NCBI GenBank assembly: GCA_017379935.1
Contig: JAFNVC010000028.1
Coordinates: forward strand, 1-64,000
Direction: 5' to 3'
Origin: Clostridia bacterium
GTDB taxonomy: Bacteria; Bacillota; Clostridia; Oscillospirales; Acutalibacteraceae
DNA: 64,000 bases
Below, piece by piece: positions 1-64,000 of the stretch. Below the pieces are notes generated by a model that saw only the letters and a list, made by a program, of their open reading frames with translations, did no database searches and was not told the origin of the DNA. The translations under genes and the position numbers were made by a program. Every line of letters starts with the position of its first letter. Positions within the stretch are counted from its first letter, which is position 1.

Positions 1-50
1 ATATGTAAAATACTACAACGCTGAACGCCCTTCTACCAAATGTGGCAGAA

Positions 51-85
51 AAAGTCCTGTTCAGTTTAGAACTGAACAGGACTTT
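51..85 (-). terminator. Perfect 16-bp hairpin with 3-nt loop
   Basis: Positions 51-66 and 70-85 are exact reverse complements around a TAG loop. Read on the minus strand the stem is followed by a short T run, so it fits a terminator for the alpha-galactosidase gene at 173-1840. It may also serve a plus-strand gene ending before the window. The remaining bases of 1-172 show no gene. Confidence 0.65.
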
Positions 86-172
86 GCATAGGTTTGGTTT
101 AAAAGTATTTTTTATTGTCTACTTTTACTTGACAACTTCACTCCGGTAAGGGCGTTTTTCTTTTTATTGTTA

Positions 173-1840
173 TTATAAGAGATTGCGAAGATTGCTCTTG
201 CCTGTCTTCACGTTGAAGCGGAGAGTCTTCTTCTGCTCGTTTTCAATGTAAACGATTTTTACATCCTCGGGTGTTACATACTCGGCAGAAAGCACCTTTG
301 CTTCGCTGGGCTTGAAGAAGAGCTTGAGGTATTCCATAGTCTCGTCGTCATAGTCACCCGCGTTATCCGAAACGAAGAGAACGCTTCCGAAAAGGTTGTT
401 GATCTTTGCGAGAAGAAGCTTCTGATCAAGTGTAAATTTAAGGTTGGTGTTACGAAGGAAGAATACGTCAGGATCGTTACAGAAAACTCTCTGGTCAAGA
501 TGACGGCGAAGGAAGGAGTTGTTCATCGCGTGTCTTGTGTTGACGATTTCCATATTGAGAAGAAGCTTGTCGATGAAGTTGAATTCGAAGTGCGGTGAAA
601 CGTCACAGCCGATACGGCAGGCATCAACAACACCGAAGGACGGTCCGAGAGGCACACCGCAGCCAAGGATAAGCTTATCTTCACCTACGCACTCGCGAAG
701 GAAGTCCATGGCCTCGCACATAATTGTGCCGCGTGTCTTGCCGTGTCTCGGGAACATAGCCTCGGAGTAGAGGAAGTCGAGCTTAACCATATCGTAGCCC
801 CACTCGTTTACGATAACGTCGAAGAAGTGGCGGATATATTCTCTTGCTTCGGGATGATAGAAGTCGAGCGTGTATGCACCGCCCCAGCCCTGACAGCCGA
901 GGAGAGGCTTGCCTTTAGCATCCTTGATGAGCCAGTCGGGGTGCTCCTTGGCGATTCTTGAAACGCGCTGAACGCTGAACGGAGCGATCCAGATACCTGC
1001 AAGGTAGCCCTTGTCGTGCACCTTGTCAGCGATATACTTCATACCGTTGGGGAACTTTGCGGGGTTGGGATCGAGCCAGTCGCCGACAAAGGTCTCGTAG
1101 CCGTCATCAATCTGGAAGATTGAAACGCTGTCCTTTGCTCTGTCAAGACCGTCAAGGTCGCGGAGGATAATTTCCTCGTTGATTTTCTGATAGTAGTTGT
1201 ACCATGAGGTGTAGCCTGCAAGGTAGTTGATCTTCGGCTTTCTTAAATCCATTGAGCCGAAGTATTTGTCGAACACCTCGTCATACTCACCCTCAAAGCA
1301 GACAACATCAACAAGAACGGTCTCGCTGTCAAGAGTACAGCCGACGATATCCTTTGTAATGCTGAATTCCTTGTCCTCACAATCCATATCGAAGATTGTG
1401 TAGCCGTTACGCTCGCTCTTTGAGCCGAAGAGAACAAGCTTTTCGCCCTCTCTGAAATAAGTGTATGTATAGGAGTGGAATTTGCCCTTCTTTTCATACT
1501 CTGTGAAGTGGTAGTCACCCTGTACGCCTGCAAAGAATTTTGTGAAATTGTTGAGCTGAGTGATCTTGCCGAGACCGATGATTGTATCGTCAGCGTGGCA
1601 CTCGTAGCACTTTGTCCAGGACTGGAAGCCGTTAGCAAAGAAAACCTCGTTCTTGCCGAGCTTCTTGTCAGCCTCGAGCTTGAATTCGAGCATTTCCATG
1701 CTTACCTTCGGCTTGAGAACGCACTTTACGGCATTGTCGCTTACCTGAAGGTCGAGTGTATAGTGCTTGGTCTCGAGGTCGTCACTCTTGCAGACCTTGC
1801 CGTTGACCTTATATTTGATTTTGGGCTCAAACTTAAACAT
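173..1840 (-). CDS. Alpha-galactosidase, glycoside hydrolase family 36-like
   Basis: The 555-residue protein should remove alpha-linked galactose from raffinose-type or galactomannan sugars. It has an N-terminal beta-sandwich (about 1-200) and a TIM barrel (about 205-500). The probable nucleophile is D355 in MVKLDFLY and the probable acid/base is D413 in RIGCDVSP; both are typical positions for clan GH-D. No signal peptide is visible, so it should act in the cytoplasm on imported sugars. The ATG start is supported by AAGGAG a few bases upstream, and a promoter lies at 1878-1906 on the same strand. It is shorter than the roughly 720-residue canonical GH36 enzymes and may belong to a compact subgroup. 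Substrate is inferred from the family only. Confidence 0.85.
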   Translation of the reverse strand: MFKFEPKIKYKVNGKVCKSDDLETKHYTLDLQVSDNAVKCVLKPKVSMEMLEFKLEADKKLGKNEVFFANGFQSWTKCYECHADDTIIGLGKITQLNNFTKFFAGVQGDYHFTEYEKKGKFHSYTYTYFREGEKLVLFGSKSERNGYTIFDMDCEDKEFSITKDIVGCTLDSETVLVDVVCFEGEYDEVFDKYFGSMDLRKPKINYLAGYTSWYNYYQKINEEIILRDLDGLDRAKDSVSIFQIDDGYETFVGDWLDPNPAKFPNGMKYIADKVHDKGYLAGIWIAPFSVQRVSRIAKEHPDWLIKDAKGKPLLGCQGWGGAYTLDFYHPEAREYIRHFFDVIVNEWGYDMVKLDFLYSEAMFPRHGKTRGTIMCEAMDFLRECVGEDKLILGCGVPLGPSFGVVDACRIGCDVSPHFEFNFIDKLLLNMEIVNTRHAMNNSFLRRHLDQRVFCNDPDVFFLRNTNLKFTLDQKLLLAKINNLFGSVLFVSDNAGDYDDETMEYLKLFFKPSEAKVLSAEYVTPEDVKIVYIENEQKKTLRFNVKTGKSNLRNLL

Positions 1841-1877
1841 AAATGTAACTCCTTTTATGCAAATTTATACATTTATT

Positions 1878-1906
1878 ATTCTAACATAAAACATACAACA
1901 AATCAA
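1878..1906 (-). promoter_or_regulatory. Promoter of the alpha-galactosidase gene
   Basis: On the minus strand, TTGATT (1901-1906) and TAGAAT (1878-1883) are 17 bp apart, about 40 bp before the start codon. It lies back to back with the promoter at 1925-1953. Confidence 0.6.
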
Positions 1907-1924
1907 TATTTTTGCAAAATTGGT

Positions 1925-1953
1925 TTGACACGGACAGACCATAGTGATAAAAT
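1925..1953 (+). promoter_or_regulatory. Promoter of the DUF554 gene
   Basis: Consensus TTGACA (1925-1930) and TAAAAT (1948-1953) are separated by 17 bp. Confidence 0.8.
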
Positions 1954-1983
1954 GTCGAATATCTGAAGGTTTAGGAGATTTTT

Positions 1984-2685
1984 ATGCTCGGAGTTATTGT
2001 TAATATGCTTGCGGCGGTTGTCGGCGGTACGGTCGGCACGCTGTTCAAAAAGGGGATACCCGAAAAAATAACAAAATCAATTATGATTGCCGTCGGACTG
2101 TGCGTTATTTATATCGGCATTGACGGTGCGCTCGTCGGCGAAAACACGCTTGTGCTTATCGTGTCTATGCTTGTCGGCACAGCGATAGGCTCGCTTATCG
2201 ACATCGACGATAAAATCAACCGTCTCGGCAGCTGGGTTGAAAAGAAATTCAACAAGGGCGAAAAGAAGGTGTCGGTTGCCGAGGGCTTCGTCACCGCAAC
2301 GCTTCTCTTCTGTGTCGGCTCAATGACGGTTGTCGGCTCGCTTAACGCGGGTCTGCTCGGTGACAATCAGATGCTTTATACAAAATCCCTGCTCGACCTT
2401 ATTTCGGGAACAATGATTGCCGCGAGCTGCGGAATCGGCGTTGTATTTTCCGCTGTTTCCATTCTGGTTATTCAGGGTGGGATTGTGCTTCTTGCCGAGC
2501 TTCTCAGCGGAGTGCTGACAACTCCTGCAATCAACGAGATGACGTGTGTCGGCTCGGTTATCATTATTGCTCTCGGACTCAATCTTGTCGGAATTTCAAA
2601 ATTCAGGGTTGCCAATTTTATGCCCGCAATCGTGCTCGCACCGATTGTATGTATGCTGTTTGAGCTTCTTCCTTTTTCCCTGTAA
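1984..2685 (+). CDS. DUF554 family membrane protein (YdfK/YqgA-like)
   Basis: This 233-residue hydrophobic protein matches the DUF554 family, whose members are polytopic inner-membrane proteins of unknown function, possibly transporters. It begins MLGVIVNMLAAVVGGTVG, and conserved glycine-rich helices recur, such as VSMLVGTAIGSLIDIDDK and LLFCVGSMTVVGSLNAG. About six to seven membrane segments are visible. The start follows TTTAGGAGA at good spacing, and the gene has its own consensus promoter. It appears monocistronic. No substrate can be inferred. Confidence 0.88.
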   Translation: MLGVIVNMLAAVVGGTVGTLFKKGIPEKITKSIMIAVGLCVIYIGIDGALVGENTLVLIVSMLVGTAIGSLIDIDDKINRLGSWVEKKFNKGEKKVSVAEGFVTATLLFCVGSMTVVGSLNAGLLGDNQMLYTKSLLDLISGTMIAASCGIGVVFSAVSILVIQGGIVLLAELLSGVLTTPAINEMTCVGSVIIIALGLNLVGISKFRVANFMPAIVLAPIVCMLFELLPFSL

Positions 2686-2691
2686 ATACAG

Positions 2692-2720
2692 TTGAAAAAG
2701 CTGTCGGATTTTGATACAAT
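2692..2720 (+). promoter_or_regulatory. Promoter of the dockerin-protein gene
   Basis: TTGAAA (2692-2697) and TACAAT (2715-2720) are 17 bp apart, 30 bp before the ATG. The -35 element begins just after the preceding stop codon. Confidence 0.65.
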
Positions 2721-2750
2721 AATAAAAAAGAAATTTACAGAGGATGCTTT

Positions 2751-3431
2751 ATGAAAAAGATCAATAAAAAGGTTATAATTCTTGCCCTTGTCGCGGTTGC
2801 CGTCGTCGGCGCAATCGTCGCTGTGATTGTCGGACAGACAACGAAGCTGACGAACGAATCTTATGCAAACTGCGCCATCGGTGATGTCAACGGTGACGGC
2901 TATATCAATTCTCAGGATGTCCTGCTTATCAGAAGCTCACTTGCGGGACAGACAGAGCTTTTTGAAAATCAGATTAAAAACGGCGACTCCGATGCTGACG
3001 GACAGCTGACAGAGAAGGATGCAGAGATTATTCTTAAATATGCAACGGGAGAAATCCGCAAGCTGCCGTATACATCGGATTCCTCCGCAGGCATTTCCGA
3101 AAACGATAAGATGATTCAGAGCTCGGGCGATGAGAGCGAAACAACGGTTAAAATCGTCAACAAATGGTCAAACGGCGACGGAACGTATTCATATCAGCTC
3201 AATGTGAGCGTACGCAATCTCAAGGAATCGAGCTTCCGCGGCTGGGAGACGGTCATCACAATGAGCGGTGATGTTGAAGAGTCGAAGAGCTGGGACTGCG
3301 AATGTGAGGTCAAGGATAACACAATCACAATCGAGGGCGAGTCAATCCCTGCCGAAACAGTCGGCGTATGCGGTGTTATCGTTATCGGCGAAGAGAATCT
3401 TAAGCTTGAGAGTGTCACAACGGAGAATTAA
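2751..3431 (+). CDS. Membrane-anchored dockerin protein with a C-terminal beta domain
   Basis: The 226-residue protein starts with a hydrophobic segment (about 9-28) that may be an anchor or signal peptide. It is followed directly by a type I dockerin (about 43-106) with two calcium-loop repeats, DVNGDGYINSQD and DSDADGQLTEKD. Dockerins bind cohesin modules of cellulosome scaffoldins. The last 100 residues, after a Ser/Glu-rich linker, have spaced tryptophans and beta-strand character reminiscent of a CBM2-like or cohesin-like beta sandwich; this is uncertain. A dockerin next to an N-terminal anchor is unusual because most are C-terminal on secreted enzymes. No cohesin is encoded in the window. 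The start has AGAGGA upstream. Confidence 0.8.
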   Translation: MKKINKKVIILALVAVAVVGAIVAVIVGQTTKLTNESYANCAIGDVNGDGYINSQDVLLIRSSLAGQTELFENQIKNGDSDADGQLTEKDAEIILKYATGEIRKLPYTSDSSAGISENDKMIQSSGDESETTVKIVNKWSNGDGTYSYQLNVSVRNLKESSFRGWETVITMSGDVEESKSWDCECEVKDNTITIEGESIPAETVGVCGVIVIGEENLKLESVTTEN

Positions 3432-3449
3432 ATAAGATTTGATGAATCC

Positions 3450-3588
3450 AAATACTGTCTTGGCAAGATGAAGAAGCCGCTTTTTATGCCCGTAGGCGTA
3501 TAGTGTATACGTCGAGGGCGTAAAAGGCGGCTAAAAAGAAAAGTTTAAAAAATTTTTCTTTTGTTCTTCGCTTACGAAGGCAGTATTT
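3450..3588. repeat. 139-bp inverted-repeat element with internal hairpin (MITE-like)
   Basis: Left end 3450-3475 and right end 3564-3588 are near-perfect inverted repeats sharing the outer AAATACTG and several inner blocks. Inside, 3476-3491 pairs with 3516-3531 (GCCGCTTTTTATGCCC against GGGCGTAAAAGGCGGC). It sits between the convergent dockerin and spoVT genes, and its last base is the first base of the TTA that gives the spoVT stop. It could be a small non-autonomous transposable element or a very long bidirectional terminator. Confidence 0.6.
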
Positions 3589-4121
3589 TATTCTTCCATT
3601 TGTCTGCCGAGGAATGACGCCGCAACCTGCGCGAGCTTGATTTCCGTGGGAGAAATCTGCGTTCCGTCACCGAAGAGAAAGACTACCGCACCGAGAATGT
3701 CGCCGTTGCTGATAATCGGCGCAACGATTGACGCGGCGTAGGAAATGCCCTCGATCGGATAGAGCATATTATCAACATCGCCCGTGTAAAGCCTGCGCTC
3801 CTCCATCACGTTTTCGAGCTCCTCGCTGATGTGCCTGTCCATAAAATCACGCTTGGAAACACCCGCGCAGGAAATAACGTGGTCGCGGTCGCAGATGAGA
3901 ACGGGCGTGCTTACGCTTCTGTAAAGCACGTCAGCGTAATGCTCCGTTACATCGGAAAGCTCGCCGACGGGTGAATATTTTTTGAAGATGACACCGCCCT
4001 GCGTGTCGGTAAAAATTTCAAGCGGCGCACCCTCGCGGATGTGCATTGTTCTGCGGATTTCCTTCGGGATTACAACGCGCCCGAGGTCGTCGATTCTTCT
4101 GACAATACCTGTTGCTTTCAT
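3588..4121 (-). CDS. spoVT: Stage V sporulation protein T, AbrB-family regulator
   Basis: SpoVT is a DNA-binding regulator of forespore sigma-G genes in spore formers. The 177-residue protein opens with the AbrB/SpoVT swapped-hairpin domain (about 1-45), containing GRVVIPKEIRR. A GAF-like domain (about 55-177) follows. An upstream in-frame start would add 19 residues. The ATG at 4119-4121 is preferred because AAAGGAGAT lies just before it and family members begin MKATGIVRRID. The gene is convergent with the dockerin gene, and the gap upstream carries a palindromic repeat. Its presence supports a sporulating Clostridia lineage. Confidence 0.93.
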   Translation of the reverse strand: MKATGIVRRIDDLGRVVIPKEIRRTMHIREGAPLEIFTDTQGGVIFKKYSPVGELSDVTEHYADVLYRSVSTPVLICDRDHVISCAGVSKRDFMDRHISEELENVMEERRLYTGDVDNMLYPIEGISYAASIVAPIISNGDILGAVVFLFGDGTQISPTEIKLAQVAASFLGRQMEE

Positions 4122-4145
4122 ATATAAATCTCCTTTGCGTCTTTT

Positions 4146-4204
4146 TGTAGGGAAGGCATTTATGCCTTCCGATATCAACGGAACGGATAAATCCGTTCCC
4201 TACA
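4146..4204. repeat. Palindromic repeat, GTAGGG/CCCTAC ends
   Basis: The 59-bp element begins TGTAGGG and ends CCCTACA. It contains two adjacent palindromes, GGAAGGCATTTATGCCTTCC and GGAACGGATAAATCCGTTCC. It occupies the divergent gap between spoVT and the ROK kinase gene. The layout is like dispersed palindromic repeats of gut Clostridia. Confidence 0.65.
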
Positions 4205-4257
4205 TTTTCAAATTGTGATGTTAGTATCTGTAAAGTGTGGAGATTTATACTTGATGA

Positions 4258-4286
4258 TTTACTTTTCGCTTATTCTATGCTATAAT
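4258..4286 (+). promoter_or_regulatory. Promoter of the ROK kinase gene
   Basis: Perfect TATAAT (4281-4286) has an upstream TGC (extended -10). A poor -35 (TTTACT, 4258-4263) lies 17 bp before it. Confidence 0.65.
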
Positions 4287-4301
4287 CCATGTGGTGATAC
4301 T

Positions 4302-5201
4302 ATGAAAAAGTATATAGGTATCGACATCGGGGGCACGAAGTGCGCCGTGATTGTCGGTGAATACGAGAATGATGAAATCAGAATAATTTCCCGCACGGCT
4401 TTTGCGACGGATATCGACGAAGAGCCGACGGATATAATTGAAAAATTCTGCGAAATCATTTCAGCAGAAAAGGATTTTTCTGCTATCGGCATTTCCTGCG
4501 GAGGTCCGCTCGACAGCAGAACAGGCGTTATTCTTTGTCCGCCGAATCTGCCGAAATGGATTGACGTTCCGATTGTCGAAATGCTTTCTTCGCACTTCGG
4601 CGTGCCCGTATTTTTGCAGAACGATGCGAATGCCTGTGCGCTTGCGGAGTGGAAGCTCGGAGCGGGCAGGGGAACGCAGAATATGATTTTTCTCACCTTC
4701 GGCACGGGCTTCGGCGCAGGACTTATTCTTGACGGCAGGCTTTACGTCGGCACGTCGGATATGGCAGGAGAGGTCGGACACGTCCGCTTAACCGAGGACG
4801 GCCCCGAGGGCTACGGCAAAAAGGGCTCTGCGGAGGGCTACTGCTCGGGCGGCGGAATACGGAATATCGGCAGACTTTTCGGCATTGACAAGAGTGCAAA
4901 GGATATCGCGCTCGATGCGAAAAACGGCGACCCGACCGCGCTTGACATTTACCGTACAAGCGGAAAATATCTCGGCAGAACGCTTGCGATTCTTGCAGAT
5001 ATTCTCAACCCCGAGTGTGTGGTTATCGGCAGTGTTTTTGCGAGAAGCGAGGAGCTTCTGCGTCCCGCAATGCAGGCTGAGCTCGAAAAAGAGGCGCTTT
5101 CTCATACCGTGAAATGTCTCGATGTGCGCCCTGCCTTGCTCGGTGACGAAATCGGTGACTATGCCGCACTTATGACTGCGGTTTACGGAGCTTTAATTTG
5201 A
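4302..5201 (+). CDS. ROK family sugar kinase (glucokinase-like)
   Basis: The 299-residue protein should phosphorylate glucose or an N-acetylated hexose with ATP in the cytoplasm. The phosphate-binding DIGGTK motif is at residues 8-13, and the catalytic aspartate is D108 in QNDANACALAEW. A second glycine-rich phosphate loop, FGTGFGAG, follows. The zinc-binding CxCGxxGCxE signature of many ROK proteins is absent; the matching stretch reads GYGKKGSAEGYCSGGG. This places it in the zinc-less subgroup. The start MKKYIGIDIGG is chosen because family proteins begin there and a weak GGTGAT precedes it; a longer in-frame start at 4215 would overlap the promoter. Substrate is not determined by sequence. 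Confidence 0.88.
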   Translation: MKKYIGIDIGGTKCAVIVGEYENDEIRIISRTAFATDIDEEPTDIIEKFCEIISAEKDFSAIGISCGGPLDSRTGVILCPPNLPKWIDVPIVEMLSSHFGVPVFLQNDANACALAEWKLGAGRGTQNMIFLTFGTGFGAGLILDGRLYVGTSDMAGEVGHVRLTEDGPEGYGKKGSAEGYCSGGGIRNIGRLFGIDKSAKDIALDAKNGDPTALDIYRTSGKYLGRTLAILADILNPECVVIGSVFARSEELLRPAMQAELEKEALSHTVKCLDVRPALLGDEIGDYAALMTAVYGALI

Positions 5202-5212
5202 AAACGATATAA

Positions 5213-5323
5213 AAGCCCTCCTTGTGTAAAGGAGGGTGGCAGACGAAGTCTGACGGGAGGATTGTAAGGAACAATCCCTCAGTTTCGCTGTCGCTCAACA
5301 GCTCCCTTTACTCAAGGGAGCCT
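5213..5323. repeat. Palindromic intergenic repeat of about 110 bp
   Basis: Outer arms AAGCCCTCCTTGTGTAAAGG and, inverted, AGGCTCCCTTGAGTAAAGGG flank inner hairpins. The inner hairpins are CAGAC-GAA-GTCTG at 5240-5252 and GGGAGGATTGT/ACAATCCCTC at 5255-5280. The element fills the gap before the QueG-like gene. I recognise the GGTGGCAGACGAAGTCTGACGG core as a dispersed repeat seen in gut Clostridia; this is from memory and was not searched. Confidence 0.7.
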
Positions 5324-5349
5324 GAAACGCAACAAAAATGGGGTGCGAT

Positions 5350-6024
5350 ATGAAACTACAAGACGAGCTTGTGAAACTGTTCAAAGATAACGGTGTTGCT
5401 GACGTCGGCTTTTCGGCTGTTCCGGACGGGCCGTTCGGAGACAAAACCTATGCCGTCAGTATTGTCGTCAAACTGTCGGATGCAGTTATTGACGAGATAA
5501 CCGACGAGCCGACCCACACCTATTTTCACCATTACAGAACAGTTAATGCATTCATTGACCGCGTGCTTCTGCAGGCAGGCTTTATATTGGAGCAGAACGG
5601 ATATAAATATATCCCTGTCGGCGCATCGCAGAGCATCAACAAGGACGGCTGGAATTATAACGGCAGATATTCGCATAAGAAGGCGGCTTCGCTCGCAGGT
5701 CTCGGCGGAATCGGCAAAAACAGTCTTTTCCTTCATAGGGAGCACGGCGCACGCGTAAGGCTCGGCACGATTTTTACGGATTGTCCGTTTGAGTGTGAGC
5801 CGAAGGAATACACATCACCCTGCACTCAGTGCAATTTCTGCGTTGAGGCTTGCCCGTCGGGCGCAATCAACGGAGCGCTGTGGCAGGAGGGTATGGAACG
5901 CGAGGATGTTTTTGACCCCGAAAAATGCAGTGAATATATGAAAAAGAATTTCAAGCATATCGGCAGAGGTGCCGTGTGCGGAATTTGTATGAAGGTTTGC
6001 CCGATAGCAAAGGCGTCAAAATAA
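5350..6024 (+). CDS. QueG-like 4Fe-4S double cluster protein, short form
   Basis: The 224-residue protein resembles the C-terminal part of the catalytic core of epoxyqueuosine reductase (QueG). It has a LAGLGGIGKNSL stretch (about 115-126) and two iron-sulfur sites. The first is C158, C161, C164 and C168 in CTQCNFCVEACP. The second is C210, C213 and C217 in CGICMKVCP, with C193 as likely fourth ligand. QueG proteins are about 310-380 residues and bind cobalamin; this one is shorter and lacks a HEAT domain, so reductase activity on queuosine is uncertain. Annotators often call such proteins epoxyqueuosine reductase. The ATG at 5350 is chosen over 5338 because GGGGTG precedes it. Confidence 0.75.
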   Translation: MKLQDELVKLFKDNGVADVGFSAVPDGPFGDKTYAVSIVVKLSDAVIDEITDEPTHTYFHHYRTVNAFIDRVLLQAGFILEQNGYKYIPVGASQSINKDGWNYNGRYSHKKAASLAGLGGIGKNSLFLHREHGARVRLGTIFTDCPFECEPKEYTSPCTQCNFCVEACPSGAINGALWQEGMEREDVFDPEKCSEYMKKNFKHIGRGAVCGICMKVCPIAKASK

Positions 6025-6035
6025 CACCTTTGCAA

Positions 6036-6145
6036 TGAAATACGACCTGCGGTCGTGTGAAATATTGCTGTCGCAATGTGAAATATCGGCTTTGCCGATA
6101 TGAAATTTTTGCCTGAGGCAAAAGTTAAGGGTCTGCGACGCTTAA
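6036..6145. repeat. Tandem hairpin array with constant TGAAAT spacers
   Basis: TGAAAT occurs at 6036, 6058, 6079 and 6101, a 21-22 bp period. After each copy comes a different palindrome: ACGACC-TGC-GGTCGT (6042-6056), ATTGC-TGTC-GCAAT (6064-6077), ATATCGGC-TTT-GCCGATAT (6083-6101) and TTTTGCC-TGA-GGCAAAA (6107-6123). A fifth hairpin, TTAAGGGTC-TGC-GACGCTTAA (6125-6145), follows without a spacer. The stems differ in sequence but keep complementarity. Confidence 0.85.
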
Positions 6146-6174
6146 TTAAAAGTGTTTTAACGGAGGAAAAATAA

Positions 6175-6384
6175 ATGGATCAGAAGAAAATTGACAGAAT
6201 CAACGAGCTTGCACGAAAGGCGAAGGTGCAGGAGCTGACACCCGAGGAAACAGAGGAGAGAGCTCAGCTTCGCGCGGAGTACGTTGCGGCATATAAACGC
6301 AACCTCGTTGCGACACTCGAAAGCGTGCGCCTGGTTGATGACAAGGGAAACAAAAGCCCGCTTAAAAAGAAGAATTTACAATAA
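6175..6384 (+). CDS. DUF896 family protein (YnzC/UPF0291-like)
   Basis: This 69-residue cytoplasmic protein matches the small helical DUF896 family of Firmicutes. Typical features are the start DQKKIDRINELARKAK and the TPEETEERAQLRAEYVAAYKRN stretch, shown here only in part as ELTPEETEERAQLR and YVAAYKRN. YnzC in Bacillus subtilis is part of the SOS-linked yneA region, but no such neighbours occur here, so function is open. The start has an excellent GGAGGA. The gene lies between a hairpin array and a strong terminator and is probably monocistronic. Confidence 0.9.
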   Translation: MDQKKIDRINELARKAKVQELTPEETEERAQLRAEYVAAYKRNLVATLESVRLVDDKGNKSPLKKKNLQ

Positions 6385-6391
6385 AAGGCTT

Positions 6392-6438
6392 ATCCGACAG
6401 AAATTTTGTGAAAAATTTTCTGTCGGATTTTTGTTTTT
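6392..6438 (+). terminator. Intrinsic terminator after the DUF896 gene
   Basis: ATCCGACAGAAA and the inverted TTTCTGTCGGAT form the stem, followed by TTTTTGTTTTTG. From 6440 to 6648 the sequence is AT-rich with no gene or clear signal. Confidence 0.85.
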
Positions 6439-6648
6439 GTACAAATTGCAATTTTTGTTCATTTTGTCCACTAAAAAACAAAATATTGTGTCCGAAACGA
6501 GTTTTCCACCGTATTTTTCACAATAAATGGTGATTTTACACAAATGAAAATACACGGAAAAGCGAGGGAATATTTGTCACTTTTTGATAAAATAAGCAGT
6601 CAAAAAGCCGATTTTTCAAAAATATTTTCAAAAAATCGCATAAAACAC

Positions 6649-6677
6649 TTGCCAAACACCCTGTAATTGTGTAAAAT
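6649..6677 (+). promoter_or_regulatory. Promoter of the division locus
   Basis: TTGCCA (6649-6654) and TAAAAT (6672-6677) are 17 bp apart. They leave a 5' leader of about 100 nt before the regulator gene. Confidence 0.65.
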
Positions 6678-6783
6678 GTATATGTTTAGATTGGCATTTT
6701 GTATAAACGACTGAACGCTTCGTCATTTTCGACAAGCGCAGGTATTTTCAGATGTTAATTATTCATAAGTGAGGAGTTTTAAT

Positions 6784-7869
6784 ATGTCAAACAGACTTTT
6801 CCAGGGCGTTATTCATCAGATGAAGAGCGCTATTGACAGAACTATCGGTATCATTGACGAGTCAGGTACTATCATCTCTTGCAGTGAGCTTGGCAGAATC
6901 GGCGAGGTTAATTCCATTGCGGCGGCTACAACCTTTATGGATTCCGATGTCTGTGTTGTAAACGGTTGTACATACAAGACCTTCGGCAATCAGGTTCACG
7001 CCGAATATGCAGTATTCGTTGACGGTGATGACGAGCTTGCTGAAAAGTACGTCAACATCAGTGCTGTTGCTCTGAGCAATCTCAAGCAGTATTTTGACGA
7101 GAAGTACGACAGAAACAACTTCATAAAGAACGTAATTCTCGATAACATCCTTCCCGGCGACATCTACCTCAAGGCTCGCGAGCTTCGCTTCAACAACGAT
7201 GCTTCAAGAGTGGTTCTTCTTATCAGAATCCCCGAGCAGTCAGATGCTTCCGCTTACGACGTTATCCAGAATCTCTTCCCGGACAAGTCCAAGGATTTCA
7301 TTGTAAATGTAAGTGAGTCGGATATCGCACTCATCAAGGAAGTCAAGAGCAACATCGAGTCAAAGGACCTCGAAAAGCTTTCACGCTCAATCGTGGATTC
7401 ACTCTCGACAGAGCTTTATGTTCACGCTCAGATCGGTATCGGTACTGCGGTTGTCGGTATTAAGGAGCTTGCACGTTCGTTCAAGGAGGCTCAGGTTTCT
7501 CTTGAGGTCGGCAAGGTATTCGACACTGAAAAATCTATCGTCAGATATGACAGCCTCGGCATCGCACGTCTTATCTATCAGCTTCCGACAACGCTTTGCG
7601 AGATGTTCCTTCACGAGATTTTCAAGCGCGGCTCAATCGAAAGCCTTGACCACGAAACATTATTTACAATCCAGAAGTTCTTTGAGAACAACCTTAACGT
7701 CAGCGAAACTTCAAGAAAGCTGTTCGTTCACCGTAACACTCTTGTTTACCGTCTTGAAAAAATCAAGAAGCTTACGGGTCTTGATCTCAGGGAGTTTGAC
7801 GATGCAATCGAATTCAAGGTTGCACTTATGGTTAAGAAATATCTTGACGCCAATCCAATCAAATATTAA
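6784..7869 (+). CDS. PucR/CdaR-type transcriptional regulator
   Basis: The 361-residue protein has a GGDEF-like or CdaR central region and a C-terminal PucR helix-turn-helix (about 300-340) recognisable by LNVSETSRKLFVHRNTLVYR and the trailing RLEKIKKLTGLD. It therefore probably binds DNA in response to a ligand. GAGGAG at 6771-6776 supports the ATG at 6784 rather than the in-frame GTG at 6769. Only 18 bp separate it from ftsE, with no terminator, so it probably shares a transcript with ftsE, ftsX and the peptidase gene. The effector is unknown. Confidence 0.85.
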   Translation: MSNRLFQGVIHQMKSAIDRTIGIIDESGTIISCSELGRIGEVNSIAAATTFMDSDVCVVNGCTYKTFGNQVHAEYAVFVDGDDELAEKYVNISAVALSNLKQYFDEKYDRNNFIKNVILDNILPGDIYLKARELRFNNDASRVVLLIRIPEQSDASAYDVIQNLFPDKSKDFIVNVSESDIALIKEVKSNIESKDLEKLSRSIVDSLSTELYVHAQIGIGTAVVGIKELARSFKEAQVSLEVGKVFDTEKSIVRYDSLGIARLIYQLPTTLCEMFLHEIFKRGSIESLDHETLFTIQKFFENNLNVSETSRKLFVHRNTLVYRLEKIKKLTGLDLREFDDAIEFKVALMVKKYLDANPIKY

Positions 7870-7887
7870 TTTTCAGAGGCAATAAGT

Positions 7888-8799
7888 ATGATTGACTTTA
7901 AAAATGTGTCAAAGGTGTATGACAACGGCACAAGGGCTCTCAGCAATGTCAATATACATATTGATAAAGGCGAGTTTGTTTTTGTTGTCGGCGCATCGGG
8001 TGCAGGCAAGAGTACCTTCCTCAAGCTTATGATGAGAGAAGAGGTACCCTCCTCGGGCACAATCAGAATCAAGGATTACAACCTCGGCGAGATGAAAAAA
8101 CGTAAAATCCCATATTTCAGACGAAATATGGGTATCGTTTTTCAGGACTTCCGATTGATTCCGAATATGATTGTTTACGATAATATCGCATTTGCTATGC
8201 GCGTTGTCGGCGCGAAGGAAAAGGAAATCCGCAAAAGAGTTCCCTATGTTATCAATATTGTAGGCCTTCCGCAGAAGGCGCACAGCTACCCGAGCGAGCT
8301 TTCGGGCGGTGAGCAGCAGAGAGTTGCTCTTGCGCGTGCGCTCGTAAACAATGCTGATATCATCATCGCGGACGAGCCGACGGGTAACGTTGACCCGCAG
8401 ATGTCACTTGAAATTGTCGAGCTTCTCAAGCGTCTCAACGAGACGGGAACAACCGTTATTATGGTCACTCACGCTCACGACCTTGTCAAAAAATTCGATA
8501 ACCGTGTTATCGTGCTTGACAGCGGCGAGGTTGTTTCCGACGGTCTTGTTGACGGAGGAGAAATCCCGATTCATTCATCGTCACACCTTAATCTCCAGCC
8601 TGACGGCAAAATCAAAAATAAATTTACAAAGAAATTCGGCAAGAAAAACAAGGCGGAAGAGCCTGCCGGAGAGAAGGGCAAGGACGATTCCTTCCTCGAT
8701 GCCCTCGTAGGTGATACGGACTCCTACCGCGTTTATCTTGAAGAAGAAAAGCCCGAAGAGGTTACTGCCGAAAATACGGAAGGCGGTGACAGCAAATGA
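7888..8799 (+). CDS. ftsE: Cell division ATP-binding protein FtsE with C-terminal extension
   Basis: FtsE is the ATPase of the FtsEX complex, which transmits a cytoplasmic signal to peptidoglycan hydrolases at the septum. Walker A GASGAGKST is at residues 35-43. The signature LSGGEQQR, Walker B IIIADEPT and switch histidine VTHAHD follow in order. Standard FtsE has about 225-230 residues. This one has 303, with a charged low-complexity tail of about 75 residues rich in Lys, Glu and Asp. The start has AGAGG upstream. The stop overlaps the ftsX start by 4 bp (ATGA), indicating translational coupling. Confidence 0.95.
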   Translation: MIDFKNVSKVYDNGTRALSNVNIHIDKGEFVFVVGASGAGKSTFLKLMMREEVPSSGTIRIKDYNLGEMKKRKIPYFRRNMGIVFQDFRLIPNMIVYDNIAFAMRVVGAKEKEIRKRVPYVINIVGLPQKAHSYPSELSGGEQQRVALARALVNNADIIIADEPTGNVDPQMSLEIVELLKRLNETGTTVIMVTHAHDLVKKFDNRVIVLDSGEVVSDGLVDGGEIPIHSSSHLNLQPDGKIKNKFTKKFGKKNKAEEPAGEKGKDDSFLDALVGDTDSYRVYLEEEKPEEVTAENTEGGDSK

Positions 8800-9722
8800 A
8801 AAAGGGAGGAAGCTTAAGCTACCTTACAAAAGAGGGCTTCCGCAATGTGTGGATCAACCGTCTTATGTCCGTCGCGTCCATCGCCGTTCTTATGGCGTGT
8901 CTCGTTATGATGGGCTCAGCCTTTATGGTGCTCGTCAACGTTGAGGGCGTTATGAAGGAAATTGAGGCAGAGAACGTTGTTATGGTTTACCTCGATATGG
9001 ATGCAACGGATTCTGAGGTAAAGCGTGTTGAGCAGGCTATTCTCGAAACACCGAACGTCCTTCGCTGTAAATACACGAGCAAGGAAACGGCATTCAATGA
9101 GGCTATCGCAGACCTCGATACGGATGCAACCTACTTTGAGGGAGTCGAAAATCCCTTGCCCGATCTTTACGAGGTTTCTATTTCCGATATGTCAAAATTC
9201 AACAGCACGGTTGATGCGCTGTCGGCTATCGAAAATGTTGACATTGTGCGCGACAATCAGGAAATCGCGAATGTTCTTGTAAAAATCCGTTCATCAATTT
9301 CGTATGTCAGCATCGGCATTATTGCCGTTCTGCTTATAATTTCACTGTTTATTATTTCGAACACAATCCGCATCACGATGTTCAGCAGAAGACTTGAAAT
9401 CAACATTATGAAGTCTGTCGGCGCGACCAACTGGTTCATCCGCTGGCCGTTCATCGTTGAAGGCATGCTTCTCGGCGTGATTTCTGCGGTTATTTCCCTC
9501 GGCGTTGTATGGGGTATTTACGCTCTGCTCGAGCCGACGGTCGATTCGATTTTCGGTATGATAAGCAAGAATTTTGAAATCGCTGATTTCATCGTATATG
9601 CACCGTATATTTTGATTGCCTTTGTGGTGATAGGCATTCTTTCCGGCGGCATCGGAAGCCTTATTTCCATTCAGAAGTATCTGAAAGAAAAAGGAGGAAT
9701 TGTTTATGATGAAGCAGAATAA
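8796..9722 (+). CDS. ftsX: Cell division protein FtsX
   Basis: The 308-residue membrane partner of FtsE has the expected layout. There is a first membrane segment (about 24-46), an extracellular domain (about 47-165), then three more segments, with the typical MFSRRLEINIMKSVGATNWF sequence after the second. The extracellular domain is the part that contacts and activates a peptidoglycan hydrolase. It overlaps ftsE by 4 bp and the downstream peptidase gene by 17 bp, so all three should be co-translated. Confidence 0.95.
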   Translation: MKKGGSLSYLTKEGFRNVWINRLMSVASIAVLMACLVMMGSAFMVLVNVEGVMKEIEAENVVMVYLDMDATDSEVKRVEQAILETPNVLRCKYTSKETAFNEAIADLDTDATYFEGVENPLPDLYEVSISDMSKFNSTVDALSAIENVDIVRDNQEIANVLVKIRSSISYVSIGIIAVLLIISLFIISNTIRITMFSRRLEINIMKSVGATNWFIRWPFIVEGMLLGVISAVISLGVVWGIYALLEPTVDSIFGMISKNFEIADFIVYAPYILIAFVVIGILSGGIGSLISIQKYLKEKGGIVYDEAE

Positions 9723-11025
9723 TTCTGTAACAAAAATAATATCATTCTTCCTTTGCTTCACTCTCGTTTTTGTGTCCTTTGCGGCGATTGCACCCGAGGC
9801 TCAGGCGAAAAGCCTTTCATCTCTTCGTGATGAGCAGGCGGCAATCAAGGATAAGGTCAAGGACAGCGAAGCCAAAATCAAGGAGCTCGAAAAGCAGCAG
9901 AAGAGACAGGAAGAAATCATCAACGAGCTCAATAATCAGATTGCAATACTCAACGATCAGCTCAATAACGTGCGCGGTCAGAAAAATATCATCAACGGTG
10001 ATATCAGAGACACGGAAAAGAAAATCGCCGAGCTTGACGAGGAGATAAAACAGCTCGATGCCGAAATCCTTGCAAAGGATAAGGAAATCGAAGATACAAT
10101 CGCAATTTTCTGCGAGAGAATCAGAGCGAACTACGTTGCAGGTGAAACATCCGTGCTGGAGATGTTCACGGCATCGTCCTCTGTTTCGGGATTCCTTAAC
10201 CGTCTTGAGCTTTTCCGCAGAGTAACTCAGAACGATCAGGCACTCGTTGACGAGCTCAACAGGGAGATTGCCGAGATAGAAGAGATGCAGAAAAAGCTTG
10301 AAGAAAAGAAAAAGTCCGTTGAAGCGGAAAAGGTGGCTCTCGTTGTTAAAAGAAATGACCTCCAGTCTGCTGAAAACGAGCTGAATGCAACTCAGTCCAC
10401 AATCATGGCAAAGTCAAACGAGGTTAACAAAAAGCTTGCTGATCTCAATTATCAGACAAAGAAGCTTGAAGTAAGCCTTGATCAATACAATGCCGATATG
10501 GATAAGATTGAAGACGAAATCGAAGCCTTCCTCAAGGAACAGGCATCCTCGGGCTCATCGGGCTCATCAGGCTCATCGGGCTCATCAAATGCGGGCTCAG
10601 CCTCGTCAAATATCAGCACGAAGGGCTGGCAGTGGCCCGTGCCGTATTCAAATTCATATATCACATCACCCTACGGCTACAGAAATGACCCGATTTCGGG
10701 CGCTTATAAGTTCCATAGCGGTATTGATATTTCAATGGCGGGCGCCCACGGCAAAAAGCTCGTTGCGACGAAGGGCGGAACGGTTATCCGTGCCGTGCAC
10801 AGCAATTCGGGCTACGGCAACTACGTTATGATTGACCACGGCGGCGGATACTCCTCTCTTTATGCGCATTGCAGCGCGCTTGCGGTTTCCGTCGGTCAGA
10901 GAGTTTCGCAGGGACAGGTTATTGCTTACATCGGCTCATCGGGCTATTCAACGGGACCTCATGTCCACTTTGAAATCCGTTACAACGGTGAAAAGCAGAA
11001 TCCGTCACATTATGTTTCAAAATAA
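9706..11025 (+). CDS. Secreted coiled-coil M23 peptidase (PcsB/EnvC-like)
   Basis: The 439-residue protein has a signal peptide ending near AQA (about 34), two long coiled-coil stretches (about 36-120 and 170-275), and a Gly-Ser linker made of repeated GSS units. It ends with a LytM/M23 domain (about 305-439). Zinc-site elements are visible as FHSGIDI and GPHVHFEI, so the domain should cut peptidoglycan cross-bridges. Coiled-coil plus hydrolase directly after ftsEX matches the known FtsEX-EnvC and FtsEX-PcsB pairs, so I infer that FtsX controls it. AAGGAGGA at 9691-9698 supports the ATG at 9706, inside the end of ftsX. Confidence 0.92.
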   Translation: MMKQNNSVTKIISFFLCFTLVFVSFAAIAPEAQAKSLSSLRDEQAAIKDKVKDSEAKIKELEKQQKRQEEIINELNNQIAILNDQLNNVRGQKNIINGDIRDTEKKIAELDEEIKQLDAEILAKDKEIEDTIAIFCERIRANYVAGETSVLEMFTASSSVSGFLNRLELFRRVTQNDQALVDELNREIAEIEEMQKKLEEKKKSVEAEKVALVVKRNDLQSAENELNATQSTIMAKSNEVNKKLADLNYQTKKLEVSLDQYNADMDKIEDEIEAFLKEQASSGSSGSSGSSGSSNAGSASSNISTKGWQWPVPYSNSYITSPYGYRNDPISGAYKFHSGIDISMAGAHGKKLVATKGGTVIRAVHSNSGYGNYVMIDHGGGYSSLYAHCSALAVSVGQRVSQGQVIAYIGSSGYSTGPHVHFEIRYNGEKQNPSHYVSK

Positions 11026-11030
11026 GATTT

Positions 11031-11060
11031 AAACCGCTTGCTTCGGCAGGCGGTTTTCTT
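11031..11060 (+). terminator. Terminator of the ftsEX operon
   Basis: AAACCGCTTG, a short loop with CTTCGG, then CAGGCGGTTTTCTTT. Confidence 0.8.
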
Positions 11061-11062
11061 TA

Positions 11063-11091
11063 TTGACAAAAAACGTTTATTGTGCTAAATT
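11063..11091 (+). promoter_or_regulatory. Promoter of the GH16 gene
   Basis: TTGACA (11063-11068) and TAAATT (11086-11091) with a 17-bp spacer, immediately after the upstream terminator. Confidence 0.75.
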
Positions 11092-11116
11092 CAAATTATA
11101 AAAAGGAGGGTGCCGT

Positions 11117-12031
11117 ATGTTGGATAAAATTGTTGAAGCTCTCGGTCTTGTTTACCGCGAGGAATGGGCGTTGAGAGGTATTTTTTCTCATCTTCACGAA
11201 ATGTTTACGGGCTTTTCGGTCAAGGGCTTTTTTGCAGGACTTATGGCTGTTGTCGAGCTTTTCGGTATGCTTGTTTTCGGATTACCCACAACACCGCGCG
11301 GTCAGGAGCTTGACCTTACGGGCTATGAGCTTGTTTTTTATGACGAATTTGAGGGTGACACTCTGAATTACGATAACTGGTATCACCGCGGCGAGGGCGC
11401 GCAGAACGGCGGCTATTCCAACCTTTCTCAGGTTTCTCTGCGTGACGGCAATGTCGTGCTTACGAGTGAATACCGCGAGGACGGTGCATACGGTCCGGGA
11501 TGGTACGGTGCTGAGATTGCGCGTACGCAGTGGTATACCAACGGCTACTTTGAAATCCGCTGCATCTGCAGCAGCGGCGAGGCGTTCTGGAGCGCATTCT
11601 GGCTTCAGGCTCACCACCCCTACGAGGCTGAATATTCGCAGGGCGGTATCGGCGGTGCGGAGCTTGACATTTTCGAATGCTTCAGCAAGCCGGGTCAGCT
11701 TTTCGGCGGTAACAGCGTAACGTCGACAATCCATTGTGCAGGTGTGAACGGCGTTCAGGAGGGCTTCCAGTCCGCAATCCTCGGTGATTTCAAGGGCAGA
11801 AACGTCTTTGAGGAATATAACACCTATGGTCTGGAATGGACTGAGGAGGAATACATCTTCTACATCAACGGCGTTGAGACAACGCGCTCAACCTTCGGTA
11901 ACGGTGTTTCGAGGGAGGAGCTTCTTCCGATAATTTCGCTTTGTGTTCCTTCTGCTTCAAAGCTTGACGGAGTTGAGAAGGACTACAAGACAGAATACAT
12001 CGTCGATTATGTGAAGATTTATCAGAAATAA
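11117..12031 (+). CDS. Glycoside hydrolase family 16, membrane-associated beta-glucanase type
   Basis: The 304-residue protein carries a GH16 catalytic domain (about 68-304). The active-site motif AELDIFE gives E182 as nucleophile and E187 as acid/base. Family members cleave beta-1,3 or mixed beta-1,3/1,4 glucans and related galactans. The N-terminus (1-58) is not a standard signal peptide; it holds an amphipathic stretch and a hydrophobic segment near 38-55 (FFAGLMAVVELFGMLVFGL). This could serve as a membrane anchor. AAGGAGGG precedes the start. The gene has its own promoter and a hairpin after the stop. Confidence 0.88.
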   Translation: MLDKIVEALGLVYREEWALRGIFSHLHEMFTGFSVKGFFAGLMAVVELFGMLVFGLPTTPRGQELDLTGYELVFYDEFEGDTLNYDNWYHRGEGAQNGGYSNLSQVSLRDGNVVLTSEYREDGAYGPGWYGAEIARTQWYTNGYFEIRCICSSGEAFWSAFWLQAHHPYEAEYSQGGIGGAELDIFECFSKPGQLFGGNSVTSTIHCAGVNGVQEGFQSAILGDFKGRNVFEEYNTYGLEWTEEEYIFYINGVETTRSTFGNGVSREELLPIISLCVPSASKLDGVEKDYKTEYIVDYVKIYQK

Positions 12032-12035
12032 AATT

Positions 12036-12066
12036 AAGGTCGGTTTGTGGGATGCAAGCCGACCTT
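12036..12066 (+). terminator. Hairpin after the GH16 gene
   Basis: AAGGTCGGTTTG pairs with CAAGCCGACCTT across a 7-nt loop; the T run after it is short. Confidence 0.6.
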
Positions 12067-12092
12067 TACATTTATTAACTTTAATTATATTA

Positions 12093-12121
12093 TTGAAAAA
12101 AGTATCGCTTTGTGTTATTAT
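12093..12121 (+). promoter_or_regulatory. Promoter of the propeller lipoprotein gene
   Basis: TTGAAA (12093-12098) and TATTAT (12116-12121), 17-bp spacer, 32 bp before the start. Confidence 0.6.
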
Positions 12122-12152
12122 ATTTTTGTATAAACCTATTGGAGGTATAACA

Positions 12153-13955
12153 ATGAGTAAAAAGATTATTGCATTTCTTCTTGCACTCGTTCTTATCGCA
12201 ACAACCTTTGCGGCTTGCGGCGATTCAAAGACACCCGGCACGAAGAATGATGACGAGCTTGAAAAGGCACCTGAAAACATCGGCATTGTAACCGATGATG
12301 ACCTTATCAAGGCAGAGGATGTTACCGCTATCACGGGCGCAACGGATATCAACGGTAACGTTGTTGACCGCGTCGGCATCGTCGACAAGGCAGGCCACAA
12401 GATTTATTCAACAGGTCAGAAGGACAGCGCAGGTCAGCTTATCTATACAACAGGTAAGGTTGACTCAAAGGGCAACGTTCTTTACACAAAGAACAACGTC
12501 GATTCCTTCGGCAATCTTATTTATTACACGGGCAAGTATAATTCCGACGGAAAGCTTGTTCTCACTCCGACAACAGCAAAGCCGGATTACACAACGAACG
12601 AAAGACCGAGCGTAATCAACACATCCACAACGACAAGCACAACCGTCGGCATCGAGGGCGATGCTTCTCTTAATGTTGATGATGTAAAGCGTAACAATGT
12701 GCAGTACTTCGGCGGTAAGAGCATGGATTTGTTCTACGGCGTAAAGAGCTGTGCTGACGGCGGCTTCGTCACAGCAGGCTATTCACAGTCCTATGACGGC
12801 GATTTTCAGGGCATCAGCAAGGATTGGGCAGGCCACGGCGCAGTTGTAAAGTATAACGCTGACGGCTCATTTGCATGGAAATATATCCTCGGCGGCGATT
12901 CCGAGGTTTCCTTCACGGATGTTGCAGAGCTCAAGGATAAGTCAATCGTTGCAGTCGGTCACACGATGGCATCGGATATTGATGCTCCGCTTAACAATCA
13001 GGGTGTTTCCGCATTGATTGTCCGTCTTGATAAGAACGGCAAGCTCATCTGGATGTATTCCTTCCCCGGTGACGAAACTCAGAACGGTGAATTCCTTGAG
13101 GCTGTTGCAGCAACTCCCGACGGAGGCTTTGTTGTCGGCGGTAAGGCTGTTTCAAGCGGCGGCTTCTTCAAGTCTGAGGACGATACAATCAAGGCTTTTG
13201 TCTTCAAGTTCGATAAGAACTGTAACATCAAGTGGCGTAAGACGCTTGAGGGTTCAAAGTCAAACAACTTCACGGCACTTTCAGTCAACGAGGACGGCGA
13301 CATCTTCGCAACCTGCGTTACTGTTTCAACAGACTATGATTTCGCAGGCATCAGCTTTGCTGCACCTCTGACAAAGAACACCGTTCTTGTAAAGCTCAAT
13401 AAGAACGGCGGTCTCGAATGGTCACAGTATCTTCAGGGTACGGGCAACAGTGAATACAACGCAGTTTATGCAACGTCTGACGGCGGATGCGTTGTCGGCG
13501 GCTCGTTCACAATCAACAAGAAGGTTGACGGCATCTATAACAGAACCTACGGCAAATCCGACGGATATGTTATCCGCTACAATGCGAAGGGCGATGTCTG
13601 CTGGGCAAGACTTATCGGCGGCTCGGGTGTTGATTATATCAATGCAATCACCGAGTTCAACGGCGGCTTCATCGTAGCAGGTCAGACAACATCTGCTGAC
13701 CTCGACTTTGCAGGCGAGCCTTCAGGCGGCGAAGAGGACGGCTTCGTTATGGTTCTTAACGAAAAGGGTCACACAACCTTCAAGATGCTTCTCGAGGGCG
13801 AAAAGACAGACAGCGCAACAGGCGTATGTGTGCTTGAGGATGGCTCGTTCGTTGTTTCGGGCTGGACAAAATCCGATAACGCGACCTTCAAGGGCTCAAA
13901 GACAGATAAGCAGAGCAAGGGCTACGTTGCAAAGTATACCGCAACATTTGAATAA
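12153..13955 (+). CDS. Lipoprotein with YD-like and beta-propeller-like repeats
   Basis: The 600-residue protein has a lipoprotein signal peptide with TTFAAC lipobox (cysteine near 21), so it should be tethered outside the membrane. After a linker come about five short repeats of 13-14 residues (about 70-140) of the type DSxGxLIYTTGK. A Ser/Thr linker leads to a large domain (about 175-600) of repeated units combining GGFVVGG, VFKFDKNxNIKW and gxxsD elements, as in beta propellers. No catalytic motif is seen. Possible roles are ligand binding or surface interaction. GGAGGT lies upstream of the ATG, and strong promoter and terminator signals make it a single-gene unit. The family is not named. 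Confidence 0.75.
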   Translation: MSKKIIAFLLALVLIATTFAACGDSKTPGTKNDDELEKAPENIGIVTDDDLIKAEDVTAITGATDINGNVVDRVGIVDKAGHKIYSTGQKDSAGQLIYTTGKVDSKGNVLYTKNNVDSFGNLIYYTGKYNSDGKLVLTPTTAKPDYTTNERPSVINTSTTTSTTVGIEGDASLNVDDVKRNNVQYFGGKSMDLFYGVKSCADGGFVTAGYSQSYDGDFQGISKDWAGHGAVVKYNADGSFAWKYILGGDSEVSFTDVAELKDKSIVAVGHTMASDIDAPLNNQGVSALIVRLDKNGKLIWMYSFPGDETQNGEFLEAVAATPDGGFVVGGKAVSSGGFFKSEDDTIKAFVFKFDKNCNIKWRKTLEGSKSNNFTALSVNEDGDIFATCVTVSTDYDFAGISFAAPLTKNTVLVKLNKNGGLEWSQYLQGTGNSEYNAVYATSDGGCVVGGSFTINKKVDGIYNRTYGKSDGYVIRYNAKGDVCWARLIGGSGVDYINAITEFNGGFIVAGQTTSADLDFAGEPSGGEEDGFVMVLNEKGHTTFKMLLEGEKTDSATGVCVLEDGSFVVSGWTKSDNATFKGSKTDKQSKGYVAKYTATFE

Positions 13956-13961
13956 TCACAC

Positions 13962-13994
13962 GGTCTGTCCCGTCAAACGGGGCAGACCTTTTTT
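13962..13994 (+). terminator. Strong intrinsic terminator
   Basis: GGTCTGTCCCGT, 3-nt loop, ACGGGGCAGACC and a six-T run. Confidence 0.9.
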
Positions 13995-14009
13995 ATGTAC
14001 TTTTGACAA

Positions 14010-14038
14010 TTTACATATCGGTGCATTGGTGCTAAAAT
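14010..14038 (+). promoter_or_regulatory. Promoter of the lipase-like gene
   Basis: TTTACA (14010-14015) and TAAAAT (14033-14038), 17-bp spacer. A TTGACA slightly upstream (14003-14008) is too far from this -10. Confidence 0.55.
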
Positions 14039-14066
14039 GAACTTATAAATTTTTGGAAGTGATGTT

Positions 14067-15974
14067 ATGAAAAAGCTTTTATGTATCATTATGTCTGCCT
14101 TGATGCTTGTTACGTCGCTCACCTGCTTTGCTTCGGCGGCGGGCGAGGTAGAGGGAGAGTTCAGCGATTATCCCGTGATTATCGTTCCCGGCTACAGCTC
14201 GACTAACCTCTATTACGGCGACAGTCTTGAGACGGGCGAGGCAGTATGGGGTCTTGATTTCGATTATGTTATTGAGCGCGTGCTTGCGCGTATTGCTGAG
14301 CTTGCAATCGGTCTCGGCACATTTGCCTTCGATAACGCGGAATATATAACGGATGTTGTCGCAAGTGAGCTTAATCCTCTGCTTGAAAAGCTTCGCTGCA
14401 ATCCCGACGGCACGAGCGCGTACGAGCTTCATCAGGATTATACTGATGCGCTTCATAAGAATAACGCATATCTTATCGCGAACCGCACGGATACGATGTA
14501 CCGTCAGGAGGTCGAAATCTCCGAGGAAATCGCACAGTATATCGGTCACGAGAATATCTATAATTTCAGCTGTGACTTCCGTATGGGTGCCGAATTCTGC
14601 GCGGGTCAGCTCGACGATTTTGTTCAGTCAGTCAAGGAACACAGCGGTAAGGATAAGGTTAATCTCTTTGCAGTCAGCCACGGCGGACAGGTGACGGCAA
14701 CTTATCTTGCGCTTTACGGCTACAAGGGCGATGTTGATAACGCGGTGCTGACAATTCCTGCAATCGGCGGTGCAGGCATCGCTTACGACGCTCTTATGGC
14801 TTGTGTCGAGTTCGACGAGGAATGTCTTCTCCGCTTCGTTGAAAACGGAACGATGACCGAAGAAAACTACAACTGGTTCGTCAAGGCACAGCCGCTCGGC
14901 TTTGTTGATACTCTTCTTAATACTCTCTTCCCGAAGATTTTCCCGACAATCGGATATTGGGGCAGTCTCTGGGATTTCATTACGGTTGATAAATATGAGC
15001 ATGCGAAGGAAACGCTTCTTGACAGCGAGGAGAGCGCAGGTCTTATCGAAACCAGTGACCGCTTCCATTATGAAATTCTTCCCTCGATGCCCGAGAAATT
15101 TGCCGAGTGCATTGAAAACGGAATGAATATTTCTATTATTTCAGGTACGGGTAACCGTGTTGTCACGGGTATGAATGAGAATTCTGACGGCATTATCACA
15201 ACTGCGGCATCGACGGGTGCGACATGTGCGCCATACGGTCAGCGCTTTGCGGACGGATATCAGCAGATAATTTCGCTCGGCGGTAAGGATAAGGTTTCGC
15301 CTGCGATGGATATTGACGCTTCTACGGCATACCTTCCCGACAACACGTGGTTTGTTGACGGACTTTTCCACGGTATGACGTATAAGGATAACTACACAAG
15401 AGTGCTGATGATGACACTTCTTCTGACGGACAACATCACGGATGTTTATTCAGACCCCGCATATCCTCAGTTCAAATATTCAACAAATGCATCACACACG
15501 GTTCACGCATCCTTCAAGGGCTGTGACGAGGGCTTTATCACAGGCGGTGCAGACACTCTCGTTGTTATGAACACGAGCGCTAACAGCACGGTAAGAATTG
15601 CGGCTGTTGAATGTGATGCACTTGACCTTAAGTTTGAGCTTAATCCCTTTGTTGATATTGCACCGGGCGAGAGCATTGAAATTCCCTTCACGGGTGATAT
15701 TCCTGCTGTTTCGGGTACCGTGGCGAATGTTACCGTTTATTATGCGATGGATACCGTAACACCGATCGGCTACAGAACGCAGGGCTTCCGCATCGATAAC
15801 GGTGAGAGTGCAGAAAAGCAGGACGGATTTGTCAGCATCGCGCCGACAACACCATTTGACGGACTGCTCGACAATAATCTCAATGTTATCCTCAGAAGCT
15901 TCGGTCTTAAAGAGGTTTTCTCAATGCTGTTCAATATTGTTTATTATTGGTTTAATGTATTAAGAATTCTCTGA
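14067..15974 (+). CDS. Secreted alpha/beta hydrolase, lipase/LCAT-like
   Basis: The 635-residue protein has a signal peptide ending near ASAAG (about 25). It then shows an alpha/beta-hydrolase start with the oxyanion-type VIIVPGYSS (37-45) and a nucleophile elbow FAVSHGGQ with S204. This suggests an extracellular lipase or esterase similar to LCAT-type enzymes. The region 480-600 looks like a beta-sandwich add-on. The extreme C-terminus (about 605-635) is hydrophobic and aromatic (FSMLFNIVYYWFNVLRIL), which could hold the protein at the membrane. The substrate is unknown. GGAAGTGAT precedes the start. The gene is flanked by its own promoter and a bidirectional terminator. Confidence 0.78.
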   Translation: MKKLLCIIMSALMLVTSLTCFASAAGEVEGEFSDYPVIIVPGYSSTNLYYGDSLETGEAVWGLDFDYVIERVLARIAELAIGLGTFAFDNAEYITDVVASELNPLLEKLRCNPDGTSAYELHQDYTDALHKNNAYLIANRTDTMYRQEVEISEEIAQYIGHENIYNFSCDFRMGAEFCAGQLDDFVQSVKEHSGKDKVNLFAVSHGGQVTATYLALYGYKGDVDNAVLTIPAIGGAGIAYDALMACVEFDEECLLRFVENGTMTEENYNWFVKAQPLGFVDTLLNTLFPKIFPTIGYWGSLWDFITVDKYEHAKETLLDSEESAGLIETSDRFHYEILPSMPEKFAECIENGMNISIISGTGNRVVTGMNENSDGIITTAASTGATCAPYGQRFADGYQQIISLGGKDKVSPAMDIDASTAYLPDNTWFVDGLFHGMTYKDNYTRVLMMTLLLTDNITDVYSDPAYPQFKYSTNASHTVHASFKGCDEGFITGGADTLVVMNTSANSTVRIAAVECDALDLKFELNPFVDIAPGESIEIPFTGDIPAVSGTVANVTVYYAMDTVTPIGYRTQGFRIDNGESAEKQDGFVSIAPTTPFDGLLDNNLNVILRSFGLKEVFSMLFNIVYYWFNVLRIL

Positions 15975-15989
15975 TAAAGAACAAACAAA

Positions 15990-16018
15990 AAGCAGAGTTG
16001 ATTTTTTCAACTCTGCTT
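15990..16018. terminator. Bidirectional terminator
   Basis: AAGCAGAGTTGA and TCAACTCTGCTT form a perfect 12-bp stem. It lies between the convergent lipase-like gene and the minus-strand phoH-mutS2 operon, with A/T runs on both sides. Confidence 0.8.
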
Positions 16019-16021
16019 AAT

Positions 16022-16675
16022 TTATGCCTTTTTTCTGTGGAATTTAATCGGAATTGCGGGCACGCCGACCGCCGTGCAGTCGGACGGAAGATTGCGGATA
16101 ACCGCGGAGCCTGCGCCAACGATTGTATTTTTTTCAACCGTGAGTCCCTGAATGATCTGCGAGCCTGTTCCGAGCTCACAGCCGCTTGCGATATGCGTAT
16201 TACCCGAAAGCGTAACGCTCGGGTAAAGGGTGACAAAATCGTCAACGACCGCGTCGTGTCCGACGGTACAGTTGGCACCGATATAAACGTGATTGCCGAT
16301 TTTTATATCAACCGTAATATACGTGTATGCGCAGACAACACAGCCCTCGCCGAAATCAACCTTGTCGCTGTGTATGCAGGCGGGGTCAATGAGTGTTGCG
16401 AATTTTACGGGTGCATACGAAAGAACCTTTTCCGCAACGATTTTTCTTGCCTTCGCGTTACCGATCGCACAAATATAATATGCTTCGGGATATTCAACCA
16501 CAGCTGCCGTTGTTCCGAGCACGGTATAACCGCTGACTGAGGTACCTGTCAGCTCCGCGTTATCGTCAATAAAGCCGAGAATATTCCATTCGGGGGAGAC
16601 AGCGTTGATTCTTTCGGCAATCCACATTGCTTCTCTGCCGAGACCGCCCGAGCCTATAATTATCAGATCCTTCAT
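16022..16675 (-). CDS. Sugar O/N-acyltransferase, NeuD/PglD type
   Basis: The 217-residue protein joins an N-terminal Rossmann-like domain (IIIGSGGLGREAMWIAE, about 5-21) to a left-handed beta-helix with hexapeptide repeats (about 95-205, for example IKIGNHVYIGANCTVGHDA). NeuD and PglD proteins acetylate sialic acid precursors or UDP-bound amino sugars with acetyl-CoA. H139 in CTVGHDA is a likely catalytic histidine by family analogy. The gene follows mutS2 by 10 bp with AGGAGAT as ribosome site, so it is the last gene of the housekeeping operon. This is an odd place for a glycan enzyme. Confidence 0.85.
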   Translation of the reverse strand: MKDLIIIGSGGLGREAMWIAERINAVSPEWNILGFIDDNAELTGTSVSGYTVLGTTAAVVEYPEAYYICAIGNAKARKIVAEKVLSYAPVKFATLIDPACIHSDKVDFGEGCVVCAYTYITVDIKIGNHVYIGANCTVGHDAVVDDFVTLYPSVTLSGNTHIASGCELGTGSQIIQGLTVEKNTIVGAGSAVIRNLPSDCTAVGVPAIPIKFHRKKA

Positions 16676-16685
16676 TCTGTATCTC

Positions 16686-19076
16686 CTATCTGAGTGTAAC
16701 TATGCTTACTCCGTCCTCACCTTCGCCGAAGGTACCCAGACGGTGAGATTTAACGAACGTGCTTTTTTTGAGATATTCGCGCACAGCGGCACGGAGAACG
16801 CCCGTTCCCTTGCCGTGGATTACAGTAAATTCACCGATTCCCATACGAAGCGCGTGGTCGATATAACGGTCAAGCTCGAGGATACCCTCGTCAACCGTCA
16901 TTCCGCGAAGGTCAAGGCTCGTCTGTGCGGACATATTCATCTTGCTTTCCATTCTGCCCGTTGCGACGGTTCGCTTGCCGACTGTCTGCTGCTTCTTCTG
17001 CTTTTCAACAAGTCGGAGCGTCTTTTCCTTGACGCGGGTTTTCATCGTACCCATCTGCACGGTTACGAGACCTTTTTTATCCGCGAGAGTAACGACGGTT
17101 GCCTCGTTGCCGATATCCGCGATAATAACGCTGTCACCGACCTTGAGCGGGCGGGGAAGAACATAATCCTCGTCGCTGTCGAGTGTTCCGATGATCGGGT
17201 CGGCGGCGGAGTCGATTGCATCGATACCCTTTTTGACCGCCGCTCTTGCACGGCGCGCCATTTCTACAGCATCCTTTTCCTTGGCCTGCTGCTTGCGAAG
17301 CTCCTCAAGCTCATTAAGAAGCTGATAAGCCTCGCGCTTTGCCTGCTCTGTTATCCGCAATGCCTGTGCCTTGGCGTTTTCCATTTCTTTTTCGCGCATC
17401 GTCTGAATGTCCGCCTTCATCTGCTTTGCTTTTTCAAGCTCTCTGTCGGCGGCGGCGCGTATTTTAAGAGCCTCGTTGTGCTCCTCTTCCATCCTTTTAC
17501 GGCTTTGCTCGAGTCGGTCAACAACGTCCTCGAAGCGTGTGTTTTCGGTCGAAACAAGCTCCTGCGCGTGCTCGATAACGCTGTCGGAAAGACCGAGCCT
17601 CTGCGAAATCGCAAAAGCGTTTGAGCGTCCGGGCACACCTATAAGCAGGCGGTATGTAGGACGAAGCGACTGTACGTCAAACTCACAGCTTCCGTTAGTT
17701 ACGCCGGGTGTCTGGAGCGCATAAGCCTTAAGCTCGGCATAGTGGGTGGTCGATGCAATTTTTGCGCCCTGATTTCTCAGCTGCTCAAGAATTGCAATCG
17801 CGAGTGCCGCGCCCTCAACGGGGTCAGTGCCTGCGCCAAGCTCGTCGATGAGAACGAGACTGCTGTCGTCAGCCTCATCAAGAATTTTTATGATATTCGT
17901 CATATGTGACGAGAAGGTCGAGAGCGACTGCTCGATGCTCTGCTCGTCGCCGATGTCTGCAAGTACCTTTGAAAAAACGGAGATTTTGCTTCTGTCATCA
18001 ACGGGGAGCATAAGACCGCACATCGCCATAAGCGAAAGCAGACCGATGGTTTTTATCGAAACCGTTTTACCGCCCGTGTTGGGACCCGTGATAACGATTG
18101 TGTCAAAGTCCTTGCCGAGCTGAATGTCAACGGCAACGACCTTCTTCTTATCGATGAGCGGATGTCTCGCACGGCGAAGCTCGATAACTCCCTCGTCGTT
18201 CATTTCGGGCACGGATGCCTTCATCGCATAGGCAAGCTGTGCCTTTGCAAAAATGAGGTTGAGCTCGACAGCACATTCGTAGCTGCTTTTGATAGCATTC
18301 GCGAAGCTGCCGACGGTTGCGGAAAGCTCTGCGAGGATACGGTCAATTTCGTCCTCCTCCTGATTTTTGAGGAGCTTTATCTGATTGTTTGCTTCAACAA
18401 TCGGCATCGGCTCGATGAAAATTGTTGCGCCGCTTGCCGAGGAATCGTGAACGAGACCGGGGATTTCGCCGCGGTATTCGTTCTTGACGGGGACAACGTA
18501 GCGTCCGTTACGCATCGTGATGATGTTGTCCTGAAGATATTTGGAATAGTTTGAATTGTGAGTGTATTTGCCGAGCTGCTCTCTGACCTTGCTTTCCTGC
18601 GCCTTGATTTTACGGCGGATATCGGCAAGCAGGGGAGAAGCGTTATCGGCAATTTCTTCCTCTGAAATAATCGCGCTTGTGATTGTCTCTTCGAGGTATT
18701 TATTCGGCACAAGTGCGGAAAAATAAATATCGAGAATTGTTTCAACGCCCTCGTTAGTGCTGCGCCAGCTGATAATATTTCTGATAACGCGCAGAACACC
18801 CGCGATGTCAAGAAGCTCGCGCAGGCTTAAGGTGCTGCCCGCGTCCGCACGGAAAAGCGCGTTGTTGACGTTTGTCAGTCCGCCGAAGGACGGGCCTCCG
18901 AAGCGCGCAAGAAGCATATGCGCATCTCTCGTCTGATTCATCAGAGCCTGCGCACTGTCAAGGTCGGTCTCGGGGGTAAGCTCAAGCGCGGCAAGACGCG
19001 CATCCTCACACGAGGTGTGAGAAGCGAGCATACCGAGAACCTTATCGAGTTCAAGCGATTTATGATGTCTGTTCAT
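16686..19076 (-). CDS. mutS2: Endonuclease MutS2
   Basis: MutS2 limits homologous recombination and, in Firmicutes, rescues collided ribosomes. The 796-residue protein has the MutS core without mismatch-reading domain I. It shows Walker A GPNTGGKT and Walker B LVLIDELGAGTDP. A long coiled-coil region follows (about 515-630), and a C-terminal Smr nuclease domain (about 720-796) contains LDLRGM and HGKGTGVLR. Length is normal for the family. It starts 5 bp after recO with AAGGA upstream. Confidence 0.96.
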   Translation of the reverse strand: MNRHHKSLELDKVLGMLASHTSCEDARLAALELTPETDLDSAQALMNQTRDAHMLLARFGGPSFGGLTNVNNALFRADAGSTLSLRELLDIAGVLRVIRNIISWRSTNEGVETILDIYFSALVPNKYLEETITSAIISEEEIADNASPLLADIRRKIKAQESKVREQLGKYTHNSNYSKYLQDNIITMRNGRYVVPVKNEYRGEIPGLVHDSSASGATIFIEPMPIVEANNQIKLLKNQEEDEIDRILAELSATVGSFANAIKSSYECAVELNLIFAKAQLAYAMKASVPEMNDEGVIELRRARHPLIDKKKVVAVDIQLGKDFDTIVITGPNTGGKTVSIKTIGLLSLMAMCGLMLPVDDRSKISVFSKVLADIGDEQSIEQSLSTFSSHMTNIIKILDEADDSSLVLIDELGAGTDPVEGAALAIAILEQLRNQGAKIASTTHYAELKAYALQTPGVTNGSCEFDVQSLRPTYRLLIGVPGRSNAFAISQRLGLSDSVIEHAQELVSTENTRFEDVVDRLEQSRKRMEEEHNEALKIRAAADRELEKAKQMKADIQTMREKEMENAKAQALRITEQAKREAYQLLNELEELRKQQAKEKDAVEMARRARAAVKKGIDAIDSAADPIIGTLDSDEDYVLPRPLKVGDSVIIADIGNEATVVTLADKKGLVTVQMGTMKTRVKEKTLRLVEKQKKQQTVGKRTVATGRMESKMNMSAQTSLDLRGMTVDEGILELDRYIDHALRMGIGEFTVIHGKGTGVLRAAVREYLKKSTFVKSHRLGTFGEGEDGVSIVTLR

Positions 19077-19081
19077 ATCGC

Positions 19082-19822
19082 TTATCCTTTCATCATCTTG
19101 TAAAAATCTAGGGTTTTAAGCTTTTTTGCCGTCTGTGTCAGCAGGAACTTTTCCGTCACGTCCGCGAGAAAGCTCATACTTTCCTCAGGAAGGGTGAAGC
19201 TGAAAAGCTTTGCGTTTTCGACATAGCAGATATGTCTCATTGCGGAAAGAACGCCGTTCGGCAAGGCGATGCAGGTGTGATCTTTTACACATTCACCGCA
19301 AAAAATCTGACCCTCAACGGGGCTGAAAAACATTCCGCCGTCCGAAAACTCACTGCAGTCACCGCAGGCGACAAGATCGGGCATATAACCCGAAAGGCTC
19401 ATCATCCTCAGCTCGACGATTGCTTTAAGCTGAGCGTGTGAGCGCTTGTTTTTTGAAAGCATATGTAAAGCGTTGAGAACGAGCTTGAGATATTCGTCAG
19501 CGTCATCCTCAACGGGGGCAAGCTCGCCCGCAAGCTCACAGAAATACTGCGCGAGCGAAAGTGCCTCAATGTCGTTTCTTAAATCGAAAAAAATCTCTAT
19601 CGGCTGTGCCTCGTCAATCGAGTAGGCATCCTTGCCGCGGTAGATGGAAAATTTGCCGTATGCAAAAAGCTGAGTCGCGCTCTGCGACTTGCTTTTTATC
19701 CTTTTTGCACCGCGCACGAAAGCGCGCAGCACGCCGTAGTCACGGGTGAGTATGGTAACAAGACGGTCATCCTCGCCCGTCTGCTGTTCCCTTATTATCA
19801 ATCCGTCCGTGCTCAGTTTCAT
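19082..19822 (-). CDS. recO: DNA repair protein RecO
   Basis: RecO loads RecA on single-stranded DNA in the RecFOR pathway. The 246-residue protein begins with an OB fold (about 1-80) and has a four-cysteine zinc finger, CGDC and, further on, CGEC, near 150-178. Its length is normal for the family. The start MKLSTDGLIIREQ is preferred to a longer in-frame start because it matches the family N-terminus and has GGGAG upstream. Its first 56 bases overlap the end of yqzL in another frame. Confidence 0.93.
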   Translation of the reverse strand: MKLSTDGLIIREQQTGEDDRLVTILTRDYGVLRAFVRGAKRIKSKSQSATQLFAYGKFSIYRGKDAYSIDEAQPIEIFFDLRNDIEALSLAQYFCELAGELAPVEDDADEYLKLVLNALHMLSKNKRSHAQLKAIVELRMMSLSGYMPDLVACGDCSEFSDGGMFFSPVEGQIFCGECVKDHTCIALPNGVLSAMRHICYVENAKLFSFTLPEESMSFLADVTEKFLLTQTAKKLKTLDFYKMMKG

Positions 19823-19925
19823 TTGCCGTCTCCCGTGAAATGTGTTTGTATTGCAGATAGTCGCAAATCTTACCGCTCTGTGCAAATTTGTCCCAGGCGG
19901 CAAGCTCCTTGAAGTTTGTGTTCAT
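19767..19925 (-). CDS. yqzL: YqzL-like small protein
   Basis: A 52-codon gene lies between era and recO, exactly where Bacillus subtilis has yqzL. Its core WDKFAQSGKICDYLQYK fits the YqzL pattern of Trp, Phe, small-Gly and YLxYK. GGAGGGA stands 8 bp before the ATG at 19923-19925. The last 56 bases overlap recO in another frame, so the C-terminal part (after about residue 33) may be poorly constrained. Function of YqzL is unknown. A hairpin at 19931-19964 can cover its ribosome site. Confidence 0.8.
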   Translation of the reverse strand: MNTNFKELAAWDKFAQSGKICDYLQYKHISRETANETEHGRIDNKGTADGRG

Positions 19926-19930
19926 AAAAT

Positions 19931-19964
19931 ATCCCTCCGAACATTATTGTTTGCAGGGAGGGAT
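19931..19964 (-). promoter_or_regulatory. Hairpin that can mask the yqzL ribosome site
   Basis: On the minus strand, ATCCCTCC (from 19957-19964) is the perfect complement of GGAGGGAT (from 19931-19938), with an 18-nt loop. The second arm contains the yqzL Shine-Dalgarno. Read on the plus strand it looks like a terminator with TTTTTT, but no plus-strand gene lies upstream. Confidence 0.55.
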
Positions 19965-19977
19965 TTTTTATTATATT

Positions 19978-20865
19978 TTAATCAAGACCAAAATTATGAA
20001 TTAAGCCCTCGCGGTTACGCCAGCCCTCTTTGACCTTTACCCAGCAACGAAGGTTGACCTTGCACATAAAGAAATTTTCCATATCCTCACGCGCTCTTGT
20101 GGAAACACGCTTGAGCATTGCGCCGCCCTTGCCGATGATGATTCCCTTATGGCTGTCCTTTTCGCAATAGATTATTGCTTCGACGTCCATAATGTCCGAA
20201 TCCTCGCGCTCGCGCATTTTTTCGATGCTGACTGCAACACCGTGCGGAATTTCACGGTCGAGGTTGCGAAGGAGCTTTTCGCGGATCATTTCTGCGGCAA
20301 GCACTCTTTCGGGCTGGTCGGTGAGAGTATCCTCGGGGAAGAAGAATACGCTTTCCTCTGCAAGCTTGTTGAGCTCACCGAGGAGTGCATCCGTATTGAT
20401 GCCCCTCATAGCGGATACGGGTACGATTGCCTCGAAATCATATACCTGTGAAAGCTCGGCAATTCTCGTCATCAGCACTTCCTTTTCGGGAAGGGTATCA
20501 ACCTTGTTGATTGCGAGAATCACGGGCATTTTAAGCTTTTTGAATTTTTCTATCAGCTCAAGCTCAGCAGGACGCAATTCTCCCTGAGGCTCAACAACGA
20601 ACAGACAGGCGTCGACACCTGCAACGCTGTCGCTGACCGCCTGAACCATTTTTTCGCCAAGCTTGGTCTTCGGTCTGTGGAAGCCGGGAGTGTCGGTGAA
20701 AACGAGCTGAGTGTCGCCCTCGGTAAGGACGCCCATAATTTTTGTACGCGTTGTCTGCGGTTTTTCGGAAACAATCGCGATTTTTTGTCCGAGTAAACGG
20801 TTAAGTATCGAGGATTTGCCGACATTAGGGCAACCCACAATCGCAATAAATGCGGTTTTAGTCAT
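19978..20865 (-). CDS. era: GTPase Era
   Basis: Era is an essential GTPase that binds 16S rRNA during small-subunit maturation. The 295-residue protein has G1 GCPNVGKS, G3 DTPG and G4 NKVD, then a C-terminal KH domain with IIIGKGGAMLKR (about 245-256). The start overlaps the ybeY stop by one base (TGATG), indicating coupling. The ybeY-era order agrees with conserved Firmicutes gene order and with a shared role in 16S rRNA 3' end processing. Confidence 0.97.
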   Translation of the reverse strand: MTKTAFIAIVGCPNVGKSSILNRLLGQKIAIVSEKPQTTRTKIMGVLTEGDTQLVFTDTPGFHRPKTKLGEKMVQAVSDSVAGVDACLFVVEPQGELRPAELELIEKFKKLKMPVILAINKVDTLPEKEVLMTRIAELSQVYDFEAIVPVSAMRGINTDALLGELNKLAEESVFFFPEDTLTDQPERVLAAEMIREKLLRNLDREIPHGVAVSIEKMREREDSDIMDVEAIIYCEKDSHKGIIIGKGGAMLKRVSTRAREDMENFFMCKVNLRCWVKVKEGWRNREGLIHNFGLD

Positions 20866-21371
20866 CAGATTTCCTCCGTGTAATAGCTGTCGCTTCTTTT
20901 AAGTCCGAGCTGTGTAAGAACTGCCTCTTCCTTTTCGCGCATACGCACCATTTCGAGTCCGCCGTTCTCGTGGTCATAGCCGAGAAGGTGGAACATTGAA
21001 TGAACCGTAAGGAAAGCAATCTCACGCTGAAGAGAATGGTCGTAGAGCTTGGACTGCATAATAGCGTGCTCGATGGAAATTACGATATCGCCGAGCATCT
21101 TTGCGCCCGTGTCGTGGTTGATGTCGTAAACTCCGTTTTCACCGAGAGGGAAGGAAAGCACGTCCGTGCTGTTATCGACGTTGCGGAATTCCTTGTTGAG
21201 CTGATGGATGATTTCATCATTGACGAAGCGCACGCTGATTTCAGCCGAGCCCTCGAAATTCTCGTTAATCAGAACAGCGTTACAGCAACGGCGGACAAGC
21301 ATTCTTACACCTGTAGGAATGCGGATGTCCTTCTGATCATTCGTGATTATTACCTTGATTTTATCTGTCAT
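20865..21371 (-). CDS. ybeY: Endoribonuclease YbeY
   Basis: YbeY is a metal-dependent RNase in 16S rRNA 3' end maturation and ribosome quality control. The 168-residue protein has the HxxxHxxxxxH zinc motif as HSMFHLLGYDH (about 124-134). The start codon overlaps the end of phoH by 4 bp (ATGA), so translation is coupled. Confidence 0.95.
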   Translation of the reverse strand: MTDKIKVIITNDQKDIRIPTGVRMLVRRCCNAVLINENFEGSAEISVRFVNDEIIHQLNKEFRNVDNSTDVLSFPLGENGVYDINHDTGAKMLGDIVISIEHAIMQSKLYDHSLQREIAFLTVHSMFHLLGYDHENGGLEMVRMREKEEAVLTQLGLKRSDSYYTEEI

Positions 21372-22333
21372 TTTCTTTTCCTTGCCTCCTCATATTTTTC
21401 GTAAGCCTTGATGATGTCCTGAACCAGCTTGTGGCGGACAACATCCTTTTCGGAAAAATGTACTATTTTAACATCTTCTACGTTTTTCAGAATTCTTGTC
21501 GCTTCGATAAGACCCGAGCGCTTGCCGTCGGGAAGGTCGATCTGGGTGATGTCACCCGTGACAACCATTTTTGAATTGAAGCCGAGACGCGTCAGGAACA
21601 TTTTCATCTGCTCGGGGGTGGTGTTCTGCGCCTCGTCAAGGATAACGAAGCTGTCATCGAGTGTTCGTCCTCGCATATAGGCGAGGGGAGCAACCTCGAT
21701 GCTTCCGCGCTCCTGATAGCGCTGGAAGGTCTCTGCGCCGAGCATATCGAACAGCGCATCGTAAAGCGGTCTCAGATACGGGTCAACCTTCTGCTGAAGA
21801 TCACCGGGAAGGAAGCCGAGCTTTTCGCCCGCTTCAACTGCGGGACGGGTGAGGATAATACGGTTGATTTCCTTTGCGCGGAAGGCGCTGACCGCCATCG
21901 CGACGGCAAGGTAGGTTTTACCTGTACCTGCGGGGCCGACACCGATTGTGATTGTGTTTTCGTCAATCGCGCGGACGTATTTTTCCTGACCGATTGTCTT
22001 GGGCTTGACAGGTCTGCCCTTTGTGGTGATGCAGATACAGTCGCCGCTCATCTGTCTGAGCTTATCCTCTGCGCCGTCATCGACGAGCGATGTTACGTAG
22101 CGCACGTTCTGCTCGTTGAGAGCCTCGCCCTTATTGATAAGACCGAGCAGTCCGTTGATTGCTCTTGCGGCAAGGGATACCTTATCCGCTTCACCGCTGA
22201 TTTTAAGGTCAGAGCCGCGGCAGACAACGTTGACCGAATATTTTTTCTCTATAAGCTTTATGTTTTCGTCAAAGCTGCCGAAAAGACTGACGGCCTGCTC
22301 CATACGGTCAAAGTTGATTATCTGCTCGAACAA
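21368..22333 (-). CDS. phoH: PhoH family ATPase
   Basis: The 321-residue protein has an N-terminal KH-like part (about 30-75) and a PhoH ATPase domain with Walker A GPAGTGKT (133-140) and Walker B FVILDEAQN. It is thought to act in RNA metabolism with YbeY, its neighbour in most Firmicutes. The start is a TTG at 22331-22333, backed by AGAGAGG eight bases upstream; the next in-frame ATG is ten codons later. It is the first gene of the minus-strand operon running to 16022. Confidence 0.94.
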   Translation of the reverse strand: MFEQIINFDRMEQAVSLFGSFDENIKLIEKKYSVNVVCRGSDLKISGEADKVSLAARAINGLLGLINKGEALNEQNVRYVTSLVDDGAEDKLRQMSGDCICITTKGRPVKPKTIGQEKYVRAIDENTITIGVGPAGTGKTYLAVAMAVSAFRAKEINRIILTRPAVEAGEKLGFLPGDLQQKVDPYLRPLYDALFDMLGAETFQRYQERGSIEVAPLAYMRGRTLDDSFVILDEAQNTTPEQMKMFLTRLGFNSKMVVTGDITQIDLPDGKRSGLIEATRILKNVEDVKIVHFSEKDVVRHKLVQDIIKAYEKYEEARKRK

Positions 22334-22402
22334 AAGGATGACCTCTCTTTGCGGGATTGTTTTTTTGGCGGAACCTGATACATTTAATTTCCACCAAACC
22401 TT

Positions 22403-22430
22403 ATTATATCATACATCTCATAAAAAGTCA
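22403..22430 (-). promoter_or_regulatory. Promoter of the phoH operon
   Basis: Minus-strand TATAAT (22403-22408) has a 16-bp spacer to AAGTCA complement (TGACTT, 22425-22430). Confidence 0.6.
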
Positions 22431-22520
22431 TTTAAAAATTGAAAAATCACAAGAATTTTTGCACATAATTTTTACTCCTCATTTGGACATTTTGCATACA
22501 GTAAAATAATCAAAACAATC

Positions 22521-22549
22521 TTGACTATTTACGATAAATTTGGTATCCT
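22521..22549 (+). promoter_or_regulatory. Promoter of the small membrane-protein gene
   Basis: TTGACT (22521-22526) and TATCCT (22544-22549), 17-bp spacer. Confidence 0.65.
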
Positions 22550-22589
22550 ATATTAGATAATGGAAGTATGCAAAAGAGGAGGTATGGAT

Positions 22590-22880
22590 ATGAGCAAAAA
22601 GAAGCGTAATTCAGCAGAGTCTGAAGTTATCAAGGAGCGTCTTACTCTCCCGTGGCTCATCATTTCTATCGCTTCGATTGTTTCGTTTATGGCGTTCCTC
22701 ATTGCGATGTTTTTCCAGTTCCATACAGCGGTGTTCTTTGCCGTGTTCCTTCTTGTTATCGCTTCCGCTGTTTTTCTTGACGGACTTCACAAGAAGAAGC
22801 AGAATTATATTTCCGGAAACATCAACTTCATTATGACAATTCTCTGTATCATCTGTGCGGTGGTTGTCATCAGCATGTAA
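22590..22880 (+). CDS. Small membrane protein of unknown family
   Basis: I do not recognise a named family. The 96-residue protein has a charged cytoplasmic start (MSKKKRNSAESEV) and three hydrophobic segments at about 23-43, 46-62 and 76-95. GAGGAGG ends seven bases before the ATG at 22590, which favours this start over ATGs at 22560 and 22584. A weak AAAGGC/GCCTTT hairpin separates it from the next gene, which may be partly co-transcribed. Confidence 0.7.
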   Translation: MSKKKRNSAESEVIKERLTLPWLIISIASIVSFMAFLIAMFFQFHTAVFFAVFLLVIASAVFLDGLHKKKQNYISGNINFIMTILCIICAVVVISM

Positions 22881-22943
22881 CAATGTGCAAAAGGCGGTAC
22901 GGAAGCTGCCTTTGAATAAAAAATCAAAACGGAGGTAATCCCA

Positions 22944-23930
22944 ATGAAAGAGACAATAATCAAGTCCGTTACCGCTATCATTTGTGTTGTAGTTCTCTGC
23001 ATCACATCATCAGTAGCAATCGGCAACTACAGCGATGCTGTCAAGGAGGCTGCAAAGCTTGCTCCCACAGTATCAGCAGGCAGCAACGTGTCAACTGACG
23101 ACAACGCTGATGTTCCTTCAGACGACACAGCAGCTGACGTTCCTTCAGACGATACAGCAGCTGACGTTCCCGCTGATGACACAGTAACAGATGCTCCTGC
23201 AGCTGACGACACAGCAACAGACGCAACAACACCCGATGCAGGCACAACAGATGCTCCTGCAGCTGACGACAAGAAGCCTGCTGCTATGACAAAGGCTGAC
23301 GTTATCAAGCTCTTCAATGCAGAGACAGCTAAGGCTGCCAAGGGCTCTTACAAGATCACAAGAGGCGGTAAGTTCGTTAAGAACATCGATGTTGGTTCAG
23401 CAACAAACGCTCTTAATTCAATCATCCACGGCGTTGACAAGAATGCTTCTCTCGACTCAGTTGTCGGCGGCTTCATCGGTGTTAAGGCACAGCCCATGAC
23501 AGGTACAGTCAAGGCAGGCAAGGTTGACGGCATCGACGCTAAGTATGCTATCAAGGGTATGAGCCTTACTGAGGCTGATGTTACATCCTTCAAGGTAGAC
23601 GGCAACAAGTACACAATCACAATCAAGGATTGTACAACTCCGAACGCTTCAAGTGCATTGGCTCACGCTTCAAATGACTACATTACATTCTCCGAGGTTA
23701 ACCAGAGCATCGCTAACGAGGTTGGCAGCGCAGTTAAGGTTGTTGAGAACGAGTCAAAGGCAAACTACAAGAAGATCACATTTGTTGCAACTATCGTTGA
23801 CGGCAAGATGACAAACCTTGAGTATTCATACACATTCGATGCAACACTTAGCCTCAAGCTCGCTATTATCGGCGCAACAGGTACAGGTGAGGCTGCTATC
23901 ACAGGTAAGTACACAGACATCAAGTACTAA
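22944..23930 (+). CDS. Secreted protein with Asp/Ala/Thr-rich repeat linker, paralogue of 24798-25742
   Basis: No named family is recognised. The 328-residue protein has an N-terminal hydrophobic segment (about 8-27) that is nearly the same as in the protein at 24798-25742. A low-complexity acidic linker (about 50-112) of VPSDDTAAD-type nonapeptides follows. The folded C-terminal domain (about 113-328) is predicted beta-rich, with elements such as KVDGNKYTITIKD and VDGKMTNLEYSYTF. Codon use is strongly biased to GAC, ACA and GCT, suggesting high expression. GGAGGT precedes the ATG. It is probably exposed on the cell surface. Confidence 0.72.
   Translation: MKETIIKSVTAIICVVVLCITSSVAIGNYSDAVKEAAKLAPTVSAGSNVSTDDNADVPSDDTAADVPSDDTAADVPADDTVTDAPAADDTATDATTPDAGTTDAPAADDKKPAAMTKADVIKLFNAETAKAAKGSYKITRGGKFVKNIDVGSATNALNSIIHGVDKNASLDSVVGGFIGVKAQPMTGTVKAGKVDGIDAKYAIKGMSLTEADVTSFKVDGNKYTITIKDCTTPNASSALAHASNDYITFSEVNQSIANEVGSAVKVVENESKANYKKITFVATIVDGKMTNLEYSYTFDATLSLKLAIIGATGTGEAAITGKYTDIKY
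23112..23219 (+). repeat. 27-bp coding tandem repeats
   Basis: Four 27-bp units begin at 23112, 23139, 23166 and 23193. The first two differ at one base. They encode the acidic linker of the protein at 22944-23930 and may vary in copy number. Confidence 0.85.
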
Positions 23931-23945
23931 TCCATACTTAAAATC

Positions 23946-23975
23946 AAGGCATCGTCGCAAGGCGGTGCCTTTTCT
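23946..23975 (+). terminator. Intrinsic terminator
   Basis: AAGGCATCG pairs with CGGTGCCTT, followed by TTCTT. Confidence 0.75.
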
Positions 23976-23993
23976 TCTATGAGGTGTGTTTTT

Positions 23994-24698
23994 ATGATTC
24001 TTTATATTATCAGACACGGCGAGCCGGATTATTCCGTAGGCGCCCTGACCGAAAAGGGTTGGGCACAGGCGGAGGCTGTAGGCAAAAGAATGGCAAAGCT
24101 CGGAGTCAATAAAATTTTTGCGTCCCCGATTCTCCGCGCACAGCAGACCGCTGAGCCTGCCTGCAGAATGCTCGGACTCGAAAAGCAGACCGAGGAATGG
24201 GCTCACGAAATCGGTGACGAGAGGCTTACTCCCTTCCCCGACGGAAAAATGAAATCTATTTCTTTTGTCCAGAATACTTATTTCAGACATAACGGCAACC
24301 TTGACCTGCCGTTTGACAAGGCGTATGAGTGCGAAGGCATAAAGCAGTCGGAAATGAAAAAAGCTGTTGATTATATCGAGAAAAACGGCAACGATTTCCT
24401 CGAAAGACTCGGCTATAAGGAGGAAAACGGAATATACCGAATCGTCCGTCCGAATGACGATAAGGTTGCGCTTTTCTGCCACGCCGCTTTTTCAAGAGCG
24501 TGGGTTTCCGTGCTTCTACATATTCCGCTACACATTATGTGGGCGGGCTTCGACTATGATTATACAGGAGTCACGGTTATTGAATTTGAAAATAACGAAA
24601 ACGGAGTTACCGCACCGAAATGTCTGACTTATGCGGATACGGGACATCTTTATGCCGAGGGCATTGATTCTGCCGTCAATGATATTTCGCAGATGTGA
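23994..24698 (+). CDS. Histidine phosphatase superfamily protein
   Basis: The 234-residue protein belongs to the phosphoglycerate-mutase-like superfamily. The catalytic RHG motif appears near the start (LYIIRHGEPDY), SPILRAQQTAEP gives the second conserved arginine, and FCHAAFSRAW carries the second catalytic histidine. Such proteins remove phosphate from sugars or small metabolites. The substrate cannot be read from the sequence. The ATG at 23994 is chosen because GAGGTG stands about eight bases upstream and the protein then begins directly with the first beta strand. Confidence 0.85.
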   Translation: MILYIIRHGEPDYSVGALTEKGWAQAEAVGKRMAKLGVNKIFASPILRAQQTAEPACRMLGLEKQTEEWAHEIGDERLTPFPDGKMKSISFVQNTYFRHNGNLDLPFDKAYECEGIKQSEMKKAVDYIEKNGNDFLERLGYKEENGIYRIVRPNDDKVALFCHAAFSRAWVSVLLHIPLHIMWAGFDYDYTGVTVIEFENNENGVTAPKCLTYADTGHLYAEGIDSAVNDISQM

Positions 24699-24741
24699 CA
24701 TCAGGATAAATCTGCAACAGTTTTCTGAAAATTTGTATGGA

Positions 24742-24771
24742 TTTACATATAAAAAAGTGATATGATAAAAT
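24742..24771 (+). promoter_or_regulatory. Promoter of the second secreted paralogue
   Basis: TTTACA (24742-24747) and TAAAAT (24766-24771), 18-bp spacer. Confidence 0.55.
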
Positions 24772-24797
24772 CAGTTAAAAAACAGGGGGTCATATCA

Positions 24798-25742
24798 ATG
24801 AAAGAAACGATTGTAAAATCAGTTATAGCTATGCTTTGTGTTATTGCGATTTGTATCACATCGTCGGCAGCTGTCGGCAAATACAGCGATGCTCTTATTG
24901 AGGCGGCAAAGCTTTCGGGCAGCACCTCTGCGGTCGGCGGCGGTACGGCTGAGAATGACACTGATACAGTAACACCCGATATCCCGACAGATGAAACGGA
25001 TGAAGCCGTTACTGACGCTCCCGCTGACGGCACGGATACTGTCCCCGAGGAAAACACACAGCCGGATGCTTCCGCTCCGGATACGGGCGTGACACAGCCC
25101 GAAAAGGACGAGACGGCGAATGCTCCGACATCTTACTCAAGGGAGCAGGCTGTCAGATTTTATACCGACAGTATGAAAAAATCCTTCACCGCACCGAAAA
25201 CAACAATCAAAGCAACCCAGACAATCGGAATCAGCGTTGATGAGATGGATCCGAAGATGGCTGAAAAGCTTGCAAAGAAGATTGTCAATGCTTATGCCAA
25301 GACTACGGAAAGCACGCGAAGCTTCGCCAAGGGAATTGCAACCGATGACGGTGAGGGCAAGGCGTCGGATCACGTTTTCCCCGCAGACCTTGACCCGAAG
25401 GGTGCAAAGACTGCGACGGTTACGAAGAAGGGCAACGATTATGAAATCAATATTCTGGTTGTACCCGAGGATGCTACGCTTGAAAAATTCCCCGTTTACA
25501 ACAGACAGTGCTCCTTCCCGCTCAACCTTGCAACGGTTGACCTCTTCGGTCTGACGATTACGCAGGCGGACTTCACCTACGAGGGAACAAAAATCAAGGC
25601 AACCGTCGGCGCGGACGGATATGTGAAATATGCGGAGGTTTATATGCCTCTTGCAGGTAAGGGCGGCGGAAACTTCATCGGTATCGGCGGCAGTGCAACC
25701 GTATCGGGATATATGAAGAAAACAGCAACATTTACATACTGA
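24798..25742 (+). CDS. Secreted protein, paralogue of 22944-23930
   Basis: The 314-residue protein shares its first 40 residues closely with the protein at 22944-23930 (both begin MKETI, then KSV, and continue to a YSDA element). It then has an acidic Thr/Pro/Asp linker (about 50-115) and a beta-rich C-terminal domain (about 118-314). That domain keeps the same order of elements (KGNDYEINI, then GADGYVKYAEVYMPL) but little identity. Function is unknown. GGGGGT precedes the ATG at 24798; an earlier in-frame ATG overlaps the promoter. A strong hairpin follows the stop. Confidence 0.72.
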   Translation: MKETIVKSVIAMLCVIAICITSSAAVGKYSDALIEAAKLSGSTSAVGGGTAENDTDTVTPDIPTDETDEAVTDAPADGTDTVPEENTQPDASAPDTGVTQPEKDETANAPTSYSREQAVRFYTDSMKKSFTAPKTTIKATQTIGISVDEMDPKMAEKLAKKIVNAYAKTTESTRSFAKGIATDDGEGKASDHVFPADLDPKGAKTATVTKKGNDYEINILVVPEDATLEKFPVYNRQCSFPLNLATVDLFGLTITQADFTYEGTKIKATVGADGYVKYAEVYMPLAGKGGGNFIGIGGSATVSGYMKKTATFTY

Positions 25743-25747
25743 TAAAA

Positions 25748-25781
25748 AACAACGGAGACAGCCTGAGCCGTCTCCGTTGTT
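25748..25781. terminator. Bidirectional terminator
   Basis: AACAACGGAGAC and GTCTCCGTTGTT form a 12-bp perfect stem. T runs lie on both sides, so it serves both the gene at 24798 and the small minus-strand gene at 25799. Confidence 0.88.
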
Positions 25782-25798
25782 TACTCTATTTACTTAAA

Positions 25799-25918
25799 TT
25801 ATGCTGCAAAGTTTGCGAAGAATTCCTTGATGATATCAAGAATACCAGCTGCTTCGAACTCGCCAAGGAAAGCAAGAAGCTCTTCTACCATTGCAAGAAT
25901 CTGTGCTACGAAATCCAT
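25799..25918 (-). CDS. 39-residue acidic amphipathic peptide
   Basis: I know no family for this peptide. The sequence starts MDFVAQILAMVEELLAFLGE and ends LDIIKEFFANFAA. It is rich in Leu, Ile, Phe and Ala, has six or more acidic residues and a single lysine, and should form amphipathic helices. The evidence for a real gene is contextual: GAGGAGG stands nine bases before the ATG, an extended -10 promoter lies at 25966-25994, and a perfect terminator follows directly at 25748-25781. The transcript would be only about 200 nt. It may be membrane-associated; a toxin, signal or leader role cannot be separated by sequence. Confidence 0.7.
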   Translation of the reverse strand: MDFVAQILAMVEELLAFLGEFEAAGILDIIKEFFANFAA

Positions 25919-25965
25919 TATTATGTTCCTCCTCAATAGTGTCAGCCGTTCCCGACTGCATAAAT

Positions 25966-25994
25966 ATAATAGCATAAAAAATTGCAACAATCAA
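25966..25994 (-). promoter_or_regulatory. Promoter of the 39-residue peptide gene
   Basis: Minus-strand TTGATT (25989-25994), 17-bp spacer and TATTAT (25966-25971) with an upstream TGC (extended -10). Confidence 0.65.
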
Positions 25995-26012
25995 TTCGCA
26001 CAATAACAGAAA

Positions 26013-26046
26013 AAACAACGGCAATGCTTAGACATAGCCGTTGTTT
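26013..26046 (-). terminator. Terminator of the radical SAM gene
   Basis: AAACAACGGC and GCCGTTGTTT form a 10-bp stem with a T run on the minus-strand side. Confidence 0.8.
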
Positions 26047-26055
26047 TGTATAATA

Positions 26056-27486
26056 TCACCTAACAATATCGTCAAGTTTTTCCTTCATCGCGCGTTCTGT
26101 ATCGCGATAATATTGTGTTTTTGGGTTAGGATGCTTGTTTTCTGCCCATAATTTATCGGCAACGGGCTGCCATTCCTTTGAGAACTTGTCGCATTTTGCA
26201 CAAAGATGCTCAACGCCCTCCTGATTGATAAGGTCGGTTGACTTTGCGCCCGTTATCTGAATGATTTTTCTCAGACAGTCGGGGTTTTCGAGCATCGGAC
26301 AGGGACGCAGATGATTGTCGTTGAACGGCTGGTTGTGGTGGAAAGCCATAAACAACGGACTCTGCAGTGCCTCGAGGATTGTATGGGTGCGGATATTTGA
26401 ATCCGAGAAATGCACGAAAACGCAGGGCTCCATATCGCCCGCGGAGTTGATGTGGAAATAGTTTCTTCCGCCCGCGATGCAACCGCCGACATATTCGCCG
26501 TCGTTCTGGAAATCCATAACGAACATCGGCTTGCCCGTCTTGCTGTTGCGGACTCTTTTAAGCCAGTTGTACATAAACGTTCTCTGCTCGGGCGAGGGGA
26601 TAAGCTCAACGTCGGCATTTGTTCCGACGGGCATATAGTTGAAATAAAGACCGAACTTGACACCCTTGGAAATCATAAGGTCAAGGAAGCTGTCGCTTGT
26701 GACCTCGTCGATGTTCTTTGCTGTATAGCAGACGGAAATACCGTAAAGGCATCCGTTTTTCTGCAGAAGGTCAAGCGCCTTGACAGATGTTTCGTAAGCA
26801 CCTTCGCCGCGGCGGTAGTCGTTCGTTTCCTCTGAGCCCTCAATGCTGATTGCGAGCGCGAGGTTGCCGACATCCTTCATATCCTCACAGAATTTCTGAT
26901 CGATGAGTGTTGCGTTGGTGTACGCAAGGAAGGTGCAGTTCGGATGCTTGCGGCAGAGCTTTAAAATATCGTTCTTACGGATGAGCGGCTCACCGCCCGT
27001 GAACATATAAAGGTGAGTGCCGAGCGCCACGCCCTGAGTTACAATGCTGTCAAGCTCATCATAGCTGAGGTTGAACTTGTGACCGTATTCAGCCGACCAG
27101 CAGCCCTTGCATTTGAGGTTGCAGGCGCTTGTCGGGTCGAGAAGAATGATGAACGGAATGTTGCAGTTATATTTCTCTCTGTTCTCACGGACAGCCTTCG
27201 TGCCGTGATAGCCTGCGCCGAGAGCAAAGGAAAGGAACATCTTTTTGAGATTTTCGCGGTCAACATCGTTGACAAATTTCATCGCATAGTCAAACCAGAC
27301 GTTGTCCTCGTCGTTAAGGGCTGCACGGAATGAGTCAAAAACCTTTTTCGGGAAGGTTTTTCCCGAGATCTTTTCAGCGATGTTTACAAGCTTGATAATG
27401 TTCGCCGCAGGGTCCTTGTCGATATACCTGAGCGTTTTGTCAAGGATAATGCTTGCGCCGAATCGCAAAAGCTTTTCTTTGTTCAA
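26056..27486 (-). CDS. Radical SAM protein
   Basis: The 476-residue protein has an N-terminal helical region of about 110 residues and a radical SAM barrel. The cluster motif is CNLKCKGC (C122, C126, C129), and FTGGEPL is the SAM-binding element. A cysteine-rich C-terminal region (CPMLENPDCLRKI, then CAKCDKF) suggests a SPASM-like auxiliary cluster. It should generate a 5'-deoxyadenosyl radical, but the substrate is unknown. I place the start at a TTG (27484-27486) because GGAGGT ends seven bases upstream; an in-frame TTG at 27507 lies before this ribosome site. It is monocistronic and divergent from the secreted phosphoesterase gene. Confidence 0.85.
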   Translation of the reverse strand: MNKEKLLRFGASIILDKTLRYIDKDPAANIIKLVNIAEKISGKTFPKKVFDSFRAALNDEDNVWFDYAMKFVNDVDRENLKKMFLSFALGAGYHGTKAVRENREKYNCNIPFIILLDPTSACNLKCKGCWSAEYGHKFNLSYDELDSIVTQGVALGTHLYMFTGGEPLIRKNDILKLCRKHPNCTFLAYTNATLIDQKFCEDMKDVGNLALAISIEGSEETNDYRRGEGAYETSVKALDLLQKNGCLYGISVCYTAKNIDEVTSDSFLDLMISKGVKFGLYFNYMPVGTNADVELIPSPEQRTFMYNWLKRVRNSKTGKPMFVMDFQNDGEYVGGCIAGGRNYFHINSAGDMEPCVFVHFSDSNIRTHTILEALQSPLFMAFHHNQPFNDNHLRPCPMLENPDCLRKIIQITGAKSTDLINQEGVEHLCAKCDKFSKEWQPVADKLWAENKHPNPKTQYYRDTERAMKEKLDDIVR

Positions 27487-27616
27487 TTCCGTCACCTCCC
27501 ATAACAATATTCTTATTTATTTTCGCACATTTCACGTTCATTGTCAACCTTAAATAATTACACCTATGTATATTTTTGGCAATTTGACAAAATTATTCAG
27601 GTTAGGGGAATGTTTG

Positions 27617-27645
27617 TTGACTTTGAAATTTTTTTGATTTATAAT
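27617..27645 (+). promoter_or_regulatory. Promoter of the phosphoesterase gene
   Basis: TTGACT (27617-27622) and perfect TATAAT (27640-27645), 17-bp spacer. Confidence 0.8.
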
Positions 27646-27677
27646 TATTGAGTAAGTAAATTTACGGAGGTTTTGTT

Positions 27678-28853
27678 ATGAAAAAAGTATTAAGCGTTTT
27701 TCTTGCAATCGTTATGTGCTTCGCTATTGCGATTCCGGCTTTTGCAGTAAACACAAAGAGTGATCTTCAGTTCGGCGCTGACGGAAAGTTCAAGATTATG
27801 CAGCTCGGTGACACTCAGGATATGATCCTTAAGGATGTTGCTGAAATCAAGCTTATCGAAGCAGCGCTTGCTCAGGAGCAGCCTGATCTCCTTGTATTTA
27901 CAGGTGACCAGCTCACAGACTTCTTCCCGGGTGCAACTGAGGACGGACTTAAGAAATGTCTTTCAAATCTTTTTGATATTATTGACAGCTACGATATCCC
28001 GTTCATTGTAACTTTCGGTAACCACGACCACGATTACGAGGATTTCTTCACACTCGAGGAGCAGCTCGCTTTCTATCAGCAGTATGAAAACTGCATCGTT
28101 CCCGAGGATCGTTTTAATCCCGGCACATATAATATGCCGATTATGTCTTCGGACGGTAAGAGCATTGCATTCAATATCTATATGATGGATACCAACAACA
28201 AGCGTGCAGACAGCGACCTTCTCACAGGCTACGAGGGTGTTAAGCCCGAGCAGGTTGAGTGGTACAGAGAGACAAGTGACGCTCTCAAGGCTGCAAACGG
28301 CGGCAAGACAGTTCCGTCACTTCTTTTCCAGCACATCCCCGTTAAGGAAATCTATCAGTTCCTTGAAAAGGTTTCATTCAGCGAGGCAGGCGACGATGCT
28401 GTGTTCAGCATTGACGAGTTTGCATGGTTCAAGCTCAACGATAAGGTGATCGAGGGCGTGCTCGGTGAGGTTCCCTGCTCAGAGCCGCTTGAAAGCCACA
28501 CAGGCCAGTATCAGGCTTGGGTTGAAAAGGGCGATATCGTAGGCGCTTTCTTTGGTCACGACCATGTTAACAGCTTCCGCGGCAAGACAGATGACGGTAT
28601 TGTTATGGGCTACAACGGCGGTACAGGCTTCAGCTCATACGGCAGAGGCGGCGACCGTTCAGTCAGAATTTTTGAAATCGACGAAAACGATCCCGCAAAC
28701 TACGAGACATACGAGCTTACCTTCAACGAGATGGTAATGGATATTCCGTTCTATTTCCTTGATGCGTTCTCACCCGTAATGGTTACGGTTCTCGGCAAGC
28801 TTCTCAAGGTTCTTCTTCCGGGCTTCCTCTGGGATCTTATCCTCGGCGCATAA
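27678..28853 (+). CDS. Secreted calcineurin-like metallophosphoesterase
   Basis: The 391-residue protein has a signal peptide ending near PAFAV (about 24). The dimetal phosphoesterase blocks are present in order: LGDTQD, FTGDQLTD, FGNHDHD, LFQHIP and FFGHDHVN. The first block has GDTQ in place of the usual GDxH, as in some Dcr2-like members. It should hydrolyse phosphomonoesters or diesters outside the membrane. The C-terminal 25 residues are hydrophobic (VLGKLLKVLLPGFLWDLIL) and might anchor it. The start has ACGGAGG upstream. It is a single-gene unit. Confidence 0.85.
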   Translation: MKKVLSVFLAIVMCFAIAIPAFAVNTKSDLQFGADGKFKIMQLGDTQDMILKDVAEIKLIEAALAQEQPDLLVFTGDQLTDFFPGATEDGLKKCLSNLFDIIDSYDIPFIVTFGNHDHDYEDFFTLEEQLAFYQQYENCIVPEDRFNPGTYNMPIMSSDGKSIAFNIYMMDTNNKRADSDLLTGYEGVKPEQVEWYRETSDALKAANGGKTVPSLLFQHIPVKEIYQFLEKVSFSEAGDDAVFSIDEFAWFKLNDKVIEGVLGEVPCSEPLESHTGQYQAWVEKGDIVGAFFGHDHVNSFRGKTDDGIVMGYNGGTGFSSYGRGGDRSVRIFEIDENDPANYETYELTFNEMVMDIPFYFLDAFSPVMVTVLGKLLKVLLPGFLWDLILGA

Positions 28854-28869
28854 TTTGATGTAAAAAATT

Positions 28870-28895
28870 AAGGCACTCTCCGCGGAGAGTGCCTT
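28870..28895. terminator. Perfect hairpin terminator
   Basis: AAGGCACTCTCCG and CGGAGAGTGCCTT are exact inverted repeats followed by TTGTT. Confidence 0.88.
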
Positions 28896-28907
28896 TTGTT
28901 ATGCTTA

Positions 28908-29525
28908 TCAGTCCTCAAAATAGCTCCTGACAAATTTTGCAAGGGACGGGACGAACGATTTTATGTTCATATCCGTTGTATTGATGCAAAGGTGATAGTT
29001 TTCCTTTGCGCCCCACGTCCTGTCGGTGATGATCTTGCGCTGTCTCTTTCTGCCCGCATCGACCTGCTTGATTTTTCGTGCAAGCTCCTTGTCGTTATAT
29101 TGCTCATTCACCGGAGCGCGCCAGCGGCATCTTCTGAGTTTGGATTCCATTGAAGCGTATACGAAAAGGTTAAGCGGCTTGTAATCCTCGAGGATAACGT
29201 CCGCACTTCGTCCGACGATAACCATATCCTTTCCGCTTTCTGCAAGCGAGCGGATGATTTTCTGCTCCGCGACGAGCAGGGCGGTCATATTCTGCTGGAT
29301 GACGTCGTTGTAGATGAAGGTTCTGCCGAACGTCACGGGAAGGCTGATTGCAAAATTACCGCTGAGCATATTTTCAACATAGCTTTCGTCGAGACTGCTT
29401 TCCTTTGCAACCTGTTCAAGAATTTCTCTGTCGTAATATTCGAAGCCGAGCTCATCTGCGAGCCTTTTTCCGACCTCGCGGCCTCCGCTTGCGAATTCAC
29501 GGCTGACGGTAATGATTTTTGCCAT
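28908..29525 (-). CDS. Cytidylate-kinase-like nucleotide kinase
   Basis: The 205-residue protein matches the cytidylate kinase-like family often found beside other enzymes in Clostridia. It begins MAKIITVSREFASGGREVG, in which the SGGREVG loop takes the place of a P-loop, and also has VIVGRSAD and a YEHL-like LHCINTTD region near the end (YHLCINTTD). Length is close to Cmk, but a regulatory or other phosphotransfer role is possible. GGAGGT stands seven bases before the ATG at 29523-29525. It follows the permease gene by 15 bp and is probably in the same operon. Confidence 0.8.
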   Translation of the reverse strand: MAKIITVSREFASGGREVGKRLADELGFEYYDREILEQVAKESSLDESYVENMLSGNFAISLPVTFGRTFIYNDVIQQNMTALLVAEQKIIRSLAESGKDMVIVGRSADVILEDYKPLNLFVYASMESKLRRCRWRAPVNEQYNDKELARKIKQVDAGRKRQRKIITDRTWGAKENYHLCINTTDMNIKSFVPSLAKFVRSYFED

Positions 29526-29540
29526 AACATACACCTCCGC

Positions 29541-30758
29541 TTATTTTCTCAGAAGCTTTTTCAACAGACCGGGCTTCGGCTCCTCTGAGCTTTCACCGAT
29601 ATCATCGGTGGGCTTCCAGAGGTGGATAACACCCTCGTCGTTGAGAAGCTTGACAATGATTATCATAATCGGTACAAGGAAGATACCGATAAAACCGAAT
29701 AACTGCGAGCCGACATACATACCCATAAGAGTTATGAAGGACGGAAGACCTACCGTTCCGCCGACGATTTTCGGCTCGATTACCTGACGGACAACGTAGA
29801 TGATTGCATAGATTATGAACAGTCCGATTGCAAGACCTATCCTGCCTGTTATCAGCGAGTAAATCGCCCACGGAATCATAAACGTACCCGTTCCGAGTAC
29901 GGGAAGAATATCAAGAAGGGCGACGATGATTGAAATAATGATGATGTTTCCGCCGTCATAAAGTCCGAGAAGGGAAAGGATATTCAGACCGATGAATATT
30001 TCTGTTCCCGTGATGCAGATGATCAGTGCGTATGAGTGGAAAAGCTTGCCGAGTGATTGGAAAACAACGCGCTTACTTATTGAAAGCTTGCGCTTATGCT
30101 CGTCAGAGAGCTGCTTTTTGATGAAGCCCGCAATCCAGTCGTAATCAGCCGCCATAAAGCAGGACGAAAGGATGCAGATGATGATTGCGACAAAAACGGA
30201 AGGGATTCTCTTTGCCGTGCTCCACAGACCGCTGAGCGGAGTTGTGAGCGTTGAAAGTGAGAGCTTTTCGTCACCTGAAGCCGATCCGACGATTGTTGCG
30301 GCAATTTCGGTTGCACTCTTTTCGCGGATAAGGTCAAACCAGTTGCCTGCCGCGGTGACGAATTTTGCTTCGGCTTTATCGGGAAGGAACTGTGCTGTGC
30401 CGATAACCCAGTTTTTGATATCGTCAATCAGGCTCGGCAGGTCAGTTATTTTTGCGGTGATAAAATCAATCGTGTTTTTGATAACGTCAACGAGCTTCAT
30501 TCCCAGAAGGGAGATTATTCCGCCCGCAAGCACAAACAACAGAAGGATGAGAACGGTGGAGGTTATCCCTTTTTTCAGCTTCGTTTTCCTTACAAGGAAG
30601 TTAGCGGGCTTCTGTACGATGACTGCAAGCAGAAGTGCGAGCAGAAACGGAAAAAATATCCAGAAGCAGTACCTGACGAAAAGATAGCCGAGTCCGAGTA
30701 TCATAGCGAGGTAAACGATGTTGATAATCCGTCCTCGCCTTAGTTCAATCTTGTCCAT
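29541..30758 (-). CDS. AI-2E family permease, YtvI-like
   Basis: The 405-residue membrane protein has about eight hydrophobic segments and the AI-2E/TqsA family signature in its C-terminal half (DILPVLGTGTFMIPWAIY, then IEPKIVGGTVGLPSF). The Firmicutes branch includes YtvI, a sporulation membrane protein. Members are proposed exporters or sodium/proton antiporters; the substrate is not known. GAGGTG precedes the ATG at 30758, which is favoured over an in-frame start 15 bp upstream. Confidence 0.85.
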   Translation of the reverse strand: MDKIELRRGRIINIVYLAMILGLGYLFVRYCFWIFFPFLLALLLAVIVQKPANFLVRKTKLKKGITSTVLILLLFVLAGGIISLLGMKLVDVIKNTIDFITAKITDLPSLIDDIKNWVIGTAQFLPDKAEAKFVTAAGNWFDLIREKSATEIAATIVGSASGDEKLSLSTLTTPLSGLWSTAKRIPSVFVAIIICILSSCFMAADYDWIAGFIKKQLSDEHKRKLSISKRVVFQSLGKLFHSYALIICITGTEIFIGLNILSLLGLYDGGNIIIISIIVALLDILPVLGTGTFMIPWAIYSLITGRIGLAIGLFIIYAIIYVVRQVIEPKIVGGTVGLPSFITLMGMYVGSQLFGFIGIFLVPIMIIIVKLLNDEGVIHLWKPTDDIGESSEEPKPGLLKKLLRK

Positions 30759-30942
30759 AAAAATGCACCTCATTTCATTTACACTTTCCCTGTTTATCTT
30801 TATCTTATACCAAATTGAACTTCAATGCAATTAAAAAGATATGAATTTTTTTCAAAAAAGGTAAGATTTTTTCAAATTTACTCTTTATTATTTTTAATAT
30901 TTATGTTACACTACTTGAGTATGTAGCAAGGAGTGAAAAAAT

Positions 30943-32175
30943 ATGGAAATAGCAATTATGGGCTACGGTGTTGTAGGCTCGGGTGTTGCACAGGTTATTT
31001 CGATGAATAATCAGAGCATTGCCGAAAAGAGTCTGCAGGATTCTTTAAACGTAAAATATATTCTTGACCTCAGGGATTTCCCCGGTGACGAGAATGAAAG
31101 CAAGCTCGTAAAGGATTTCAACATCATCCTTAACGACCCCGACGTTAAAATCGTTGTCGAGGCGATGGGCGGTCTTAATCCTGCTTTCGATTTCGTTTCC
31201 GCTTGCCTTAAGGCAGGCAAGAGCGTTGCAACCTCCAACAAGGAGCTTGTTGCGGCAAAGGGCGATATTCTTCTCAAGTTAGCGGAGGAAAACAACGCAA
31301 ACTTTATGTTCGAGGCTTCCGTCGGCGGCGGTATTCCCGTTATCCGTCCCCTCGCACAGTGTCTTGCGGCTAACAGAGTTGACGAGGTTGCAGGTATCCT
31401 TAACGGTACAACAAACTTCATCCTTACGATGATGATTTATAACTCAATGAGCTTTGAGGATGCGCTCAGACTTGCGCAGGATAACGGCTATGCGGAAAAG
31501 GACCCGACAGCAGATATCGAGGGCTTCGATGCCTGCCGCAAGATCTGTATTCTCGCGTCTCTCGCATTCGGCAAGCACGTTTTCCCCGAAAGCGTTTATA
31601 CAGAGGGTATTACAAAAATCACTCTCGAGGACGTTGAATATGCACGCTCATGGGGCGGCGTAATCAAGCTTCTCGGCAGAGCAAAGCGTATCGGCGATAA
31701 AATCTCCGCTATGGTCAGCCCTGCATTTGTCCGCAACGAGAGTATTCTTTCAGGCGTAAACGATGTTTTTAACGCTGTCTTTGTCCGCGGTAATGCGGTC
31801 GGCGACTGTGCCTTCTACGGCAGAGGCGCTGGCAAGCTTGCAACTGCAAGTGCTGTTGTGGCTGACGTTATCGACTGTGCGCGCCATATCGAAAAGCGCA
31901 AGGTCTTCGGCTGGGGCGATGCGATTGAAAATTATGTTGTTGACCATAAGACCGTCGAAGCATCATATTACGTCCGCGCAAGGGGCGACAAGGTATTCGC
32001 ACTCAGAAGGGCAGAAGAAATCTTCGGTGATATCAGCATCCTCGCCCGTGAGAATGCACCCGAGGACGAATTTGCATTCGTAACCCCCGTCAAGGCGGAG
32101 GGCGAGCTTGACGCAATGCTCGCAAAGCTTGAGGATATTGAAATCCTCTCAAAAATCAGAGTAGAAAATTATTGA
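30943..32175 (+). CDS. hom: Homoserine dehydrogenase
   Basis: The enzyme reduces aspartate semialdehyde to homoserine with NAD(P)H in the threonine and methionine pathway. The 410-residue protein has the nucleotide loop MGYGVVGSGVAQV near the start, the catalytic region FEASVGGGIPVI with SNKELVAAKG, and the family signature GILNGTTNFIL. A short C-terminal domain (about 330-410) is in the place of the usual ACT domain. AAGGAGTG stands before the ATG. The lysC gene follows after 20 bp, so the two form an operon. Confidence 0.95.
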   Translation: MEIAIMGYGVVGSGVAQVISMNNQSIAEKSLQDSLNVKYILDLRDFPGDENESKLVKDFNIILNDPDVKIVVEAMGGLNPAFDFVSACLKAGKSVATSNKELVAAKGDILLKLAEENNANFMFEASVGGGIPVIRPLAQCLAANRVDEVAGILNGTTNFILTMMIYNSMSFEDALRLAQDNGYAEKDPTADIEGFDACRKICILASLAFGKHVFPESVYTEGITKITLEDVEYARSWGGVIKLLGRAKRIGDKISAMVSPAFVRNESILSGVNDVFNAVFVRGNAVGDCAFYGRGAGKLATASAVVADVIDCARHIEKRKVFGWGDAIENYVVDHKTVEASYYVRARGDKVFALRRAEEIFGDISILARENAPEDEFAFVTPVKAEGELDAMLAKLEDIEILSKIRVENY

Positions 32176-32195
32176 TATAAAGTGGTGAATTAATT

Positions 32196-33404
32196 ATGGG
32201 ACTTATCGTTCAGAAATTCGGCGGCAGCTCAGTTGCTAATGCCGAGCGTGTGATGAATGTCGCTAAAATCGTTACTGACACTTACAAGCAGGGCAACGAC
32301 GTTGTTGTTGTTGTTTCCGCTCAGGGTGACACAACTGACGACCTCATCGCAAAGGCAAAGGAAATCAACCCCGGCGCTCCCAAGCGTGAGATGGATATGC
32401 TTATGGCAGCAGGTGAGCAGATTTCAATCGCTCTTCTTGCAATGGCTATCGAAAAGCTTGGCTACAACGCAATCTCTCTTCTCGGCTGGCAGGCAGGCTT
32501 CAGCACAGATTCCGTTTACTCTGCTGCAAGAATCAAGAAGGTAGACACAAAGCGCCTCAAGACGGAGCTCGGCAACAAGAAGATTGTTATCGTTGCAGGC
32601 TTCCAGGGACTTAACAAGTACGATGACGTTACAACTCTCGGCCGCGGCGGCTCAGATACAAGCGCAGTTGCAATCGCAGCAGCTCTTCACGCTGACAAGT
32701 GCCAGATCTTTACTGACGTTGACGGCGTTTACACGGCAGACCCGAGAAAGGTCAAGAATGCTCAGAGACTTTCTGAAATCACTTATGACGAGATGCTTGA
32801 GCTTGCAACCCTCGGTGCACAGGTTCTTAACAACCGTTCAGTTGAAATGGCTAAAAAATACAACGTACAGCTTGAGGTTATTTCAAGCCTTAACCCGATT
32901 CCGGGCACAATGGTAAAGGAGACAGCTAAAATGGAAAAAATGTTAGTAAGAGGCGTTACAAAGGACGCAGACGCTTCAAGAATTTCAATCACAGGTCTTA
33001 ACGATGTTCCCGGCGTTGCTTTCAAAATTTTTGCAAGCCTTGCTGCAAAGAACATCAACGTTGATATCATCCTTCAGTCAGTCGGCCGTGACGGCACAAA
33101 GGACATCGCATTCACAGTAAGCGAGGGTCACGCTGACGAGGCAGTTGAAGCAATCAACAATCTTCCCTTCATCGGTGATGCAAAGGTTGTCCGCGATGAT
33201 ACAATCGCAAAGATTTCTGTTGTAGGTGCAGGTATGGAGACACATCCGGGCACAGCATCAACAATGTTTGAGGCTCTCTTTAATCAGGACATCAACATCC
33301 AGATGATTTCTACAAGCGAAATCAAGATTTCTGTTCTCATCGACCGTAAGGACGCTGACAAAGCAGTTGCTGCTGTTCACGAGGCTTTCTTCGGTAACGA
33401 CTGA
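32196..33404 (+). CDS. lysC: Aspartate kinase
   Basis: Aspartate kinase phosphorylates aspartate as the first step to lysine, threonine and methionine. The 402-residue protein has KFGGSSVAN at 7-15, an amino-acid-kinase domain with FTDVDGVYTADPR, and two C-terminal ACT domains (about 265-402). These usually bind lysine or threonine as feedback inhibitors. The length matches single-function Firmicutes enzymes. It follows hom closely and is ended by a strong terminator. No riboswitch or T-box is visible upstream of the pair. Confidence 0.96.
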   Translation: MGLIVQKFGGSSVANAERVMNVAKIVTDTYKQGNDVVVVVSAQGDTTDDLIAKAKEINPGAPKREMDMLMAAGEQISIALLAMAIEKLGYNAISLLGWQAGFSTDSVYSAARIKKVDTKRLKTELGNKKIVIVAGFQGLNKYDDVTTLGRGGSDTSAVAIAAALHADKCQIFTDVDGVYTADPRKVKNAQRLSEITYDEMLELATLGAQVLNNRSVEMAKKYNVQLEVISSLNPIPGTMVKETAKMEKMLVRGVTKDADASRISITGLNDVPGVAFKIFASLAAKNINVDIILQSVGRDGTKDIAFTVSEGHADEAVEAINNLPFIGDAKVVRDDTIAKISVVGAGMETHPGTASTMFEALFNQDINIQMISTSEIKISVLIDRKDADKAVAAVHEAFFGND

Positions 33405-33419
33405 TAATAAAATCATACA

Positions 33420-33449
33420 AAACTGCACGGCTTTGTCTGTGCAGTTTTT
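33420..33449 (+). terminator. Terminator of hom-lysC
   Basis: AAACTGCAC and GTGCAGTTT form the stem, followed by TTC. Confidence 0.8.
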
Positions 33450-33453
33450 CTTA

Positions 33454-33482
33454 TTGCATTTTTAAGGGGAATAAAGTAAAAT
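33454..33482 (+). promoter_or_regulatory. Promoter of the GH2 gene
   Basis: TTGCAT (33454-33459) and TAAAAT (33477-33482), 17-bp spacer. Confidence 0.6.
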
Positions 33483-33526
33483 ATATAAGTAAAGTTATGC
33501 ACTCATTTCAGTTTGGAGGAAGAACT

Positions 33527-35800
33527 ATGAGAACTATAAACAAAATCAATGCAGGCTGGGCTTTTTCGTCTGAGGCAAAGAGTGTACCTGCATCATATCC
33601 CGCAGAGTGGACTCAGCTTGACCTTCCCTACACATGGAACGGCAAGGACGGTCAGGACGGCGGCAACGATTATTACAGAGGTACCTGCTATTTTGCAAAG
33701 ACAATAAAGGCTGACGAGCTGCCCGAGGGTGCTGTAAGGTATCTTCAGTTTGACGGTGTGAACTCATCCTGCGAGGTTTTCTGGAACGGCAAAAGCATCA
33801 CGAAGCACGACGGCGGTTATTCAACCTTCCGTGCAAAAATTGATGAAGTAAAGGACGAAAACCTTCTTACCGTTGCAGTTGACAATACTCCGAACGACAG
33901 AGTTTATCCGCAGAATGCTGACTTTACCTTCTACGGCGGTATCTACCGTGACGTCAGCGTTATCGGCGTGCCTGAAAAGCACTTTGACCTCGATTACTAC
34001 GGAGCACCCGGAATTATGGTTACACCCGAAATCAAGGGTAAGGATGCCGAGGTTGAGGTAAAGGTATTTATCAACGATGACAAGGACTGCAAGGTCAAGT
34101 ATGAAATTATCGCAGACGGCGAGGTTATCGCGTCAAAGACTGACGACGATGATGACGTTGATTTCACTATCGAAAACGTACACCTCTGGGACGGTATCGA
34201 CGACCCGTACCTCTATACGGCAAAGGCAACTCTCATCGTTGACGGCGAAGAGGTTGACGAGATTTCAACACGCTTCGGCTGCCGTTCGTTCAAGATTGAC
34301 CCCGAAAAGGGCTTCATCCTCAATGGCAGAGAGTATCCCCTCCGCGGTGTTTCCCGCCATCAGGACAGACCTGACATCGGTAACGCTCTTCTCCCCGAGC
34401 ATCATAAGGAGGACCTTGACCTCATTCTCGAAATGGGTGCAAACACAATCCGTCTTGCTCACTATCAGCATTCACAGGTTTTCTATGACCTTTGTGACGA
34501 GGCAGGTCTTGTTCTCTGGGCAGAAATTCCCTATATTTCAAGACATATGCCCAACGGCTACGACAACACAATTTCCCAGATGAAGGAGCTTATTTCTCAG
34601 AACTACAATCACGCTTCAATCTTCGTATGGGGTCTTTCAAACGAAATCACAATCGCAGGTGCAGACGATCCGCACCTTATCAAGAACCACAAGGAGCTCA
34701 ACGAGCTCTGCCATAAGATGGATAAAACCCGTCTTACAACAATCGCATCCGTTACAATGTGCTCAATTGATTCAGAGTATGTTCACATCAGCGATGTGCT
34801 TTCATACAACCACTACTATGGCTGGTACGGCGGAACAACAGATATGAACGGCCCGTGGTTTGATAATTTCCACGCGAAGTATCCGAACAAGCCTATCGGT
34901 ATCAGCGAATACGGCTGTGAGGCGCTCAACTGGCATACGTCAGACCCCGTTCAGGGCGACTACACCGAGGAGTATCAGTCATACTATCACGAGGAGCTCA
35001 TCAAGCAGATTGCGGAAAGACCGTATCTCTGGGCAACTCACGTATGGAATATGTTCGACTTTGCCGCAGACGCACGTGCTGAGGGCGGCGAAAACGGTAT
35101 GAACCACAAGGGTCTTGTTACCTTTGACAGAAAGTATAAGAAGGATTCCTTCTACGCTTATCAGGCATGGCTTTCAAAGAAGCCGATGATTCACCTTTGC
35201 TCGAAGAGATATATCGACCGCGTTGAGGATGTAACAAAGGTTACCGTATATTCAAACTGTGATGAGGTTGAGCTTTTCGCAAACGGTGTCAGCGTCGGTA
35301 AGCAGACGAAGGGCAAGTATCCGTTCTTCTACTTTGACGTCAAGAACGAGGGCGAGACAACACTCGTTGCAAAGGCAGGCGACCTCGAGGATAGCGGTGT
35401 TATCCGCAAGGTTGACACACCGAACGAAGCATATATTATGAAAGAGGAAGGTCAGGTTATCAACTGGTTCGAAATCAACACACCTGACGGACGCTTCTCA
35501 ATCAACGATACAATCGGCGACATTCTTTCAACAATGAGCGGTAAGCTTGCCGCTGTGAAGATTGCTCTCTTCCTTAAAAAGGCAATGTCCTCGGGCAAGA
35601 AGGGTGAAAAGGGTAAGGCTGAGGTTGCAGGCTTCGATATATCAGGTGTTAAGGTGACCAAGTCAATGCTCAAGGGTCTTTACGATATGGCATCGGGCTT
35701 CACGGTCAAGCGTGTATTCACGATGATCGGCAACGGTAAGTTCACCAAGGAGCAGATTCTTGAGGTTAATGCTATCCTTAATAAGGCGAAGAAAAAGTAA
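33527..35800 (+). CDS. Glycoside hydrolase family 2 enzyme
   Basis: The 757-residue protein has the GH2 order of jelly-roll (about 1-150), Ig-like domain (about 160-255) and TIM barrel (about 260-545). E373 in GLSNEITIA is the likely acid/base and E461 in ISEYGCE the likely nucleophile. Activity is probably beta-galactosidase-like, but beta-glucuronidase or mannosidase is possible. A DUF4982-type Ig domain follows (about 570-640). The last 110 residues, with FSINDTIGDILSTMSGKL and a Lys-rich end, are not recognised. No signal peptide is seen. GGAGGA supports the ATG at 33527 over an earlier in-frame start. Confidence 0.88.
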   Translation: MRTINKINAGWAFSSEAKSVPASYPAEWTQLDLPYTWNGKDGQDGGNDYYRGTCYFAKTIKADELPEGAVRYLQFDGVNSSCEVFWNGKSITKHDGGYSTFRAKIDEVKDENLLTVAVDNTPNDRVYPQNADFTFYGGIYRDVSVIGVPEKHFDLDYYGAPGIMVTPEIKGKDAEVEVKVFINDDKDCKVKYEIIADGEVIASKTDDDDDVDFTIENVHLWDGIDDPYLYTAKATLIVDGEEVDEISTRFGCRSFKIDPEKGFILNGREYPLRGVSRHQDRPDIGNALLPEHHKEDLDLILEMGANTIRLAHYQHSQVFYDLCDEAGLVLWAEIPYISRHMPNGYDNTISQMKELISQNYNHASIFVWGLSNEITIAGADDPHLIKNHKELNELCHKMDKTRLTTIASVTMCSIDSEYVHISDVLSYNHYYGWYGGTTDMNGPWFDNFHAKYPNKPIGISEYGCEALNWHTSDPVQGDYTEEYQSYYHEELIKQIAERPYLWATHVWNMFDFAADARAEGGENGMNHKGLVTFDRKYKKDSFYAYQAWLSKKPMIHLCSKRYIDRVEDVTKVTVYSNCDEVELFANGVSVGKQTKGKYPFFYFDVKNEGETTLVAKAGDLEDSGVIRKVDTPNEAYIMKEEGQVINWFEINTPDGRFSINDTIGDILSTMSGKLAAVKIALFLKKAMSSGKKGEKGKAEVAGFDISGVKVTKSMLKGLYDMASGFTVKRVFTMIGNGKFTKEQILEVNAILNKAKKK

Positions 35801-35811
35801 GTTGAAATTTA

Positions 35812-35853
35812 AAAACTGCAAGTCTGTTTTCTCAGGCTTGCAGTTTTGTTTTT
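35812..35853. terminator. Bidirectional terminator
   Basis: AAAACTGCAAG and CTTGCAGTTTT form an 11-bp stem with T runs. It lies between the convergent GH2 and acyltransferase genes. Confidence 0.82.
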
Positions 35854-36841
35854 ACTGTTTTTTCAATTTCGGCTTTAATATAAAATCAAATATCGGTGTC
35901 AGATATTTTGACGAGCATATAAGCATAATTATCACCGTCAGCGGCAGGATAAGAGCTTTTGCACTGATATCTGTTGCACTCTCAAACCACTCGATAATAT
36001 CAAGTCTGCGGTAAAGAAGATGTATGAAGAAATAATGCAGAGCATATACCTGTACGCTACGCGCACCGAGCTTTGCGAACGTGCCCTTGCCGAGGTTGTT
36101 CGGGATGAGCGATATTATCGCAGCGCCGAGGAGAAATGCGATAATGTAATATCCGAAGCGGAAAAATATACCGTAGCCGTTCAGCTTTTCAAGCACCCAA
36201 AAGGAGTTTCTTCCGCTGAGGAGCGGCTGTAAAAAGCGTATATTGTCGTACTGCCAGCAAAGCAGAGCGATGTAACCGATAATAAATACGGCGGCGCAGA
36301 TTTTAATTGATTTTTTATTGAGTCTTTCTGCAACGGTATTCGCGTCAAGAGCGTAACCGGCATAGAAGAACGGGTAGAAAACGACGATTCTTGACGAAAC
36401 GAGAAAATCGTTCAGGCTGCTGTCGTAACCCGCGAAGCACGCGAGGATTACCGAGATAATGAAAACATATTTCGGGTCAAGCTTTCTGAGAAAAACCGTG
36501 ATAAGACAGAATGCAAAAATTGCAAAGGCGTACCAAGGAACACCGCTTTCGTAAAAGAGGCTGAAGCTGACCGTATCCATATTTACAAAACGGCTGACAC
36601 AAAGAACGAGCTTTATAAAAATAAACAGCACAAAATATGTAAAAATCTTATCATACCGTTTCTCGTTGATTGTTTTTTTGCTGAAAAGTCCCGAAACAAA
36701 AATGAACAATGGCATATGGAACGAATAAATAAAAAAGAAAAGTCCGCCCATTCCCGCGTATTGCTCGGAGATGTGTCCGAAAACGACGAAGAAAATCAGA
36801 ACGAATTTCAGAATATCCCATTTCTGTATTCTCTGAAGCAT
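35852..36841 (-). CDS. Acyltransferase 3 family membrane protein
   Basis: The 329-residue protein has about nine to ten hydrophobic segments and the acyltransferase-3 start WDILKFVLIFFVVFGHI, with the catalytic-type histidine in VFGHI. YALHYFFIHLL occurs near the end. These proteins O-acetylate or succinylate surface sugars using cytoplasmic acyl-CoA. The ATG at 36841 is chosen because AGGAGGGG precedes it; a longer in-frame start lies 33 bp upstream. The gene is single and divergent from the xylose operon. Confidence 0.85.
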   Translation of the reverse strand: MLQRIQKWDILKFVLIFFVVFGHISEQYAGMGGLFFFIYSFHMPLFIFVSGLFSKKTINEKRYDKIFTYFVLFIFIKLVLCVSRFVNMDTVSFSLFYESGVPWYAFAIFAFCLITVFLRKLDPKYVFIISVILACFAGYDSSLNDFLVSSRIVVFYPFFYAGYALDANTVAERLNKKSIKICAAVFIIGYIALLCWQYDNIRFLQPLLSGRNSFWVLEKLNGYGIFFRFGYYIIAFLLGAAIISLIPNNLGKGTFAKLGARSVQVYALHYFFIHLLYRRLDIIEWFESATDISAKALILPLTVIIMLICSSKYLTPIFDFILKPKLKKQ

Positions 36842-36909
36842 ATTACCCCTCCTGTTCACCGCCATTATAATCAAAAATTAATTTAATTTCAATATTATTT
36901 GAGCTTTCC

Positions 36910-36938
36910 TTGACTTGATTTTTTAGTGATGTTATAAT
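36910..36938 (+). promoter_or_regulatory. Promoter of the xylose operon
   Basis: TTGACT (36910-36915) and perfect TATAAT (36933-36938), 17-bp spacer. No clear operator palindrome is visible in the gap. Confidence 0.8.
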
Positions 36939-36966
36939 TTTTTTATCTAATTTCAGAGGTGATTTT

Positions 36967-39222
36967 ATGAAATTCAGGGATGCGTCTCTTTCCCCCGAGG
37001 TCAGGGCGCAGGATCTTCTTTCGCGTATGACTCTTGAGGAAAAGGTTGCACAGCTTGATATTTTCCGCGGCGTTGAGTTCACAACCGTTCCGCACGAAAA
37101 AAATCATTGTGCCATCGACGAAAGCTCAGAAATCAAATATGATGAATTAGCAGAAATTCTCGGCGATACAGGCATCGGCTTTATGCACGATGCGTATTCG
37201 GTTCCTGCGGTTTTCAACAAGTATCAGAAATATATTATGTCAAAGAGCCGCTTTGGTATTCCGTGTATCTTCACGGGCGAGGCACTCCACGGCATCAGCT
37301 GGCCGGGCGCTATGATTTTTCCTGTTCCGCTCTGTCTTGCGGCATCCTTCAACCGTGATGTTGTTCACCGCACGGGTAAGGCTATTGCCGCGGAGACACG
37401 TTCGCTCGGTATGCACGAAATCCTCGCACCCAACCTCGACGTTGCGCGCGAGCCACGTTGGGGCAGAGTGGAGGAAACCTTCGGCGAGGATACATATCTC
37501 TGCTCGGAAATGGGATATCAGATTGTTACGGGTGAACAGCAGAACGGTGAATTCAGCCGTGACGATGCTGTACTGACAGAGCCGAAGCACTACTGCGTTC
37601 ACGGTATTGCGGAAAACGGCATCAATTGCGCTCAGGCGCGAGCAGGTAAGCGCGAAATCGAGCAGTGCTATCTGCCCGTTTTCGAAAAGGCAATCACCGA
37701 GGCGGGCGCAAACAACGTAATGGCTTGCTATAACGCAATCGACTCCGAGGTTGTTATCAGCTCGAGATATTATCTCTACGATGTGCTTCGCACACGCTAC
37801 GGTATGAAGGGCTATGTCCGTGCGGACTGGGGTGCAATCGAGCGTCTTGTCAAGGCTCACCGCACCGCCGAAAACCACGTTGATGCAATCCGCGACGTTG
37901 TCAATGCGGGTCTTGATATGCAGGGCTGCAGCGACTATTCAAATGCATTCTGGCAGGGCACGATTATTGACCTTGTCGGCAAGGGCGAAATTTCTTCTGA
38001 AAGAATCGACGAGGCTGTGTTCAGCGTTCTTCGTCTTAAGTTTATGCTCGGTCTTTTTGAAAATCCGTTCACGGACGAAGAAAAATATAAATCCGTCATC
38101 CGCTGTGAGGAGCATAAGGCACTCGGACTTGAGGGTGCAAGACAGGGTATGACACTCATTGAAAACGACGGCATACTTCCCCTCGGAAAGAAATATAAAA
38201 AAATTGCACTTGTCGGCCCTTCTTCGGCAAGGCAGAGAGTGGGAGGGTATTCCTCCATACCCTGCGGCTATGAAATAAAGAGTGTTTACGATGAGCTTAA
38301 GGCGATGCTCGGTGACAGCTGTGAAATCGCGCAGGCATCGGGCTGCGGAATCCCCAAGGGCGTTCAGGCTATCACGGCAGAGGACGGTCAGTTCCATCTT
38401 GTTGAAATTTACGACGAGGACGAGAATGCAAGCTTTGAGGATGCAATCGCCGCGGCGCAGAACAGCGATGCTATCGTCTTTGTCGGCGGTGACAACACCT
38501 CGACCAGCGGGGAGGGACACGACCGCTCCGACCTCCGTCTTGCAGGCAGACAGCGCGAGCTTATCCTCGAGCTTGCAAAAACGGGCAAGCCTCTCGTTAT
38601 CGTTCTCGAAAACGGCAGAAGTGTTGATCTTTCCGAGGAAAGCAAGGTTGCAAACGCAATCCTTCTCTCGTGGTTCGGCGGTGAATTTGGTGCAAGGGCT
38701 ATTGCGGAAACTCTCGTCGGCACGAACAATCCCGCGGGCAGACTTCCTGTTTCCTTTCCGCAGGATACCAACCGCATCCCGTGCTACTATTCTATCCTAC
38801 CGAACTTCTTTGACATGATGTTTGAGGGCGAGAGAAACGCAAAATATCCCTTCGGCTTCGGTCTTTCCTATACGAATTTTGAATATTCAGATCTTCTTAT
38901 TGAAAAGACAGGCAAAACGGACTTCACCGTTAAGGCAACCGTTAAAAATATCGGTGATCTTGACGGCGACGAGGTTGTTCAGCTTTATGTCAACGACGTT
39001 GTTTCATCTGTTATGACACCGCTGAAGCTGCTTCAGGGCTTTGAGAGAATATCACTTAAAGCGGGCGAGGAAAAGACGGTTGAGTTTAAGCTCAATTTCA
39101 ATTCATTCAGACTTCTTAACAAGGATTATGAATGGGTGGTTGAGGACGGCGATTTCGAGATTATGGTCGGTGCCGCTTCAAACGATATAAGACTTAAAGA
39201 AACAATTACTATAAAGGAGTAA
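36967..39222 (+). CDS. Glycoside hydrolase family 3, probable beta-xylosidase
   Basis: The 751-residue protein has the GH3 N-terminal barrel with [14 protein letters not shown] (about 162-175), KHYCVHG and D287 in VRADWGA as probable nucleophile. The alpha/beta sandwich domain (about 400-620) and a fibronectin-III-like domain (about 665-745) follow. No signal peptide is seen, so it should split imported oligosaccharides in the cytoplasm. Its place directly before xylA and xylB suggests xylo-oligosaccharides, though family GH3 also includes beta-glucosidases. The stop codon lies in the xylA ribosome site. Confidence 0.9.
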
Positions 39223-39227
39223 TCGCT

Positions 39228-40544
39228 ATGTATTTTGATTTTATTGATAAGATTAAATATGAGGGAGCAAAGAGTGAAAATCCCTTCTCCTTCAAATTCT
39301 ACGATGCTGACCGTGTTATCCTCGGCAAGCCTATGCGCGAGCATCTTCCCTTTGCTATGGCTTGGTGGCATAACCTCGGCGCGAACGGCGTTGATATGTT
39401 CGGCAGAGGCACGGCAGACAAGTCCTTCGGCGCAGCTGAGGCTACAATGGAGCACGCGAAGGCAAAGGTTGATGCGGGCTTCGAGTTTATGAGTAAGCTC
39501 GGTATCGAGTATTTCTGCTTCCACGATGTTGACCTCGTCCCCGAGGCTGAGGACATCAACGAAACAAACCGCAGACTTGACGAAATCACGGATTATATCC
39601 TCGTGAAGATGCAAGAGACAGGCATCAAGTGCCTCTGGGGTACTGCAAATATGTTCTCAAATCCGCGCTTTATGAACGGTGCAGGCAGTACGAACAGCGC
39701 AGAGGTTTACTGCTTTGCGGCGGCACAGATAAAAAAGGCTCTCGAGCTTACGGTTAAGCTCGGCGGTAAGGGCTATGTTTTCTGGGGCGGACGCGAGGGC
39801 TATGAGTCTCTTCTTAATACAGATGTTAAATTCGAGCAGGAGAATATCGCGCGTCTTATGAAAATGGCTGTCGAATACGGCAGAAAGATCGGCTTCACGG
39901 GTGACTTCTTCATCGAGCCGAAGCCGAAGGAGCCTATGAAGCATCAGTATGATTTTGATGCCGCAACCGCAATCGGCTTCCTTCGTCAGTACGGTCTCGA
40001 CAAGGATTTCAAGATGAATATCGAGGCTAACCACGCAACTCTTGCGGGTCATACCTTCCAGCACGAGCTTCGTATTTCTGCAATCAACGGTATGCTCGGC
40101 TCGATTGACGCCAACCAGGGTGACTATCTCCTCGGCTGGGATACGGACGAATTCCCGTTCGATGTTTACGAGACAACAATGTGTATGTACGAGGTGCTCA
40201 AGGCAGGCGGAATGAAGAACGGCGGCTTCAACTTTGACGCTAAAAACCGCCGTCCGAGCAACACCAAGGAGGATATGGTGCACGCATTCATCCTCGGTAT
40301 GGATGCTTTCGCACTCGGTCTTATCAAGGCGGCAAAGCTCATCGAGGACGGCAGAATTGATAAGTTTATCGAAAAGAAATATTCATCCTTCAACGAGGGT
40401 ATCGGCAAGACAATTCTTGACGGCAGCGCAACGCTTGAATCCCTTGCAGAAAATGCCGCAAAGCTCGGTGCTTGCACAGATCCCGGCTCGGGCAGACAGG
40501 AATATCTCGAGAGCGTTGTAAATCAGATTTTCTTTGGTGAATAA
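39228..40544 (+). CDS. xylA: Xylose isomerase
   Basis: The enzyme converts D-xylose to D-xylulose. The 438-residue length and sequence fit class II xylose isomerases. Catalytic H99 and D100 lie in [12 protein letters not shown], and metal-site residues E230 and K232 lie in FIEPKPKEP. Further metal ligands are in the [13 protein letters not shown] and SIDANQGD blocks. AAGGAG overlaps the stop of the GH3 gene five bases upstream, indicating translational coupling. Confidence 0.97.
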
Positions 40545-40546
40545 TT

Positions 40547-42046
40547 ATGAAATATGTATTGGGAATAGACCTCGGCACCTCCGCAACAAAAACGGTGCTT
40601 TTCGACGAAAAGGGCAGTGTAATCTGTTCTGCGAGCCGTGAATATCCGCTTTATCAGCCGAAAAACGGCTGGGCGGAGCAGGAGCCTGTCGATTGGTATA
40701 ATGCAGGAATCGAGACTATCGCCGAGGTTGTAAAAAACAGCGGCGTCGCGAAAGAGGATATCGTTTCTCTCGGCATTTCCGGTCAGATGCACGGACTTGT
40801 TATGCTCGATGAAGACTGCGAGGTGCTCCGACCGTCAATCATCTGGTGCGACCAGAGAACGGGCAGGGAGTGCGACGAGCTGACAGCTAAGCTTACGCGT
40901 GAAAAGCTCATTGAAATCACGGCAAATCCCGCACTCACGGGCTTCACCGCTTCAAAAATTCTTTGGGTGAAGAACAATGAGCCCGAAATTTTTGAAAAAT
41001 GCAGACATATCCTTCTACCGAAGGACTACCTGCGCTTTAAGCTCACGGGCGATTTTGCAACAGAGGTTTCCGACGCTTCGGGAATGCAGCTTCTCGACGT
41101 GCCGAACAGATGCTGGTCAGAGGTTATGATTGATGCTCTCGGCATTAAGGAGGAATATCTTCCGAAGGTTTACGAGTCTCCCGAGGTTACGGGAAAAATC
41201 AATAAGGAAACGGCGGAAAAAACGGGACTTTCAACCGAAACTCTCGTTGTCGGCGGTGCGGGTGACAATGCCGCGGCGGCAGTCGGTATGGGTGTTGTCA
41301 GTGAGGGTAAGGCCTTCACGACAATCGGCACCTCGGGTGTTGTTTTTGCACATACTGATAATCCCGTTATTGACAAGTCGGGCAGAGTTCATACCTTCTG
41401 CTGTGCCGTTCCGGGCAAGTGGCACGTTATGGGCGTTACTCAGGGCGCGGGACTTTCACTGCAGTGGTTTAAAAGAGAGTTCTGTCAAGAGGGCACGAAT
41501 TACGATATTATGACAGCCGAGGCGGATAAAATCCCCGTCGGCTGTGACAGACTTCTTTATCTTCCCTATCTTATGGGTGAGAGAACACCTCACCTTGACC
41601 CCGATTGCCGCGGAGTGTTCTTCGGCATTTCCGCAATGCATACAAGGGCGCATTTTATCCGCGCGGTGCTCGAGGGTGTCAGCTATTCGCTTTATGACTG
41701 CGTTTGTGTGCTCAATGAAATGGGAATTACGCCGAAGGAGATGCTCGTCTGCGGCGGAGGCGGTAAGAGTGCCTTCTGGAGACAGATGCTCTGCGATATC
41801 TTTGCAGTTCCCGTCAGAACAGCAAGGTCAAGCGAGGGTCCTGCCTTAGGTGTAGCCGTGCTTGCGGCTGTGGGTGCAGGGCTTTATCCGAGCGTTGAAA
41901 AGGCGTGCGAGGTAATGGTGCAGTATAACGATGATGCGGTTTCTCCCGACAGCGCAAAGACGGCACAGTATATGAAATATCATAAAATCTACAAATCACT
42001 TTACGCAAATCTTAAAGATACATATAAGGATTTGGCTCAGGTGTGA
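40547..42046 (+). CDS. xylB: Xylulokinase
   Basis: The enzyme phosphorylates D-xylulose to xylulose 5-phosphate for the pentose phosphate pathway. The 499-residue FGGY-family kinase begins with the ATP loop GIDLGTSATKTVLFDEKG. It also contains SGQMHGLV and the adenosine-site stretch VCGGGGKSAFWRQM near the end. The start codon is two bases after the xylA stop. It completes the chain GH3 to XylA to XylB and is closed by a hairpin. Confidence 0.97.
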   Translation: MKYVLGIDLGTSATKTVLFDEKGSVICSASREYPLYQPKNGWAEQEPVDWYNAGIETIAEVVKNSGVAKEDIVSLGISGQMHGLVMLDEDCEVLRPSIIWCDQRTGRECDELTAKLTREKLIEITANPALTGFTASKILWVKNNEPEIFEKCRHILLPKDYLRFKLTGDFATEVSDASGMQLLDVPNRCWSEVMIDALGIKEEYLPKVYESPEVTGKINKETAEKTGLSTETLVVGGAGDNAAAAVGMGVVSEGKAFTTIGTSGVVFAHTDNPVIDKSGRVHTFCCAVPGKWHVMGVTQGAGLSLQWFKREFCQEGTNYDIMTAEADKIPVGCDRLLYLPYLMGERTPHLDPDCRGVFFGISAMHTRAHFIRAVLEGVSYSLYDCVCVLNEMGITPKEMLVCGGGGKSAFWRQMLCDIFAVPVRTARSSEGPALGVAVLAAVGAGLYPSVEKACEVMVQYNDDAVSPDSAKTAQYMKYHKIYKSLYANLKDTYKDLAQV

Positions 42047-42057
42047 GGCTCAAAAAA

Positions 42058-42088
42058 ACGGTGGCAGATTTAAAAATCCGCCACCGTA
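42058..42088. terminator. Bidirectional terminator
   Basis: ACGGTGGC and GCCACCGT arms, extended by inner GAT/ATC pairing. It serves both xylB and the minus-strand gene at 42092. Confidence 0.82.
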
Positions 42089-42091
42089 AAT

Positions 42092-42274
42092 TTATTTTTT
42101 TATGGAAATGTCTCGTATCATATCACCGTTGATGATACGTGTTCTCTTTTTTTCTTCAACCTTAATCCAGTTTTCTTCGACGGCAACTATCTTGCCCTGA
42201 ACACCGGCGATTTCGTTGAAAAGAGTTATAATGCAGTCCTTGTCGAGAAATTCCTTAAGCATTTCTGTCGGCAT
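42092..42274 (-). CDS. Small DUF6897-like protein; frame extends upstream to a membrane segment
   Basis: The 60-residue product from the ATG at 42272-42274 begins MPTEMLKEFLDKDCIITLFN. It ends in a short beta-barrel-like domain with VEENWIKVEEKKRTRIINGD, resembling small SH3/LSm-like DUF6897 proteins. AGGAGT lies ten bases upstream. The same frame stays open to 42394. It would add a hydrophobic helix (TTYIILLFAVIICWSSVVF) and a basic stretch, giving about 100 residues. That version has a better ribosome site (GAGGTGAG, 42400-42407) but no ATG, GTG or TTG at the right place, only ATA at 42392-42394. The true start is therefore open. Function is unknown. Confidence 0.6.
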   Translation of the reverse strand: MPTEMLKEFLDKDCIITLFNEIAGVQGKIVAVEENWIKVEEKKRTRIINGDMIRDISIKK

Positions 42275-42405
42275 TTTTCTTTTTACTCCTTGTCTTTTTC
42301 TTTTGATTCTGTTGACACCGAAAAATCTGGTGAACACAACAGAGCTCCAGCAGATTATAACTGCAAAAAGCAGAATGATATAAGTCGTTTCTATGAGGAC
42401 TCACC

Positions 42406-43356
42406 TCACTTGTTAAGGTCGTGTTCCTTGATGAAATCGACAACCTCGTCAACTGTTGTGAATGCGAGTGCAACGCTTGTGTCTGCCGCGCCGTAGTAGA
42501 TTGCGATTTTACCGCTTTCTGCGTCAGCAAGTGCCGCGCAGGGGAAAACAACGTTCGGGACGTCGCCGACAAACTCGTAAAGCTCGTGCGGTGCGAGCAG
42601 GAAGCAGTCCGCTCTGTGGAGAACCTTCCACGGCTCGTCCTTGTCAAGGATTGCCGCGCCCATAGCGTAGGTAAAGCCGTTACAGCTTGTAAGCACGCCG
42701 TGGTAGAACATCAGCCAGCCGTCCTCAAGCTCAATCGGTGTCGGGCCTGCGCCGACCTTTGTCATTTCCCAGTTCTTGACGGGGGACATAACAAATCGGT
42801 GCTTACCCCAATATGTAAGATCCTTGCTGTGACTTAAGAAAATGTCGCCGTAGGGTGTGTGGCCTCTGTCACAAGGACGGATAAGAAGAAGGAACTCATC
42901 GTTGACCTTTCTCGGGAAAAGCACGCCGTTTCTTGCAACGGGATAGCATGCATCCTCGAGCTGTGTCCACTCCTTGAAATCGGTTGTGTATGCGATGCCG
43001 ATTGTTGTGCCGTGAGGTGTAAGGTTAACCCACGAAAGGTAGTATTTGCCCTCGATTTCGCAAAGTCTCGGGTCATAGCCGCGGAAAATCACCTTTTCCT
43101 CGAGCTCCCAGTTGATTGCATCCTTACTGTAGCCGACGACGAGCGTGTGGTCACGGCTGATATTATCTACTCTGAAAACGCCTGCAAAGCCGTCACCGTA
43201 GGGCACGACCGCAGAGTTGAAAATGCTGTTTGCACCGTAAAGATTGTCTCTTGTGATAACGGGATTGCCGTCATAACGCCATACGGGATATTTATATCCT
43301 TCGGGCTTGTCCTGCCACGGGATATTAGGGATAGCCTGTCCGATAATCTTTGCCAT
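42406..43356 (-). CDS. Glycoside hydrolase family 130 phosphorylase
   Basis: GH130 enzymes phosphorolyse beta-mannosides such as mannooligosaccharides or mannosyl-N-acetylglucosamine to mannose 1-phosphate. The 316-residue protein shows the five-bladed propeller and family blocks RVDNISRDHTLVVGYS, GYDPRLCEIEGKYYL and KVGAGPTPIELEDGWL; the aspartate of GYDPRL is probably in the active site. There is no signal peptide. GGAGGT precedes the ATG. Subfamily and linkage preference cannot be fixed by eye. The stop overlaps the ribosome site of the small downstream frame. Confidence 0.9.
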   Translation of the reverse strand: MAKIIGQAIPNIPWQDKPEGYKYPVWRYDGNPVITRDNLYGANSIFNSAVVPYGDGFAGVFRVDNISRDHTLVVGYSKDAINWELEEKVIFRGYDPRLCEIEGKYYLSWVNLTPHGTTIGIAYTTDFKEWTQLEDACYPVARNGVLFPRKVNDEFLLLIRPCDRGHTPYGDIFLSHSKDLTYWGKHRFVMSPVKNWEMTKVGAGPTPIELEDGWLMFYHGVLTSCNGFTYAMGAAILDKDEPWKVLHRADCFLLAPHELYEFVGDVPNVVFPCAALADAESGKIAIYYGAADTSVALAFTTVDEVVDFIKEHDLNK

Positions 43357-43385
43357 AGTTCTACCTCCGAAAAAAGTATGACAGT

Positions 43386-43414
43386 ATTATACAATAAAAG
43401 GCATATGATTGCAA
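43386..43414 (-). promoter_or_regulatory. Promoter of the GH130 gene
   Basis: Minus-strand TTGCAA (43409-43414), 17-bp spacer, perfect TATAAT (43386-43391). Back to back with the capE promoter. Confidence 0.75.
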
Positions 43415-43429
43415 TATAACAAAAAAATC

Positions 43430-43458
43430 TTGTTTTTTTACCGCTTTGGGTTTATAAT
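43430..43458 (+). promoter_or_regulatory. Promoter of the cap operon
   Basis: TTGTTT (43430-43435), 17-bp spacer, perfect TATAAT (43453-43458). Confidence 0.7.
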
Positions 43459-43510
43459 TACGATGTATATGTATATTATGGCACATCTGTGTCCAAAAGG
43501 AGCATTCAAT

Positions 43511-44539
43511 ATGAGCAATTTTAAAGATAAGGTACTTGTCATCACGGGCGGAACAGGCAGCTTCGGCAATGCGGTGCTCAACCGCTTTCTGACATCCGAT
43601 ATCGGAGAAATCAGAATCGTTTCCCGCGATGAGAAAAAGCAGGACGATATGCGTCACGAGTATCAGCTCAGATTCCCCGAATATTCATCAAAAATCAAGT
43701 TCTACATCGGTGATGTGCGCGACTACAACTCTATTGTCGGCGCGTTCCGCGGTGCGGACTATGTTTTCCACGCGGCGGCACTCAAGCAGGTTCCCTCCTG
43801 CGAATTCTATCCGATGGAGGCTGTAAAGACGAATGTTGTAGGCTCGGATAATGTTATTACCGCCTGTGTTGAAAACGGCGTAAAGAAGGCAGTTTTTCTC
43901 TCAACGGATAAGGCGGCATATCCTATCAATGCTATGGGTATGAGCAAGGCTATGATGGAAAAGAACGTTATTGCGCGCTCCCGTCAGATGCTCGAGGGTG
44001 ACCCCGTGCTTTGTCTTACACGCTACGGTAACGTTATGGCGTCAAGAGGTTCGGTTATTCCTCTGTTCTGCGAGCAGATTGCGGACGGCAAGAAGCTTAC
44101 CGTAACCAACCCCGATATGACACGCTTTATGATGACTCTCAACGATGCGGTTGACCTCGTTCTTTATGCATTTGAGAACGGTGAGCAGGGTGATCTTTTC
44201 GTACAGAAGGCTCCCGCCGCAACAATCGAAACTCTTGCAAAGGCTGTGCTTGAGCTCAAGGGCTCTGATGTAGGTTACAGCTGTATCGGCAGCCGTCACG
44301 GCGAAAAGCTCTACGAGGTGCTTGTCACAACGGAGGAAATGCTCCGTGCTGAAGATCTCGACGGCTTCTACCGCATCTCTGCAGATAACAGAAATCTTAA
44401 CTATGATATCTACGTTTCGAACGGCAACAAGGAGCTTGAGACGGTTGATCAGTACACGTCTCATAACACCGAGCGTCTAAGCGTTGAGGAAATGAAGCAG
44501 CTTCTTCTTAAATTAAAATTATTTGGTGGTTTGTACTGA
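43511..44539 (+). CDS. capE: UDP-GlcNAc 4,6-dehydratase/5-epimerase, CapE type
   Basis: CapE starts the conversion of UDP-GlcNAc to UDP-N-acetyl-L-fucosamine. The 342-residue SDR protein has the NAD loop ITGGTGSFGNAV near residue 12. It also has STDKAAYPINAMGMSKAMME, in which Met replaces Tyr of the usual YxxxK pair (MGMSK), as described for CapE and FlaA1 proteins. AAGGAG precedes the ATG at 43511. The stop is one base before capF. Presence of capF and capG directly after it supports this role. Confidence 0.93.
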   Translation: MSNFKDKVLVITGGTGSFGNAVLNRFLTSDIGEIRIVSRDEKKQDDMRHEYQLRFPEYSSKIKFYIGDVRDYNSIVGAFRGADYVFHAAALKQVPSCEFYPMEAVKTNVVGSDNVITACVENGVKKAVFLSTDKAAYPINAMGMSKAMMEKNVIARSRQMLEGDPVLCLTRYGNVMASRGSVIPLFCEQIADGKKLTVTNPDMTRFMMTLNDAVDLVLYAFENGEQGDLFVQKAPAATIETLAKAVLELKGSDVGYSCIGSRHGEKLYEVLVTTEEMLRAEDLDGFYRISADNRNLNYDIYVSNGNKELETVDQYTSHNTERLSVEEMKQLLLKLKLFGGLY

Positions 44540-44540
44540 T

Positions 44541-45758
44541 ATGAAAATACTTGTAACGGGTGCGGCGGGATTTGTCGGAAAAAATCTCTGCGAAGCACTT
44601 AAAAATGTACGCGACGGCAAGGACAGGACTCATCCTGCCCTGAATATCGAAGAAATTTTCGAATACGACCTGAACAATACGTCCGAGGAGCTGGACTCTT
44701 TCTGTGAAAAAGCAGGTTTTGTGTTCAATCTCGCAGGCGTGAACAGACCTGTCAATCCCGAAGAGTTTATGCAGGGAAATGTTGAATTCCCAAACGAGCT
44801 TCTGTCACTTTTACAGAAGCATTCCAACACCTGTCCGATTATGCTTGCAAGCTCCGTTCAGGCTACACTTATCGGCAGATATGCTGAGGGTGATTACGGC
44901 AAGAGCAAGCGCGCGGGCGAGGATTTATACTTTGATTATTCCGAAAAAACGGGCGCAAAGGTGCTTGTGTACCGTTTCCCGAACATCTTCGGCAAATGGT
45001 GCAGACCGAACTACAACAGCGCGGTCGCGACCTTCTGCAATAATATAGCAAACGACCTTCCGATAACGGTCAACAATCCCGAGACTCAGCTCGAGCTTTT
45101 ATACATCGATGACCTTGTTGACGAGATGCTCTGCGCGCTTGAGGGCAACGAGCACCGCTGTGAGTTCGACGGTGTAAACGCAGTTCTCTGCGAGGACGGA
45201 AAATTCTGTGCCGTTCCCGTAACTCATAAGGCTACGCTCGGCGAAATCACAGATTTGTTATATGCCTTCCACAATCAGCCGGAAACTCTGCTTATGCCCG
45301 AGATTCCATACGGCTCGTTTGCGAAAAAGCTTTATTCAACATATCTCTCATATCTTCCGAAGGAAAAGGTGTCATTTCCGCTTAAAATGAACGTCGATGC
45401 ACGCGGCAGCTTTACCGAGCTTCTCCGCACGGCGAATAACGGTCAGTTCTCGGTCAATATTTCAAAGCCGGGAATCACAAAGGGCGAGCATTGGCATAAT
45501 ACAAAGTGGGAATTTTTCATCGTCGTTTCGGGCAGAGGTCTTATTCAGATGAGAAAAATCGGCTCGGATGAGGTGTTGAATTTTGAGGTCAGCGGTGAAA
45601 AAATCGAAGCTGTTCATATGCTTCCGGGATACACACATAACATCATCAACCTTTCCGACACCGAGGATATGGTGACGCTGATGTGGGCTAACGAATGCTT
45701 TGATCCTGCAAAGCCCGACACATTCTTTGAAAAAGTTGAAGCAGAAAAGGGATGCTGA
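44541..45758 (+). CDS. capF: CapF-type bifunctional SDR/cupin enzyme
   Basis: CapF carries out the next steps to UDP-N-acetyl-L-talosamine in the UDP-FucNAc pathway. The 405-residue protein has an N-terminal SDR domain (VTGAAGFVGKNLCEAL) and a C-terminal zinc cupin (about 280-400). The metal-binding GEHWHNTKWEFF and LPGYTHNI stretches are visible. The two-domain order and length match CapF. It starts one base after capE and ends one base before capG, so translation is tightly coupled. Confidence 0.94.
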   Translation: MKILVTGAAGFVGKNLCEALKNVRDGKDRTHPALNIEEIFEYDLNNTSEELDSFCEKAGFVFNLAGVNRPVNPEEFMQGNVEFPNELLSLLQKHSNTCPIMLASSVQATLIGRYAEGDYGKSKRAGEDLYFDYSEKTGAKVLVYRFPNIFGKWCRPNYNSAVATFCNNIANDLPITVNNPETQLELLYIDDLVDEMLCALEGNEHRCEFDGVNAVLCEDGKFCAVPVTHKATLGEITDLLYAFHNQPETLLMPEIPYGSFAKKLYSTYLSYLPKEKVSFPLKMNVDARGSFTELLRTANNGQFSVNISKPGITKGEHWHNTKWEFFIVVSGRGLIQMRKIGSDEVLNFEVSGEKIEAVHMLPGYTHNIINLSDTEDMVTLMWANECFDPAKPDTFFEKVEAEKGC

Positions 45759-45759
45759 A

Positions 45760-46938
45760 ATGAAACTTGATTATTCAGATTGCTCATTTAAAAATAACGG
45801 CAAATTAAAGCTGCTTATTATCGTCGGCACAAGACCGGAAATCATCCGTCTTTCCGCGGTTATAAACAAGTGCCGCAAGTATTTTGACTGTATGCTTGCT
45901 CATACGGGACAGAATTATGACTATAATCTCAACGGTATTTTCTTCAGGGATCTTAAGCTTGATGATCCCGAGGTATATATGGATGCTGTGGGAGATGACC
46001 TCGGCGCGACGGTCGGTAATATCATCAACTGCTCATATAAGCTGATGTGCGCCGTAAAGCCCGATGCGCTTCTCATCCTCGGCGACACCAACTCCTGCCT
46101 TTCGGCAATCTCGGCAAAGCGTCTGCATATTCCCGTATTCCATATGGAAGCCGGCAACCGCTGCAAGGACGAGTGCCTTCCCGAGGAGACAAACCGCCGT
46201 ATAGTTGACATCATTTCTGATGTAAATCTCGCTTATTCCGAGCATGCAAGACGTTATCTTGCCGACTGCGGCTGTGCGCCCGAAAGAACCTACGTCACGG
46301 GCTCGCCGATGGCAGAGGTTCTGGCGGAAAATCTTGATTCAATCAGAAGCTCCGATATTCTTACGAGACTCGGACTTGAAAAGAAAAAATATATCCTTCT
46401 CTCCGCACACCGCGAGGAGAATATCGATTCGGACAAAAACTTTATTTCTCTTTTCACGGCAATCAACGAGATTGCGAAAAAGTATGATGTTCCCGTGCTT
46501 TATTCCTGCCATCCGAGAAGCCGTAAGAAGCTCGAAAGCACAGGCTTTGAGCTTGACGAAAGAGTTGTTATGCACGAGCCGCTCGGCTTCCACGATTACA
46601 ACAATCTTCAGATAAATGCGCTTGCAGTTATCTCTGACAGCGGCACGCTTCCCGAGGAAAGCGTGTTCTTCACCTCGGTCGGTCACAGCTTCCCCGCAGT
46701 TTGCATCCGCACCTCGACCGAAAGACCTGAGGCGCTTGACAAGGCGGGCTTCATCCTTGCGGGTATTGATAAGGCTTCCCTCCTGCAGGCGGTGGAAACT
46801 GCAATCGAAATGGGTGACTGCGCTGATTACGGCATTATGGTGCCCGACTATGCGGACAAAAATGTCTCGACAAAGGTCGTCAAGATTATCCAGAGCTATA
46901 CGGGTATCGTCAACCGTGTTGTGTGGAAAAAGCTTTGA
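45760..46938 (+). CDS. capG: UDP-N-acetylglucosamine 2-epimerase family, CapG type
   Basis: The 392-residue enzyme belongs to the WecB/CapG family. Visible blocks are IIVGTRPEIIRLS, LAHTGQNYDYNLN, HMEAGNRC, LLSAHREENI and ISDSGTLPEES. Behind capE and capF it should epimerise UDP-N-acetyl-L-talosamine to UDP-N-acetyl-L-fucosamine. The start MKLDYSDCSF follows a weak AAGGGA. Gene order capE-capF-capG equals that of Staphylococcus aureus type 5/8 capsule loci. Confidence 0.94.
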   Translation: MKLDYSDCSFKNNGKLKLLIIVGTRPEIIRLSAVINKCRKYFDCMLAHTGQNYDYNLNGIFFRDLKLDDPEVYMDAVGDDLGATVGNIINCSYKLMCAVKPDALLILGDTNSCLSAISAKRLHIPVFHMEAGNRCKDECLPEETNRRIVDIISDVNLAYSEHARRYLADCGCAPERTYVTGSPMAEVLAENLDSIRSSDILTRLGLEKKKYILLSAHREENIDSDKNFISLFTAINEIAKKYDVPVLYSCHPRSRKKLESTGFELDERVVMHEPLGFHDYNNLQINALAVISDSGTLPEESVFFTSVGHSFPAVCIRTSTERPEALDKAGFILAGIDKASLLQAVETAIEMGDCADYGIMVPDYADKNVSTKVVKIIQSYTGIVNRVVWKKL

Positions 46939-46950
46939 GGGAGGTAAATT

Positions 46951-47232
46951 ATGTCTGACAGAATTTATAAAATCAAGCCGAAATACATCCTGCGCGAAAT
47001 CGCGGGCGAGTATCTCGCAATCCCTCTTGAGGGTGCGGACGACAGCGCAACCTCGCAGATAATCATTCTTAATGAGGTCAGTTCGTTCTTCTGGGAAAGG
47101 CTTCAGCAGGGCGCGACAGAGGCTCAGCTTGTAAGTGATTTGACTGCGGAATTCGAGGTCACACGCGAAGAGGCTCAGGCTGATTTACAGGAATTTCTTA
47201 CAATGCTTGAAGAATCGGGATTTTTTGAATAA
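46951..47232 (+). CDS. PqqD family protein (RiPP recognition element)
   Basis: PqqD-like proteins bind the leader of a peptide substrate and present it to a radical SAM enzyme. The 93-residue protein has the winged-helix pattern of the family: beta strands to about 40, then LNEVSSFFWERLQQGAT, a second helix (VSDLTAEFEV) and a terminal helix (LQEFLTMLEESGFF). GGGAGG precedes the ATG, 12 bp after capG, so it shares the cap transcript. The likely partners, an HPr-kinase-like gene and a radical SAM gene, follow after a terminator and a new promoter. Confidence 0.88.
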   Translation: MSDRIYKIKPKYILREIAGEYLAIPLEGADDSATSQIIILNEVSSFFWERLQQGATEAQLVSDLTAEFEVTREEAQADLQEFLTMLEESGFFE

Positions 47233-47262
47233 AAACTGAATAAATATAAAAAAAGACAGCTG

Positions 47263-47297
47263 ACGCTTGCGGAAAACAAAATCTGCGGGCGTTTTTT
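47263..47297 (+). terminator. Terminator of the cap-PqqD operon
   Basis: ACGCTTGCGGA pairs, with G-U wobbles, with TCTGCGGGCGT, followed by TTTTT. Confidence 0.7.
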
Positions 47298-47332
47298 GTA
47301 TATTTTGGCAATAAAATAGAAAGGTGTAAACC

Positions 47333-47362
47333 TTGACACTTAAATGCTCACTGTAGTATAAT
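47333..47362 (+). promoter_or_regulatory. Promoter of the kinase-rSAM-VWA-peptide operon
   Basis: Consensus TTGACA (47333-47338), 18-bp spacer, perfect TATAAT (47357-47362). Confidence 0.82.
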
Positions 47363-47393
47363 AAAGTAGATTATAAGAGTGGGTTATTGTCCG

Positions 47394-48248
47394 ATGAAAA
47401 AGTATTATTCCGTTTGCCAACAGAATATTTGCATCGAATCCCCGTTTTTTCCGGATGAAAATCCGGATTGGAGGCTGTTCGAAATCGCACCGACGGATAC
47501 GGATATTTTTGTGAGCTGTCACTTGTGCGAGACGCTTCCGCCGTCATATCCGACGGAACGCGGTATAGGTAACGACACCTTTGTTTCTCTTGGTGACGGG
47601 GGCGTATGCAGACGTATTGATATGGCAATTCATCCGGGCGTAAAAACCTTTTATAACCACCTTGAAGGTAAATCGGCTGAGGCTTATTTTACAAAAGAAA
47701 GTCTGCCGATAATGATGGACTCACGCTATATGTGGAATTCGATAGCGGCGGCACAGCTTCTTTTGTCGCACGGCGCACTGTTTATGCACGCGTCGTATAT
47801 CGAGCATAACGGCAAGGCGATTCTCTTTTCGGGAAAATGCGGAATCGGCAAGAGCACGCAGGCGGCTCTTTGGGAAAAGCACCGCTCGGCGCGCATCGTC
47901 AACGGTGATAAAGCGGGCTTGCTTGTCACGGCTGAAGGTGTTTCAGCATGCGGACTACCGTTCTGCGGAACGAGCGGAATCTGCAATAACGTCACGATGC
48001 CGCTCGGCGCGATAGTCCTTCTCTCTCAGGGTGAAAATAACAAAGCAGAACGCGTTACGGGTGCTCAGGCGCTGGTCGATGTGATGTCGAATATTTATCT
48101 CGATTTCGCGGTGCCCAACGAGCAGCAGCTGTGCGTTGACCTGCTGTTACGTGTTTTTAAAAAAGTACCGGTGTTCCGATTGACGTGCACGCCTGACGAA
48201 AGAGCTGTCCGTGCGCTCGAGGAGGCACTCGGGAAGGAGGCGGTCTGA
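47394..48248 (+). CDS. HPr-kinase-like ATPase
   Basis: The 284-residue protein resembles the C-terminal kinase domain of HPr kinase and related PEP-carboxykinase-like ATPases. Walker A is GKCGIGKST (147-155), preceded by H132 in LFMHASYI, and FCGTSGICNN may be a substrate loop. The first 110 residues are not recognised. HprK-like proteins occur with PqqD in peptide-modification loci, and some phosphorylate lasso peptides. Here no lasso cyclase is present. The ATG at 47394 is chosen over a GTG at 47379 because GAGTGGG stands at a workable distance; this is a weak site. The stop overlaps the next start by one base (TGATG). Confidence 0.82.
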   Translation: MKKYYSVCQQNICIESPFFPDENPDWRLFEIAPTDTDIFVSCHLCETLPPSYPTERGIGNDTFVSLGDGGVCRRIDMAIHPGVKTFYNHLEGKSAEAYFTKESLPIMMDSRYMWNSIAAAQLLLSHGALFMHASYIEHNGKAILFSGKCGIGKSTQAALWEKHRSARIVNGDKAGLLVTAEGVSACGLPFCGTSGICNNVTMPLGAIVLLSQGENNKAERVTGAQALVDVMSNIYLDFAVPNEQQLCVDLLLRVFKKVPVFRLTCTPDERAVRALEEALGKEAV

Positions 48249-49357
48249 TGCCCTCAGAATATGACCGTCTGATCGACTCGCTTTTCACTAAGGCGGAAGC
48301 GACGGGTGTACCGCTTTCGGGTACGTTCGAGCTGACGTCAAGGTGCTCGCTGGATTGCAAAATGTGCTACATCCACCGCAAGGAGAATGACCGCGAAGCG
48401 ATGCAGTGCGAAAAGCCGACCGAATGGTGGCTTGAACTTGCAAGGACGGCGAAGGATGCAGGAATGTTACTGCTGCTGCTGACGGGCGGTGAGCCGCTTG
48501 TGAGGCGCGATTTCGAGGAAATCTACCTCGCGTGCCGTTCGATGGGCTTGCTCGTGAGCGTGAACACGAATGCGACGTTGATTGACGAAAAAAAGGTGCG
48601 GTTTTTCAAGGAAAATCCACCGCAGAAATTAAATATCACGCTGTACGGAGCGTCGGAGGAAACCTACGCAGACCTCTGCGGGGACGGCAAGGCGTACGGC
48701 AGGGTAATAAAAGCGATCCGCGCGTTGAAGGAGGCTGGAGTTAAGGTCAGGCTTAACTATACACTGACGCCGTACAACGCGAAGGATAAGGAAAAAATAT
48801 TTGAATTCGCAAAAGAGGAAGGTCTGGAGCTGCAGGCGGTGAGCTATATGTATCCGCCGGTAAGAGCGAAGGGCGCAGAGGACATCGAACGCTTGTCCGC
48901 GAAGGATGCGGCGGCGGCGCAGTTCAACTGGCAGCGCAAGAGGCTGGGCGACGAAACCTTCCGAAAGCTGCTCGAATTCAAGGTAAACAGCCCGATAGTA
49001 ACGACGGCTGAAGAAGGCTGCGGCGAGCGCATCAGCTGCAGAGCGGGCTCAACAGTGTTCTGGGTAACGTGGAACGGAGTGATGACTCCGTGCGGAATGA
49101 TGAACGAGCCGAAGGCGCAGATAGAAAAAGCAGAGGATTTTAGCGCGGCGTGGGAGAAAATCCGCGCAAGGCGTAAAAATATAATAATGCCGGTCGAGTG
49201 TGCGCGGTGCAGATGGCGCAGGATATGTGACCTGTGTGCGGCGGTATCGTACGCGGAGACGGGCAGATTTGACGGCAAGCCGCAATACGCGTGCGAGAAG
49301 GCGCACGAATACGGCAAGCTGTGTCAGGAGTTTTTGAACCCCGGCGAGAAAACATAA
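48248..49357 (+). CDS. Radical SAM/SPASM enzyme, probable peptide or protein maturase
   Basis: The 369-residue protein has the cluster motif CSLDCKMC (C33, C37, C40) and LLTGGEPLVRRDF for SAM binding. Its SPASM-type C-terminus carries many cysteines: CGERISC, then TPCGMM, CARCRWRRICDLC and YACEKAHEYGKLC. SPASM enzymes bind auxiliary iron-sulfur clusters and often modify peptides or proteins. GGAGG precedes the ATG, which overlaps the kinase stop. The gene is clearly GC-richer than its neighbours (39 of 60 bases at 48901-48960), which suggests a different origin. The downstream surface protein and peptide are candidate substrates. Confidence 0.9.
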   Translation: MPSEYDRLIDSLFTKAEATGVPLSGTFELTSRCSLDCKMCYIHRKENDREAMQCEKPTEWWLELARTAKDAGMLLLLLTGGEPLVRRDFEEIYLACRSMGLLVSVNTNATLIDEKKVRFFKENPPQKLNITLYGASEETYADLCGDGKAYGRVIKAIRALKEAGVKVRLNYTLTPYNAKDKEKIFEFAKEEGLELQAVSYMYPPVRAKGAEDIERLSAKDAAAAQFNWQRKRLGDETFRKLLEFKVNSPIVTTAEEGCGERISCRAGSTVFWVTWNGVMTPCGMMNEPKAQIEKAEDFSAAWEKIRARRKNIIMPVECARCRWRRICDLCAAVSYAETGRFDGKPQYACEKAHEYGKLCQEFLNPGEKT

Positions 49358-49393
49358 GTTTCGCAAGAGACGGAACTCACAGGAGGTAATTTT

Positions 49394-52300
49394 ATGAAAA
49401 CATCAAAGAGAATCGTATCATTTTTGCTTTCAGCGATAATGGTTGTAACAACCTTCCTCGCTGTCGGCCCGGTGTTTACGATCGAATCGGCTGCTGCTGA
49501 TACTCCGATAACAATCGGCCATATCACCCAGCAGAGAGTTGTTTTTGATGCGGACGGCAAGTACGATCTGTTATATGAAGGCTATCGTAACAGGTTTTTT
49601 ACCGGTGCAGAATCTAACGGTCCGACAAACTTTGTCATTCCCGGATTGGCAGAGAAGGACAACTATACTCCGCAGGGTATGACGTATTGGGCAGAGAAGG
49701 AATGGATTCTTATCTCAGCTTACCATGCTGCATCGAGCAACAAGAACAATTCTGTTATATATGCCCTTGATGCCAAGACAACGGAGTTTGTAGCATTGTT
49801 TAATATTCAAAATGCTGACGGCACATGGAACTATAGTCATGGCGGTGGTATCGCTGCGTCTAACTATAACTTCTACTATGCTGACTCTGCGTCGGGTTCG
49901 GATGAAGGTAGCCGAATAAGTTACCTTCCTCTTTCTGATATGGATGTAACACCCGGAACGGTGAAAACGATTAAAATATATGATTCTATTGAGTGTAGTG
50001 CGGAACTCAACGGCGCAAACACATCATACTGCTGTTACAATGAAGGTGTTCTCTGGACGGGCAATTTCCATTTCTGGAATGAAGACAAATATGACCAGTG
50101 GGCACACCCGGAGTATAAGAGCATGCTCGTCGGATACAGACTTAGCGGTAACGATTCAACTGAGGAATGGAACAATCTGACTAAAGCTGAAAACGGAGAG
50201 GCGAAATCGGACTGTGCGGGTAACCCGACATATGTAGTTGCGATTGACAACAGTATCGACCGTATTCAGTATGCGATGGTTGATAAGGGTAAACTATACA
50301 TCAGCCGTTCATGGTCTCGATATGAGTCAGACAACCACATACGAGAGCTTGATGTCTGTGATTTCGACCTTAATGATCCCGGTAACATAGAGATTACCAT
50401 AAATAACGTAAAAAGACGAGGACATTATGTAAGCTTGGATAATGTAACACGTTTTGGTGGAGGTAAAGGTGAAGCAGGCGCCAAAAAGTGTCTGTATATG
50501 GGCGAAGCTCTTTGTGTTATTGATGACTATCTCTATATTTTTGGCGAGGGTGCAGCGTATAACTATCGTGTGCTTAAATCAAATGATCACACTTGTGAAG
50601 AGCCTATCGATGTTATCTGGAAAATCGACCAGCATGCTATTATAGGCAATCACCGACCGGCTGAAGAGCTTGATGCCAGCCATTACGAAAAGGTGAACAG
50701 TCTCAGTGATATTACACCTGAGGATGAATATATTATTCTTCATAAATCTCAGCTTAAGGACCCTGTTACACAGAAGGAGATACTCTATCTGCTTAATTCC
50801 GATGGCGGTTACGGCATCCGCAAGCTTCCTAAGGATGATAATCCTACCTCGCTGAGCACAGGCGACTCTGTAGGTATGCTTCCGTATACTATCACAAGAT
50901 ATTCGGAAGAGGATAACGGAGAAATCCTCCATATTGAAAGCACGGATGACGAAAACCGTTCAATAAGATGGAAAATCAGCGGAGCAAATTCAGGCAATCT
51001 CAGAATTGCTAATGTGGATAATTATTACGAAAATCACCCGTATCTGTTCTTTACGGGTCGACATATTGTAATGTCATCGACAAGCAATACACTTTTGTCG
51101 GGAATGCAGCTGTTACCGGTTGAAGGTAAACCCGGCACCTTCTACATTGCAAGCACAAGAGCTAATTTCTATGAATCTTATCTCTGGTGTAATGACGGTA
51201 CTGTTCCCGAATATATAGATAAGTATACAAATTATTACCAGAGCTATGCATACAATTTAGGTAACTATAACGGCCACGTTGAGGTTACAGGTACATTCCA
51301 CCCGGATGCAACCGGTACGGCATACGGAAAAGGAGATCAGGGATCCGCAACAAAAGACCTTATAGGTACAGCCATTACCGAGGACCAGTATTATCTCGGC
51401 GAGTTCAACATTTACAAGAGAATAGAGAATCAGTCGGCATCTACTGCTGAGACCCGTGTGTATACCGATCTTGACCTTGCCTTGCAGGCGGACGGCACTT
51501 ATGACCTTACTCTTGAGGCTTATACAGTAGGTGATAAGCAGATCGCAAAAACAGAAAACAACTCAAAACCCACAGACTATGTTTTTGTTGTTGACGCATC
51601 CTCGAGTATAGCGTATGAGGAAGGTGATGGTAGACATGGAGATTCATCGGGATTCATACGTTGGGGCGGTACTGACAGACCAAATGAAGATTTGCGCTAC
51701 AATTCAATTGCGGCAGGTAAGATATATGCGCTTCATGCCGCTGACGGTAAATATTATAAATTAACGGTTGGTACAGATGTAGAAGGAGATGAGCCATCGC
51801 AACATGGTTGTGAGAGCAAATGCACTGTATGGATCTCTTATTGGCATGAGCCGACCCAAACAAGGTATTATGCAAATTATAAGGTGGGAGAAGATTGCAT
51901 AGCGACGTTTACAACAAATAGGCCCCAGAAAGGCAATGACGATGCTCTTAATATAGCTTGCAAACCGGATAAACTTGACGATAACAATCCGATTGTCTTA
52001 AAAAAATTCCAACACTTTGAAAAGTATACCGGTAATGCGAGCCGAAGGGCAGCTCTTAACACTCTTGTTATTGAAATGTCCAGACAGATTTTTGAACAGG
52101 ATACTAAGAATCGTGTTGCTTTTGTTCAGTTTGGCACATCGCAAAATGCGATTACGGGCTCTGCATGGCAGAATTCAGGCTTCTATACCAATTCTTCAAC
52201 ATCTATGATTAGCGCCGGTACCACGGCGACAAATGCACAGTATGCGGCAGCCTTCCATTCAGAGTCACAGTTTGCTAATCTTCAGCAAGCAGTTTTGACT

Positions 52301-55015
52301 ATGCCTGTAGGTGGTTCGGATAAACAGGCTGAGGTAGGAATGGATTTGGCAAATAAAATCCTCAAAAACAGCGGCTACAAGTATTCTGCTGATGATGAGA
52401 GAAATGCATGTGTTATTCTCATAACAGATAATGCCGCAGGATACAGCAATGATAAGAATCAGACAACCATAAATGCAACAGGCTGTTGTAATTCAACGGT
52501 TATGAATGCAAAATACATTAAAGATCAGCACGCTATTGTTCATACGATCAGATTGCGTGAGGATGCAAATCCGTCGGGCTTTGACGTTGACGGATATCTT
52601 TCCTGTGTATCATCAGAATACCCCGATGCGAGAAGAATGACAAACCGAGGTACAAAGAGTGCATTAAATATTGATTATACCCATAATCTGACTTCATCAA
52701 GCTTTGATTGTTTTGCGCTTTGTACGGAAATTTTCAATTCCATTCAGCCTAGTAAGGACTATACTACGATGAAGCTGGATGCGGATACATATATCCGAGA
52801 AAACATCAATCTTGAAGCCTTCAATATGGCCGTAGCAACGCCGGCTCTGATTGCTACGGCGGATGGTCACTATGACGGCTTAGGCAGATTGTATTTTGAT
52901 GAGCCTAAACCGGTTAGCGAATCTAGCGGCATTAAGTCTTCTATTACCACCGAGGCGGACGGAACAAGCTCTATCGTTGCTCACGGCTTCAACTTTACGG
53001 AACACTATCTTTCACCGGACAGAGCGAGCGGAACCGGACAAAAGCTTGTTATCAAATATTCAGGACTTACACTTAAATATAATCCGGACAGCACAAGTGA
53101 TTATATTGTTAATACCGCTATCGACAATCCTAACAAGACTGCGCTTTACAGATCTGAAGCGTATATGAAGGCGAATGATCCGTACAAGGGCTTCCCGTCA
53201 GAGCATCTGTCCGTTCCGCAGTACACATACGTTCTTGACTACGGTATTGATATGCTTGACAGAGATATTAACGGAAAGCTGATTTCTGTTGATACAGATT
53301 TGCGGAAGCAGAGCTCCTATAAAGACAGTGTGACTTCGGAAAATGCTCAGTTAGAGTTTGTTGACAATTCCGAGAACATGCTCTATCGCATTGGAACCGA
53401 TGCAACCGATATATCTAAGCAATACGTTCTTATCCAGCGACCTAACGGTGATTATGACTGGTTTGGCATTAATATTGTTCCTGCATCAAATGTTTATTAT
53501 GAAGATGCACAGATAACCGTACCTGACCGAACATCTTCAGATGAACACAAATGGACGACAGAAGGAACAGCAAGCTTTAATTCGCAGGCCGTTGAAATCC
53601 AGAACGATATTTACGGTTACGATAAGAATTACGCAAATGATGATTCGAATTTCTCCAATAACACGGCGCTTAAATCTGTCGTCAGTGAATCCAACAGACA
53701 GAGCGACAAGGCAACGTTTACCTTTACGGGTGAAGGCTTTGATCTGTATTCTGCCTGCGGCACAACAACGGGTGTTCAGGTTATTGCCATCAGAGATTCG
53801 AGCGGCGCTTTAGTGAAATCGTATGTCATTGATACCTATTATAATCAGGCGGACTATAACCAGACATTCACTCAGGTTCCGATCCTCAGATTCAAGTGCC
53901 CGGCAAACAGTACCGGAAGCACTTACGGCACATATACGGTTGAGTCCACCGCAGCATACCTTCCGAGTATTTCGGGCGCAATCAAGGCTCAGAGCGTTTC
54001 GACACAGCTGATCGACGAAAACGGTGTTGTTTCTTACCCCTCAGAATACGCCGAAACATATGAAAACGAAATTCTCAGAGAGCTTGGCTTCGAAGAACTC
54101 ATCGGAGAGGATGTAGAATTTATCAGCTTCAGCGATGATTCCGTTCTCAACGGCGGCGAGGGTCCGTTTGCGGTTGAAGAGGGATCCTTTACCACGCAGT
54201 CTGTAACAGAGCTCGAAAACTACATTGACGGCTACCGCATCTATAATCCTTGCGGAGATGACTCCGAAGTAATGGCTCATTATCCAAATTCGGAAAAGGG
54301 TGCGAAATATTATAACGTAATAGATATCCTTGATGATGCAGACAGCTTTGGCGGCAGCGCTTCTGATGGAATTTATTACGAAAACACAGGCAGTGTTCTT
54401 GAATCTGTGACATATAAATCTGTCGGAACACCGAAAAATGAATTCTATCTCAAGGCATCAAATGCAAATACCTTATCGTTCAAGATTCCGAATTGGGATA
54501 AGAATACGATGAGTGTAATGGTTTCAGCTCGAGCTGCATACGGCAGCCCGAAATTAAAGGTACACACCGGCGAAATGGCTATTGACAGCAAGACGGAAAT
54601 GTATTATAATGTTACGGATTTCATTACAGATGATGGAAAACTTGTTATCAGCAATTCTGGCGATGGTCTTTTAGCACTTAACAATATCAAGATAGTTGAT
54701 CCGTCAAGTGCTCCGAGCTTTACCTTCGAAACAGCAGGTACCGCTGAAGAAATTCAGCTTTTGCTGGATGTTGATGCAGAGTTGGTAGATTTCAATGCTC
54801 CGAAGGTTGAAACAGAAGACTATCCGCTTCCGGAACCTGACATTTTTGTTCCGGGTGTTTCAGATGATTCGGATGACGACGCAGATGTTCCTGATGAAAA
54901 ACCTGAAGAACCCACCAATGACGGCTTCTTTAACAAGGTTGATAATTTCTTTACAAATACCGGAAACTTCTTCAAGAACATCATCAAAAAAATCACCTCA
55001 TTTTTTAAATCTTAA
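49394..55015 (+). CDS. Giant secreted von Willebrand A domain protein
   Basis: The 1873-residue protein has a signal peptide (about 1-35, ending near SAAAD). Residues 45-690 are beta-rich with propeller-like strands and two to three unrecognised modules. A von Willebrand A domain spans about 725-1130: the MIDAS start DASSS is D734-S738 and the second site is T1011-D1012 in LITDNAAG. About 110 residues (740-850, with cysteines in GCESKC) are inserted directly after the first strand. Further beta-sandwich modules lie at about 1150-1780. An acidic Pro-rich linker leads to a Phe/Lys amphipathic tail (FFKNIIKKITSFFKS). No LPXTG motif is seen. GGAGGT precedes the ATG. Its function may be adhesion; it could be a substrate of the upstream enzymes. 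Confidence 0.82.
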   Translation: MKTSKRIVSFLLSAIMVVTTFLAVGPVFTIESAAADTPITIGHITQQRVVFDADGKYDLLYEGYRNRFFTGAESNGPTNFVIPGLAEKDNYTPQGMTYWAEKEWILISAYHAASSNKNNSVIYALDAKTTEFVALFNIQNADGTWNYSHGGGIAASNYNFYYADSASGSDEGSRISYLPLSDMDVTPGTVKTIKIYDSIECSAELNGANTSYCCYNEGVLWTGNFHFWNEDKYDQWAHPEYKSMLVGYRLSGNDSTEEWNNLTKAENGEAKSDCAGNPTYVVAIDNSIDRIQYAMVDKGKLYISRSWSRYESDNHIRELDVCDFDLNDPGNIEITINNVKRRGHYVSLDNVTRFGGGKGEAGAKKCLYMGEALCVIDDYLYIFGEGAAYNYRVLKSNDHTCEEPIDVIWKIDQHAIIGNHRPAEELDASHYEKVNSLSDITPEDEYIILHKSQLKDPVTQKEILYLLNSDGGYGIRKLPKDDNPTSLSTGDSVGMLPYTITRYSEEDNGEILHIESTDDENRSIRWKISGANSGNLRIANVDNYYENHPYLFFTGRHIVMSSTSNTLLSGMQLLPVEGKPGTFYIASTRANFYESYLWCNDGTVPEYIDKYTNYYQSYAYNLGNYNGHVEVTGTFHPDATGTAYGKGDQGSATKDLIGTAITEDQYYLGEFNIYKRIENQSASTAETRVYTDLDLALQADGTYDLTLEAYTVGDKQIAKTENNSKPTDYVFVVDASSSIAYEEGDGRHGDSSGFIRWGGTDRPNEDLRYNSIAAGKIYALHAADGKYYKLTVGTDVEGDEPSQHGCESKCTVWISYWHEPTQTRYYANYKVGEDCIATFTTNRPQKGNDDALNIACKPDKLDDNNPIVLKKFQHFEKYTGNASRRAALNTLVIEMSRQIFEQDTKNRVAFVQFGTSQNAITGSAWQNSGFYTNSSTSMISAGTTATNAQYAAAFHSESQFANLQQAVLTMPVGGSDKQAEVGMDLANKILKNSGYKYSADDERNACVILITDNAAGYSNDKNQTTINATGCCNSTVMNAKYIKDQHAIVHTIRLREDANPSGFDVDGYLSCVSSEYPDARRMTNRGTKSALNIDYTHNLTSSSFDCFALCTEIFNSIQPSKDYTTMKLDADTYIRENINLEAFNMAVATPALIATADGHYDGLGRLYFDEPKPVSESSGIKSSITTEADGTSSIVAHGFNFTEHYLSPDRASGTGQKLVIKYSGLTLKYNPDSTSDYIVNTAIDNPNKTALYRSEAYMKANDPYKGFPSEHLSVPQYTYVLDYGIDMLDRDINGKLISVDTDLRKQSSYKDSVTSENAQLEFVDNSENMLYRIGTDATDISKQYVLIQRPNGDYDWFGINIVPASNVYYEDAQITVPDRTSSDEHKWTTEGTASFNSQAVEIQNDIYGYDKNYANDDSNFSNNTALKSVVSESNRQSDKATFTFTGEGFDLYSACGTTTGVQVIAIRDSSGALVKSYVIDTYYNQADYNQTFTQVPILRFKCPANSTGSTYGTYTVESTAAYLPSISGAIKAQSVSTQLIDENGVVSYPSEYAETYENEILRELGFEELIGEDVEFISFSDDSVLNGGEGPFAVEEGSFTTQSVTELENYIDGYRIYNPCGDDSEVMAHYPNSEKGAKYYNVIDILDDADSFGGSASDGIYYENTGSVLESVTYKSVGTPKNEFYLKASNANTLSFKIPNWDKNTMSVMVSARAAYGSPKLKVHTGEMAIDSKTEMYYNVTDFITDDGKLVISNSGDGLLALNNIKIVDPSSAPSFTFETAGTAEEIQLLLDVDAELVDFNAPKVETEDYPLPEPDIFVPGVSDDSDDDADVPDEKPEEPTNDGFFNKVDNFFTNTGNFFKNIIKKITSFFKS

Positions 55016-55027
55016 GGAGGGTGAAAA

Positions 55028-55285
55028 GTGAAAAAATATATGAAGCCCGTCTTCAACATTGCGGCAGCTGTTCCTAATCCGCATCCCGGCAACTCCTGCA
55101 CGACTTCGCAGGAAGATATGACCTTGATTGCACAAATTTTAGGAATGACCTGGGAGGAGTTGTCTGTATCAAAAGCTTTTGCATTATCTGAAGGCTGCGA
55201 AACCGTAGTTCCGTTGGATATGTATTGCAAATTCACATCTGTTTCAGCAACAGGCTCAGCCGGCGTAAAAGCCTTCCTTTCATAA
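55028..55285 (+). CDS. 85-residue three-cysteine peptide, candidate RiPP precursor
   Basis: The gene starts with GTG, seven bases after AAGGAGGG, and 12 bp after the giant VWA gene. The product begins MKKYMKPVFNIAAAVP, a KKYxKPxF pattern often found in small precursor peptides of Firmicutes. It then has NSCTTS with C24, a predicted helix (about 30-50, IAQILGMTWEELS) and a C-terminal part with C57 and C67 in SEGCETVV and DMYCKFT, ending SAGVKAFLS. No signal peptide is visible. The operon with a radical SAM/SPASM enzyme and HPr-kinase-like protein, and the nearby PqqD, make a modified peptide likely. Chemistry is unknown. It might instead be an unmodified small protein. Confidence 0.78.
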   Translation: MKKYMKPVFNIAAAVPNPHPGNSCTTSQEDMTLIAQILGMTWEELSVSKAFALSEGCETVVPLDMYCKFTSVSATGSAGVKAFLS

Positions 55286-55305
55286 AAAATCCAAATAATT
55301 TTTCC

Positions 55306-55340
55306 GCACCCGTGTGATTCGTCACACGGGTGTGTTTTTT
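55306..55340 (+). terminator. Terminator of the kinase-rSAM-VWA-peptide operon
   Basis: GCACCCGTGTGA, TTCG loop, TCACACGGGTGT and a T run. Confidence 0.92.
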
Positions 55341-55383
55341 GCTTTTCCAATTTACGGAAATCGACAAAATTACTGCAATTTTG

Positions 55384-55412
55384 TTGACTTTAAACCCCAT
55401 ATATAGTATTAT
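55384..55412 (+). promoter_or_regulatory. Promoter of the exopolysaccharide operon
   Basis: TTGACT (55384-55389), 17-bp spacer, TATTAT (55407-55412), 36 bp before the first start. Confidence 0.7.
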
Positions 55413-55447
55413 ATAATTAAGTATTTATGTAAAATCGGAGGGGTATG

Positions 55448-56179
55448 ATGTTTGATATTCACTGTCACATTTTGTACGGTCTTGATGACGGTGCTGACAG
55501 CCTCGACGATTCAGTAAAAATGATTTCTCTTGCCTACGAGGGCGGTACGCGTGCGATCATTGCAACCCCGCACTGCAATGTTCCGAACTCCTACCGCAAT
55601 TACCGTTCGCCGCTCTTTGATGAGCGCCTTGCGCAGATTTCAGAAAAGCTCGCACGTCAGAAAATTGACGTCAGACTTTATCCCGGCCAGGAGGTTTTCT
55701 GCTCCGGCAGACTTATCTCCATGCTCCGTGAGGGTAAGATTATTACGCTGAATTCCTCACGATACATCCTCGTGGAATTTGATTTCACCGAGAATTCGGC
55801 TTCAGCTTATGTTAAGCTTGAGCAGCTTGTTGCGGAGGGTCTCGTTCCTGTTGTTGCACATCCGGAGCGCTATGCCTTCGTCTGTGAGGAGCCGGATGCC
55901 GCGATGCGGATGAAGGATATCGGCTGCCTTCTTCAGGTTAACAAGGGAAGCATCAAGGGTGCCTTCGGCAGGTCTGCTTTCGTTGCTGCGAGACATATTC
56001 TCAACGAAAGGCTTGCTGATTTTGTAGCAAGTGACGGCCACAGCCCTTACGTCAGGACTCCGTACCTCGCGGACGCCTTTGAAATTGTTTGCGAAGCTTG
56101 CTCAATGGATTATGCCGAAATGCTTTTTGAGGAAAATCCGCTTGCTGTTATTGAAAACAAAGAGATTTTCCCGTTTTAA
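55448..56179 (+). CDS. CpsB/YwqE-type tyrosine-protein phosphatase (PHP family)
   Basis: The 243-residue manganese-dependent phosphatase reverses tyrosine autophosphorylation of capsule BY-kinases. PHP motifs visible are FDIHCHILYGLDDGA at the start, ATPHCN, PGQEVF, VAHPERY and VASDGHSP. The length equals CpsB and YwqE. GGAGGGG stands before two ATGs; the second (55448) has better spacing and gives the usual MFDIHCH start. It opens an operon with the two BY-kinases it should act on. Confidence 0.93.
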   Translation: MFDIHCHILYGLDDGADSLDDSVKMISLAYEGGTRAIIATPHCNVPNSYRNYRSPLFDERLAQISEKLARQKIDVRLYPGQEVFCSGRLISMLREGKIITLNSSRYILVEFDFTENSASAYVKLEQLVAEGLVPVVAHPERYAFVCEEPDAAMRMKDIGCLLQVNKGSIKGAFGRSAFVAARHILNERLADFVASDGHSPYVRTPYLADAFEIVCEACSMDYAEMLFEENPLAVIENKEIFPF

Positions 56180-56213
56180 AAGAATATACCTATCCTACAG
56201 AGGTGTTTTATAA

Positions 56214-57035
56214 ATGATCAGAATTTTAAGAATAGCGGTGCTCGGCCTTTTTGTTGTCGCGACTGTTTTTTCGGGTGTGCTGTTCATCAAGGACAAGGTC
56301 ACAACCGACACTACAATTCCGAAGATTACAATCGAAGAAGAGGTTCTCGAGGTTGCGCTTAATGCTAAGAACGGTGATTTGCTCAAGGGTGTTACTGCTG
56401 CAGACGAGAAGGACGGAGACCTCACGGATAAGGTCATAATTGAGTCGATTTCGAAGTTTATCGAAAAGGGTGTCTGCAAGGTTACCTATGCGGTCTGCGA
56501 TAATGACAACAATGTTGCGACGGCTGTCCGAAAGGTACGCTATAAGGGCTATAAGTCACCCGAATTCAAGATGACGGGCTCACCGTGCTACTCGCTGTAT
56601 GAGTATATTGACCTTTTTGATATCATCAGCGCGAAGGATTGCATTGACGGCGACATCACAAAGGATATCGTCATCACATCGAAGGATTTTGCAGGCTCAA
56701 CCGCGGGTGTTTTCAACATCGAAGCAACCGTTACCAACAGTAAGGGTGACACAAGCAACCTCAAATTCCCGATGGTTGTTGAGGATCGTACTCCGGGCGC
56801 TCCCGTAATCGAGCTTAAAAACTACCTTGTTTATACATCGGTCAACAAGAAGATTGATTTCAAGCAATATCTGCTGAAGGCAACGGATAATCACGACACT
56901 GACCTGACTCAGGCGGTCAGAATTGAAACAAACGTTGATTTCAGCAAAGAGGGAACGTACTCCGTGCATTATTACGTAACGGATGAGGCAGGCTCTCAGG
57001 GACACACAATGCTTATAGTGACTGTAGGTAAGTAA
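56214..57035 (+). CDS. Membrane-anchored protein with three DUF5011-like Ig domains
   Basis: The 273-residue protein has one hydrophobic anchor (about 7-26) and an extracellular part made of three beta-sandwich repeats. Each carries a D-x-D-[LI]-T turn: EKDGDLTDKV, CIDGDITKDI and HDTDLTQAVR. These resemble bacterial DUF5011/HYR domains that mediate binding or form stalks. It lies between the phosphatase gene and the kinases and four bases before the first kinase gene. Such a gene is not part of well-known cps operons. It might bind the nascent polymer or link polymerase parts; this is inference. Confidence 0.78.
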   Translation: MIRILRIAVLGLFVVATVFSGVLFIKDKVTTDTTIPKITIEEEVLEVALNAKNGDLLKGVTAADEKDGDLTDKVIIESISKFIEKGVCKVTYAVCDNDNNVATAVRKVRYKGYKSPEFKMTGSPCYSLYEYIDLFDIISAKDCIDGDITKDIVITSKDFAGSTAGVFNIEATVTNSKGDTSNLKFPMVVEDRTPGAPVIELKNYLVYTSVNKKIDFKQYLLKATDNHDTDLTQAVRIETNVDFSKEGTYSVHYYVTDEAGSQGHTMLIVTVGK

Positions 57036-57038
57036 TTT

Positions 57039-58541
57039 ATGAACAAAAAGATTACAATTGAAATTTATAGCATCCTCAAGGATCTGATAAGAAACGCGTG
57101 GGTTGTTCTGCTCAGTGTTCTCATCGGATCAATGGGTGTTTATATTGCGAGTGAGCAGCTCTACACTCCCGAATATACATCTTCGGCTACGATTGTTGTT
57201 AACCAGAAGAGCCAGATTTCGGACAACTATTCCAGCTTTGGTATGGCAAGCGAGATGTCGTCGATCATTACACAGATTCTCGTTGAGCCGACTGTTAAAA
57301 GCAAGGCTGCCGAATATGCCGAGAAGAGCTATTTTAACGGCTCGCTGACCGCTGAGAATATTTCGGACACGAATTTTATCGATATCCGCGTTACCTCCTC
57401 AAGCCCGCAGACCTCATACGAGCTTCTGACGGCAGTGCTGGCGGTTTATCCTCAGGTTTCGGATAAGGTTTTCGAAAATGCAGTTATCACCCCGCTGACA
57501 CTTCCGACAATGCCGCACGGCCCTTCAAACAACCCTGCGCTCGAGAACAAGAATCTGGTTATGTCAGCCTGTGCGCTGTTTTCAATAGCACTGATTGTTG
57601 TGTTCTCAATCATCCGCGACACGGTCAAAAACGAGCAGGTTTTTGAGGAAAAAATTGATGCAAAGCTTCTCGGTGTTATTCCTCACGAGAGGAAGTTTAT
57701 GAAGCTGAAGGATATATACGAGAAAAAGAAAAAATCCCTGCTTATCAACGGCAGCAATCTTGTCGGTCTGCGCTTCAGTGAGGGTTATCACAAAACCGCC
57801 GCAAAAATCGAGTTCATAAAGCGCAGAACGGGACACAAGGTTTTCGCGGTCACAAGTGTTGCCGAGAACGAGGGTAAGTCCACAACGGCTTCCAACCTTG
57901 CGCTTTCTCTTGCAGGAAGCGGAAAGAGCGTCATTCTCTTTGACCTGGACAGAAAAAAGCCGGCACTCTACAAAATCTTTGAGGAAGAATACAAAGAAAA
58001 TTACGAGCTGGGCGAGCTTTTCAACGGCAAAACTCCGTATTCAAAGTTCTGTCTGAGAACACATAAAAAGACGTCGATGTTCCTTGGTCTTAACACCTAT
58101 GTTCATCAGGACTATGACAAGTGGATCAAGAATGGTGAGGTTGCCAAGGTTATTGACTACTGCAAGAAGAAGGTTGATTACATCATCATCGATACAGCGC
58201 CTCTTTCAGCTGACTCGATGGTTACGGATATCGTAAAGCTTGTTGACGAGACAATTATGGTTGTCCGTACCGACAGAGTTCCCGTTGCGGCAGTCAATGA
58301 CGCCATTGCAACGATTGAAGAGGTCGGCGGAACAGTTGCCGGATGTATCCTTAACGATGCATATCCGAGTGTTTCGATGTTCGGTATCACGGGCGTTGAC
58401 GAGGGTGGCTACTATTACGGTAAGAAATACGGCAAGAACAAGTATTACAGCAACTATTATGCATACAATGCGCGTGAAGCCGCAAACGACAGATTGGTAC
58501 AGGATCTTGATTTAATTTCAAACCTGCAGGAGAATGATTGA
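57039..58541 (+). CDS. Fused Wzz/BY-kinase, chain-length regulator (first copy)
   Basis: The 500-residue protein joins a Wzz/CpsC-type co-polymerase part to a CpsD-type tyrosine autokinase. Membrane helices lie at about 22-40 and 170-190, with LPTMPHGPSNNP before the second. Kinase motifs are VTSVAENEGKSTTAS (Walker A), VILFDLDRKKP (A') and DYIIIDTAPL (Walker B). A tyrosine cluster, GGYYYGKKYGKNKYYSNYY, stands near the end. The A' and Walker A loops differ from the usual DADLR and PGEGKS forms, so activity could be altered. In most Firmicutes these domains are two separate proteins. It controls polymer length with the phosphatase at 55448. Confidence 0.9.
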   Translation: MNKKITIEIYSILKDLIRNAWVVLLSVLIGSMGVYIASEQLYTPEYTSSATIVVNQKSQISDNYSSFGMASEMSSIITQILVEPTVKSKAAEYAEKSYFNGSLTAENISDTNFIDIRVTSSSPQTSYELLTAVLAVYPQVSDKVFENAVITPLTLPTMPHGPSNNPALENKNLVMSACALFSIALIVVFSIIRDTVKNEQVFEEKIDAKLLGVIPHERKFMKLKDIYEKKKKSLLINGSNLVGLRFSEGYHKTAAKIEFIKRRTGHKVFAVTSVAENEGKSTTASNLALSLAGSGKSVILFDLDRKKPALYKIFEEEYKENYELGELFNGKTPYSKFCLRTHKKTSMFLGLNTYVHQDYDKWIKNGEVAKVIDYCKKKVDYIIIDTAPLSADSMVTDIVKLVDETIMVVRTDRVPVAAVNDAIATIEEVGGTVAGCILNDAYPSVSMFGITGVDEGGYYYGKKYGKNKYYSNYYAYNAREAANDRLVQDLDLISNLQEND

Positions 58542-58545
58542 TTAA

Positions 58546-60069
58546 ATGAATCAGACAGAAACAAAAATGAATAACAGGGAAAGACCCGACTCGAATGAGG
58601 TCAAGATTTACCTCAGCGACCTTTGGAACGGTGTCAAAAAGCTGTGGTGGGTGTGCCTGCTGATTTCCGCGATTTTGGGCGCGTCAATGTTCATCAAGGC
58701 ATATTCGTCCTATGTACCGATGTATACGTCATCCGTAACACTGACAGTTACAACCCAGAAGTCATCGTCGGTCAACAGCATTTCGGTTTATTCCTTCTAC
58801 TACGATGCATCAACCGCGGCACAGCTTGAGACCACATTTCCGATAATACTCAGAAGCAACCTTCTCCAGGATGCAATCTGTGAGGATATGGGAATTGACT
58901 ATGTACCTGCGTCACTGAACGCGACGGCTGTATCGGGAACGAATATGTTTACGATGACGGCAACCGGCAGAGAACCGCAGATGACATACGATGTGCTTCT
59001 TTCTGCGATAGAAAAGTTCCCGTCGGTTGCGAAATATGCTGTCGGTAATATCAGACTTGAGCTTATCTCGAGTCCGCAGGTCCCCGAAGCTCCGTCGAAC
59101 AGCTCGGACTATATGGACAAAGCGGTAACAGGTGCTCTTATCGGTCTGATTATCGGCGTGATAATTATTTTGGTCTATATGGTTATGCGAAGAACGATAA
59201 AGACCAAGGATGACATAAAGAAGGAGCTCAACGTTGAGCTTCTCGGCTCAGTCCCCGAGGTGCATTTCAAGAAAAGAACGAAGCAGGTTGACGAATCCGT
59301 GCTGTTTACGAACAACAAGACCGGAACAAGCTTCAAAGAGTCTCTCAGAGTGCTTCGGAATCTTTTTGCAAATGCTCTCAAGAAGAACGAAAAGGTGGTT
59401 ATGGTTACCAGCACCGCTCCCGGCGAGGGAAAAACAACCGTTTCGACCAACCTTGCGCTTGCTCTTGCGGATTACGGCAAGAAGGTGCTTATCGTTGACG
59501 CTGACCTGCGCCATCCGAGTGTTCTCGGTCTCCTCGGTGAAAATGAAGAAAACATTGACTTTTTTGCCGTGACACCGCAGTACAAGATCGGCGAGCTTGA
59601 AAGGTTCGATGTTTCCTATATGTCTCTTATTAAGCAAAATAAGGATAAGCTTTTCCTTGATGTCGAGGAGCTTAAGGAAATCTTCAATACCGTACGCGAT
59701 GATTATGACTATATTATCGTCGATACCCCGCCTTGCGGTCTTGTTTCCGACTCCTCCTATGTTGCACAGGCTGTTGATGCTGTTGTTTACGTTGTGCTTC
59801 AGGATACTGTCAGAATTTCAAAAATCCGCGACGGTATCGAAAGCCTTCTTTCAACGGATGCCAAGGTGCTCGGCTGTATTCTCAACGGGGTCAAGTCCGG
59901 TCTTTCGGGCTACGGCTACGGTTATGGCTACGGTCGTTACGGCTATGGTTACGGAAAATATGGTTATGGTTATGGCTACGGTTACGGCTATGGATACGGC
60001 TACGGAGAAAAGAAAAAGCCGTCATTTATGCGACCGAAAGCAGAAGAAAAAAAAGAACAGCCGCAATAA
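58546..60069 (+). CDS. Fused Wzz/BY-kinase with Gly-Tyr tail (second copy)
   Basis: The 507-residue paralogue of the preceding protein has membrane helices at about 34-53 and 190-212 and a PQVPEAPSNSS stretch before the second. It has canonical kinase motifs: TSTAPGEGKTTVS, VLIVDADLRHPS and YIIVDTPPCG. The C-terminus is a striking run of alternating Gly and Tyr (about 455-487) ending in a Lys-rich segment. These tyrosines are the probable autophosphorylation sites. The start, four bases after the preceding stop, has a weak ribosome site, indicating coupling. Confidence 0.93.
   Translation: MNQTETKMNNRERPDSNEVKIYLSDLWNGVKKLWWVCLLISAILGASMFIKAYSSYVPMYTSSVTLTVTTQKSSSVNSISVYSFYYDASTAAQLETTFPIILRSNLLQDAICEDMGIDYVPASLNATAVSGTNMFTMTATGREPQMTYDVLLSAIEKFPSVAKYAVGNIRLELISSPQVPEAPSNSSDYMDKAVTGALIGLIIGVIIILVYMVMRRTIKTKDDIKKELNVELLGSVPEVHFKKRTKQVDESVLFTNNKTGTSFKESLRVLRNLFANALKKNEKVVMVTSTAPGEGKTTVSTNLALALADYGKKVLIVDADLRHPSVLGLLGENEENIDFFAVTPQYKIGELERFDVSYMSLIKQNKDKLFLDVEELKEIFNTVRDDYDYIIVDTPPCGLVSDSSYVAQAVDAVVYVVLQDTVRISKIRDGIESLLSTDAKVLGCILNGVKSGLSGYGYGYGYGRYGYGYGKYGYGYGYGYGYGYGYGEKKKPSFMRPKAEEKKEQPQ
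59908..60006 (+). repeat. Coding GGY-TAY repeat (Gly-Tyr tail)
   Basis: About 16 near-tandem GGN-TAY hexamers encode the Gly-Tyr tail of the second BY-kinase. Two interruptions encode Arg and Lys. It is prone to length change by slippage. Confidence 0.85.
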
Positions 60070-60105
60070 TGCGGTTGTTCGCAGACTTACATAAAGAGGG
60101 ATGTT

Positions 60106-60828
60106 ATGATACTTCGGAAATGGGAGGATCTGCCGACACGGATGCAAACTCCTGAAGTAGAGCGGTATTACAACATATTAAAGAGAAAAAAAGCACAGCT
60201 TTTGATAAAGCGTATTTCGGATGTTCTGATATCAGGTGTTTTGCTTGTGCTGCTATCACCGGTTTTTGCGGTGACGGCGCTCGCAATCAAGCTTGATTCA
60301 AGAGGTCCCGTCTTTTACCGTCAGGTAAGGGTGACACAATATGCGGAGCGCTTCAGCATCTTTAAGTTTCGTTCAATGGTGACGGATGCCGATAAGGGCA
60401 TACAGCTTACCGTGAATAACGATTCGAGAATCACGCGCACGGGCAGGTTCATAAGAAGACTGAAAATTGACGAGTTAAGTCAGCTTATCGACGTTTTCAG
60501 AGGAACGATGACCTTCGTCGGAACGCGACCTGAGGTTCCGAAATACGTTGAAAAATATACTGACGAAATGATGGCGACGCTTCTCCTGCCTGCAGGCATT
60601 ACATCTCTTGCCAGCGTATATTACAAGGATGAAAATCAGCTTCTGGATGCAGCCGATGATCCCGAAGGAATGTATCTGGAAACGGTTCTTCCCGATAAAA
60701 TGTATTACAACCTCAAGGCGATTGAGGAATTCGGTCTTGTTGAGGAGCTTAAAATCCTTATTATGACAGTGCTTGCTGTTATCGGTATGGATTTTGCCAA
60801 GAAAGAATCGCAGACAATAAAGAAATAA
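60106..60828 (+). CDS. Initiating sugar-phosphate transferase
   Basis: The 240-residue protein should move a sugar 1-phosphate from its UDP form to undecaprenyl phosphate, the first step of exopolysaccharide repeat assembly. A membrane segment (about 38-62) is followed by the bacterial sugar-transferase core with RGPVFYRQVRVT, FKFRSMVTDAD, LDELSQL-like KIDELSQLIDVFRGTM and VGTRPEVP. It lacks the large N-terminal domain of WbaP and so is of the short type. GAGGG precedes the ATG. The sugar is unknown; UDP-FucNAc or UDP-GalNAc made nearby are options. Confidence 0.9.
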   Translation: MILRKWEDLPTRMQTPEVERYYNILKRKKAQLLIKRISDVLISGVLLVLLSPVFAVTALAIKLDSRGPVFYRQVRVTQYAERFSIFKFRSMVTDADKGIQLTVNNDSRITRTGRFIRRLKIDELSQLIDVFRGTMTFVGTRPEVPKYVEKYTDEMMATLLLPAGITSLASVYYKDENQLLDAADDPEGMYLETVLPDKMYYNLKAIEEFGLVEELKILIMTVLAVIGMDFAKKESQTIKK

Positions 60829-60845
60829 AGCTTACGGTGATATAA

Positions 60846-61976
60846 ATGAGCAGAAACAGACTTATTGCTGTTTTGACGAACAATGATGATGATATATATT
60901 GCTTCAGAAAAGAGCTGATAGAGGGCTTGATTCAGGAGGGCTTCAATGTGCTTATCTCCTGTCCCTACGGTGAAAAGTTCGAGCTGATGAAGGATATTGA
61001 TTACATATACGATGATCCTGAGATTGACCGCAGAGGAACAAATATCGTAAAGGATATAAAGCTTCTTCTTCACTATTTCAGCCTGTTCCGAAGGCACCGC
61101 CCGTCAGTGGTTCTGACCTATACGGCAAAGCCGAATATCTACGGCAGCTTTGCAGCAAGGGCGCTCGGCATTCCAGTTATAAACAATGTTACGGGCTTCG
61201 GAAGCGTTATCAATCATTCGGGTCTTACGCAGAAGCTCGTTATGACTCTTTTTAAAATCGCGTACAGCTTTTCCTCGTGCGTGATGTTCCAGAATTCAAC
61301 AAATATGAAATATGCCGAAGAGACGGGTCTTGTAAAGGGCGAGCATAAGCTCATTCCCGGCTCGGGCGTCAATACAGAGAGATATCCCGCCGCAGCCTAT
61401 CCCGACGGAGGAAACGGCATTGAGGGCGAAAAGGTAGTTTTTAATTACATCGGCAGAATTCTTCATGATAAGGGCGTTGATGATTATATCAGCGCGGCGG
61501 AGATTATTAAAAAGAAATATCCCGCGACTGAATTCAATCTTCTCGGCTTTATCGAGCCGACAGAAAGTCATTATGAGAATGATCTCAAGCAGCTCGAGAG
61601 CCGCGGGATTGTTAAATATCATGGCAGTCAGAAGGATATAAAGCCATTTGTAGCGGCATCGCACGCGACGATTCATCCTTCGACCTACGGTGAGGGAATG
61701 AGCAATGTTCTGCTTGAAAGCGCATCATCGGCACGACCTCTTATTACAACGGACAACCCCGGCTGTATGGAAACGCTGATTGATAACGAGACAGGTTTTA
61801 TGTATCACGGCGGTAATGTCAGTGAGCTTTGCGAAAAAATTGAAAAATTCCTTGCACTTTCCAACGAACAGCGTAAAGAGATGGGTCTTAAGGGCAGGGA
61901 ATATATAGAGGAAAATTTCTCAAGAAATATAGTTATCAAGGCTTATCTTGATAAAATTAACGAAATATTAAACTGA
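60846..61976 (+). CDS. Glycosyltransferase family 4
   Basis: The 376-residue cytoplasmic GT-B enzyme should add a sugar to the lipid-linked repeat unit. The N-terminal half has LTYTAKPNIYGSFAAR and NNVTGFGSV. The C-terminal donor domain has FNYIGRILHDKGVDDYI and the conserved E-x7-E element in STYGEGMSNVLLESAS. It resembles N,N'-diacetylbacillosaminyl or FucNAc-type alpha-transferases of GT4, but acceptor and donor are not fixed by sequence. GGTGAT precedes the ATG, 17 bp after the sugar transferase gene. Confidence 0.9.
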   Translation: MSRNRLIAVLTNNDDDIYCFRKELIEGLIQEGFNVLISCPYGEKFELMKDIDYIYDDPEIDRRGTNIVKDIKLLLHYFSLFRRHRPSVVLTYTAKPNIYGSFAARALGIPVINNVTGFGSVINHSGLTQKLVMTLFKIAYSFSSCVMFQNSTNMKYAEETGLVKGEHKLIPGSGVNTERYPAAAYPDGGNGIEGEKVVFNYIGRILHDKGVDDYISAAEIIKKKYPATEFNLLGFIEPTESHYENDLKQLESRGIVKYHGSQKDIKPFVAASHATIHPSTYGEGMSNVLLESASSARPLITTDNPGCMETLIDNETGFMYHGGNVSELCEKIEKFLALSNEQRKEMGLKGREYIEENFSRNIVIKAYLDKINEILN

Positions 61977-61993
61977 ATTGAGGAGTAATTGTT

Positions 61994-63313
61994 ATGTCAG
62001 AATTTACAGGCTTGTATGAAAAAATAGTCAACAGAGAAGAGAAGATTTCTCTTGTCGGTCTTGGCTATGTAGGTATGCCGATTGCTGTTGCTTTTGCAAA
62101 AAAGGTTGATGTTATCGGTTACGATCTCAATGCGAAGAAAATAGAATTGTATAAAAACGGAATCGACCCCACTCGCGAGGTCGGTGACGAGGCAATCAAA
62201 AATACGACGGTTGAGTTTACTGCTGATGAAACACAGCTCAAAAACGCAAAATTCCATATCGTTGCAGTTCCGACTCCCGTAAATGATGACCACACACCTG
62301 ACCTTTCTCCCGTTGAGGGGGCAAGCCGTATTCTCGGACGAAACCTCACAAGGGGCTCAGTTGTTGTATTTGAATCAACGGTATATCCCGGTGTAACGGA
62401 GGATGTGTGCGTGCCGATTCTCGAAAAGGAATCAGGACTTAAGTGCGGTGAGGATTTCAAAATCGGATATTCTCCCGAAAGAATCAATCCGGGTGATAAG
62501 GTTCACCGCCTTGAAACTATCAAAAAGATTGTTTCGGGTATGGATGAAGAAACCCTCGATGTTGTTGCAAAGGTTTACGAGCTTGTTGTTGATGCAGGTG
62601 TTCACCGTGCAGAGACAATCAAGGTTGCCGAGGCGGCAAAGGTTATCGAAAATAGCCAGCGTGATATCAATATCGCATTTATGAACGAGCTTTCAATCAT
62701 CTTCAATAAGATGGGTATTGATACTCAGGCGGTTCTCAGAGCTGCAGGCACAAAGTGGAATTTCCTTAAATTCTTCCCCGGTCTTGTCGGCGGTCACTGT
62801 ATCGGTGTTGACCCATATTACCTTACATATAAGGCAGAGATGCTCGGCTATCACAGCCAGGTTATCCTCGCAGGCCGCCGCATCAATGATGATATGGGCA
62901 GATATGTTGCGGAAAATGTTGTTAAGAACCTCATTGCCGCAGACAAACAGGTTAAAAACGCAAGAGTAGCGATTCTCGGCTTTACCTTCAAGGAGAATTG
63001 TCCCGACACAAGAAATACAAGAGTTATTGATATCGTCAATGAGCTTAAGGAATACGGTATTTCACCTGTTATTGCAGACCCTCAGGCTGACGCTGAGGAG
63101 GCACTCGCAATTTACGGTATCGAATTTGCAGATATGTCCGAAATCAAGGATATGGATGCTGTTATTCTTGCAGTTGCACATGATGAATTCAAAAATATCA
63201 CAATCGCTGATACAGATAAGATGATCAGCGGCAAGAAGGTTCTTCTTGATATCAAGGGTATCCTTGACCGTAAGGAATATGAGGATGCAGGCTATAATTA
63301 CTGGAGGTTATAA
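61994..63313 (+). CDS. UDP-N-acetyl-hexosamine 6-dehydrogenase, WbpO/TviB type
   Basis: The 439-residue enzyme oxidises the C6 of a UDP-HexNAc, typically UDP-GalNAc or UDP-GlcNAc, to the uronic acid using two NAD. It has the Rossmann loop VGLGYVGMPIAVAFA (about 20-34), VESTVYPG-like FESTVYPGVTE, and the catalytic cysteine in GGHCIGVDPYYL. The family sequence FTFKENCPDTRNT follows. GAGGAGT precedes the ATG. The epimerase at 63316 follows by two bases, as in tviB-tviC and wbpO-wbpP pairs that make UDP-GalNAcA. Confidence 0.92.
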   Translation: MSEFTGLYEKIVNREEKISLVGLGYVGMPIAVAFAKKVDVIGYDLNAKKIELYKNGIDPTREVGDEAIKNTTVEFTADETQLKNAKFHIVAVPTPVNDDHTPDLSPVEGASRILGRNLTRGSVVVFESTVYPGVTEDVCVPILEKESGLKCGEDFKIGYSPERINPGDKVHRLETIKKIVSGMDEETLDVVAKVYELVVDAGVHRAETIKVAEAAKVIENSQRDINIAFMNELSIIFNKMGIDTQAVLRAAGTKWNFLKFFPGLVGGHCIGVDPYYLTYKAEMLGYHSQVILAGRRINDDMGRYVAENVVKNLIAADKQVKNARVAILGFTFKENCPDTRNTRVIDIVNELKEYGISPVIADPQADAEEALAIYGIEFADMSEIKDMDAVILAVAHDEFKNITIADTDKMISGKKVLLDIKGILDRKEYEDAGYNYWRL

Positions 63314-63315
63314 GA

Positions 63316-64000
63316 ATGGGCTATAAGGATTTGAAATTTCCCGAAAACTCATTGTTTCTCGTAACGGGAGGAGCAGGCTTTATCGGAACAAATCTGTGTG
63401 AGGCTATTCTCAATCTCGGCTACAGGGTGCGTTGCCTTGATGATCTTTCAACAGGCAAGCAGGAAAATGTAGATTTGTTGATAAACCACGAAAATTACGA
63501 GTTTATCAAGGGAGACATAAAGGATTTTGATACCTGTCTCAAGGCTTGTGAGGGTGTTGATTATGTTCTCAATCAGGCGGCGTGGGGCAGTGTGCCGAGA
63601 AGCATTGAAATGCCGCTGTTTTATTGTGCCAATAATATTCAGGGCACTCTCAATATGCTTGAGGCGGCAAGACAGAACAGCGTTAAAAAGTTTGTCTATG
63701 CATCAAGCTCATCCGTTTACGGCGATGAGCCGAACCTCCCGAAGAAGGAGGGCAGGGAGGGTAACCTTCTTTCCCCCTATGCACTCACCAAGATGTGCGA
63801 TGAGGAGTGGGCAAAGCAGTATACAAGACACTACGGTCTTGATACCTACGGACTGCGCTATTTCAATGTTTTCGGCAGAAGACAGAGTCCTGACGGCGCG
63901 TATGCAGCTGTTATTCCGAAGTTTATCAAGATGCTCCTTAACGGAGAAACACCGACAATCAACGGTGACGGTATGCAGAGCCGTGACTTTACTTATATAG
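63316..64000 (+). CDS. UDP-HexNAc C4-epimerase, WbpP/TviC type (cut by window end)
   Basis: The reading frame opens at ATG 63316 and runs past the window end; 228 codons are visible. GGAGGT stands seven bases upstream. The protein is an extended SDR with VTGGAGFIGTNLCEAI (about 16-31), YASSSSVYGDEP, the catalytic YxxxK pair in SPYALTK, and RYFNVFGRRQSPDG. These are features of UDP-GlcNAc/GlcNAcA C4-epimerases. With the preceding dehydrogenase it would supply UDP-GalNAcA or a related acidic sugar. The C-terminal part, about 90-120 residues, is missing. Confidence 0.92.
   Translation, partial: MGYKDLKFPENSLFLVTGGAGFIGTNLCEAILNLGYRVRCLDDLSTGKQENVDLLINHENYEFIKGDIKDFDTCLKACEGVDYVLNQAAWGSVPRSIEMPLFYCANNIQGTLNMLEAARQNSVKKFVYASSSSVYGDEPNLPKKEGREGNLLSPYALTKMCDEEWAKQYTRHYGLDTYGLRYFNVFGRRQSPDGAYAAVIPKFIKMLLNGETPTINGDGMQSRDFTYI

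Follow-up and report, generated by a model that had tools for sequence, protein, structure and literature searches.

The enzymes of RiPP pathways have mostly been studied for the secreted antibiotics, signals and cofactors that they make. The locus described here raises the question of what such enzymes do when they are encoded beside a giant secreted protein and a small cysteine-bearing peptide. It lies in a stretch of 64,000 nucleotides from a Clostridia bacterium (assembly GCA_017379935.1, contig JAFNVC010000028.1, positions 1 to 64,000 of the forward strand), hereafter called the window. ORF, promoter and terminator checks delimited a cassette unit at 47333-55334 comprising an HprK-like kinase, a radical SAM/SPASM enzyme, a giant of 1873 residues and a peptide of 85 residues. 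It is flanked upstream by a polysaccharide unit ending in a PqqD-like gene and downstream by a CpsB/CapC-Ig-Wzz-Wzz-glycosyltransferase run (Table 1). On balance, we consider it probable that this is a RiPP-type maturation cassette serving a small peptide, which would act together with a giant surface protein of modular build.

The first-pass annotation had read the four genes as one transcription unit with its own promoter and terminator, and both elements were recovered where it had placed them. Comparing the window with the sister species G014, we found the -35 and -10 hexamers to be identical and the 18-base spacer to have diverged. Both terminator hairpins fold far below shuffled sequences (z-scores of -6.6 and -5.3). 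The kinase stop and the radical SAM start indeed overlap, with one base common to both, and the peptide gene has its own ribosome-binding site within the gap after the giant. The PqqD-like protein was confirmed just upstream in the polysaccharide unit (Pfam PqqD, E 3.3e-17), set apart from the cassette by its own terminator at 47262-47293. Another perfect match to a promoter, at 54582, was rejected as a coincidence, as it sits within the conserved coding motif TEMYYDIT of the giant.

Table 1. Position and supporting evidence of the features discussed, in window coordinates
Feature	Coordinates	Strand	Evidence
Stand-alone leader-binding protein resembling PqqD (93 aa), closing the polysaccharide unit upstream	46951..47232	+	Pfam PqqD E 3.3e-17; present in G014
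Intrinsic terminator between PqqD and cassette	47262..47293	+	Hairpin folding versus shuffles
Promoter, TTGACA-18-TATAAT	47333..47362	+	Sequence match; hexamers kept in sister species G014
HprK-like kinase, 289 aa from GTG	47379..48248	+	ScmC/HprK_rel_A matches; profile versus HPr kinase structures
Radical SAM/SPASM enzyme	48248..49357	+	Radical_SAM E 1.2e-23 (Pfam); CX3CX2C plus seven more invariant Cys
Giant secreted protein, 1873 aa	49394..55015	+	ORF; signal peptide by inspection
VWA-like region within the giant, approximate limits, DxSxS near residue 734	51572..52783	+	Alignment; VWA_2 in 6 of 8 members, the window's not among them
YYED domain of the giant, residues 1343-1619	53420..54250	+	Conserved across relatives
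Amphipathic C-terminal tail of the giant	54938..55012	+	By inspection
Precursor peptide, 85 aa, YxKP at residues 4-7, Cys 24/57/67, C-terminal F-x-S	55028..55285	+	Profile, alignment, Ka/Ks
Intrinsic terminator of the cassette	55305..55334	+	Hairpin folding versus shuffles
Recurrent neighbours in the polysaccharide locus, a CpsB/CapC phosphatase and an Ig-like membrane protein	55445..57035	+	Pfam; neighbourhood comparison

All four cassette genes are under purifying selection relative to G014, with Ka/Ks values of 0.21 for the kinase, 0.11 for the radical SAM enzyme, 0.14 for the giant (where Ks is saturated) and 0.17 for the peptide. Synonymous divergence from G014 was lower for the kinase and radical SAM genes (47379-49357; Ks 0.47-0.48) than for the peptide and the CpsB and Ig neighbours (0.91-1.39), hinting at a recent exchange of the former two. 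Elsewhere in the window, two similar secreted proteins, paralogues as judged by eye, surround a phosphoglycerate-mutase-like gene (22944-23930 and 24762-25742), and a Wzz/BY-kinase-like protein carries a long Gly-Tyr repeat tail (about 59880-60020).

The HPr-kinase-like label of the first-pass annotation was borne out, although the window kinase taken alone gave weak matches (ScmC, E 3.5e-5; HprK_rel_A, E 6.8e-5; Pfam, E 0.19). A profile built from 40 kinases, 27 of which match ScmC, aligned with HPr kinase structures (E 0.018) at the invariant His137, Walker A motif and Asp177, which we take to be the catalytic residues of HprK. Comparison with relatives makes the ATG at 47394 a likelier start than the GTG. 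For the radical SAM/SPASM enzyme, besides the Radical_SAM match (E 1.2e-23), ten cysteines (C33, C37, C40, C264, C282, C318, C321, C327, C330 and C349) are invariant across 41 sequences, and the closest solved structure in a profile search was SkfB (6efn, E 2.5e-27). A viperin or defence reading of this enzyme was discarded, the PADLOC pVip match (E 1e-13) reflecting the common radical SAM core and other radical SAM/SPASM models scoring higher. As the radical SAM domain begins near residue 27, an N-terminal RRE could not be accommodated; this is in keeping with a PqqD that would act in trans, as for PqqE, and PMC8326336 describes a stand-alone PqqD working with that SPASM enzyme. Kinase and radical SAM enzyme form a single ORF in locus L179, and kinase and PqqD in L123. 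In Fusibacillus kribbianus (L044:8085-11125), a kinase ORF that appears truncated, with transposase-like genes alongside as judged by eye, adjoins a full-length radical SAM gene.

The predicted ORF for an 85-residue peptide with three cysteines was confirmed, and it is very likely a real gene since it is under purifying selection (Ka/Ks 0.17) and the promoter hexamers are kept while their spacer has diverged. We collected a first set of 18 peptides, the window's and 17 others selected on length and on the N-terminal pattern Y.[KR]P. All have YxKP-like N-termini, 17 have at least three cysteines and all 18 end in Ser; this last feature is not circular, because 17 of the 18 were picked by length and N-terminal motif and not by their ends. 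Profile A1 and larger neighbourhoods then gave a wider set of 98 fetched loci plus the window, with 53 different peptide ORFs once identical peptides were removed (L089 and L090, on contigs already covered by L036 and L035, were not double-counted). Ser is C-terminal in 50 of these 53, the background being 43 of 914 among ORFs of at least 150 residues in the same loci; as the peptide profile includes C-terminal columns, matches later than the first 18 lean towards Ser ends. Phe stands two residues before the end in 42 of the 53, and 49 have at least three cysteines. The three without a C-terminal Ser are the short ORFs of L180 and L187 and the match in L109, which we regard as false (no cysteine, no enzymes nearby) and which is still counted among the 53. 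None of the 18 peptides matched an NCBIfam precursor family, save one at chance level (E 0.095). A third peptide type, CWAYxKNGK...SWS, adjoins radical SAM and kinase genes at L042:890-1246 and L107:7369-7710, and L125:1557-1838 looks similar.

The giant has 22 cysteines. It had been annotated as a secreted VWA protein, and of this the length, the signal peptide (by inspection) and, for its clade, the VWA label stood: VWA_2 matched six of eight aligned VWA-like regions (best 1.8e-5), the seven relatives in this alignment having been chosen for a MIDAS-like motif. The window's region is not among the six, Pfam VWA gave no match in the window giant itself, and a PDB profile search with the VWA-like region returned nothing significant (best E 0.018). 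Judged by these alignments, VWA is a feature of the clade of the window giant and optional among relatives. The common part of the giants is YYED, a domain of about 270 residues close to the C-terminus, which is present in 31 of the 33 ORFs upstream of peptides (duplicates L089 and L090 included; the misses are L102, of 564 residues, and the false hit L109). Similarity was detected between YYED domains in 821 of 930 ordered pairs versus 128 of 930 for the N-terminal parts. From these mostly dissimilar N-termini the giant appears to be modular, its N-terminal parts being swapped between loci. In seven relatives scanned whole with Pfam, Cna_B, Big_3, List_Bact_rpt and DUF7601 were above cut-off in different members, and FIVAR and VWA were below.

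For YYED itself, PDB profile searches returned nothing significant and Pfam no convincing family (two stray matches, in one member each). No LPXTG was seen by eye in the inspected C-termini of the giants, many of which have a short amphipathic tail. One YYED cysteine is conserved in the window-type clade and missing from most giants outside it. It might pair with an odd cysteine of the peptide, but it occurs as well in the peptide-less giant L157 and in L049, whose peptide has four cysteines; its conservation may be only clade history. The window genome encodes two more YYED giants, at G000:C32:9425-10213 (L157) and G000:C18:10924-11679 (L158), with near-alike C-terminal ends of another type, and no peptide gene was recognisable next to either. 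In another genome two YYED giants (L171, L172) themselves end in SSTSWS.

The first-pass annotation had left it to be seen whether these genes stay together elsewhere or never co-occur. They recur together in many loci and genera. A first scan of named records with the radical SAM enzyme, by plain BLAST on picked ORFs, gave 29 loci, of which 26 have the kinase (a fragment in L044), 17 a relative of the giant, 13 PqqD and 8 the peptide; the PqqD figure is an undercount, ORF picking having hidden that of L033. In the wider set, where contig ends and ORF picking lower all neighbourhood counts, the radical SAM enzyme and the kinase each lie within 11 kb of 45 of the 53 peptide ORFs and PqqD within 11 kb of 38; for the other 15, contig ends included, it was not found. 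An ORF of at least 900 residues is within 11 kb of 44 peptides, and at least two polysaccharide markers occur in 15 of the 53 neighbourhoods. A YYED giant was found at most 1.2 kb upstream of the peptide in 35 of 53 cases, in 32 of these at most 44 bases away, and within 11 kb in 41. Among the 12 peptide ORFs with no YYED match within 11 kb, L050, L111 and L112 are near a giant that lacks YYED, L042 has the third peptide type, L109 is false, L180 is a short ORF, and for L102, L107, L115, L116, L125 and L179, some of them at contig ends, the fetched stretch contains no giant. Conversely, several other YYED giants have no recognisable adjoining peptide. Of the marks of a RiPP pathway, a short precursor adjoining modifying enzymes and a PqqD leader-binding element are both present.

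A further recurrent neighbour, c10, was found beside the cassette in 28 different ORFs; its N-terminus is hydrophobic or resembles that of a lipoprotein, and it carries the pattern EDGS...GGITYR. By inspection it looks membrane-anchored and extracytoplasmic, and its recurrence points to the envelope. It is absent from window-type loci in the 53-peptide set, a search without positive control found none in the window genome, and a PDB profile search gave nothing significant and no convincing family name was found. Six polysaccharide loci from the same genus (L118, L119, L121, L122, L124 and L126) hold a cassette of another type, with PqqD, radical SAM enzyme, kinase, ABC exporter and a conserved YxAP peptide of about 90 residues, plus an S26-like protease and a nucleotidyltransferase in some. 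The six YxAP peptides do not end in Ser despite the kinase and radical SAM genes nearby, so such kinases need not act on a terminal Ser.

Co-distribution was analysed in 300 genomes of the family, calling YYED matches strong at E <1e-20 and radical SAM matches at 1e-40, or strictly at <1e-110 (1e-20 and 1e-110 were chosen once the match lists were known). YYED was found in 29 genomes (22 strong), the radical SAM enzyme in 38 (26 below 1e-110) and the peptide in 17, or 16 without the false hit. The 22 strong-YYED genomes all carry the radical SAM enzyme at the strict threshold, versus 4 of the 278 others; these 4 lack YYED, and the 7 genomes with weak YYED matches are not among the 26. All 16 true peptide genomes have both YYED and the radical SAM enzyme. 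Because 15 of the 22 fed the YYED profile, the fair part of this result is confined to the remaining 7; each of these has the radical SAM enzyme, and 4 (G133, G161, G166 and G228) were first found via YYED. Among 216 genomes of the class, YYED occurs in 2, namely the window genome and G072, which likewise contributed to the YYED profile, both with the radical SAM enzyme; the latter occurs in 8, six of them without YYED, and the peptide profile matched 3. As the genomes are related, none of these counts are independent events.

Across 31 loci (2000 permutations; L107, L109, L125, L180, L187 and identical peptides left out), peptide distances correlated with those of YYED at 0.76, of the kinase at 0.66 and of the radical SAM enzyme at 0.64, and the partial correlation with YYED given the radical SAM enzyme was 0.60; this tracking may be due to adjacency alone. 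The window genome has a single radical SAM enzyme at the threshold used. Since its two further YYED giants have no adjoining peptide, the peptide may, if it serves giants at all, serve several of them in trans.

Gene linkage and conserved motifs are solid, and from these and the co-distribution we infer each chemical step, the export and the docking in the following scheme. PqqD would bind the N-terminal YxKP leader of the peptide, the radical SAM/SPASM enzyme would cross-link or otherwise alter its Cys-bearing core, likely through thioethers, and the HprK-like kinase would phosphorylate its C-terminal Ser, a modification that is probable by analogy with lasso peptides. The product would be exported and then act at the envelope, most likely docking to YYED of the co-transcribed giant as a ligand, anchor or small subunit; a surface role together with the giant is what we consider the best reading.

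The main competitor, possible though rather unlikely, is a conventional RiPP, secreted as an antimicrobial or a signal, whose genes occupy one locus and use one promoter with an adhesin gene; the giant would then be an independent neighbour. Peptides whose fetched stretch contains the enzymes and lacks a giant (L179, L102 and L125), the YYED-less giants near the L050, L111 and L112 peptides, and the ABC exporter, S26-like protease and nucleotidyltransferase genes of some loci all fit a secreted product. Against this reading, the peptide gene follows a YYED giant at a distance of at most 1.2 kb in 35 of 53 cases. These include the pairs of L092, L093, L098 and L165, which have no enzymes in the fetched stretch (L095 is beside a kinase only); in the five genomes concerned (G229, G162, G260, G216 and G315) the radical SAM enzyme is on another contig. 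The peptide also tracks YYED more closely than it tracks the enzymes, and the radical SAM enzyme is present in 22 of 22 genomes with a strong YYED match.

The first-pass annotation had proposed that either the peptide or the VWA protein is modified and exported to the surface. Modification of the peptide with a surface role stood as the best reading; the giant fared poorly as substrate. We regard it as improbable that the enzymes modify the giant, with the peptide as regulator or chaperone, even though it has 22 cysteines, is co-transcribed by layout and keeps a YYED cysteine in the window-type clade, one also present in the peptide-less L157. The giant carries a signal of the Sec type and lacks a YxKP leader, its YYED cysteine is missing from most members outside the clade, and its N-termini are similar in 128 of 930 ordered pairs while the peptide motifs are constant. 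The common YxKP N-terminus, the conserved cysteines and the near-invariant C-terminal Ser, set against these dissimilar N-termini, make the small peptide the likely substrate.

Still less likely is a cofactor or redox peptide of the PQQ or mycofactocin type made from a small precursor. PqqD with a SPASM enzyme follows the logic of PqqE (PMC8326336), but a near-invariant C-terminal Ser with a kinase, a layout with a giant secreted protein, and 18 precursors without an NCBIfam match beyond the chance-level one (E 0.095) do not suit it. A chance neighbourhood of unrelated genes, to which the separate unit of PqqD in the window would lend itself, is hardly credible given the recurrence of kinase, radical SAM enzyme, giant and peptide in many loci and genera and the fusions in L179 and L123.

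Returning to the small tailored peptide, we compared its cassette with known systems. In paeninodin, the C-terminal Ser is phosphorylated by a homologue of HPr kinase, and in pseudomycoidin the phosphate reportedly receives a hexose from a nucleotidyltransferase (PMC8498205 for both). Paeninodin-type lasso systems and the cassette have in common HprK-like motifs and C-terminal Ser substrates (here from sequence only), a nucleotidyltransferase in some cassette relatives as in pseudomycoidin, and a stand-alone RRE protein, B1 in lasso systems (same source). The cassette differs in its radical SAM/SPASM enzyme and giant secreted partner. The lasso leader protease Transglut_core3 (PF13471) had no match in the window genome, which is 84.84% complete; the model was positive in 2 of 14 control genomes.

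With the sactipeptide and ranthipeptide maturases SkfB, CteB and PapB the cassette shares a radical SAM/SPASM enzyme (CX3CX2C plus SPASM cysteines) and a Cys-bearing peptide; it differs by the lack of a built-in RRE, the kinase and the absence of an NCBIfam precursor match. Like SynChlorMet clusters it has a ScmC-like kinase, a ScmD-like PqqD and ScmE- and ScmF-like radical SAM matches, but with bit scores far below the NCBIfam cut-offs (ScmC 23.3/125, ScmD 31.1/100, ScmE 75.6/400, ScmF 71.3/400) and one radical SAM enzyme; to our knowledge, no giant secreted protein is among the named SynChlorMet models. PqqD/PqqE of the PQQ pathway likewise combine a stand-alone PqqD with a SPASM enzyme, and differ from the cassette in the precursor, the added kinase and scores that are below cut-off here. 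As the defining features of both failed, the cassette belongs neither to the lasso peptides nor to SynChlorMet; by its gene content it is a variant of RiPP systems. We recognised no paper describing it in full-text searches, outside whose scope lay most subscription papers and all preprints.

A more specific version of the preferred reading can be put forward only tentatively: the tailored, C-terminally phosphorylated peptide would be a structural part of the surface, docked or joined to YYED of giant adhesins and perhaps tied to exopolysaccharide. An NTP_transf_5 nucleotidyltransferase is encoded at the end of the window's polysaccharide gene run (G000:C1:80562-81809) and in some relatives; presumably it and the pseudomycoidin nucleotidyltransferase are of one family. 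No close relative of the recurrent exporter was found in the window genome (best 23%; genome 84.84% complete).

Taken together, the data suggest a role for a tailored peptide at the cell surface and not only as an antibiotic. If true, a peptide family whose C-terminal Ser hardly varies, joined by three tailoring proteins and a giant with an exchangeable front, would bring RiPP chemistry into the cell-surface biology of Clostridia, several cassette-bearing members of which come, by their record titles, from animal gut samples. The cassette also makes it testable whether the HprK-like kinases of non-lasso RiPP clusters phosphorylate a terminal Ser.
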